From the NCBI GenBank assembly GCA_017886375.1, contig JAGGNB010000108.1:1-33493 (forward strand): a stretch of 33,493 bases of DNA, written 5' to 3'. Source of the DNA: Octadecabacter sp. (GTDB lineage: Bacteria > Pseudomonadota > Alphaproteobacteria > Rhodobacterales > Rhodobacteraceae). Below are positions 1-33,493 of this stretch, piece by piece. The position numbers and the translations under genes are program-made. Positions within the stretch are counted from its first letter, which is position 1. Every line of letters starts with the position of its first letter. The notes below the pieces were generated by a model. It searched no databases. It saw only the letters and a list, made by a program, of their open reading frames with translations, and was not told the DNA's origin.

Positions 1-376
1 GCAAGGCAGCCTTGAAACTCCTCAGGAAGACCATGAAACGCCATGGTCGCGCACATGTCTTCGTCGCCGACAAGCTACGTACCTACGGCGCGGCGATGAA
101 GAAGATCGGCAACCTTGATCGACAAGAAACTGGCCGTTGGCTCAACAATCGATCCGAGAATTCACACCAGCCATTCAGACGAAGAGAGCGGGCCATGCAT
201 CGATTTAGGCGGATGCGAAGTTTTCAGAAATTCACATCCGTCCATGCCTCAGTCCACACCCATTTCAACGCGGGCGCCATCTCAACAGCCGATCAAATTT
301 CAATCTGAACCGCGTCGCCGCCCTAGCCGAGTGGCGCGGCCTCTGCGCAGCCTTAGAGATTGAGGTCGCTGGATAA
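1..376 (+). pseudogene. IS6-family transposase, C-terminal part, frameshifted
   Basis: The reading frame open at the left edge encodes the end of an IS6-type DDE transposase: the segment ETGRWLNNRSENSHQPFRRR followed by ERAMHRFRRMRS is typical of the family's C-terminal third, with the last catalytic glutamate in the NRSENSH motif. After HFN (near 275) the frame is lost. The expected ending (SNFNLNRVAALAEWR and onward) continues in another frame to a TAA at 374-376, which fits a one-base deletion around 272-280. The 5' part lies outside the window. The copy is therefore unlikely to make active transposase. Confidence 0.85.
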
Positions 377-390
377 CTGAGACTGGTTCT

Positions 391-409
391 CATTTGTCTG
401 ACAGCATCC
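391..409 (-). repeat. Right terminal inverted repeat of the IS6 remnant
   Basis: Read on the minus strand from 409 the sequence is GGATGCTGTCAGACAAATG. It shares the core TGTCAGA-CAAAT with GGCTTTGTCAGAACAAAT at 6031, which sits upstream of a second IS6 transposase start. It lies just after the transposase stop, where a right inverted repeat belongs. The boundary at 409 is inferred from this similarity. Confidence 0.5.
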
Positions 410-876
410 TTTCGACTGTTTGGTCTGAATTTCAAGGCGATTTTTGGAATTTTATAGCGGCAAAGGTTGATTGTCGCCAGAAGTCGCTTTGAATGCGCGG
501 GTGCGTTGCGACTTCTGCTGGAGGATATCGAGGGCGTAGGCGATTGGTATGAGTTATTCATTTTGGTTGAATTATTTTCCCAGAAGGAAGGGCGCGCAGC
601 CCGCCCTTTTCCTGATTTGTGAGCGAAAAAAACCGGTTTGTAGCCGATTGGAAGCTTCGCCAAACATGATGTGGTGAAATTGGCCATGATTGGTCGTTTT
701 TGCAGGATACTTCAAAGGTAGAATTGGGGACGTGTGGGGCATAGTTAGCAATGAGTTGCAACGCGCGGCATGCAAGATTCTGTTTTGCCCAATGGCGGCA
801 GAATTGCAGATAGAACAACAGGCGATACCATTGTTAACAGCCCTTCGGTTATGCGCAGTAAGTCCTGCGAGGAACG
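410..876. other. Non-coding stretch between IS6 remnant and formate dehydrogenase operon
   Basis: No convincing gene is seen here, and base composition is less GC-rich than in the flanking genes. Two inverted repeats stand out. CAGAAGTCGC at 478-487 pairs with GCGACTTCTG at 508-517 (10 bp perfect, 20-nt loop). AGGAAGGGCG at 585-594 pairs with CGCCCTTTTCCT at 602-613, with a 2-base bulge, and looks like a terminator. The short open frames here lack family features. The stretch may hold further worn mobile-element DNA plus the upstream control region of the operon. Confidence 0.5.
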
Positions 877-905
877 TTGACCACAAGGAAAATAAGTTTA
901 ACAAT
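877..905 (+). promoter_or_regulatory. Candidate promoter of the formate dehydrogenase operon
   Basis: TTGACC (877-882) is followed after 17 bp by AACAAT (900-905), 26 bp before the ATG at 931. The -35 match is good and the -10 match is weak. GGTAGAG just before the ATG could be the ribosome site. This is a pattern call only. Confidence 0.3.
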
Positions 906-930
906 AGGAAAATAATATAGGGTAGAGTCG

Positions 931-2646
931 ATGGCTTTAGATCAACAAAAGGGCGTCTGGAAATCGGGCAAAGGCAAAGGGCGCCACACGCCCAAAGGCC
1001 GCCAGTTGCAAGATGATGCTTGGGATGATGTCCGCAGCCTTCTGGGCGGCAGTCCGCGCCAGCGCGATCTGCTGATCGAATACCTGCATCTTATCCAAGA
1101 CAAATTTGGTCATCTATCCGCAGCGCACATTCGTGCCTTGGGCGAAGAAATGCGCATTTCGATGGCCGAAATCTATGAGGTCGCGACGTTCTACGCCCAT
1201 TTCGATGTGGTCAAAGAAGGCGAAACGCCGCCCCCTGCGCTGACGATCCGCGTCTGCGATTCATTGTCCTGCGAGCTTGCAGGCGCGCAGCAGCTGAAGG
1301 TCGCGTTGGAAGACGGGCTTGATGCCAAAGACGTCCGCGTGTTGCGCGCGCCTTGCATGGGACGGTGCGACACTGCTCCAGTGCTGGAAATCGGCCACAA
1401 CCATATTGATCATGCGACACCTGAAAAGGTGCTGGCGGCAATCGCAGCACAAGACACCCATGCCCATGTGCCGGATTATGAGGGCTTTGATGCCTACGCC
1501 GCAGATGGCGGCTATGCGACCCTTAAAGACCTGCGTGAAAACGGAAATTGGGAAGACGTTCAGGCAAGAGTCAAGGAATCAGGTCTGCGTGGACTCGGCG
1601 GTGCGGGCTTTCCGTCCGGCACCAAATGGGGTTTCGTGCGCGGCAATGCCGGACCGCGCTATCTGGCCGTCAATGGAGACGAAGGCGAACCCGGCACCTT
1701 CAAAGACCGCTACCACCTCGAACGCACGCCGCACTTGTTCCTTGAAGGCATGTTGATCGCTGCTTGGGCGGTCGAGGCTGAAACCTGTTTTATCTACATG
1801 CGGGATGAATACCCGGCGGTCCTGCAAATCCTTGCAGATGAAATCGCGGCCCTTGAACAGGCTGGCATCGTGCAAAAGGGCTTTATCGATCTGCGTCGAG
1901 GCGCGGGTGCTTATATCTGCGGTGAGGAATCCGCGATGATCGAAAGCATCGAAGGCAAGCGCGGAATGCCGCGCCACCGTCCGCCTTACGTCGCGCAGGT
2001 GGGTGTCTTTAATCGTCCGACATTGGTGCACAATGTTGAAACCTTGCTTTGGGTGGCGCGCGTGTGCCGCGAAGGTCCTGAATGCTTGAACAGCACCGAA
2101 CTCAACGGTCGCAAGGGGCTGCGCAGCTATTCAGTGTCTGGCCGTGTCGCCAATCCCGGTGTCTACCTTTTGCCAGCGGGTTCGACGATCACAGACATCA
2201 TTGACGCCTGTGGAGGCATGGCGGATGGCCATGTCTTTAAGGCCTATCAGCCAGGGGGGCCATCATCGGGACTGCTGCCCGCGTCGATCCATGACGTTCC
2301 GCTTGATTTTGACACGTTGCAGCCTTTGGGCACTTTCATCGGATCTGCTGCTGTGGTCGTGTTGTCGGAGGCCGACAGTGCACGTGGCGCGGCGCTCAAT
2401 ATGTTGCGGTTCTTTGAGGACGAAAGCTGCGGCCAATGCACACCGTGTCGTGTTGGCTGCGAAAAGGCAGTCAAACTGATGCAAGCAGACACTTGGGATC
2501 AGGGTCTGCTTGAGGAATTGAGCACCGCAATGGTGGATGCGTCCATTTGTGGTCTGGGGCAGGCGGCGCCAAACCCGATCCGTATGGTGATGAAGCATTT
2601 CGCGGATGAAGTGAGCGACGGCGCAGACAAGGGATCCGCGACATGA
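931..2646 (+). CDS. fdsB: NAD-dependent formate dehydrogenase, fused gamma/beta subunit (NuoE-NuoF type)
   Basis: This is the 571-aa NADH-side module of a soluble molybdenum formate dehydrogenase, which passes electrons from formate to NAD+. Residues about 30-180 are a NuoE/FdsG-like thioredoxin fold with the [2Fe-2S] ligands C109, C114, C142 and C146. Residues about 195-571 are NuoF/FdsB-like: the FMN/NADH region GLGGAGFPSGTKWGF near 221-235, NGDEGEPGTFKDR at 248-260, and the [4Fe-4S] ligands C500, C503, C506 and C540. In the characterised Rhodobacter capsulatus and Cupriavidus enzymes FdsG and FdsB are separate chains. Here they are one polypeptide. The stop overlaps the start of fdsA (ATGA), so the two are probably translationally coupled. 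Confidence 0.93.
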   Translation: MALDQQKGVWKSGKGKGRHTPKGRQLQDDAWDDVRSLLGGSPRQRDLLIEYLHLIQDKFGHLSAAHIRALGEEMRISMAEIYEVATFYAHFDVVKEGETPPPALTIRVCDSLSCELAGAQQLKVALEDGLDAKDVRVLRAPCMGRCDTAPVLEIGHNHIDHATPEKVLAAIAAQDTHAHVPDYEGFDAYAADGGYATLKDLRENGNWEDVQARVKESGLRGLGGAGFPSGTKWGFVRGNAGPRYLAVNGDEGEPGTFKDRYHLERTPHLFLEGMLIAAWAVEAETCFIYMRDEYPAVLQILADEIAALEQAGIVQKGFIDLRRGAGAYICGEESAMIESIEGKRGMPRHRPPYVAQVGVFNRPTLVHNVETLLWVARVCREGPECLNSTELNGRKGLRSYSVSGRVANPGVYLLPAGSTITDIIDACGGMADGHVFKAYQPGGPSSGLLPASIHDVPLDFDTLQPLGTFIGSAAVVVLSEADSARGAALNMLRFFEDESCGQCTPCRVGCEKAVKLMQADTWDQGLLEELSTAMVDASICGLGQAAPNPIRMVMKHFADEVSDGADKGSAT

Positions 2647-5423
2647 GCGATATGATCAAATTTACGCTGAACGGCGAAACCGTTGAGGCCGAGGCTGGCG
2701 CCACAATCTGGGAGGTCGCGAACGGTCGCGGCCTAAAGATCCCGCATTTGTGCCATAAGCCGCAGCCCGGCTATCGCCCTGACGGTAACTGCCGCGCCTG
2801 TATGGTCGAGATTGAAGGCGAAAGGGTTTTGGCAGCGTCCTGCATTCGCGAACCTTCCGAAGGGATGGTCGTTACAACCAACAACGCCCGCGCCGAAAAC
2901 GCGCGTAAGATGGTTGTTGAGATGCTGTTGGTTGATCAGCCAAAACGTGATGTTGCCCACGATAAATCCAGCCATTTCTGGGATATGGCTGAACTACAGG
3001 GCGTCAGTGAAAGCCGTTTCCCCAAACTCGAAGATGGGCGCATCCCGCTGCTCGATAACAGCCATGTCGCGATGAGTGTGTCTTTGGATGCCTGTATCCA
3101 ATGTGGTCTGTGCGTGCGCGCGTGTCGCGAAGTTCAGGTCAATGATGTGATCGGTATGTCGGGACGTGGTCAAGACAGTTATCCAACGTTCGACCTTGCG
3201 GATCCTATGGGCGATTCCACCTGTGTGGCCTGCGGCGAATGTGTGCAGGCCTGCCCAACGGGGGCTTTGATGCCTGCGACGGTCGTGGATGATGCGCTGG
3301 TCGGTGACAGCGCTGATTTTGACAGTGAGACGGACTCCGTCTGCCCGTTCTGCGGTGTCGGCTGCCAGATCAGCGTGAAAGTCAAAGACGGCAAAGTGAA
3401 ATACGTCGAAGGCATAAATGGTCCTGCGAACGAAGGTCGTTTGTGCGTAAAAGGGCGCTTCGGGTTTGATTATACCCACCACCCCCACCGCCTGACGAAA
3501 CCGATGATCCGCCGTGATGATGCACCCGCTAAAGGCCTGAATGTCGACCCAGGCGATCTGTCCACGCATTTCCGCGAAGCAAGCTGGGACGAAGCGTTGG
3601 ATTTTGCTGCTGGTGGCATGTCAAAACTGGCGCAGGCTCACGGTGGCAAGGCAGTGGCTGGCTTTGGATCCGCCAAATGCACCAACGAAGAAGCCTATCT
3701 GTTCCAAAAGATGATCCGCCAGGGCTTCGGCCATAACAACGTCGATCACTGCACGCGGCTGTGCCATGCGTCGTCTGTGACCGCCTTGATTGAAAACGTC
3801 GGTTCGGGTGCGGTGACGGCGACCTTCAACGAAATTGAAAACGCGGATGTAGCGATCGTGATCGGGGCGAACCCTGTCGAAAACCATCCCGTTGCGGCGA
3901 CCTATTTTAAGCAGTTCACCAAACGCGGTGGCAAATTGATCGTGATGGACCCGCGCGGCGTGGGCTTGCGCCGTTTTGCCAGCCACATGCTGCAATTCCG
4001 TCCTGGTGCGGACGTGTCGATGCTCAACGCGATCATGCATGTGATCGTGGAAGAAGAACTTTACGACAAGCAGTATATCGAAACCTACACCGAAAACTGG
4101 GAGGCAGAGAAAGAGCACCTCAAGGCGTTCAGCCCAGAGAAAATGTCTGGGATTTGCGGTATTGCGCCAGACGTATTGCGCGATGTCGCCCGCACGTTTG
4201 CGGGTGCCAAATCTGCGATGATTTTCTGGGGTATGGGCATTTCCCAGCACATTCACGGCACCGACAATTCGCGCTGTCTGATCTCGCTGGCCTTAATGAC
4301 GGGCCAAATCGGGCGCCCGGGTTCGGGTCTGCACCCGCTGCGTGGACAGAACAACGTTCAGGGTGCGTCTGATGCGGGCCTCGTGCCGATGTTCTTGCCG
4401 GATTATCAAAGCGTGATGGACGACGGTATTCGCAAATCGTTCACCGACGTGTGGGGCAGCGAAGACTTTAGCGCCGAGAAGGGCCTGACCGTCACCGAGA
4501 TCGTGGATGATATTCATGCGGGCAACACCAAGGCAATGTATATCCTTGGTGAAAACCCGGCGATGTCCGACCCTGATGTGGACCACGCCCGCGAGGCATT
4601 TGCCAAACTCGAACATCTTGTGGTGCAGGATATCTTCTTGACGGAAACGGCGAACTACGCAGATGTTTTGTTGCCTGCGTCTACGCTGTTCGAAAAATCG
4701 GGCACCGTCAGCAACACCAACCGACAGGTGCAGATGGTACGCCAAGCTGTGCCTCCCCCTGGTGATGCGCGCGAAGATTGGTGGATCGAAGTAGAGCTTG
4801 CCAAACGCCTTGGCCTTGGGTGGACTTACACCGACCCCAGTGAGATTTTTGCCGAAATGACAGTTAACATGCGGTCATTCGACAACATCACGTGGGACCG
4901 TTTGAAAACAGAGGCAGTTACATATCCATCGCTGTCGCCCACCGACCCCGGGCAGTCTGTTGTGTTCGGTGACGGTTTCCCGCGTCCAGATGGTCGTGCG
5001 AAGTTCACCCCCGCCAGCGTGATCCCACCGGATGAAGTACCGGACGCCGAATTCCCGATGATCATGACCACAGGTCGTCAGTTGGAACATTGGCATACAG
5101 GGTCCATGACCCGTCGTGCGAAGGTTCTTGACGCGGTTGAGCCGGAGGCGAACGCATCGCTGCATCCCAAAACATTGCGCGCAATGGGCGTTGAACCCGG
5201 TGAGATGATCGAACTGACGACGCGGCGCGGTTCCATCACAATCATGGCGCGTGCGGATAGGGCGGTGTCGGAGGATATGGTGTTTGTACCGTTTGCCTAC
5301 GTTGAGGCCGCGGCCAATATTCTGACCAATCCGGCAATCGACCCTTACGGCAAGATCCCCGAATTCAAGTTCGCAGCGGTGCGAGTTGAAAAGGCAAAAG
5401 ACACGATGTTAGTGGCCGAGTAA
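2643..5423 (+). CDS. fdsA: NAD-dependent formate dehydrogenase, catalytic alpha subunit (Mo-bis-MGD)
   Basis: This 926-aa subunit oxidises formate to CO2. Iron-sulfur ligands visible in order: [2Fe-2S] C37, C50, C53, C67; two ferredoxin-type [4Fe-4S] clusters (C151/154/157/161 and C194/197/200/204); and the cluster beside the molybdenum cofactor, C234/237/241/268. The catalytic pair is C374-H375 in TRLCHASS, so it is a cysteine, not a selenocysteine, enzyme. R567 in LRGQNNVQG corresponds to the active-site arginine of the family. The region 96-125, where NuoG-like proteins carry a His-Cys3 cluster, has no cysteine. The ORF starts inside the stop of the upstream subunit, and its own stop sits in a hairpin loop. 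No fdsC or fdsD follows. Confidence 0.95.
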   Translation: MSDMIKFTLNGETVEAEAGATIWEVANGRGLKIPHLCHKPQPGYRPDGNCRACMVEIEGERVLAASCIREPSEGMVVTTNNARAENARKMVVEMLLVDQPKRDVAHDKSSHFWDMAELQGVSESRFPKLEDGRIPLLDNSHVAMSVSLDACIQCGLCVRACREVQVNDVIGMSGRGQDSYPTFDLADPMGDSTCVACGECVQACPTGALMPATVVDDALVGDSADFDSETDSVCPFCGVGCQISVKVKDGKVKYVEGINGPANEGRLCVKGRFGFDYTHHPHRLTKPMIRRDDAPAKGLNVDPGDLSTHFREASWDEALDFAAGGMSKLAQAHGGKAVAGFGSAKCTNEEAYLFQKMIRQGFGHNNVDHCTRLCHASSVTALIENVGSGAVTATFNEIENADVAIVIGANPVENHPVAATYFKQFTKRGGKLIVMDPRGVGLRRFASHMLQFRPGADVSMLNAIMHVIVEEELYDKQYIETYTENWEAEKEHLKAFSPEKMSGICGIAPDVLRDVARTFAGAKSAMIFWGMGISQHIHGTDNSRCLISLALMTGQIGRPGSGLHPLRGQNNVQGASDAGLVPMFLPDYQSVMDDGIRKSFTDVWGSEDFSAEKGLTVTEIVDDIHAGNTKAMYILGENPAMSDPDVDHAREAFAKLEHLVVQDIFLTETANYADVLLPASTLFEKSGTVSNTNRQVQMVRQAVPPPGDAREDWWIEVELAKRLGLGWTYTDPSEIFAEMTVNMRSFDNITWDRLKTEAVTYPSLSPTDPGQSVVFGDGFPRPDGRAKFTPASVIPPDEVPDAEFPMIMTTGRQLEHWHTGSMTRRAKVLDAVEPEANASLHPKTLRAMGVEPGEMIELTTRRGSITIMARADRAVSEDMVFVPFAYVEAAANILTNPAIDPYGKIPEFKFAAVRVEKAKDTMLVAE

Positions 5424-5438
5424 TCGGCCACTAACATC
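5405..5438. terminator. Perfect 15-bp hairpin carrying the fdsA stop codon in its loop
   Basis: GATGTTAGTGGCCGA (5405-5419) pairs without mismatch with 5424-5438 across the 4-nt loop GTAA, a GNRA-type tetraloop. The TAA of fdsA is in that loop. There is no strong T-run on either side, so intrinsic termination is not certain. It lies between converging genes and could act for both strands or protect mRNA 3' ends. Confidence 0.7.
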
Positions 5439-5443
5439 TCACT

Positions 5444-5950
5444 TCAGTCGGTTGCAGTGGCGCGTTTGCACCAGTCATCGATTTGGTCGACAGATACGGC
5501 GTGGGCCATGCCGCCCGCCCAGTTTTCAAGGTCGGCCAGATAGCCGTCGCGCACACCAATTAGGGTCGGGATGTCCCGAACAAGGGCGGCGCTGATTGCG
5601 GTCCGGAATCCACGGCCCTCAGCCTCTTGGCGGCCAAATTTGTTGACTATCAGCAAATCGGGAGGCTTAGGTGCGTTCAGGCTTGCCTCGACCTCTCCCA
5701 CAGCGTCCTCAAGGGCTTGGGGGTCAAGGCGACAGCCCGATGCATGTACGCCGAGGGACTGGCTGATGCGAATGGTGCGCGTGCCGGTTAAAATTTTGAG
5801 GTCCATGTCGCAGGATGTGTCGGCTTCATCCGGCAGATTGCGCTGCACCGCACCCGCGACGCGAACGCCACGACCCGCAAGATCTTCGGCAAGCGCGTAA
5901 AGCAGATCGTCGATTTTTCCACGTCCCTGAATGTTCACGTAGCCTAACAT
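5444..5950 (-). CDS. DUF2478 family protein (NTPase-like, linked to molybdenum genes)
   Basis: The 168-aa protein matches the DUF2478 pattern: an N-terminal strand and loop resembling a degenerate P-loop (GYVNIQGRGKIDDLL), GVRVAGAVQRNLP, and the strongly conserved LLIVNKFGRQEAEGRGFR segment in the middle, ending with IPTLIGVRD. Family members are often found beside molybdate transport or molybdenum-enzyme genes; their biochemical role is unknown. Here it converges on fdsA, the only molybdenum enzyme in the window, which fits a support role in cofactor supply. That role is inference from context. Confidence 0.75.
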   Translation of the reverse strand: MLGYVNIQGRGKIDDLLYALAEDLAGRGVRVAGAVQRNLPDEADTSCDMDLKILTGTRTIRISQSLGVHASGCRLDPQALEDAVGEVEASLNAPKPPDLLIVNKFGRQEAEGRGFRTAISAALVRDIPTLIGVRDGYLADLENWAGGMAHAVSVDQIDDWCKRATATD

Positions 5951-6030
5951 TGCGATCTCTTTTTTAACGGTTTGGATATTCTATCAAAGTAAGCGCGCGC
6001 ATAAAAGGGTTGCCATGATCCTGCCCAATC

Positions 6031-6280
6031 GGCTTTGTCAGAACAAATCTGCTTGAGGCGGGCCGGGCGGCTTCGTAGCCTTCGCTGATGACGAAAACAG
6101 ACTCCTTCAAGCACTATCACAGCAGCCCCGAGATCATCCGCCTGGCGGTCATGATGTACGTTCGATTTCCACTTTCGCTCCGCAATGTCGAGGACTTGCT
6201 GCATGAGCGCGGGTTCGACATCAGCCACGAAACTTTGCGGTACTGGTGGAATAGATTTGGCCCGATGTTTGCTGATGAAA
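6031..6280 (+). mobile_element. IS6-family element, left end with truncated transposase
   Basis: The left inverted repeat starts at 6031 (GGCTTTGTCAGAACAAAT). The transposase begins at ATG 6088 and shows the family's N-terminus: MTKTDSFKHY, then EIIRLAVMMYVRFPLSLRNV and EDLLHERGFDISHETL with the helix-turn-helix. Homology stops near residue 64 (about 6280), before the first catalytic aspartate. What follows belongs to a different element. The orientation is the same as that of the copy at 1-409. Confidence 0.8.
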
Positions 6281-6295
6281 GACGTTGCCGGTTGC

Positions 6296-6367
6296 CATTC
6301 CATACTGGGACCATCAGGTTCGTTGAACCTGCTTTTCGATAGTACCGGCATCAAGGCTGTGGGCGAA
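6296..6367 (+). pseudogene. IS5-family transposase fragment
   Basis: A 24-codon stretch in the +2 frame reads GPSGSLNLLFDSTGIKAVGE. It matches the block of IS5-group transposases around the first catalytic aspartate (LNLLVDSTGIK). No further homology is seen on either side. It abuts the broken IS6 end, so one insertion or deletion event joined the two. Confidence 0.6.
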
Positions 6368-6593
6368 GTGGTCATGTGTCAATTTGCGAGACACGTGCTC
6401 GATAAAAAGCCTGAAGCTCCTTGACCCGGCTTTGGTCTAGCGCCTCGCAACTAATGATCTCTCGTAGTTGGCAGTTCTACTGCGGTCTTCGTGGTCAATG
6501 GCTTGGATGGTTCGTTGGTCAACCAGCGGTCTCGGATCGCAGCCCGCGCTGCCAACTGGTTGAACCGTCCCTTGTTTGCCGGAGGCAGATTAC
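6368..6593. other. Unassigned sequence, probably further mobile-element debris
   Basis: No recognisable gene. A minus-strand open frame (6451-6639) has no domain I recognise and runs across the junction with the acetyltransferase remnant at about 6593. The position between an IS5 fragment and a cut gene suggests insertion-sequence origin; this is inference. Confidence 0.4.
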
Positions 6594-6764
6594 ATCGTCG
6601 CATGCGACCATATAAGTCGCAGCGGGGGCATCCAGCCACAGGGCGCGCGCGGCGGACTCGGTGATGTCACGGTCTACGGCGTAGGTTTCACCTGCGCGAA
6701 ACACCGGACGCAGCATACCCCAGATCGCGGGCCAATCGGCATAGGTGGCGGGACGGATCTGCAA
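6594..6764 (-). pseudogene. GNAT acetyltransferase, N-terminal fragment
   Basis: From a TTG start (6762-6764), 3 nt after the mrp stop, the frame reads MQIRPATYADWPAIWGMLRP, continues with VFRAGETYAVDRDI, and ends its homology at YMVACDD (residue 57). This is the typical first third of a GNAT N-acetyltransferase. The acetyl-CoA-binding motif that should follow is missing, because mobile-element debris starts at about 6593. It was probably the second gene of an mrp operon. Confidence 0.65.
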
Positions 6765-6767
6765 ACG

Positions 6768-7868
6768 TTAGCTCATGCCGCTGTCGATCAGCCGCTTGGC
6801 GAGGGTCGCATAGGCCTCCGCCATCGGCCCATCGCCTGCCGCAATCGGCGTGCCAGCGTCCCCCGCCAGCCGCGTGTCCAGATCAATCGGGAGTGAGCCA
6901 AGGAACGGCGCGCCAATCGTCTCGGCTTCTGTTTGTACGCCGCCATGGCCGAACAGGTGCGCCTCGTGACCGCACTGCGGACATATATAGGTCGACATGT
7001 TTTCAATCAGCCCGAGGATCGGCGTCTTCAGCGTGTTGAACATATCAATCGCCTTGCGCGCATCGATCAGCGCCACGTCTTGCGGCGTCGACACAACAAT
7101 CGCGCCGGTCAGGTGGGTTTTCTGGCACAGCGTCAGCTGCACATCGCCCGTACCGGGGGGCAAATCCACCAACAAGACATCCAGTTCGCCCCATTCGACC
7201 TGCGTTAACATCTGTTGCAGCGCCCCCATCAGCATCGGGCCACGCCAGACAACTGCTTTATTCGGGTCCATCATCAGGCCAATCGACATCATCGTCACGC
7301 CGTGGGCCTGCAATGGAATAATCGTTTTACCGTCGGGGCTGCTGGGGCGTTTGTTCACACCCATCATCCGCGGCTGGCTAGGGCCGTAGATATCAGCGTC
7401 CAGCAGGCCGACGCGCCGACCTTGTTTGGCCAGCGCCACGGCGAGGTTGCTTGAAACCGTCGATTTACCAACGCCGCCCTTACCAGACCCGATTGCAACA
7501 ATGCGGTCCACACCGGGCACGCCTTCTGGGCCGTCTTGCGCGGTCGGGTGGCGCCCGATGGTCAGGCTTGGTGGTGTTTTGTCGGCAGGCGGGGGCGGCT
7601 GTTTGGCAGGACCCGTGTTTGGGCTGTGCGCGGTGAGCACCACTGAAACCGAGGCCACACCATCCATCTTGGCCACGATCATTTCGGCGGCTTGGCGGAT
7701 CGGTTCCATCCGGCCAGCCATGGCCGCATCGGGGGCTTCAATGACGAAACGCACCTTGTCGTCTGCAATGCTCAACGCGCGGATCATATCGCGCGACACC
7801 AGATCGCCACCGTCGGCCAGACCAATTGTCTTGAGCGCTGCCAGAATCGTCTCGTTTGTTTGTGCCAT
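6768..7868 (-). CDS. mrp: Mrp/ApbC-family iron-sulfur cluster carrier ATPase
   Basis: This is a 366-aa P-loop ATPase of the Mrp/NBP35 group, which holds and transfers [4Fe-4S] clusters to apo-enzymes. Residues 1-85 form the N-terminal DUF59-like (MIP18) domain. The deviant Walker A, GSGKGGVGKST, lies at 127-137, and the cluster-ligand motif CPQCGHEAHLFGHGG lies in the last third. ATG at 7866-7868 is preferred over an in-frame TTG two codons upstream, because AAAAGG lies 10 nt before the ATG. A cluster carrier close to an enzyme with six or more Fe-S clusters is notable, but mrp is a common housekeeping gene. Confidence 0.93.
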   Translation of the reverse strand: MAQTNETILAALKTIGLADGGDLVSRDMIRALSIADDKVRFVIEAPDAAMAGRMEPIRQAAEMIVAKMDGVASVSVVLTAHSPNTGPAKQPPPPADKTPPSLTIGRHPTAQDGPEGVPGVDRIVAIGSGKGGVGKSTVSSNLAVALAKQGRRVGLLDADIYGPSQPRMMGVNKRPSSPDGKTIIPLQAHGVTMMSIGLMMDPNKAVVWRGPMLMGALQQMLTQVEWGELDVLLVDLPPGTGDVQLTLCQKTHLTGAIVVSTPQDVALIDARKAIDMFNTLKTPILGLIENMSTYICPQCGHEAHLFGHGGVQTEAETIGAPFLGSLPIDLDTRLAGDAGTPIAAGDGPMAEAYATLAKRLIDSGMS

Positions 7869-8055
7869 GATCAATCTGCCTTTTCGGACTTAATTTCGCC
7901 GCGTTCTTAGACCGCCTATCGTTCAGACAACAGCGCCGATGTTTTGTGCATTTTGCGGTGTTACCCTGCGTCAAATTTCATGATGGCGCTAACTTAAGCA
8001 ATTTCAAGTCCTTAACCATGCACGTTCTGCATAGCAGCATTGATGAGGCAGGGGA

Positions 8056-8082
8056 TTGTGCAAGTGCAGCATTTCCCTATTT
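8056..8082 (+). promoter_or_regulatory. Candidate stress (RpoH-like) promoter before the DUF1127 gene
   Basis: TTGTGC (8056-8061) and CTATTT (8077-8082) are separated by 15 bp and lie about 75 bp before the DUF1127 start. In Rhodobacter sphaeroides the equivalent DUF1127-CcsR unit is driven by RpoH sigma factors. The match here is by eye and weak. Confidence 0.3.
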
Positions 8083-8156
8083 TGGTTCTCGAAGGCGCAA
8101 TACGGCGCTGGACTTGCAGACCCACAATCAGGGTCAAACCTTGAAAGAGAATAAAC

Positions 8157-8375
8157 ATGGCACACACATCTGACACAGGCATCTTCGGATCATCCGTCTT
8201 TTCGCGCCTTACCACCCTGCGCGACACAGTCGCCACACGCTACGGCCAATACCAGACATACAGCAAAACGTTGCGTGAACTGGAATCACTGTCCAAGCGT
8301 GAACTGAACGATCTGGGCTTGAACCAGTACACATTGCGCGCCGTTGCCCGCGAGGCGGCCTACGGCGAAGCATAA
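8157..8375 (+). CDS. DUF1127 (YjiS-like) small protein, CcaF1-like
   Basis: The 72-aa protein ends in the DUF1127 core: TLRELESLSKRELNDLGL, then a short basic/acidic helix with VAREAAYGEA. A purine-rich site (GAAAGAGAA) precedes the ATG. In Rhodobacter sphaeroides the homologous gene (RSP_6037, CcaF1) encodes a small RNA-binding protein and is co-transcribed with the CcsR RNAs. Here too a hairpin array begins 12 nt after the stop. Function by analogy only. Confidence 0.85.
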   Translation: MAHTSDTGIFGSSVFSRLTTLRDTVATRYGQYQTYSKTLRELESLSKRELNDLGLNQYTLRAVAREAAYGEA

Positions 8376-8387
8376 GAATTCCGGAAT

Positions 8388-8610
8388 CGGGGCTTTCTCT
8401 TCCTCCCAGAAGGTGTCCCGTGATCGTGCCCACCCCTTCCTCCTCCCTGGGGTCTGGGCACTGCGATCAAGACGCGGCGGTGTCTTTCCTCCTCCCTGAC
8501 ACCGCCGCACTTGATGAGCGACTAAGACCGGGCCTGCTTTCTCCTCCCAGAGATGTGGCCCACCATAAAAGCGGCGAGACCCACCTCCTCCCGGGTCTCG
8601 TCGCTTTTTT
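8388..8610 (+). ncRNA. Five-hairpin CcsR/cuckoo-type small RNA array
   Basis: Five consecutive hairpins each expose a CCUCC motif in the loop: H1 8388-8420 (loop CTTCCTCCC), H2 8426-8461 (GTGCCCA/TGGGCAC plus CCCC/GGGG, loop TTCCTCCTCCCT), H3 8466-8515 (11-bp perfect stem GCGGCGGTGTC, outer ATCAAG/CTTGAT), H4 8530-8561 (GGGCC/GGCCC, loop CCTCCC), and H5 8567-8610 (CGAGACCC/GGGTCTCG, loop ACCTCCTCCC, then T6). This is the arrangement of the CcsR RNAs of Rhodobacter sphaeroides, which sit downstream of a DUF1127 gene, are processed from its transcript and carry CCUCCUCCC loops. Four copies are known there; five are seen here. The loops are complementary to Shine-Dalgarno sequences. Confidence 0.85.
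8567..8610 (+). terminator. Intrinsic terminator formed by the fifth CCUCC hairpin
   Basis: AAAAGCG-g-CGAGACCC pairs with GGGTCTCG-t-CGCTTTT around the loop ACCTCCTCCC. The stem ends in six T residues (8605-8610). It is both the last member of the RNA array and the end of the transcription unit. Confidence 0.85.
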
Positions 8611-8650
8611 GATTCTGGGGGTCAGTCTGGCTGGTCAGATCGGGGCTATG

Positions 8651-9103
8651 TCAGGCGCGCATATCTTTCGGGGACCCCATGACCATGTAACTGGTGATTG
8701 ATCGCACATGCGGCACCGTCCCGAGGCGGTCAGTATGAAACGTCTTATACGCCGCCAAATCCGCCGTTTCGACCCGCAGAAGATATTCAAAGGCACCCGC
8801 AATGTTGTGGCATTCTGTGACCTCGTCAAACCGATCCATTGCACGTTCGAACCCAAGCTGTGCGGCCTTTGAATGTTCGGCCAGCCCCACGGCGACATAC
8901 ACCACATAGGCTTGTCCGGTTTGCACGGGATCAAGGCGGGCGCGGTAGCCCGTGATGACGCCGCGCCGTTCAAGGTCTTGCACACGGCGCAAACAGGCCG
9001 ACGGTGAGAGTCCGATTTTTTCAGCCAGCGCGAGGTTGCTGATCCGACCATCGCTGCGCAATTCACGCAAGATCCGCGCGTTTGTTTGATCAATCTGTGT
9101 CAT
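8651..9103 (-). CDS. Lrp/AsnC-family transcriptional regulator
   Basis: This 150-aa protein has an N-terminal winged HTH (IDQTNARILRELRSDGRI, then LALAEKIGLSPSACLRRVQDLE) and a C-terminal RAM ligand-binding domain ending YKTFHTDRLGTVPHVRSI. The start MTQIDQTN at 9101-9103 was chosen because it gives the family's usual length. A longer frame to 9154 would run into the control region shared with the divergent lysE-type gene. Regulators of this type beside LysE exporters commonly sense the exported amino acid. No strong ribosome site is visible. Confidence 0.92.
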   Translation of the reverse strand: MTQIDQTNARILRELRSDGRISNLALAEKIGLSPSACLRRVQDLERRGVITGYRARLDPVQTGQAYVVYVAVGLAEHSKAAQLGFERAMDRFDEVTECHNIAGAFEYLLRVETADLAAYKTFHTDRLGTVPHVRSITSYMVMGSPKDMRA

Positions 9104-9137
9104 AGGTTGTTCGTTTAACGCAACCTGCAGCAATTTG

Positions 9138-9175
9138 GCAATTTCATTGCGCATTATGGCATATATAATTGCGCA
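9138..9175. promoter_or_regulatory. Candidate Lrp-type operator: ATTGCGCA repeated at 22-bp spacing
   Basis: ATTGCGCA occurs at 9146-9153 and again at 9168-9175, exactly 22 bp (two helical turns) apart. The first copy is also part of a small dyad GCAAT-TTC-ATTGC (9138-9150), and GCGCATTAT faces ATAATTGCGC across the AT-rich centre. It lies between the divergent starts at 9103 and 9177. Such phased AT-rich sites suit an octameric Lrp-like protein. Confidence 0.45.
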
Positions 9176-9176
9176 G

Positions 9177-9809
9177 ATGAGCTATGAAATTTTCCTCGCC
9201 CTGCTTGGCTTTGCCTTTGTCGCAACCGTGACACCGGGACCGAACAACACGATGCTGATGGCGTCGGGCGCGAATTTTGGCGTCTGGCGCACGCTGCCGC
9301 ATATGTTTGGTGTGACGGTCGGGTTCACGGTGATGATCGCGCTGGTCGGTGTCGGGTTGATGCAGATATTTGACACCTTTCCCTTCACGGACAGGATTCT
9401 GAAAATCGTGTCGATCGCCTATCTGTTGTGGCTGGCGTGGAAAATCGCGACAGCGGCGCCAAGGTTAGCAGATGCACCCGAAACCGCGGGTGTGCCGCTG
9501 ACATTCTTGCAGGCGGCGGCGTTCCAATGGGTGAATCCCAAGGCATGGTCGATGGGCGTTTATGCAATCACCACCTATGCCACCGACGCGGATGGATCAC
9601 GCGCGCTGTGGGCTGTCGCCGTCGTCGCGCTGTCATTCGGCGCGGTGAGCATGCCCTGCATCGCATCTTGGACGGCTTTGGGCCAACAGATGCGGCGATT
9701 TTTGACGTCACCGCGCCGATTGCGCACCTTTAACATCATAATGGCAGTGGTGTTGGTGCTGACGTTGGTACCGGTGGTGTTTCCCAACCTGTTCACCGGC
9801 GCGACTTGA
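9177..9809 (+). CDS. LysE/RhtB-family amino-acid exporter
   Basis: The 210-aa inner-membrane protein has about six hydrophobic segments and the family signature near the N-terminus, ATVTPGPNNTMLMASGANFG. It also carries the FQWVNPKAW motif in mid-protein. LysE/RhtB proteins export amino acids or analogues by proton antiport. ATG 9177 was chosen over upstream in-frame TTG (9135) and ATG (9156), because the conserved sequence begins SYEIFLALLGF. Divergent pairing with the Lrp-like gene suggests control by it. The substrate is unknown. Confidence 0.9.
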   Translation: MSYEIFLALLGFAFVATVTPGPNNTMLMASGANFGVWRTLPHMFGVTVGFTVMIALVGVGLMQIFDTFPFTDRILKIVSIAYLLWLAWKIATAAPRLADAPETAGVPLTFLQAAAFQWVNPKAWSMGVYAITTYATDADGSRALWAVAVVALSFGAVSMPCIASWTALGQQMRRFLTSPRRLRTFNIIMAVVLVLTLVPVVFPNLFTGAT

Positions 9810-9840
9810 CGGGCTAGGCGCGACATGACGGTCTAGGCGC
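9803..9840. repeat. 19-bp tandem duplication across converging stop codons
   Basis: GACTTGACGGGCTAGGCGC (9803-9821) is followed directly by GACATGACGGTCTAGGCGC (9822-9840); two bases differ. The first copy contains the TGA of the exporter gene. The second contains the TAG (9833-9835) of the minus-strand gene. Confidence 0.8.
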
Positions 9841-10240
9841 GTTTGTTGCGCATGCCGTGAATCTTACGAATGCTGTCATCGGCCATCAGCGCTGCAAAGC
9901 GTGCAGACGCCACATCGACCAACGCGACCCTGCTTTCGCTGTCATGATGCAACGCCCAGCCCATTGTTTTCACCAAAGGCGACACACGCAAACAGGGCTG
10001 GCCCTTGCTGAAATACTCAGCCTGAAACGCAGGCCAGTCGCTTTCGGGAATGTCTTTTCGCGTGGCAAGCACCGCGATGATCAATTCATCACTGGTCATG
10101 GCGTAGGGGCCCGCGCTTAATCGGTCATACTGCATCGCCCCGATGCTGCCCGATTTGGGGACCACGGGGCCCAATGTGGCCTTGCTGTCGGGTGATGGCG
10201 TGATCAAAACGTCAGCGTAATTGGTCGAATGGACCTTCAA
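9833..10240 (-). CDS. DUF6157 family protein
   Basis: This 135-aa cytosolic protein of unknown function matches the DUF6157 pattern: HSTNYADVLITPSPD at the N-terminus, then YDRLSAGPYAMTSDELI, and the conserved FSKGQPCLRVSPLVKTMGWA block. The start is a TTG that overlaps the TGA of the helicase gene (TTGA), so translation is probably coupled to that gene. The start is supported because the conserved HSTNY motif lies only three codons in. No catalytic residues are known for the family. Confidence 0.75.
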   Translation of the reverse strand: MKVHSTNYADVLITPSPDSKATLGPVVPKSGSIGAMQYDRLSAGPYAMTSDELIIAVLATRKDIPESDWPAFQAEYFSKGQPCLRVSPLVKTMGWALHHDSESRVALVDVASARFAALMADDSIRKIHGMRNKRA

Positions 10241-12750
10241 AACGGCACATCATTGGCTTTGTCAGCACTGACAATGAACTTAGCTACGACCTTCTTTTCG
10301 CCGGCCTTATCGAATTCAATCAACAGCTTATCGCCCTCGATTTCCATCACTTCACCATAGCCAAATTTCTGGTGGAACACGCGTTCTCCGGTTGTGAAGG
10401 ACGACGTGGCCTTCATGTCGATCACCGAATTGCGGGATTCTTTGGGTTGCGTCATGGAGCGCTGCTGGGATCGGCTTTGCAAACGACGCCAACCGGGGGA
10501 ATTGTAGACGTCGGCCTTGGCCATCTTTTCGTGCAACGTCGACGCCATGCCTTCGCTAGCGGGATTGGCCTGCGCGGACATGCCAGCGGCGCCAAATCCG
10601 CCGCCATACAGACCCGGCGGTGTCAGAACCTCAACGTTTTCTTCGGGCAACTCGTCAATAAACCGGCTCGGCATTTGGCTTTGCCATTGGCCATAGACAA
10701 GGCGGCTGGATGTGAACGAAATCGTGCAATGCTTTTCGGCCCGCGTGATGCCGACATAGGCCAGACGCCGTTCTTCTTCCAAGCCCTTAAGACCGCTTTC
10801 ATCCATGCTGCGTTGGGACGGAAACAGCCCGTCTTCCCAACCGGGCAAATAAACCGACGGAAATTCCAGCCCCTTGGCGCCGTGCAACGTCATGATGGTG
10901 ACTTTGTCGTCTTCCTCGTCCTTGGCGTTGTCCATAATAAGGCTGATATGTTCAAGAAACCCCTGCAAACTGTCAAAGTTTTCAAGCGCTTTGACGAGTT
11001 CTTTCAGGTTCTCCAACCGCCCCGGCGCCTCCGGTGTTTTCTCGTTTTGCCAATGCGCGGTGTAGCCGCACTCGTCCAAAATGACTTCGGCCAGTTCAAC
11101 GTGATTGACGTTAGATGCGCCGTCAAAAACCTCAACGGTGGGGCCGTCATCAATAACGGATTCGTCGTCGTCAGCCGTGTCGCGGCGTGTTGCCCCGTTT
11201 GACTGGCCGTACAATTGGCCGTGCAATTGCCCATGCCAACGATCCAGCCCCTGCACCAATTCGCGCAGCGCGTTGCCGCCCCTGCCCTTGATCAGACCAT
11301 TATCGACACAAAGCCGCGCGCCCTCAATCAGGTTCACCCCATTGGTGCGTGCCGTGATCTGGATCGTCTGCACCGCCTTGTCGCCAAGTCCGCGTTTGGG
11401 TGTGTTGACGATGCGTTCAAATGCCAGATCATCATCTTGCGAAACCGCGAGCCGGAAATACGCCATCGCGTCGCGAATTTCCATGCGTTCATAAAACCGT
11501 GGCCCACCGATGACGCGGTAGGGCAGACCGATGGTCAAAAACCGGTCCTCAAAACTGCGCATCTGATGCGATGCCCGCACCAGAATAGCCATTGAATTGA
11601 GCGCCATTGCGTCCAGACCACGGGTGCCACGCTGCATGGCTTCGATGTCTTCACCGATCCAACGCGCCTCTTCCTCACCGTCCCAATGGCCGATCAAGCG
11701 CACCTTTTCACCGTCTTCCCCGTCGGTAAACAGCGTCTTGCCAAGGCGATCCTTGTTGGCGTCAATCACGCCCGCCGCCGCGGCCAGAATATGCCCCGTG
11801 GATCGGTAGTTCTGTTCAAGCCGCACCACATGCGCGCCGGGAAAATCCTTTTCGAACCGCAGGATGTTGCCGACTTCCGCGCCGCGCCAGCCATAGATTG
11901 ATTGGTCATCATCCCCGACACAGCAGATGTTCTTATGCCCTTGCGCAAGCAGGCGCAGCCAAAGGTATTGCGCGACGTTGGTGTCTTGGTATTCGTCCAC
12001 AAGGATGTATTTGAACCAGCGCTGATAGGTCGCCAGAATATCTGCGTGGGTCTGGAAAATCGTCACCATATGCAGCAACAGATCGCCAAAATCGCAGGCG
12101 TTCAGCTCTTTCAGGCGATGCTGATAGGCGGCATACAGATCAATACCCTTGTCGTCGTAGGCGCTGCTTTCGCCAACCGGAACTTGGGCCGGCGTCCAGG
12201 CCTTGTTCTTCCAGCCATCAATGATTCCCGCCAGCATGCGCGGCGGCCAGCGTTTGTCATCAATATCGGTTGCCCTGATGAGCTGCTTGAGCAGGCGCAG
12301 CTGGTCGTCGGTGTCCAGAATCGTAAAGTTAGACTTCAGCCCGACCAATTCGGCGTGACGACGCAGCAGTTTCACGCAGATTGCATGGAATGTGCCAAGC
12401 CAGCGCATCCCGTCTGACGCGCCTTGGGTCAGTCCGCCGATGCGGTTCTTCATTTCGCGCGCGGCTTTGTTGGTAAACGTCACCGCCAAAATCTCATCCG
12501 GCCGGGCGCTGCCTGTGGCCATCAAATGCGCGATCCGGCAGGTGAGAGCCTTGGTCTTGCCCGTGCCCGCACCCGCCAGCATCAGCACAGGGCCTTCCAG
12601 CGTTTCAACCGCTTGCCGCTGTGCAGGGTTCAACCCCTCAAAATAATCTACATGAGGCGCGGCCATCGCCCGTTGGGATAGCGACGGTTGCGCCCGTGCG
12701 TCGGGGGCGGCGGCGGCCTCAAAGGCATCTTCGTCTGAATAACTGCTCAT
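10237..12750 (-). CDS. uvrD: UvrD/PcrA-type ATP-dependent DNA helicase
   Basis: An 837-aa superfamily 1A helicase that acts in nucleotide-excision repair and removal of RecA or transcription blocks. Motifs seen: Q motif LNPAQRQAV (40-48), Walker A AGAGTGKT (59-66), ILVDEYQDTN (Walker B), GDDDQSIYGWRGA (motif III), and LEQNYRST (motif IV). The C-terminal motifs TLHGAKGLEFPSVYLPG and EERRLAYVGITRAEK are followed by a Tudor-like tail. Compared with relatives from this order it has about 45 extra residues before NHVELAEVILDE, including a GQLH-GQLY-GQSN repeat. Confidence 0.95.
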   Translation of the reverse strand: MSSYSDEDAFEAAAAPDARAQPSLSQRAMAAPHVDYFEGLNPAQRQAVETLEGPVLMLAGAGTGKTKALTCRIAHLMATGSARPDEILAVTFTNKAAREMKNRIGGLTQGASDGMRWLGTFHAICVKLLRRHAELVGLKSNFTILDTDDQLRLLKQLIRATDIDDKRWPPRMLAGIIDGWKNKAWTPAQVPVGESSAYDDKGIDLYAAYQHRLKELNACDFGDLLLHMVTIFQTHADILATYQRWFKYILVDEYQDTNVAQYLWLRLLAQGHKNICCVGDDDQSIYGWRGAEVGNILRFEKDFPGAHVVRLEQNYRSTGHILAAAAGVIDANKDRLGKTLFTDGEDGEKVRLIGHWDGEEEARWIGEDIEAMQRGTRGLDAMALNSMAILVRASHQMRSFEDRFLTIGLPYRVIGGPRFYERMEIRDAMAYFRLAVSQDDDLAFERIVNTPKRGLGDKAVQTIQITARTNGVNLIEGARLCVDNGLIKGRGGNALRELVQGLDRWHGQLHGQLYGQSNGATRRDTADDDESVIDDGPTVEVFDGASNVNHVELAEVILDECGYTAHWQNEKTPEAPGRLENLKELVKALENFDSLQGFLEHISLIMDNAKDEEDDKVTIMTLHGAKGLEFPSVYLPGWEDGLFPSQRSMDESGLKGLEEERRLAYVGITRAEKHCTISFTSSRLVYGQWQSQMPSRFIDELPEENVEVLTPPGLYGGGFGAAGMSAQANPASEGMASTLHEKMAKADVYNSPGWRRLQSRSQQRSMTQPKESRNSVIDMKATSSFTTGERVFHQKFGYGEVMEIEGDKLLIEFDKAGEKKVVAKFIVSADKANDVPF
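11197..11232 (-). repeat. Three 12-bp imperfect repeats inside the helicase gene
   Basis: On the coding strand the units GGGCAATTGCAC, GGCCAATTGTAC and GGCCAGTCAAAC follow one another. They encode Gly-Gln-Leu-His, Gly-Gln-Leu-Tyr and Gly-Gln-Ser-Asn. The repeat length is a multiple of three, so the frame is kept. Confidence 0.8.
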
Positions 12751-12818
12751 AGAGACCGATATACCCTTTTCACGCCCCTAAGAAAAGCCCGCGTTCACAC
12801 AATGTTCTTATCATGTTT

Positions 12819-12867
12819 GCCTTTGTCTTAGAAATATCCCGGGGACGCGCAGCGGGGGCAGCGCCCC
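12819..12867. repeat. Dispersed intergenic palindromic element, copy 1
   Basis: GCCTTTGTCTTAGAAATATC followed by a GC-rich half (GGGGACGCGCAGCGGGGG, then CAGCGCCCC) recurs almost unchanged at 26028-26076. The GC-rich half can fold as GGGGcGC/GCGCCCC. Both copies lie between genes. It resembles the extragenic GC-rich palindromes scattered through Rhodobacterales genomes. Confidence 0.75.
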
Positions 12868-12879
12868 ACGTTCTGTCTT

Positions 12880-12944
12880 GCGCGCCAAAGGCGCGCGCCC
12901 CTGCCCGCCGCAGGCGCAGATGTTGGCCGCCGCAGGCGCAGATG
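12880..12944. repeat. Hairpin and tandem 16-bp repeat before the pyruvate carboxylase gene
   Basis: GCGCGCC-AAA-GGCGCGC (12880-12896) is a perfect 7-bp hairpin with a 3-nt loop. It is followed by GCCGCAGGCGCAGATG at 12907-12922, repeated exactly at 12929-12944 (22-bp period). The rest of the 12751-13030 gap shows no gene. Confidence 0.75.
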
Positions 12945-13030
12945 ATCACCGCCATTGCCAACAGCTTTCAGTTTACACTCTCAAATTTATACTGATAAAT
13001 GCTGCAACTGCAAAATAAAGGACCTGACCC

Positions 13031-14608
13031 ATGGCTGACTTCAAGAAAATCCTGATCGCCAATCGGGGTGAAATCGCCATTCGCATCATGCGTGCCGCCA
13101 ACGAGATGGGTAAGAAGACTGTCGCGGTCTATGCCGAAGAAGACAAACTCGGGTTGCACCGGTTCAAAGCCGACGAAGCCTACCGCATCGGCGAAGGCCT
13201 TGGCCCCGTTGCCGCCTACCTCAGCATCGATGAGGTCATTCGCGTCGCCCTGCAATGTGGCGCAGACGCGATCCACCCCGGCTATGGCCTGCTGTCCGAA
13301 AACCCCGATTTCGTCGATGCCTGCGTCGCCAACAACATCAAATTCATCGGCCCGCGCGCCGAAACCATGCGCCAGCTCGGCGACAAAGCAAGCGCGCGAC
13401 GCGTCGCTGTTGAGGCAGGCGTGCCGGTTATCCCCGCCACCGAAGTGCTTGGCGATGACATGGCGGCCATTAAGAAAGAGGCCGCAGCCGTTGGCTATCC
13501 GCTGATGCTCAAGGCGTCATGGGGCGGTGGCGGGCGCGGTATGCGCGCCATTATGGATGAATCCGAGCTTGAGGAAAAAGTTCTTGAGGGTCGCCGTGAG
13601 GCGGACGCGGCCTTTGGTAATTCCGAAGGCTACCTTGAAAAGATGATCATCAAAGCCCGCCACGTTGAGGTTCAGATCCTTGGCGACAGTCACGGCGCGA
13701 TTTATCACCTGTGGGAGCGCGATTGTTCGGTGCAACGGCGCAACCAAAAGGTCGTCGAACGCGCGCCCGCACCGTATTTGTCGGGCACACAGCGCGAACA
13801 GATTTGCGCCTTGGGTAAGAAAATCTGCGAACACGTGAACTACGAATGTGCTGGCACGGTCGAATTCCTGATGGATATGGACAGCGGCGAATTCTTTTTT
13901 ATCGAAGTCAATCCGCGCGTTCAGGTTGAACACACCGTCACCGAAGAAGTCACCGGCATCGACATCGTGCAGGCGCAGATCAAGATCGCCGAGGGCAAAT
14001 CGCTGGTCGAAGCCACCGGCTGCGCCAGCCAGTACGATGTAAAGCTCGACGGTCACGCGCTGCAATGTCGTGTCACCACCGAAGATCCGTCCAACAATTT
14101 CATCCCCGATTATGGCCGCATCCAGACCTATCGCAGCGCCACGGGCATGGGCATCCGCCTCGACGGAGGCACCGCCTATTCTGGCGCGGTCATCACGCGC
14201 TATTACGACAGCCTGCTGACCAAAGTCACCGCTTGGGCGCCGACACCGGACGCCGCAATTGCGCGCATGGACCGCGCGTTGCGTGAATTCCGCATCAGGG
14301 GTGTGTCCACCAACATCGCGTTTGTGGAAAACCTGCTGAAACATCCAACGTTTCTCAACAACGAATATCACACCAAATTCATCGACCAGACGCCGGAGCT
14401 GTTTGATTTCAAACCGCGCCGTGACCGCGCGACCAAGATCCTGACCTATATTGCGGACATCACCGTCAACGGGCATCCCGAAACCGCGGGCCGCCCGAAA
14501 CCCGACGCCAGAGCGGCCCAGCCCAAGGCCCCGACCCAGCGCACCAAAGACATCCCGAACGGAACCCGCCACATTCTGGATGCGTCCATTTGGGCCGTGG
14601 CCGATTGA
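13031..14608 (+). CDS. pyc: Pyruvate carboxylase, biotin-carboxylase half (split gene)
   Basis: These 525 residues correspond to the N-terminal half of the single-chain pyruvate carboxylase, which charges biotin with CO2 using ATP and bicarbonate. Visible parts: biotin-carboxylase N-domain (KKILIANRGEIAIRI), ATP-grasp glycine loop GGGGRG (165-170), the catalytic segment EVNPRVQVEH (292-301), and the linker ITVNGHPETAG leading into the transferase half. All are intact. The frame then stops with TGA at 14606-14608, exactly where homologues run on through VADW into the carboxyltransferase domain. Adding one G (TGATG to TGGATG) restores a continuous ORF. ATG 13031 follows AAAGGACCTGACCC. Confidence 0.95.
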   Translation: MADFKKILIANRGEIAIRIMRAANEMGKKTVAVYAEEDKLGLHRFKADEAYRIGEGLGPVAAYLSIDEVIRVALQCGADAIHPGYGLLSENPDFVDACVANNIKFIGPRAETMRQLGDKASARRVAVEAGVPVIPATEVLGDDMAAIKKEAAAVGYPLMLKASWGGGGRGMRAIMDESELEEKVLEGRREADAAFGNSEGYLEKMIIKARHVEVQILGDSHGAIYHLWERDCSVQRRNQKVVERAPAPYLSGTQREQICALGKKICEHVNYECAGTVEFLMDMDSGEFFFIEVNPRVQVEHTVTEEVTGIDIVQAQIKIAEGKSLVEATGCASQYDVKLDGHALQCRVTTEDPSNNFIPDYGRIQTYRSATGMGIRLDGGTAYSGAVITRYYDSLLTKVTAWAPTPDAAIARMDRALREFRIRGVSTNIAFVENLLKHPTFLNNEYHTKFIDQTPELFDFKPRRDRATKILTYIADITVNGHPETAGRPKPDARAAQPKAPTQRTKDIPNGTRHILDASIWAVAD

Positions 14609-16497
14609 TGCGCGAAACAATTACTTATACCGATACGACCATGCGCGACGGCCACCAATCTTTGCTCGCCACGCGCATGCGATCAATCGATATGATCCGC
14701 GTTGCGCCTACGTATGCTGCCAATATGTCGGGTCTGTTTTCCATGGAATGCTGGGGCGGTGCGACGTTTGATGTGGCCTACCGGTTCTTGCAGGAATGTC
14801 CGTGGCAGCGCCTGCGCGACATCCGTGCGGCCATGCCCAATATCATGACGCAAATGTTGCTGCGCGCATCCAACGGCGTCGGCTACACCAACTATCCCGA
14901 CAACGTGGTGCAGGAATTTGTCCGCCAAGCGGCCGTATCCGGCGTCGATGTATTTCGCGTGTTTGACAGCCTCAACTGGGTCGAAAACATGCGCGTTGCG
15001 ATGGATGCAGTTATTGAGGCCAACAAGGTCTGCGAAGGCACGATTTGCTACACGGGCGATATGCTGGACCCGAACCGGTCAAAGTATGACCTGAAATACT
15101 ATGTCGGTATGGCCAAAGAGATGGAAAAGGCCGGAGCGCACGTGCTTGGCCTGAAAGACATGGCCGGGTTGATGAAACACGGCACCGCGTCCGTGTTGAT
15201 CAAGACCCTGAAAGACGAGGTCGGCCTGCCGATCCATTTCCACACTCACGACACGTCTGGCGCTGCAATCGCCACCGTTTTGGCGGCGTCCGCAGCAGGC
15301 GTGGATTGCATCGACGCGGCGATGGACAGTTTTTCGGGCAACACCAGTCAGCCGACAATGGGCTCGATCGTCGAGTCGCTGAAATGCACGGATCGCGACA
15401 CTGGCCTCGATATTTCTGCGATCCGCGAGATCAGCAACTATTGGGAAACCGTACGCGGGCACTACACACCTTTTGAGTCCGGCCTACAGGCCCCCGCGTC
15501 AGAGGTGTATTTGCACGAAATGCCCGGTGGTCAGTTCACCAACCTCAAGGCGCAGGCGCGCAGCCTTGGGCTGGAAGACCGCTGGCACGAGGTGGCGCAG
15601 ACCTATGCCGACGTGAACCAGATGTTCGGTGATATCGTCAAAGTGACGCCGTCTTCCAAGGTGGTTGGCGACATGGCGTTGATGATGGTCAGCCAGAACC
15701 TGACACGCGCGCAGGTCGAAGACCCTGACAGTGATGTCAGCTTCCCCGATTCAGTGGTGGACATGATGCGCGGCAACCTTGGCCAACCCCCCGGCGGTTT
15801 TCCTGACGCCATCGTCAAAAAGGTCCTGAAGGACGAAAAGCCGAACCTGACCCGGCCCGGCAAACATCTTAAGCCTGTCGATTTCGCGGCGGTGCGTGCT
15901 GAATTGGCTGAAAAGCTGGACGGCGCACCGTTCGACGACGAAGACCTGAACGGCTATCTTATGTATCCCAAGGTCTACACCGATTACGCCCACCGTCACG
16001 AGATTTACGGGCCCGTGCGCACCCTACCGACACGCACGTTCTTTTATGGTATGGAGCCGTCCGAGGAAATCTCTGCCGAAATCGACCCTGGCAAGACGCT
16101 GGAAATCCGCCTGCAAGCGGTGGCCGAAACCAATGACGAGGGCGAGGTAAAGGTGTTCTTTGAACTCAACGGCCAACCCCGCACGATCCGCGTGCCAAAC
16201 CGATCGTCCGACGCCACGACCCTGCAGCGCCCCAAGGCCGAACTTGGCAACGATGCCCATATCGGCGCGCCCATGCCCGGCGTGGTGGCCAGCGTCGTGG
16301 TCACGGCAGGGCAAGCCGTCAAAGAAGGCGATTTGTTGTTGACCATCGAAGCGATGAAGATGGAAACTGGCATCCACGCCGAACGCGACGCGACCGTCAA
16401 AACCATCCACGTGATGGCGGGAAGTCAGATCGACGCTAAGGATTTGCTGATCGAGTTGGCGCGCAAAAGGACGCGCAGCTCACTACGGAAACCATGA
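14608..16497 (+). CDS. pyc: Pyruvate carboxylase, carboxyltransferase and biotin-carrier half (split gene)
   Basis: From ATG 14608 (overlapping the TGA of the first half as TGATG) 629 residues follow. The carboxyltransferase domain has the metal/pyruvate site TTMRDGHQSLLATR (10-23), LGLKDMAGL with the lysine that is carbamylated in the family, and HFHTHDTSG metal-binding histidines. The biotinyl domain carries EAMKMETG with K584 (AAG 16357-16359) as biotin site. Together the two halves total 1154 residues, matching the usual single chain of about 1150. No Shine-Dalgarno sequence is obvious before 14608, so expression would rest on reinitiation or a frameshift. The tail RKRTRSSLRKP extends beyond the usual end. 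Confidence 0.95.
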   Translation: MRETITYTDTTMRDGHQSLLATRMRSIDMIRVAPTYAANMSGLFSMECWGGATFDVAYRFLQECPWQRLRDIRAAMPNIMTQMLLRASNGVGYTNYPDNVVQEFVRQAAVSGVDVFRVFDSLNWVENMRVAMDAVIEANKVCEGTICYTGDMLDPNRSKYDLKYYVGMAKEMEKAGAHVLGLKDMAGLMKHGTASVLIKTLKDEVGLPIHFHTHDTSGAAIATVLAASAAGVDCIDAAMDSFSGNTSQPTMGSIVESLKCTDRDTGLDISAIREISNYWETVRGHYTPFESGLQAPASEVYLHEMPGGQFTNLKAQARSLGLEDRWHEVAQTYADVNQMFGDIVKVTPSSKVVGDMALMMVSQNLTRAQVEDPDSDVSFPDSVVDMMRGNLGQPPGGFPDAIVKKVLKDEKPNLTRPGKHLKPVDFAAVRAELAEKLDGAPFDDEDLNGYLMYPKVYTDYAHRHEIYGPVRTLPTRTFFYGMEPSEEISAEIDPGKTLEIRLQAVAETNDEGEVKVFFELNGQPRTIRVPNRSSDATTLQRPKAELGNDAHIGAPMPGVVASVVVTAGQAVKEGDLLLTIEAMKMETGIHAERDATVKTIHVMAGSQIDAKDLLIELARKRTRSSLRKP

Positions 16498-17558
16498 TGT
16501 CCCTGCCCAAAACCATGTCCGGCATCGCCACCCTTGGGCACGGCGGACCAGAGATGTTGCAGTGGCAAACCGACCTGCCGGTCCCCACCGCCGGTCCCAC
16601 TGAGGTTGTGATCAAGGTCGCCGCTGCCGCCGTGAATAATACAGACATCAACACCCGCGTCGGTTGGTATTCCAAATCCGTCACCGGCGCGACGGACGCG
16701 GTATCCGCCACCAATGATGAAGACGGCGGCTGGTCCGGCGTCCCGCTGCAGTTCCCGATTATCCAAGGCGCGGATTGTTGCGGCTATATTGTTGCTGTCG
16801 GGGCTGATGTGGACGGCGCGCGCATCGGCGAACGTGTGATTGTGCGCACCATGCAATCCACCGGCACGGACGGCGCGCCCTTTATGACCGATACCTTCGG
16901 GTCTGAATATAACGGCGGGTTTGCCCAATATACCAAAACCTTCGCCGCTGAAGCCTACGCAGTGGACGACACCTTGTCGGACGCTGAATGGGCTGCGATT
17001 CCGTGCGCGTTTTCCACGGCCGAAAACATGTTGCAGCGGGCATCAGTGAGGGGCGAAAGCATTCTGATCACCGGCGCATCAGGTGGCGTAGGCGCGGCTG
17101 CGGTCCAACTGGCCCGCCTGCGCGGGGCCGATGTTTGGGCGATGACGCAACCCGCCAAGGCGGACGCGGTCACAGCCCTTGGGGCCGATCATATCGTGGC
17201 CCGCGACGCGCCCTTGCCAACGCGCCAATTCGATGTGGTGATTGATCTGGTCGGCGGCCCAGCTTGGCCTGCCCTGCTCGACAGTTTGAAACGCGGCGGG
17301 CGCTATGTCACGGCGGGGGCGATTGCGGGGCCAATTGTCGATCTGGACCTGCGCACGCTGTATCTGAATGATCTGACGCTGTTTGGCAGCACCTATCAAC
17401 CCGCGTCGGTTTTTGGCGACCTGATCGGCTATGTTCAGGCTGGCAAACTGCGCCCCCACATCGCCGCAAACTACGATTTGCAAGACATTCACGCAGCGCA
17501 GGCGGCGTTCAACGCAAAAACCCACGTCGGCAAAATCACCCTGACGGTTCCGCAATAA
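16494..17558 (+). CDS. MDR-superfamily NAD(P)-dependent oxidoreductase (quinone-oxidoreductase-like)
   Basis: A 354-aa medium-chain dehydrogenase/reductase: a GroES-like N-domain with VNNTDINTRVGWY and QGADCCGYIVAVG (91-103), and a Rossmann domain with GASGGVGAAAVQLA starting at 194. Structural zinc cysteines are absent, which places it with zinc-free quinone/enal reductases rather than alcohol dehydrogenases. The start overlaps the carboxylase stop (ATGATG with TGA inside); either ATG is possible. Its stop overlaps the next gene (TAATG). It therefore belongs to a tight plus-strand operon. The substrate is unknown. Confidence 0.85.
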   Translation: MMSLPKTMSGIATLGHGGPEMLQWQTDLPVPTAGPTEVVIKVAAAAVNNTDINTRVGWYSKSVTGATDAVSATNDEDGGWSGVPLQFPIIQGADCCGYIVAVGADVDGARIGERVIVRTMQSTGTDGAPFMTDTFGSEYNGGFAQYTKTFAAEAYAVDDTLSDAEWAAIPCAFSTAENMLQRASVRGESILITGASGGVGAAAVQLARLRGADVWAMTQPAKADAVTALGADHIVARDAPLPTRQFDVVIDLVGGPAWPALLDSLKRGGRYVTAGAIAGPIVDLDLRTLYLNDLTLFGSTYQPASVFGDLIGYVQAGKLRPHIAANYDLQDIHAAQAAFNAKTHVGKITLTVPQ

Positions 17559-17962
17559 TGCAACGCTTGTCCACCCTGTCGATCCTTGTGCCCGAGTATG
17601 ATGCTGGAATCGCGTTCTTTGTCGGCCAACTGGGGTTCAATCTGATTGAGGACACCGACCAAGGCCATAAACGCTGGGTCAAAGTTGCGCCAAAGGGGGC
17701 CGAAACCGCGTTCCTGATCGCCAAAGCCACAACGCCCGAACAGATCGCCGCCATCGGCAACCAAGGTGGTGGGCGCGTCTGGTTGATTCTTGAGACCGAC
17801 AATTTCGCGCGTGATCACGCGGCCTACGTCGCGGCGGGTGTCGCGTTCGAGGAAGCCCCCCGTCATGAGCCCTATGGCACCGTTGCCGTGTTCGCCGACC
17901 CGTTCGGCAACCGCTGGGATCTGATCGAATTTAGCGGCGCGGCAGACGACACACATGGATAA
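17558..17962 (+). CDS. VOC/glyoxalase-family protein
   Basis: The 134-aa protein has one vicinal-oxygen-chelate fold made of two beta-alpha-beta3 modules. The N-terminal STLSILVPEYDAGIAFFVGQLGF and the C-terminal GTVAVFADPFGNRWDLIEF are characteristic. VOC proteins include glyoxalase I, dioxygenases and resistance proteins, so the reaction cannot be named. It overlaps the upstream stop by one base and the downstream start by 8 bases. Confidence 0.85.
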   Translation: MQRLSTLSILVPEYDAGIAFFVGQLGFNLIEDTDQGHKRWVKVAPKGAETAFLIAKATTPEQIAAIGNQGGGRVWLILETDNFARDHAAYVAAGVAFEEAPRHEPYGTVAVFADPFGNRWDLIEFSGAADDTHG

Positions 17963-18779
17963 GATACTGGTCCTTACCGATTTGCACCTGCGCGGCGCGG
18001 GCAAGACCATCATCGGGCTTGATCCCACCGCGCGACTGCAACAAACGCTAGACGCAGCACTGAACGATCATCCCGACGCCAAGGCTTTGATTCTAATGGG
18101 GGATTTAACCCATTCGGGGCGGGCGGAAGAATACGACATTCTGCGCGACATGCTGCAGGATTGCCCTGTCCCTGTGACCTATATGCTGGGCAATCACGAC
18201 CAGCGCGCGCCGTTTCGCGCCGCGTTTCCCGCGGCCCCTGTGACTCCACAGGGCCACGTGCAGCGCATTGTTGACCTACCACATCACCGCATCATCACGC
18301 TGGACACCCATGACGCCGCTGCCAACCCCGCCCATTCGGGTCTGTTGTGCGCGGATCGTTTGGCATGGCTCGACGCGGCACTTGCAGGGTCGCATGGGCG
18401 CATGGCGCTGGTGTTTGCGCACCACCCGCCACATGCCGTCGGCCTGCCGGGGATGGATGCCATTGCATTGAAAAATGGCGATGATCTGCTGGATCGCCTG
18501 CGCACCACGCCTGCGCATCTGTTTTGTGGCCACATCCACCGGACCATTTCAGGCCAAGCGCGCGGCGTCGCTTTCACCATGTTCAAAAGCACCTGCCATC
18601 AAGCCCCACTTGATTTGATCCGTCCCGACAGCACGCTTTCCATCGCCGAACCCGCAGCCTACGGGCTCTTGTTGCTGAGCGAGGGCGGCGTGATCGCCCA
18701 CAGCGAAGACATCGGGCTGAATCTTACGCCATGTTCCGGCTCAGACGCTCTCCCAGAAGACGAGAGCAAAGCGATTTAG
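17955..18779 (+). CDS. Calcineurin-like metallophosphoesterase, CpdA-type
   Basis: In this 274-aa protein the metal-binding motifs are all present: D9 and H11 (LTDLHL), GD at 49-50 (LMGDLTHSG), GNHD at 79-82, FAHHPPHA, and CGHIHRT. The set matches the class III cyclic-nucleotide phosphodiesterase group (CpdA, also Icc). Members cleave cyclic AMP or other phosphodiesters in the cytosol; activity on cAMP here is inference. It is the last gene of the overlapping run that starts with pyruvate carboxylase. Confidence 0.87.
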   Translation: MDKILVLTDLHLRGAGKTIIGLDPTARLQQTLDAALNDHPDAKALILMGDLTHSGRAEEYDILRDMLQDCPVPVTYMLGNHDQRAPFRAAFPAAPVTPQGHVQRIVDLPHHRIITLDTHDAAANPAHSGLLCADRLAWLDAALAGSHGRMALVFAHHPPHAVGLPGMDAIALKNGDDLLDRLRTTPAHLFCGHIHRTISGQARGVAFTMFKSTCHQAPLDLIRPDSTLSIAEPAAYGLLLLSEGGVIAHSEDIGLNLTPCSGSDALPEDESKAI

Positions 18780-18950
18780 CGCACGCGTCGGCCAAAATTA
18801 GCCCAGACGCACAGCCTACATCGGCGAAATTTGGATCATGATGCAGGCAAATGAATTGCGCCCCCTAGCAGTGGCCAACCGCCACCCTATTTACCACATT
18901 ATATCGGGTACAAACTGTATGCGTGAGAAAGTTTTCGAAGGAACGGAACA

Positions 18951-19766
18951 ATGAAAAAAACAACACTTCTGCTTGCGGGCACCGCATTGTCTTTGCTGGG
19001 CAGCACCGCATTCGCGCAGGTCCTCGGCGACAGCGCTGTAGACAATCGCATTGAGACACTGAACGACAACATCACCGATGATTTCGATCGTGACACCGGC
19101 CAGTTCGGCAATTCAGGCCGCGCATTGGGTTATGATGGGTCCTTGGCTCTTCAGGCGAACGCGACGTCTGGCAACACCGACACTGCAACGCTCGGTCTTG
19201 GCGTGAACATGGGCTATTACGATGGCACCAACGGTTACGAAATCACGATGAGCTACCAGTATTCCGAAAACGACAGCACCGTCGACGAAGACAGCCTGCT
19301 GTACGATCTGGAATACACACGTGACTTCGGCGCTGCGTATTACGGCTTTGCAAAGCTGCAAGGCACCGTGGAGAGCATCCCGTTCGACACAACCGACAAT
19401 TTCCTCGGCTTTGGTGTCGGTTACAAAATCTATGACACACGTGACATCCAGTGGTCCGTACAAGGTGGCGTCGGTTACCGCGTCGCAGAATTGAACGCTG
19501 TTTCCGATCTGAATGAAGGCGCGCTTAGCTTGTCTTCCAACTACAGCAACCAGATCAACGAAACGCTGGCCATCACCAACGACACCGACATCATCGGGTC
19601 CGAGAGCGATACAGTCGTTTACAACGACCTCGGCTTTAATGTGTCGATGACAGAAACATTGGCTCTGCGCACGTCGCTGGTCACTGAATACCACACCGAT
19701 CCGGCCCCAGGTAAAGACGACACCGACAACGCCTTTGGCGTGTCTTTGGTCTATAACTTCAACTAA
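18951..19766 (+). CDS. DUF481 outer-membrane protein
   Basis: A 271-aa exported beta-barrel. A signal peptide of about 22 residues (KKTTLLLAGTALSLL then TAFA-Q) is followed by alternating aromatic/polar strands such as YEITMSYQYSEND and YYGFAKLQGTV. It ends in the barrel signal SLVYNFN with a terminal aromatic-polar pair. The pattern matches DUF481 (YdiY-like, salt-induced outer-membrane protein). AAGGAACGGAACA precedes the ATG. The 171 bp upstream (18780-18950) hold no gene. Confidence 0.85.
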   Translation: MKKTTLLLAGTALSLLGSTAFAQVLGDSAVDNRIETLNDNITDDFDRDTGQFGNSGRALGYDGSLALQANATSGNTDTATLGLGVNMGYYDGTNGYEITMSYQYSENDSTVDEDSLLYDLEYTRDFGAAYYGFAKLQGTVESIPFDTTDNFLGFGVGYKIYDTRDIQWSVQGGVGYRVAELNAVSDLNEGALSLSSNYSNQINETLAITNDTDIIGSESDTVVYNDLGFNVSMTETLALRTSLVTEYHTDPAPGKDDTDNAFGVSLVYNFN

Positions 19767-19804
19767 ATTCTGAAACTCGTGTTTGCACACAATTGAAACG
19801 GATT

Positions 19805-19834
19805 GGGGCGGTTGCATTTGTCAGCCGCCCCTTT
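19805..19834 (+). terminator. Intrinsic terminator after the DUF481 gene
   Basis: GGGGCGGTTG (19805-19814) pairs with CAGCCGCCCC (19822-19831), with one G-U pair and loop CATTTGT, followed by TTTC. The T-run is short. Confidence 0.65.
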
Positions 19835-19871
19835 CATGTTTGATGTCAGCATAGTTGAACCGGAGACGACC

Positions 19872-20258
19872 ATGATCACTGGCCTATACGGCGCCCTTAT
19901 CGCGCTGGTGTTTCTCGCGCTCAGCGCCCGTGTCATTGTGTATCGACGTGCCAACCAGCTGGGACTTGGCGATCACGGCGACAAAAGCCTGATGAAACGC
20001 ATGCGCGCGCAGGCCAATTGCGCGGAATATGCACCCTTTGGTCTGTTGTTGATGCTGCTGGTCGACTTGCAAAACCCGACCCCCATTTTGCTCCATGTAA
20101 TCGGGATGCTCTTGCTGTTGGGTCGCGCGGCGCATGGCTACGGCTTTTCCGCGTCTCCGCCAAAGATGAATTTGCGTGTCGGGGGCATGCTGCTGACGCT
20201 GACGTCGTTCCTTGTATCGATTTTCTGCCTGATTTTCTTCGCATTTGCACGGTTCTAG
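19872..20258 (+). CDS. MAPEG-family membrane protein
   Basis: The 128-aa protein has about four membrane helices and matches MAPEG proteins (microsomal glutathione-transferase-like; YecN in Escherichia coli): VIVYRRANQLGLGDHGDKSL after helix 1, then ANCAEYAPFGLLLMLL and GRAAHGYGF. The start at 19872 is preferred over a longer frame because GGAG lies 6-7 nt before it and helix 1 begins directly. A role in glutathione or lipid peroxide chemistry is known for some eukaryotic members only. Confidence 0.85.
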   Translation: MITGLYGALIALVFLALSARVIVYRRANQLGLGDHGDKSLMKRMRAQANCAEYAPFGLLLMLLVDLQNPTPILLHVIGMLLLLGRAAHGYGFSASPPKMNLRVGGMLLTLTSFLVSIFCLIFFAFARF

Positions 20259-20344
20259 GATCGCCGATTAAAAAATCCGCGCATGGCGACATTTGCTCTT
20301 GCGGGGTAGGGCCAGACTTTATACATCGACCCAACGAATAGGAT

Positions 20345-20419
20345 GCGGGCGTAGCTCAGGGGTAGAGCATAACCTTGCCAAGGTTAGGGTCGAGAGTTCG
20401 AATCTCTTCGCCCGCTCCA
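20345..20419 (+). tRNA. tRNA-Gly (anticodon GCC)
   Basis: A 75-nt cloverleaf with acceptor stem GCGGGCG/CGCCCGC, D-arm AGCTCAGGGGTAGAGC, anticodon loop TTGCCAA with GCC at 20377-20379, T-arm GAGAGTTCGAATCTC, discriminator T and encoded CCA (20417-20419). Confidence 0.97.
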
Positions 20420-20497
20420 ATTCGTAAGATCCAGCAACGATACGCACGATCAGCAAGCACCCCTTGCCGATCCTGCGTGGCAGTTTCATGATACGGT

Positions 20498-20818
20498 ATG
20501 GATGATAAAACCAAATCCGACATCGTGGACGCCGTGATTGATCTGGCAACGGCACATTCATCCAACCTATTCCCAACTGCAAAGTACGGCGGCACGGTCT
20601 TTCTGACTGACCCCGACACACAAGGCAGCTTTATCGCAGGCGTGTTTGCCTACGCCGACCACGTCACGGTCGAGTTTTCAAATGGCGCGAATTTTGATGA
20701 CCCCAGCGGGGTGCTGGACGGCAAAGGCAAAGCACGGCGTCACATCAAACTGCGCAGCGTCGATGACATTACCGACAAAAACGTCGCGGGCTTTCTAGAT
20801 CAGGCACTTAGCACTTAA
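20498..20818 (+). CDS. DUF1801 (YdhG-like) protein
   Basis: In this 106-aa cytosolic protein the middle and end fit the DUF1801 fold: FPTAKYGGTVF, GVFAYADHVTVEFSNGA, then GVLDGKGKARRHIKLRSVDD. The function of the family is unknown. The terminal TAA overlaps the stop of the converging acetyltransferase gene within the palindrome TTAA (20815-20818). It is a short gene 78 bp downstream of tRNA-Gly. Confidence 0.72.
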   Translation: MDDKTKSDIVDAVIDLATAHSSNLFPTAKYGGTVFLTDPDTQGSFIAGVFAYADHVTVEFSNGANFDDPSGVLDGKGKARRHIKLRSVDDITDKNVAGFLDQALST

Positions 20819-21402
20819 ATGATCGGTTCCTGCGGTGCGCTATCACGCGGCAAAACCCCTGTTTTGCGTGGGTCATCCGCGATTTCCACTTGGCGGTGAT
20901 AGGCGGTGAACCCGCTGCGCACATAAAACGGCAGCGCCTGCGGGCTGTCCAGCGTGCAGGTGTGGACGTGAAAGCGGCTGATGTCGTGGCCCCACGCCTT
21001 ATCGAGTGCATGTTCCATCAACCAGCGCCCTGCCCCCATGCCGACCATCGCAGGTGTCAGGCCGAAATAGCCCAGTTCACATTCACCCGATACGCGAAAA
21101 TCAAGCTCCAGCATCCCCTCATCATGGCCATCAACGCGCACAGAATAAAGCTGCACGTCATCACGATGTAGAATCGCAGATAAGTCCGCATCGTCCATAC
21201 CAAGGCGCGAAAACCACATCCAGTCCTGCCCGCCGACCCGCGTGAACAGATCGCGATACCAGTCCAGGTCCGGCCTCTCGTGCGCCACCAGCTCTGCTGT
21301 GATCGATGGAATTTTGCGCGGCACGGGACGTTCAAACATTTGCAAATGCGTCACCACCGCCGCGATCTTGCCCACAGGGACATCCCAAAATTCTGAAGTC
21401 AT
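20815..21402 (-). CDS. GNAT-family N-acetyltransferase
   Basis: In this 195-aa protein the acetyl-CoA binding region is visible as ELGYFGLTPAMVGMGAGRWLM (a variant of the Q/RxxGxG/A motif, here GMGAG), followed by FHVHTCTLDSPQALPFYVRSGF, the usual end of the GNAT core. The substrate is unknown. The N-terminal 60 residues (YRDLFTRVGGQDWMWFSRLGM) resemble members that act on small molecules. It is transcribed away from the his cluster, sharing a 167-bp control region with hisB. Confidence 0.87.
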   Translation of the reverse strand: MTSEFWDVPVGKIAAVVTHLQMFERPVPRKIPSITAELVAHERPDLDWYRDLFTRVGGQDWMWFSRLGMDDADLSAILHRDDVQLYSVRVDGHDEGMLELDFRVSGECELGYFGLTPAMVGMGAGRWLMEHALDKAWGHDISRFHVHTCTLDSPQALPFYVRSGFTAYHRQVEIADDPRKTGVLPRDSAPQEPII

Positions 21403-21514
21403 GATCTCTCTCCTGCGTTATCGGTGACGGCACTTGATACAGATTCGCCACAGATTCCAACCCTTTGGGCCTGTGGCCATTACGCCCACATCGCCACATT
21501 TCGCGCGACCCCGC

Positions 21515-21543
21515 TTGGCGATGCGCGGCCCGCGCCCTATAAG
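21515..21543 (+). promoter_or_regulatory. Candidate sigma-70 promoter of hisBH
   Basis: TTGGCG (21515-21520), a 17-bp spacer, and TATAAG (21538-21543) lie 27 bp before the hisB ATG; CAAGGAAG serves as ribosome site. GCGGCCC (21525-21531) and GGGCCGC (21543-21549) flank the -10 box as a 7-bp inverted repeat. Confidence 0.5.
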
Positions 21544-21569
21544 GGCCGCGACATCAAGGAAGTAGCCCA

Positions 21570-22157
21570 ATGCGCACCAGTACAATCACCCGCAAAACCG
21601 CCGAGACCGATATTTCCGTTGAAATTAACCTCGATGGAACAGGCATTTACGACAACCAGACCGGCGTGGGCTTTTTTGACCACATGCTGGATCAACTGGC
21701 GCGCCATTCGCTGATCGACATGACCGTGCGCGCGACAGGCGATTTGCACATCGACGACCACCACACGGTTGAAGACGTCGGCATCGCGCTTGGTCAGGCG
21801 CTGGTGGACGCCCTTGGCGACAAACGCGGGATTGCACGCTACGGCGACTGCCACTTGGCCATGGACGACGCGCAGGTACGCTGTGCCCTCGATCTGTCCG
21901 CGCGGCCCTACCTGATCTGCAACCTTGATCTGCCCACGGCAAAAATCGGCAGCTTTGACACCGAACTGGTGCGCGAATTCTTCCAAGCGCTGTCGACCCA
22001 TGGTGGCATCACGCTGCACATTGACCGTTTGCATGGCTTTAACAGCCACCACATCGTCGAGGCCGCGTTCAAATCCGTGGCCCGCGCGTTGCGCGTTGCA
22101 GTCGAAACCGATCCGCGCAAGGCTGACGCGATCCCGTCCACCAAGGGTGCACTTTAA
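21570..22157 (+). CDS. hisB: Imidazoleglycerol-phosphate dehydratase
   Basis: The 195-aa enzyme converts imidazoleglycerol phosphate to imidazoleacetol phosphate (histidine synthesis). The manganese-binding histidine clusters are visible: [27 protein letters not shown], and near the end [19 protein letters not shown]. It has the length of the stand-alone dehydratase, without the phosphatase domain of the enterobacterial fusion. It lies 4 bases upstream of hisH. Confidence 0.97.
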
Positions 22158-22161
22158 TCGT

Positions 22162-22800
22162 ATGACAACGGTATTGATCGATTATGACAGCGGCAATCTG
22201 CATTCTGCGCAAAAAGCGTTTGAACGCATGGCGGCTGAAACCGACGCGGGCGCGATTGTTGTCACTGGCGACCCTGATATCGTCGCAAAGGCGGACCGGA
22301 TCGTCTTGCCCGGTGACGGCGCATTTCCGCATTGTCACGCCGAACTGCACGGCATTTCCGGGCTGGCTGACGCGATCCGCGAAAGTGTCGAGGTGCGTGC
22401 AGTGCCGTTCATGGGCATCTGCGTCGGGATGCAAATGCTCGCGATCAAGGGGTTCGAGTACGGCGAAACCGCGGGCTTTGGCTGGATCAACGGTGAAGTC
22501 CACAAGATCAAACCCGCCGATCCGACGCTGCCTGTGCCGCACATGGGCTGGAACGATCTGGTCATCGACGCGCCGCACCCTGTGCTAGACGGCATCAATA
22601 CCGGCGATCACGCGTATTTTGTCCACTCTTGGCAGATGGTGATGGGGGACAGCGCGCAACGTCTGGCACATTGTGATTACGCAGGCGACATCACCGCAAT
22701 CGTCGGGCGCGACACCATTATCGGCACACAGTTTCACCCCGAAAAAAGCCAAAGCGCGGGCCTGCGACTGATCGCCAATTTCCTGCAATGGACGCCGTAG
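22162..22800 (+). CDS. hisH: Imidazole glycerol phosphate synthase, glutamine amidotransferase subunit
   Basis: The 212-aa class I glutaminase supplies ammonia to HisF. The nucleophile lies in FMGICVGMQML, and the His-Glu pair in GTQFHPEKSQ. The start is ATG 22162, because the conserved sequence begins TTVLIDYDSGNLHSA there; a longer open frame upstream is only the shifted hisB sequence. Confidence 0.97.
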   Translation: MTTVLIDYDSGNLHSAQKAFERMAAETDAGAIVVTGDPDIVAKADRIVLPGDGAFPHCHAELHGISGLADAIRESVEVRAVPFMGICVGMQMLAIKGFEYGETAGFGWINGEVHKIKPADPTLPVPHMGWNDLVIDAPHPVLDGINTGDHAYFVHSWQMVMGDSAQRLAHCDYAGDITAIVGRDTIIGTQFHPEKSQSAGLRLIANFLQWTP

Positions 22801-22801
22801 A

Positions 22802-22835
22802 AAAGCCGCGCCTGGGATTTTCCAAACGCGGCTTT
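22802..22835 (+). terminator. Intrinsic terminator after hisH
   Basis: AAAGCCGCG (22802-22810) pairs with CGCGGCTTT (22827-22835), giving a 9-bp stem and 16-nt loop, followed by an AT-rich run. It ends the hisBH unit before the minus-strand gene. Confidence 0.7.
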
Positions 22836-22880
22836 AATTATTTATTTCAGATCACTAGAGTCCCTTATTAAAGTGATACT

Positions 22881-23267
22881 TTAATTGCGGGTCCACGTTC
22901 CGCCATCGCGGCAAATACCGAATACACAGCCAGATACCGCTAGCGTATCGCCGGTCAGCTGCAGGCGCGAGTTGTAGGTTTTGTCACGATCTGGCGACCA
23001 GACCTGACCCGTGTAGGCGCCCTCGCCCTGCGCCACTGTATCAAAAATGATCTGACGGCCAACATTTGGCGATGCGAACTGCGCACCGGATGGATCGAAC
23101 GACGCGATCAACGTGCCACACAGGGCCGCACCACATGGTGCAACTTCGACCAGTCCGCGGTTGCCATTGTCATCCGCCGGTGTTGACCAACGGCCTTCAA
23201 GATCATCGGCGTACGCAGCACTTGCCAGCCCGATAACGGCGGCGATTGTAAATGCGAGTTTCTTCAT
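22881..23267 (-). CDS. DUF2147 exported protein
   Basis: The 128-aa protein has a signal peptide (MKKLAFTIAAVIGLASAAYA, cleavage after AYA) and the DUF2147 body: LEGRWSTPADD, paired cysteines in APCGAALCGTL, and SGCVFGICRDGGTW. It is predicted to be periplasmic; the function is unknown. Start at 23265-23267 because GGAGG lies 10 nt upstream and the signal peptide begins there. It lies antisense between hisH and hisA. Confidence 0.85.
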   Translation of the reverse strand: MKKLAFTIAAVIGLASAAYADDLEGRWSTPADDNGNRGLVEVAPCGAALCGTLIASFDPSGAQFASPNVGRQIIFDTVAQGEGAYTGQVWSPDRDKTYNSRLQLTGDTLAVSGCVFGICRDGGTWTRN

Positions 23268-23400
23268 TTTGTGTCTCCTCCCTGAGATTGCGCAGATATT
23301 GGCCGCGAAATTCGATTCCATACAAGCATAACGTAGGGTCGCGTTGCATCTGGCGCCGCCGCGTGCATAAAAGCGCCAACGCGAAACCACAGGTGCCAGC

Positions 23401-24120
23401 ATGATCCTTTATCCCGCAATCGACCTCAAAGACGGGCAAGCCGTGCGGCTTGTGCATGGCGACATGGATCAATCGACGGTGTTCAACGACGATCCGGCCG
23501 CGCAGGCCCGTGAATTCGTTGATGCGGGCTGTGAATGGCTGCACTTGGTCGACCTGAACGGCGCCTTTGCCGGTGAGCCGATCAACGCCGCCCCCGTCGA
23601 AGCGATCCTTGCCGCCTGCCCCGTGCCCACGCAACTTGGCGGTGGCATTCGCGACATGGCGACGATTGAACGCTGGCTGGATCGTGGGCTGACCCGCGTG
23701 ATCCTTGGCACCGTGGCTGTCGAAAACCCCGATCTGGTGCGCCAAGCGGCGCGCGCATTCCCGAACCAAGTCGCCGTCGGATTGGACGCGCGCAACGGGT
23801 TTGTGGCCACCAAAGGCTGGGCGCATGAAACCGACATCAATGTCACCGATCTGGCCAGATCGTTCGAGGACGCCGGCATCGCCGCGATCATCTACACCGA
23901 CATCCTGCGCGACGGCGCAATGAAGGGCCCAAATATCGCCGCAACCGAAAGCCTGGCCCGCGCCGTGAACATTCCCGTCATCGCCTCTGGCGGCGTGTCA
24001 TCCTTGGCCGACCTTGAGGCGCTCAAGGCGACGGGCGTGATTTCCGGCGCGATCTCGGGGCGGGCATTGTATGATGGGGCGATTGATCTGGCGACCGCCC
24101 TATCGGTTCTTAAAGGCTAG
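23401..24120 (+). CDS. hisA: Phosphoribosylformimino-5-aminoimidazole carboxamide ribotide isomerase
   Basis: This 239-aa (beta/alpha)8 barrel isomerises ProFAR to PRFAR. The first catalytic aspartate is D8 in [15 protein letters not shown], the second lies in [14 protein letters not shown]. Phosphate-binding loops are LGGGIRD and ASGGVSSL. Because a divergent gene sits upstream, hisA must have its own promoter in 23268-23400 or be read through from hisH. Confidence 0.97.
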
Positions 24121-24123
24121 GTA

Positions 24124-24564
24124 TTACAGGCCCGCGGCCTGATTTGTCAGGTTTTCCAGTGCGCCACCGATGCGGGTGAACACGTCGGCCTCAAGATCGA
24201 CGTCAAGCCCGTCCATCATGCCAGCAACGTCCTCATAGGTGATGCGCGTTGCTCCGCCCTCATCATAGACCAGCACATGCAGTGGCAACACCAAACCCGC
24301 TCGGATGTCCTGCTGCATCACGGGCGTGCCAAGCATCGGATTGCCGAAAATCAACAGCTGCGCATCTGGCAGCTCCATATCGACGCTCGCTGCCCCTGCT
24401 GCGTGATCCACACGTGCAAACACCGTGGCACCAGCCCCTGTCACGGCCTCTTCAAGGCGATCCATCGTTTCAGTAACTGTCCCGCTCGCGTCTTTGACAA
24501 CCATTTCGGCCCACGCGCCCGTCCCCAACACAGCCAACGCGGCCGCCGCAATCCAAGTTTTCAT
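24124..24564 (-). CDS. DUF302 exported protein
   Basis: The 146-aa protein has a signal peptide (MKTWIAAAALAVLGTGAWA) and a DUF302 domain: TVTETMDRLEEAVTGAGATVFARVDHAAGA, then LLIFGNPMLGTPVMQ and LVLPLHVLVYDE. DUF302 proteins bind small ligands or metals in a few characterised cases; no function can be given here. It is antisense between hisA and hisF, ending 3 bases from the hisA stop. Confidence 0.85.
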   Translation of the reverse strand: MKTWIAAAALAVLGTGAWAEMVVKDASGTVTETMDRLEEAVTGAGATVFARVDHAAGAASVDMELPDAQLLIFGNPMLGTPVMQQDIRAGLVLPLHVLVYDEGGATRITYEDVAGMMDGLDVDLEADVFTRIGGALENLTNQAAGL

Positions 24565-24648
24565 ATCGTTCTCCTTATGTATGTGCGAACCCTACCCGCA
24601 CACAGCTCAAGAGTTCCATTCACGCTTTCGACAGGTTAAACATCGCCC

Positions 24649-25407
24649 ATGCTCAAAACCCGTATCATCCCCTGCCTCGACGTTGCCAACGGCCGCGTTG
24701 TCAAAGGCGTGAATTTTGTCGACATCGTGGACGCAGGCGACCCCGTTGAAACCGCGCGTGCCTATGACGCGGCTGGCGCAGACGAGTTGTGCTTCCTCGA
24801 TATCATGGCCACCGAAGAAAACCGCGGCACCATGTATGATCTGGCCACCCGCACGGCTGAGGCGTGTTTTATGCCGCTGACAATCGGTGGCGGCGTGCGC
24901 ACCCACGCGGACGTGCGAAAATTGCTGCTGGCGGGGGCGGACAAGGTGTCGTTCAACTCCGCCGCCGTCGCCGACCCCGACGTGCTGACCGAAGCCGCCC
25001 TGCGCTTTGGCAGCCAGTGCATCGTCTGCGCCATTGATGCCAAAACGGTTGCACCCGGCCGCTGGGAAATTTTCACCCACGGCGGGCGGCGCGCGACGGG
25101 CATCGACGCGGTAGAGTTCGCTCTGACGGCACAGGCCAAAGGCGCGGGTGAAATCCTGCTCACGGCGATGGACAATGATGGCACCAAGTCCGGTTTCAAC
25201 CTCGCCCTGACCCGCGCCGTGACCGATGCGGTTTCCATTCCGGTTATCGCCTCGGGTGGTGTCGGCACGCTTGATCACCTTGTCGAAGGGGTCACGCTGG
25301 GGGGCGCGTCTGCAGTCCTCGCCGCGTCGATCTTTCACTTCGGCACCTACACAATTCCGCAAGCCAAGGCGCATATGCACGCCGCTGGCATTCCTGTAAG
25401 GCTCTGA
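24649..25407 (+). CDS. hisF: Imidazole glycerol phosphate synthase, cyclase subunit
   Basis: This 252-aa (beta/alpha)8 barrel partners HisH. Catalytic aspartates lie in [16 protein letters not shown] (D11) and [13 protein letters not shown], and the phosphate loops are IGGGVRT and [11 protein letters not shown]. The product is IGP plus AICAR. It is separated by one base from hisE. Confidence 0.97.
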
Positions 25408-25408
25408 T

Positions 25409-25711
25409 ATGTCGATAAAACAACTGGCCCAAACCATCGCCACCCGCAAACATGCGGACCCAAACACAAGCTGGACCGCCAAACTGCTCGCCGATCCTGA
25501 CAAGGCCGCCGAAAAATTTGGCGAAGAAGCGGTGGAAGCGATCATCGAAGCGACAAAAGGCGATAAGGCCCGCCTCACCTCCGAGGCCGCAGACGTCATG
25601 TACCACCTGCTGGTCATGTGCGCCGCCCACGATGTCACGCTTGATGATATTGAGGCTGAACTGGTCCGCCGCACGGCCCAATCTGGCCTCACCGAAAAGG
25701 CCAACCGATGA
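25409..25711 (+). CDS. hisE: Phosphoribosyl-ATP pyrophosphatase
   Basis: This 100-aa all-alpha NTP pyrophosphatase performs the second step of histidine synthesis. The metal-binding EExxE-type motif is in EKFGEEAVEAIIEA, with the second acidic site in SEAADVMYHLLVM. It is a stand-alone protein, not fused to HisI. Its stop overlaps the following start (ATGA). Confidence 0.96.
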   Translation: MSIKQLAQTIATRKHADPNTSWTAKLLADPDKAAEKFGEEAVEAIIEATKGDKARLTSEAADVMYHLLVMCAAHDVTLDDIEAELVRRTAQSGLTEKANR

Positions 25712-26007
25712 TCCGCCACATTGCCTTCTTCTCAGCGATTGATCCCAATGACCTCGACGAAATTGAAGCCGGTCTTTGGATCCTGAAAGACAATCCACAC
25801 GCCCTGCGCTTCAGCGTTTCACGCAACCTCGCCTTGGACGAAATTCCCGGCCCACACCCCGATTTCGTGGTCATGGCTGACATCAAAGACACCGCAGCAC
25901 TCGCCGCCTACAAAGCCCACCCGCTCTATGCTGAATCGATCCGCCGCGTGCGGCCGCTGCGCGACATCCGCGTCGCCGCGGACTTAATGGTGGAAGACCC
26001 CTCTTAA
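25708..26007 (+). CDS. Dabb-family (stress-responsive A/B barrel) protein
   Basis: The 99-aa protein starts with the Dabb signature MIRHIAFFSAID and continues with HPDFVVMADIKDTAALAAY, then HPLYAESI. Dabb proteins are small dimeric barrels; a few are enzymes, and most are unassigned. Four-base overlap with hisE puts it in the his operon. A role in histidine metabolism is not implied by the fold. Confidence 0.85.
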   Translation: MIRHIAFFSAIDPNDLDEIEAGLWILKDNPHALRFSVSRNLALDEIPGPHPDFVVMADIKDTAALAAYKAHPLYAESIRRVRPLRDIRVAADLMVEDPS

Positions 26008-26027
26008 GCCCTGTCTTTCTTGCCCCT

Positions 26028-26076
26028 GCCTTTGTCTCAAAAATATCCCGGGGGGCGCAGCGGGGGCAGCGCCCCC
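26028..26076. repeat. Dispersed intergenic palindromic element, copy 2
   Basis: GCCTTTGTCTCAAAAATATC followed by the GC-rich half (GGGGGGCGCAGCGGGGG, then CAGCGCCCCC) matches the element at 12819-12867 with a few differences. GGGGCGC faces GCGCCCC, so it can fold. It lies between the converging Dabb and CoA-binding genes and may end both transcripts. Confidence 0.75.
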
Positions 26077-26083
26077 TCCCCGC

Positions 26084-26548
26084 TCATAATTTCGACGAAA
26101 TCACACCGGTTGCAAAACCGCCCATCCGCAACTCACCAAACAGCCGCTGATATTCGATCTTTGGGCAGCGGTTCTGGATCACCGTCACCCCGCGCGCCTG
26201 CGCCACTTCTGCCGCGTCCGCATGCTCAACGCCGATTTGCAGCCAGATTGTCTGCAGGTCCGGCCAGCGCGCCAGCGCCTCATCAACAATGGCAGGCACC
26301 GCATCGGATCGGCGAAACACGTCTACCATATCCACATCAAACGGAATGTCTGACAGGGTCGCATAGACCGTTTCACCAAACAGCTCCTGTCCTGCCAGTC
26401 CGGGATTGACCGGCACCACGCGAATGTCTTTGCGCGACAGGTATCGCGCCACAAAATAGCTGGGCCGCACCGGATTGGCGGACACGCCAACCACCGCCAC
26501 GGTTTTCATCCGGTTCAAAACATCTTTGAGCAATTGGTCACTATACAT
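26084..26548 (-). CDS. CoA-binding domain protein (YccU-like)
   Basis: The 154-aa Rossmann protein of the CoA_binding_2 type shows VAVVGVSANPVRPSYFVARYL at the N-terminus, VVPVNPGLAGQELFGETVY, and near the end IWLQIGVEHADAAEVAQARGVTVIQNRCPKIEY. The family resembles the nucleotide-binding part of succinyl-CoA ligase. Its cellular role is unknown. Confidence 0.88.
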   Translation of the reverse strand: MYSDQLLKDVLNRMKTVAVVGVSANPVRPSYFVARYLSRKDIRVVPVNPGLAGQELFGETVYATLSDIPFDVDMVDVFRRSDAVPAIVDEALARWPDLQTIWLQIGVEHADAAEVAQARGVTVIQNRCPKIEYQRLFGELRMGGFATGVISSKL

Positions 26549-26576
26549 AACGCTTGCTTAGCCGATCTTCGCAGCA

Positions 26577-26658
26577 CAAAAAAGCGCCCGGTTAATAAAC
26601 CGGGCGCTGAGTGCGGAACGAGGGACAGTAAATTTGAACAAGGGGGTTCCAATCCTTG
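26577..26658 (-). ncRNA. Candidate small RNA with 5' hairpin and strong terminator
   Basis: On the minus strand, GCTATA at 26664-26669 gives a -10-like TATAGC. Just downstream GAACAAGG pairs with CCTTGTTC, followed by an unpaired stretch and then a perfect 11-bp terminator with T6. No ORF with a ribosome site fits this 80-nt unit. I do not recognise the RNA. It could instead be the structured 3' UTR of the YHS gene upstream. Confidence 0.4.
26578..26608 (-). terminator. Intrinsic terminator, 11-bp perfect stem
   Basis: AGCGCCCGGTT (26583-26593) and AACCGGGCGCT (26598-26608) flank AATA. On the minus strand the stem is followed by six T residues (26583-26578). It ends minus-strand transcription before the CoA-binding gene. 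Confidence 0.85.
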
Positions 26659-26768
26659 TTCGTGCTATAGAGGTGGGGACGATGCGCAGCAGTTAAAGGG
26701 CCATCAGCAAAACGTGAACGCCTTGCGATCCCCGGTTATCCCTTGGGATCAGCGGCACCAATGGATCA

Positions 26769-27224
26769 CTACGCAAGGATTGCCGGCCATTGCGCATCCG
26801 CCAACACGATATTGCCCGGAATGTCTCGCGACCAAGTCCGGCGGACGCTCACCGAATAATTGAGGTAGAGTTTTCCGTCATGGATCGTCCAAGCTTCCGG
26901 CACCGACGTTGCAATATAGCCCTTTGACATCGCGAACGCGCAATACCCGCCATACTCGGGCGCGTAGGCCCTTGGGTCAGCCATGAACATTTCCATATTT
27001 GCAGCGCTCGAAAAATGCCACGTCGCGCCATCCCACATCAGCGCATGATCCGCGCTGCCTTGAACTGGCGCGTCTTGTGTAAAATACGCGACAGGGTCCG
27101 CGCCGCGAATGGCGATGCCGTCCACCGCAAAAACATATGGTTCAGCGGCCACGGCAGGGCGGGTTAAAAATGCGGCCAGCGGTGCGGCGGCGGCGGCGAT
27201 TAACAATGTGCGGCGGTTGAGCAT
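26769..27224 (-). CDS. YHS-domain protein with Tat-type signal
   Basis: The 151-aa protein has an N-terminus (MLNRRTLLIAAAAAPLAAF) with a twin arginine before a hydrophobic stretch and AVAA cleavage region, so export by the Tat route is likely. The YHS core includes IRGADPVAYFTQ, WHFSSAANMEMFMADP and YAPEYGGYCAFAMSKG, with one cysteine and nearby histidines that may bind metal. YHS domains occur in copper- and other metal-handling proteins; function here is inferred only. Confidence 0.87.
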   Translation of the reverse strand: MLNRRTLLIAAAAAPLAAFLTRPAVAAEPYVFAVDGIAIRGADPVAYFTQDAPVQGSADHALMWDGATWHFSSAANMEMFMADPRAYAPEYGGYCAFAMSKGYIATSVPEAWTIHDGKLYLNYSVSVRRTWSRDIPGNIVLADAQWPAILA

Positions 27225-27323
27225 CGAATTCTCCGGTTAATTGGGCGTTTCACCTAATTTGGCCCATCCACGCGCACAAAAAAACCCACCTCGCCAATCT
27301 GTGACGGACAAAGCTGAATTGTT

Positions 27324-27635
27324 TCAATCAAAGATGTCTTCGATTTCGTCCCACAGGTCTTCGGCAAGCCTTTTAAACAACCCTTTGCGTTTCTTACGTT
27401 TTTCCACCTTTCGCGGCTTGGGATGGGGCTGTTTTGGGTGCACTGCTTTGGGGGCTCTGCGGCTCGGTGACGCTGCGCGCGCAGTCACCAGCCCACCGCT
27501 GATCGGTAACATTTTAAGGTTATGCAGCGGCGCGCCACAGCTTGAACAGCTCAGCTCATGGCGGTCGTTACCGCGCAAAACCAACGCGGCGCGGGTGCCG
27601 CAATAACAACAGGTCGCAATCTTTTGGGCAGGCAT
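27324..27635 (-). CDS. Zinc-ribbon small protein, unknown function
   Basis: The 103-aa protein has an N-terminal zinc-ribbon with two CxxC pairs (CYCG and CSSCG, spaced 18-20 residues) and a highly basic middle (KVEKRKKRKGLFKR), and ends acidic (DLWDEIEDIFD). A nucleic-acid-binding or ribosome-associated role is plausible but unproved. It follows rlmB by 12 bases on the same strand and is probably co-transcribed. Confidence 0.7.
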   Translation of the reverse strand: MPAQKIATCCYCGTRAALVLRGNDRHELSCSSCGAPLHNLKMLPISGGLVTARAASPSRRAPKAVHPKQPHPKPRKVEKRKKRKGLFKRLAEDLWDEIEDIFD

Positions 27636-27647
27636 GTGGTCTCCGCG

Positions 27648-28439
27648 TTACGATGCTCTGCTTGCATATAGGGCCACAGCCGCCGCGTTCGAGACGTTGA
27701 GCGAGCCGAATTCACCCGCAAAGTCGATTCGCACCAAAGCGTCGCAGGTTTCCTTCGTCTTATCACGAAGACCGGGCCCCTCAGCCCCCAAAACCAGTGC
27801 AATCGCACGGTCGCGCTTCCCCTCGACCACCTGTTCAATTGTTTGTTCGGCTTCGCCGTCCAAGCCAAGCACCAGATACCCCATGCCCTGAAGCTCAACG
27901 ATGGCATCTGCCAAATTGCGCACCCGCAGGTAGGGCTGGCGTTCCATCGCACCGCTGGCCGTTTTCGCCAGCGCGCCTGTTTCGGGGGCGGCATGACGGT
28001 TCATCGCAATAACGGCCTGCGCGCCAAACACCTCGGCGGATCGCAAGATTGCGCCGACATTGTGCGGGTCGGTCACTTTATCAAGCAAGACCACACGTGG
28101 CGGGTTCACGCCGTCCCCCATGCAGCGATCCTCGATTTTGCCCCAGTCCAGCGGTTTGACTTCCAAAGCGGCGCCTTGGTGCACCGATTGTGGATCAATA
28201 GGTGCTGCGAAATTGCGCGGCTCGCACATTTCAGGCTCCGGCCCGCCGTCTTTCAATCCAATGTCCACCGCATCCCCAAGACGATCAAACGCGTTCTTGG
28301 TCACAACAAAGCGCAATTTCTCACGCGCGGGGTTCAGCAGGGCATCGCGCACCGCATGGATGCCAAACAGCCACACAGTCTCATTGGCAGCAGCACGCTT
28401 GTTGCGTTCTTTATCGACAACCCAGGTTGGTTTTTTCAC
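27648..28439 (-). CDS. rlmB: 23S rRNA (guanosine-2'-O-)-methyltransferase RlmB-like, SpoU/TrmH family
   Basis: A 263-aa SPOUT methyltransferase. The substrate-binding N-domain has VWLFGIHAVRDALLN. Trefoil-knot motifs follow: motif 1 DKVTDPHNVGAILRSAEVFG, motif 2 IALVLGAEGPGLR, and motif 3 GSLNVSNAAAVALY. The start is GTG at 28437-28439, with AAGGA 7 nt upstream and the conserved sequence starting KKPTW; a longer ATG frame to 28532 lacks support. It is divergent to tRNA-Tyr. Confidence 0.9.
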   Translation of the reverse strand: MKKPTWVVDKERNKRAAANETVWLFGIHAVRDALLNPAREKLRFVVTKNAFDRLGDAVDIGLKDGGPEPEMCEPRNFAAPIDPQSVHQGAALEVKPLDWGKIEDRCMGDGVNPPRVVLLDKVTDPHNVGAILRSAEVFGAQAVIAMNRHAAPETGALAKTASGAMERQPYLRVRNLADAIVELQGMGYLVLGLDGEAEQTIEQVVEGKRDRAIALVLGAEGPGLRDKTKETCDALVRIDFAGEFGSLNVSNAAAVALYASRAS

Positions 28440-28551
28440 GGTGCATTCCTTTGTATTTGCCCCCTCATGGCGAGTACGCACAAAAACCGCAAGACCTGAC
28501 CCCGAATTGAGGTTGACGCCCCCAGTAGCCAAAGCTATTCACGCCGCCAGT

Positions 28552-28635
28552 GGGCGTCAGGCCGCAAGGTGTGGCAGGAGACTGTAACTCTCTCGCGGAA
28601 ACGCACGCCTGGTTCGATTCCAGGGTCGCCCACCA
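28552..28635 (+). tRNA. tRNA-Tyr (anticodon GTA)
   Basis: An 84-nt class II tRNA. Acceptor stem GGGCGTC/GTCGCCC has one T-T mismatch at pair 6. D-arm GCC-GCAAGGTGT-GGC, anticodon stem GGAGA/TCTCT with loop CTGTAAC (GTA at 28584-28586), long variable arm around GCG-GAAA-CGC, T-arm CCTGG-TTCGATT-CCAGG, discriminator A and encoded CCA. Position 8 is A rather than the usual T. Confidence 0.85.
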
Positions 28636-28701
28636 TTTTACTTCTTATCAGTGGCTTAGAACGCTTTTCTTTCCGGTGCGACAAACTGGTGAGACAATCC
28701 A

Positions 28702-28872
28702 ATGCGTTACGCAGCATATTTAAGCCCATCAAGACACGGCATATTCTACTTCCGACTGCCAATCCCGCCCCACTTGCATCCGGAACGTACGCGAACCGAC
28801 ATGAAAGTCTCGCTGGGAACGCGGTGTCCAAAGATTGCTGTGCAGTTAACCCAAGTGCTTATCAAAAAGTCT
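28702..28872 (+). pseudogene. Tyrosine recombinase (integrase) N-terminal stump
   Basis: From ATG 28702 the frame reads MRYAAYLSPSRHGIFYFRLP, then MKVSLGTRCPKIAVQLTQVLI. This is the DUF6538-type N-terminal domain of phage-like site-specific integrases. Homology ends near residue 57; the core DNA-binding and catalytic domains (R, H-x-x-R, Y) are missing although the frame stays open to 29070. It lies 66 bp downstream of the tRNA-Tyr 3' end, the usual place for an integrase that uses a tRNA as attachment site. Confidence 0.7.
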
Positions 28873-29047
28873 GCTTTGTGCATTTTGGTGGTTAACGCTC
28901 CTAGTCTCATTTCAAACGAAGAAACCAGAGGGCATCTCTTGATCCAATTTGTGAGGCTCCAGCAGAATATTTGCCGCCATCGATACGGTTTATTAGGGAA
29001 TGAAGTGCAACAGAGCGGTGACTGCTCTTCAAGACAAAGGTTAAGTG

Positions 29048-29467
29048 ATGCTATCCCAGACTCAGGTTGATTTGATCCGTAACTCTGCAGAGCGTCTTGC
29101 TGATGCAAATGTCGCCGCAACCAATGCCTTTTATGCGAACCTTTTCAAGGTTGCACCGGGTATTCGTAACCTATTTTCAGAAGACATGTTTGAGCAAAGT
29201 GAAAAGCTCTGGAATACAATTGTTAAGGTCGTCGAAAGCGCGAGCAATCTCACAGAAATTGAAGCAGAACTTAAGGCCTTGGGCGCGCGGCACGTCAAGT
29301 ATGGAGCGGAGCCGGCCCACTATATCGTCGTAACGGATGTCTTAATCCAAACGATCTCTACGTTGATGAATAAAGAATGGACTGACGAAACCCGGGTCGC
29401 TTGGAAAACAGCCCTGGAGGCGGTCTGCGCAACCATGCTCGAAGGTGCCGCGCAACATGCCACCTAA
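29048..29467 (+). CDS. Single-domain globin (Vitreoscilla-haemoglobin/flavohaemoglobin type)
   Basis: A 139-aa haem globin. Aligned by eye with Vitreoscilla haemoglobin, Y29 is the B10 tyrosine (NAFYANLF), Q50 the E7 distal glutamine (MFEQSEKL) and H82 the proximal F8 histidine (GARHVKYGAEPAHY). It has no reductase domain. ATG 29048 is preferred to GTG 29045 because AAAGG lies 7 nt before it. Its end overlaps the start of the GGDEF/EAL gene by 11 bases, suggesting a common oxygen or nitric-oxide signalling unit. Confidence 0.88.
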   Translation: MLSQTQVDLIRNSAERLADANVAATNAFYANLFKVAPGIRNLFSEDMFEQSEKLWNTIVKVVESASNLTEIEAELKALGARHVKYGAEPAHYIVVTDVLIQTISTLMNKEWTDETRVAWKTALEAVCATMLEGAAQHAT

Positions 29468-31265
29468 ACCATCATTCAAAGACTCCACGTTTGGGTGTCT
29501 TACACGTGAGTGCCTCATTCAACTTGTCCAAGATGCCTGCAGGCTCCAGGTCTTGAGCCACAAGTTCGCATTGCTAAGCGTTTCGTCCAGTACCTTGAGC
29601 CGCGATATGCTTGCCAGCCAATTTCTGGCACGTGAGGCTTTGCAAGAATTCCTAACAACACGATCAAGCCTTCGAAACTCTCACGCCACCGTACTGCGTG
29701 GATATGACCCTGTTCTTGCGAAAATGATGACGGAAGCATTTTCGCGCGAAAACGAAGAGATATTCGGTTGTTTTGAGGTTATGGCGCGCAGTATTTGTTC
29801 GTCGCTTTCACAGGGTAAGGCCCCAGCGCAAGCTGACCTTTGCGAGCTTGTAACGCTTGTGCAATGTCAGTTGGCTGATGCGAACAATTCGGTTTTGGCG
29901 GCGGTGAATTTCATCGTTGCCACTGCCCGTACCGATATTGAAAAGCTCGCACATATCGACGTGCTAACAGGTCTGCCGAACCGTCGCGCCCTTGAAGACG
30001 AGTTATTTCTTAAAGAGACAACAGGGCTGCATGAGGGTGCGGTTGCTATCATGCACGTTGATTTGGATACGTTCAAAAAAATCAATGACTCCATGGGGCA
30101 TGCCGCCGGGGATGCCGCGCTAACGCATGCGGCGGATACCATGGCGTCATCTATGGGAAACAACGAATTCTTGGCGCGTGTTGGTGGTGACGAGTTCGCG
30201 CTGGTGCTCTTTGGCCCCAACACCGAAGAGGTTTTGGCCCAACGTGCCGAACAGATCATTGCGAGTATTTCGACGCCGTTCATATTTGGCGGCAAAAGAA
30301 ACCGCATCGGCGCAAGTATTGGAATTGCGACCAAAGTAAAGTCCGATGGCATTTCGCTTGCTAAGTGTTTGAACAACGCTGATTTGGCGTTGTATCAAGC
30401 CAAGAATGAGGGACGCGGCACCTTTCGTTTCTTCACTCCGTCTTTGCGCACCCAGAGCGATCAGAAAGACGAACTTCAGTCCCAGATTCGCGAAGGCATA
30501 GATACCCAACAGTTCGAGCCCTTCTTTCAGCCACAAGTTGAGGGCAGGACTGGCAAAATCGTAGGGCTTGAGTCCCTCGCACGTTGGCATCATCCGAAAC
30601 GCGGTATCCTCGTGCCGTTTCATTTTTTGGATGCTGCCCAGGAAGCAGGTCTCCTCGAGAAACTGGATGAATACCTTATGGCGCGGACATTCGCAGCAAT
30701 GAGGCGTTGGCTTGATGATGGGATCGATATCCCTCAAGTTTCAATTAACTTGACCGGATCGCGTTTGCTTGAGGTTGATTTGGTCGACACCATGCTATTT
30801 GCAGCCGACAAAGCCAATGTAGAGCCGTCCATGATCGGGATCGAGATCCTGGAAAGCGCGATGATTGACAGCAACTCGAAACAGATGTTGGACAATATTA
30901 CGGCTTTGGCAGACGCCGGCTTTAAGCTCGAATTGGATGATTTTGGTACCGGACACGCGTCAATTTCAAACCTGAAAAATTTCAAAGTTGATCGCATCAA
31001 AATTGATCGAAGTTTCGTGAAAGACGTACACCTTTACTCTGAACTGTCGAAAATCACTGGCGCCATGATCGGATTGGCACATGCCCTTAGGATCGATGCT
31101 TTGGCGGAAGGGGTCGAAACACCGGAAGAGCGTCTGGTCTTGAACGCTCTGGGCTGCGATCACTTTCAAGGCTATGGGGTATCGCGTCCAATGCCTGAGT
31201 CTGAGATACCGCGCTGGTTCAAAAGAACGCAAGGAAAGAAAGCATTGCCGCCTATTCGAATGTAA
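29457..31265 (+). CDS. GGDEF/EAL protein (cyclic-di-GMP synthesis and breakdown)
   Basis: A 602-aa protein with no membrane segment. Residues 1-160 are a mostly helical region with no domain I recognise. The GGDEF domain has an intact GGDEF at 243-247 and no RxxD inhibitory site upstream. The EAL domain has ESL (372-374) in place of EAL, but keeps the metal and catalytic set: SINLTGSRL, IEILES, LELDDFGTG, IKIDRSFV, ALAEGVE and FQGYG. Both activities are possible; phosphodiesterase is likely. ATG 29457 lies inside the globin gene. Codon use is less GC-rich than in the his or pyc genes. Confidence 0.93.
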   Translation: MPPKPSFKDSTFGCLTRECLIQLVQDACRLQVLSHKFALLSVSSSTLSRDMLASQFLAREALQEFLTTRSSLRNSHATVLRGYDPVLAKMMTEAFSRENEEIFGCFEVMARSICSSLSQGKAPAQADLCELVTLVQCQLADANNSVLAAVNFIVATARTDIEKLAHIDVLTGLPNRRALEDELFLKETTGLHEGAVAIMHVDLDTFKKINDSMGHAAGDAALTHAADTMASSMGNNEFLARVGGDEFALVLFGPNTEEVLAQRAEQIIASISTPFIFGGKRNRIGASIGIATKVKSDGISLAKCLNNADLALYQAKNEGRGTFRFFTPSLRTQSDQKDELQSQIREGIDTQQFEPFFQPQVEGRTGKIVGLESLARWHHPKRGILVPFHFLDAAQEAGLLEKLDEYLMARTFAAMRRWLDDGIDIPQVSINLTGSRLLEVDLVDTMLFAADKANVEPSMIGIEILESAMIDSNSKQMLDNITALADAGFKLELDDFGTGHASISNLKNFKVDRIKIDRSFVKDVHLYSELSKITGAMIGLAHALRIDALAEGVETPEERLVLNALGCDHFQGYGVSRPMPESEIPRWFKRTQGKKALPPIRM

Positions 31266-31462
31266 TGCCCCCTCAGCGAAACGCTAAAGTAACCTTAGGC
31301 CAATACTCTTTCAAAGACGGCACGCATTCGTTTTGACGGACCAAAGCAGCAGAGATTTCTCGAATAACAGAAAATCTAAGAACCGTCCGGTAACCCCCCG
31401 AAGGCTCACTTCGTCCCGCGTCATGATTGTTGACTACATGCACCAACGACAGCTCTTCGTTG

Positions 31463-32182
31463 TCAGTTCAGCAGGTCCTTATAGGGACACACATCATCCT
31501 CAAAGGGCACATGCCTGCGTCGGAACGCGGCACCTTCGATACAAGCGGGCTTGCTGATCCGGTCCATGCGGAAGTGTCGAAAATCATCGCGGGTCGGATC
31601 CCACGCCACCAAATACCACAAAGGTTGCAAGATCAGCATGGCTTGCGGTTCGACCTCTCGGCTTGTTTTGACCCCCTTGGCGTCGCGGTATTCAAACTTC
31701 AGGCAATATCGTTTTAAGAATGCCGTCTCAAAGGCTGGAAGCATTGCGGGATCAATGCGCCCCAAGTCTGACAAATCTTGCAGCGGCGACAATTGACCAA
31801 TGTGCAGACAATCCAGAAACCGGCGCAGATCGCGCACTTTGTCGGATGGCAGGGACTTTTCGATCTTGGCGAGACCCGCATCCGCAAGATCCGAAAACGG
31901 CAGGTTTTGTGCCGCGCGCATGGCGGCCACGCTGATCAACAGCGCAAAGACCTCTGGCACCGACAGACGCGCGCTTGTTTGCATGGATTGCGGATCAAGT
32001 TGAAGACCACCCCCCGGACCACTTTCTGAATAGATGACAAAGCCGTCGTCGCGCAGCGCAGAGATGTCGCGCAAGACAGTTCGTCGCGATGCGCCAACCT
32101 CGCCTGCCAGCTCGTCAATCGTTGCGGTTCCGTTGCGGCGAAGGGTGCGCACGATGGTGTCATGTCGTTGTCTAATGTTCAT
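31463..32182 (-). CDS. HTH and WYL-domain transcriptional regulator (YafY/DeoR-like)
   Basis: This protein of about 239 aa has an N-terminal HTH (RRNGTATIDELAGEVGASRRTVLRDISALRDDGF) and a C-terminal WYL domain with KFEYRDAKG, LILQPLWYLVAWDP and FRHFRMDRI. WYL domains bind nucleotide-like or small-molecule effectors. Start MNIRQRHD (32180-32182) is the usual family start, but an in-frame longer form is possible and no clear ribosome site is seen. It is divergent from the RidA gene. Confidence 0.87.
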   Translation of the reverse strand: MNIRQRHDTIVRTLRRNGTATIDELAGEVGASRRTVLRDISALRDDGFVIYSESGPGGGLQLDPQSMQTSARLSVPEVFALLISVAAMRAAQNLPFSDLADAGLAKIEKSLPSDKVRDLRRFLDCLHIGQLSPLQDLSDLGRIDPAMLPAFETAFLKRYCLKFEYRDAKGVKTSREVEPQAMLILQPLWYLVAWDPTRDDFRHFRMDRISKPACIEGAAFRRRHVPFEDDVCPYKDLLN

Positions 32183-32198
32183 AAATTTCAACATAGCA

Positions 32199-32227
32199 TA
32201 ATTGGTGACAAATTTTGGCACTAATTA
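32199..32227. promoter_or_regulatory. Candidate operator between WYL regulator and ridA-like gene
   Basis: TAATTGGTG (32199-32207) and CACTAATTA (32219-32227) form a dyad with 9-bp arms, one mismatch and an 11-bp centre. It lies in the 88-bp gap between divergent starts. Control by the adjacent WYL protein is inference. Confidence 0.45.
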
Positions 32228-32270
32228 ATTTTAGAAGATTCTCAGATACCTCAACAAAAGGAAATGAACG

Positions 32271-32666
32271 ATGAAACGCACACCTGTAAATCCGTGGAAC
32301 TGGTCTTTGAAACTTGGCTACAATCAGGCGGAAATCATTGATGGCCCATCGCGCCAATTGATCGTTGCGGGGCAAACCGCCGTAGATGGTAACGGTGCTC
32401 CGCAACACATTGGTGACATGCGCGGCCAGATCGGTCTTGCCTTGGACAATCTGGAGGCGGTGCTGGCCGGCGCAGACATGGACCTGAGCAACATCATCCG
32501 TCTTGGTGTTTATGCCACAGATGTGGACGAGGCCCTGAAAAACTTTGATCTGATGGGCATGCGTTTCGGGCCGATCCAATGCGCCCCACCGATGACGTTG
32601 CTCGGCGTGACGCGACTGGCGATTCCTGGATTGTTGTTCGAAATTGAAGCCACAGCAGCCGCGTGA
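32271..32666 (+). CDS. RidA/YjgF-family protein
   Basis: In this 131-aa trimeric-barrel family protein the motifs are LIVAGQTAVDGNGAP, DMRGQIGLALDNLEAVLAGA, IIRLGVYATDVDEALK and near the end PMTLLGVTRLAIPGLLFEIEATA. The family's catalytic arginine position in the RxxxxV/P motif is occupied by TRLAIPGLL, so imine deaminase activity is plausible. AAGGA precedes the ATG. It is divergent from the WYL regulator. Confidence 0.88.
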   Translation: MKRTPVNPWNWSLKLGYNQAEIIDGPSRQLIVAGQTAVDGNGAPQHIGDMRGQIGLALDNLEAVLAGADMDLSNIIRLGVYATDVDEALKNFDLMGMRFGPIQCAPPMTLLGVTRLAIPGLLFEIEATAAA

Positions 32667-32679
32667 CGTGAAAGACCAC

Positions 32680-32714
32680 AACAACCATTCAAGGCAGACC
32701 TTGGGTGGTTGTTT
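32680..32714 (+). terminator. Intrinsic terminator after the ridA-like gene
   Basis: AACAACCATTCAAGG (32680-32694) pairs with CCTTGGGTGGTTGTT (32699-32713), a 15-bp stem with two G-U pairs and loop CAGA. Only a short T-run follows. Confidence 0.75.
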
Positions 32715-32837
32715 CGTCTGACAATATAGAAACGGCTGATTGAATCCCTCAATGACACAGGAACGGACATAGATCTTGTTGCGCTCAAAGCGCGCTTTCG
32801 CTGCAGGAACACCAACGGCTGCTTTCAGGCTTCGGTC

Positions 32838-33493
32838 TCAACTCGATGAACGGTCGTTCTTTATGAATTTCAACAGTGCTTGTACCTTAGCGGAACGGTG
32901 CAGATCAGTGTGCGTCACGAGCCACAGCGGGACCACCCAATCTGGTTGCGGCGCAAGCACCTCGACCAAATCGGCGCGTTTTTGCGCGTATATCTCAGGG
33001 TGAAATCCAATCCCCATTCCGGCAAATAGGGCTTGATCTGCAATGCCTTGGTTTGCGCTGATCAATGTTTTGCTTGTCTCGGGCACATTTTGCCTAAGCC
33101 ATCCCGTGAACGGAAACGGCGTTTTGTCTTGCTCCCAACAGACAAACCGGTGATTGCGAAAGTCGTCTCGCGACTGTGGGACGCCATAATGTGCAACATA
33201 ACTGGCATGGGCATACAGACCAAACTTGAGGTCCTGATAGGGCTGAACAACGTTGTCTGGTTGATCTGGCTTGGCTCCGGACCGAATTGCGACGTGCGCC
33301 TCGCCATATTCCAGTTTCAGCAGGGCCGCGCTCGCGATGAACTTGATTACGGTGCTTTTGTTTTCATCCTGAAACCGCTGAAGCGCAGGTAACAGAAGTG
33401 GGGCGGTACGTTCGTGCGCCGTCACAATGAGATCACCAGTAATTTGGGCGGAACGGCTGCGCGTTCGTCCGGCCAGTTGGTCAAACTGCTCTT
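32838..33493 (-). CDS. LysR-family transcriptional regulator, C-terminal part (runs off the window)
   Basis: The frame is open through the right edge (EQFDQLAGRTRSRSAQITG, then DLIVTAHERTAPLLLPALQ) and contains the LysR effector-binding domain: LKLEYGEAHVAIRSG, VVQPYQDLKFGLYAHASYV, QGIADQALFAGMGIGFHPE, ending LLKFIKNDRSSS. The DNA-binding HTH and true start lie beyond 33493. A GTG at 33425 is not the start. The effector is unknown. Confidence 0.88.
   Translation of the reverse strand, partial: EQFDQLAGRTRSRSAQITGDLIVTAHERTAPLLLPALQRFQDENKSTVIKFIASAALLKLEYGEAHVAIRSGAKPDQPDNVVQPYQDLKFGLYAHASYVAHYGVPQSRDDFRNHRFVCWEQDKTPFPFTGWLRQNVPETSKTLISANQGIADQALFAGMGIGFHPEIYAQKRADLVEVLAPQPDWVVPLWLVTHTDLHRSAKVQALLKFIKNDRSSS

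What the first reader, a model, noticed from the sequence alone, without database searches (positions are those of the whole stretch)
14560..14650. Pyruvate carboxylase split into two genes by a one-base change that creates TGATG
The biotin-carboxylase half and the carboxyltransferase/biotin half are each complete but lie in different frames. At the joint, TGATG supplies a stop and an overlapping start. Inserting one G (TGGATG) restores the VADW-M sequence typical of the single-chain enzyme. No other damage is seen in about 3.4 kb, so either it is a sequencing error or the gene has turned into a translationally coupled two-subunit enzyme by a single deletion.
Basis: partly seen in the sequence, partly recalled or inferred. 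Interest (0 to 1): 0.72.

Follow-up and report, generated by a model that had tools for sequence, protein, structure and literature searches.

The report
Pyruvate carboxylase gene with clustered deletions
In this marine bacterium's assembled genome the gene for a central metabolic enzyme, pyruvate carboxylase, is cut in two by a tight cluster of small deletions, which looks more like a recent local defect or an assembly error than a newly evolved two-part enzyme.

Summary
The two frames and the TGATG joint are really there: a biotin-carboxylase ORF (13031-14608) and a carboxyltransferase/biotin ORF (14608-16497). The cause is not a one-base change. Against the closest relative found (G015, 95.6% identical, syntenic) the joint carries four separate deletions (3, 1, 5, 1 bases; net 10) within 37 bp; the rest of the aligned gene has none. 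The normal stop codon is also lost, adding a 12-residue tail. None of 29 aligned relatives has these gaps. Spacing just before the carboxyltransferase domain is the same in 117 of 117 relative loci and differs here. Both halves show strong purifying selection against G015 (dN/dS 0.016, 0.019), so any split is recent. The assembly is not generally noisy: of 58 other ORFs compared, 3 were flagged and none looks a genuine coding frameshift. TGATG follows automatically when one G is lost from the conserved Trp-Met codons, so it is no sign of evolved coupling. Best reading: a singleton disrupted allele, a real recent lesion (0.45) or a local assembly error (0.40). A working two-subunit enzyme (0.12) is not excluded. 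Reads over 14550-14660 would decide.

The parts
13031..14608 (+). upstream ORF, 525 aa: biotin carboxylase domain plus the stretch before the carboxyltransferase domain; ends VAD-TGA
   Evidence: matches pyruvate carboxylase models NF009554 and TIGR01235 over their N-terminal part, below the curated cut-offs, and pyruvate carboxylase 2qf7 residues 14-535
14608..16497 (+). downstream ORF, 629 aa from ATG 14608: carboxyltransferase and biotin carrier (EAMKME) domains
   Evidence: TIGR01235 positions 530-1142, below its cut-off; over the cut-off of the domain model NF006761 'pyruvate carboxylase subunit B'; 2qf7 residues 551-1161
14606..14610 (+). TGATG: stop of the upstream ORF overlapping the ATG of the downstream ORF; one G fewer than TGG-ATG in G015
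14588..14593 (+). ATTTGG in place of nine bases in G015 (3-base net deletion; residues SGPQ become SIW)
14613..14616 (+). site of a 5-base deletion relative to G015
14628..14629 (+). site of a 1-base deletion relative to G015; with the 5-base deletion it makes 6, so the downstream frame is kept, while the 15 bases between them are identical to G015 but read in another frame
16459..16497 (+). 3' end altered: usual stop after ...IELE lost, tail ARKRTRSSLRKP added, new TGA overlapping the next gene's start

Best explanation
The gene is an ordinary single-chain pyruvate carboxylase that was intact until recently and is now disrupted, in this one genome, by a tight cluster of four small deletions at the join between the biotin-carboxylase and carboxyltransferase parts. 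One of them removes a G from the conserved TGG-ATG codon pair and so creates a stop and an overlapping start. Shown: the four deletions, their clustering, their absence from the relatives aligned, and strong past constraint on both halves. Inferred: that the cluster is a real lesion from one local mutational event; that ribosomes stop at the TGA and some restart at the ATG to give two polypeptides; and that normal enzyme activity is lost or much reduced.
For: The four indels lie within 37 bp and the rest of the aligned gene has none. None of the 29 relatives aligned at the joint (18 of them are all the other same-genus genomes held) has the gaps. W/YM-8 residues-TDT spacing is the same in 117 of 117 loci (111 by motif, 6 by eye) and GT-14-W in all 106 of the 117 loci that hold that pattern; here they are 6 and 13, with the W lost. 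dN/dS against G015 is 0.016 (516 codons) and 0.019 (586 codons), no stops. Of 58 other ORFs, none looks to have a genuine coding frameshift. Polar Octadecabacter genomes are described as carrying unusually many pseudogenes (PMC3646047, passages; that the window is Octadecabacter is inferred).
Against: No reads or second strain could be examined, so a local assembly error fits nearly as well. This is the only pyruvate carboxylase match in the genome and PEP carboxylase was found in 0 of 19 genus genomes, so losing it should be costly (the own genome is only 89.95% complete). Constraint does not look relaxed. The deletions keep the frame within each half (3, and 5+1), mildly unexpected for random damage (about 1 in 9 by my own estimate). 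PMC3711429 expects singletons of this sort to be sequencing errors.
Confidence: 0.45

Rival explanations
1. Local assembly or consensus error: the organism has a normal single-chain gene and the 40-bp patch is wrong in this draft genome.
For: Singleton; the damage hits a stretch whose length is the same in 117 of 117 loci; DNA between the gaps is almost identical to G015, as in a noisy read; draft genome of 225 contigs, 89.95% complete; the only pyruvate carboxylase match, with no PEP carboxylase found to replace it. A survey of frame transitions expects BLASTp-validated singletons to be sequencing errors rather than genuine indels (PMC3711429, section 'Singletons' read).
Against: No frameshift that looks genuine in 58 other ORFs, 61 kb of coding sequence; four separate deletions plus a block substitution are not a usual base-call error; if short reads were used, reads carrying the patch must exist (recalled; the sequencing method is unknown).
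Confidence: 0.4
2. Functional fission: the gene has become two translationally coupled genes whose products assemble into a working two-subunit pyruvate carboxylase, with the freed linker decaying while each half keeps its frame.
For: Both halves are open and strongly conserved; stop and start overlap; the indels preserve frame within each half; the downstream ORF passes the cut-off of the 'pyruvate carboxylase subunit B' domain model; natural two-subunit pyruvate carboxylases exist (PMC5059739, passages); 1-nt stop/start overlap couples EcoKI hsdM and hsdS (PMC3510504, abstract start in a listing); a 'Biotin carboxylase' cluster of 128 frame-transition genes is classed as translational coupling (PMC3711429, passage; which genes these are was not checked).
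Against: TGATG arises automatically from the conserved TGG-ATG pair; none of 29 aligned relatives shares it; both sides of the joint are damaged; bacterial two-subunit enzymes have a hydrophobic interface helix and a BT-like barrel with under 10% identity in the PT region; an engineered split of a Bacillus enzyme gave halves that did not associate (Sueda 2004, recalled, not seen).
Confidence: 0.12
3. Programmed recoding (ribosomal frameshifting) joins the two frames into one chain.
For: Only that the two ORFs overlap for a few codons around the joint.
Against: No slippery run seen at the stop (by eye); the arrangement is absent from the 29 relatives aligned.
Confidence: 0.03

Closest known systems
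Single-chain pyruvate carboxylase (EC 6.4.1.1; TIGR01235, NF009554; PDB 2qf7)
   Same: Same domains in the same order, strong matches over both halves
   Different: Here interrupted before the CT domain; each half alone stays below the single-chain models' cut-offs
Bacterial two-subunit pyruvate carboxylase (alpha = BC, beta = CT+BCCP; e.g. Pseudomonas aeruginosa)
   Same: Two adjacent ORFs divided between BC and CT
   Different: Sequence is of single-chain type; no aligned relative has the split; known two-subunit enzymes have under 10% identity in the PT region and their own interface (PMC5059739, passages)
EcoKI hsdM/hsdS one-base overlap
   Same: Adjacent frames with a 1-nt overlap and coupled translation
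   Different: There an established coupled pair (PMC3510504, abstract start only); here a singleton
Frameshifted alleles / pseudogenes in polar Octadecabacter
   Same: Isolated broken gene in a genus with many pseudogenes (PMC3646047, passages)
   Different: Most of those pseudogenes are linked to transposable elements; this one is a cluster of small deletions

Membership tests
single-chain pyruvate carboxylase | BC, CT and BCCP in one open frame | tested here: not met
   TGA at 14606-14608 and a frame change
single-chain pyruvate carboxylase | model coverage by the two parts together | tested here: met
   TIGR01235 positions 1-515 and 530-1142 of 1143
single-chain pyruvate carboxylase | spacing before the CT domain as in relatives | tested here: not met
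   8 residues in 117 of 117 loci, 6 here
bacterial two-subunit pyruvate carboxylase | BC and CT+BCCP as separate ORFs | tested here: met
   the downstream ORF also passes the NF006761 'subunit B' domain cut-off
bacterial two-subunit pyruvate carboxylase | sequence of the two-subunit type rather than the single-chain type | tested here: not met
   best solved relatives are single-chain (767 and 879 bits); the two-subunit 5ks8 chains score 397 and 321 bits
bacterial two-subunit pyruvate carboxylase | split shared with related genomes | tested here: not met
   29 of 29 aligned relatives unsplit at the joint
bacterial two-subunit pyruvate carboxylase | assembly and activity of separate subunits | not testable with these tools
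   needs biochemistry
translationally coupled gene pair | stop and start within a few bases | tested here: met
   TGATG
translationally coupled gene pair | conservation of the arrangement in relatives | tested here: not met
   0 of 29 aligned relatives
translationally coupled gene pair | restart at the downstream ATG | not testable with these tools
   needs proteomics or a reporter assay
pseudogene | relaxed constraint on the coding sequence | tested here: not met
   dN/dS 0.016 and 0.019 against G015; only a recent inactivation would fit

The most novel reading that the evidence does not exclude
A very recent natural fission of a single-chain pyruvate carboxylase, the only one found in this genome and in a genus where no PEP carboxylase was found, into two coupled genes whose products complement each other through the PT domain, with the freed linker eroding by frame-preserving deletions: an early step from one-chain to two-subunit architecture.
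Probability: 0.1. Interest if true: 0.6.

Novelty: new member of a known kind. Interest (0 to 1): 0.15.

Why it matters
As it stands it is a reminder that a neat TGATG 'gene split' can be a passive result of damage at a conserved TGG-ATG pair, and that comparison with one sister genome turns one base into four deletions. If the split were real and functional, it would be a natural experiment on how a multidomain carboxylase tolerates fission.

Tried and rejected
One-base origin: rejected by alignment to G015 and 28 other relatives. The 29 were the best-scoring places, in which 60 other genomes matched; the rest were not aligned, nor were two further fragments from G002 (L134, L137; both end at contig ends).

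General sequencing noise: rejected by comparing 425,618 bases of G000 (window plus stretches of 40 other contigs) with 1.28 Mb of G015. 93,137 bases aligned; 58 G015 ORFs of at least 120 aa lay fully inside (pyc was not among them, its alignment ending just before the stop); 7 had an indel and 3 were flagged as frame-changing. I judged none a genuine coding frameshift: a variable loop with a net in-frame change of 24 bases; a 1-base loss upstream of the probable start; and a 19-base tandem duplication at the stop codon of the ORF at 9135-9809, where both versions encode 224 aa.

Recombination or chimeric join at the joint: divergence is mosaic, but the best single change point is at 16126, not the joint (log-likelihood gain 10.5 against 3.5; 0 of 500 shuffles reach the best). 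Copy from elsewhere: TGGATGCGTCCATTTG at the joint also occurs at 2534. In shuffled sequence a second copy is not expected (0 of 100 shuffles had two matches), but 5 of 200 control patches of the real window have a match of 16 or more, so I call it weak. Inverted template within 400 bp of the joint: nothing longer than 8 bases. Ribosome-binding strength before ATG 14608 is like that of other starts.

Structure of the CT half: mean pLDDT 51.8, residues 1-94 below 50, so useless for the altered N-terminus; no fold search was made. The exact joint pattern was not found in viral contigs. Literature on engineered splits: searches did not list the Sueda 2004 paper; its result is recalled.

Full report
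What is there. The window (contig C47 of a 225-contig draft genome, 3.26 Mb, 89.95% complete) holds a biotin-carboxylase ORF at 13031-14608 and a carboxyltransferase/biotin-carrier ORF from ATG 14608 to 16497 in another frame. Stop and start overlap as TGATG at 14606-14610. The two proteins together cover the single-chain pyruvate carboxylase model TIGR01235 (positions 1-515 and 530-1142; each below the cut-off alone) and the structure 2qf7 (14-535 and 551-1161). The downstream ORF also passes the cut-off of the domain model NF006761, 'pyruvate carboxylase subunit B'. It is the only PYC_OADA match in the genome.

The organism. G002, a same-genus genome, has a contig (C303) of the same length (4933) and holding the same locus as a record named Octadecabacter sp. 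AQU-05, so the genus is most likely Octadecabacter. The sizes and contig counts of G015 and G006 would fit O. arcticus 238 and O. antarcticus 307 (recalled, not shown).

Not one base but four deletions. G015 is 95.6% identical over this gene and keeps gene order around it. Across the 3.47-kb alignment there are exactly four indels: 3, 1, 5 and 1 bases missing in the window at about 14592, 14607, 14615 and 14628. The first is part of a 9-to-6-base replacement. None of the 29 aligned relatives has these gaps, and each reads through the joint in one open frame of at least 682 aa. Eighteen of them are all the other genus genomes held (19 of 19 genus genomes, own included, have the locus). So the deletions arose in the window's lineage or in its assembly. 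Four indels placed uniformly would fall within 37 bp with a chance of 3.5e-6 to 5.0e-6. The 1-base loss makes the stop. The 5- and 1-base losses add to 6, so the downstream frame is kept, but the 15 identical bases between them are read in a different frame (DQKQLLIT becomes ETITYT).

Constant spacing in relatives. Among 117 loci scanned (some hold the same gene twice), 111 hold the strict motif (W, one residue, a gap, then TDTT and RD); in their 106 distinct sequences the gap is always 8. The 6 without the strict motif were inspected: four have TDTA or TDTS, one has YM for WM, one differs further on (RDSH); all keep 8. GT-to-W is 14 in all 106 of the 117 loci that hold that pattern. The window has 6 and 13, and the W is lost.

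How common is the split? A search of 394 genomes of the taxonomic family with the downstream protein matched in all, some only weakly. The list of places was cut. Among the listed places (roughly 150) only G000 has a short open frame (690 aa) not due to a contig end. G225 (792) and G313 (897) run into contig ends, and G102 (1062) lacks a normal N-terminus near its contig end but is open through the joint.

Selection. Against G015 the first half has 67 synonymous and 4 nonsynonymous differences in 516 codons (dN/dS 0.016) and the second 45 and 3 in 586 (0.019), joint excluded, no stops. Polarised with G006, the window branch has 39 synonymous and 3 nonsynonymous changes and the G015 branch 41 and 1. 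Both halves were thus under strong constraint, and any loss of function is recent. The halves differ in synonymous divergence, but divergence is mosaic along the gene and the best change point is not at the joint.

Is the assembly noisy? Of 29 G015 ORFs in the compared stretch, 18 map to the window; two map in two frames, pyc and an ORF whose shift lies before the hisA start, which I judge noncoding; two others map only in part. In the wider sample 58 ORFs (61,332 nt) lay fully inside alignments, 3 were flagged, and on inspection none looks a genuine coding frameshift (details under Tried and rejected). General noise is excluded; a local error is not.

Why TGATG is weak evidence of coupling. 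Trp-Met, necessarily TGG-ATG, stands at this place in at least 101 of 106 distinct sequences (listed forms). Losing one G gives TGATG automatically, so an overlapping start needs no selection. Ribosome-binding strength upstream is like that of other starts. Re-initiation at such overlaps does occur (EcoKI hsdM/hsdS, PMC3510504, and phage GA coat/lysis, PMC9955659; abstract starts only), so two polypeptides could be made.

Could the halves work? Motifs that I recall as catalytic or biotinylated are present (TDTTMRD, HFHTHD, EAMKME). Natural two-subunit enzymes differ: under 10% identity in the PT region, and an alpha2beta4 assembly through a hydrophobic helix and a BT-like barrel (PMC5059739, passages). 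The window's sequence is of single-chain type (767 and 879 bits to 2qf7, against 397 and 321 for the two-subunit 5ks8 chains). I recall an engineered split of a Bacillus enzyme whose halves did not associate (Sueda 2004; not seen). PEP carboxylase was found in 0 of 19 genus genomes, 11 of them at least 90% complete, so an inactive enzyme should be costly on sugars and C3 substrates; this counts somewhat for an error or for residual function.

The 3' end. G015, G006 and the other relatives inspected end ...IELE or similar and stop. Here the stop is lost, 12 residues are added, and TGA overlaps the next start. G015 has about 187 more bases between the two genes. The effect is unknown.

Verdict. 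A singleton, clustered, multi-deletion disruption of an ordinary gene. Real recent lesion 0.45, local assembly error 0.40, functional two-part enzyme 0.12, recoding 0.03. The deciding data are reads, which these tools do not hold. A survey of prokaryotic frame transitions expects BLASTp-validated singletons to be sequencing errors (PMC3711429, section read), while polar Octadecabacter are described as rich in pseudogenes (PMC3646047, passages); the two priors pull in opposite directions.

Noticed in passing
16459-16497: pyc has lost its usual stop codon; a 12-residue tail ARKRTRSSLRKP is added and the new stop overlaps the next gene's start; G015 has about 187 more bases here.
   Followed up: partly
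12873-12992: Intergenic stretch upstream of pyc is about 360 bases shorter than in G015 and unlike it; G015 has a small ORF there that the window lacks (by eye).
   Followed up: no
26000-26083: Short dispersed repeat: 33 of the 48 matches of a 14.5-kb query in G015 and G006 are to this stretch alone; one copy in each lies roughly 150-550 bases upstream of pyc.
   Followed up: no
22850-23349: About 24-25% divergence from G015 in a 500-bp stretch before hisA, while the flanking 500 bp on either side differ by about 4-11%.
   Followed up: no
24101-24636: Between hisA and hisF G015 holds about 1 kb more, with ORFs of 366 and 101 aa that have no match in the window.
   Followed up: no
16126-16397: Last 270 bp of the compared pyc stretch show no difference from G015 against about 4% before it; possible recent recombination tract.
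   Followed up: partly
2534-2549 and 14577-14592: Same 16-mer TGGATGCGTCCATTTG in the NuoF-like formate dehydrogenase gene (931-2646) and at the pyc joint, where G015 lacks its last five bases; weak (5 of 200 control patches have a match as long).
   Followed up: partly
9798-9820: 19-base tandem duplication at the stop codon of a LysE/RhtB-like exporter gene relative to G015; the protein length is unchanged.
   Followed up: partly
L186:8399-8456: Cluster of six indels (net 24 bases, in frame) against G015 in a variable loop of an ORF that looks like a transporter permease (by eye); substitutions are dense there, unlike the pyc joint.
   Followed up: partly
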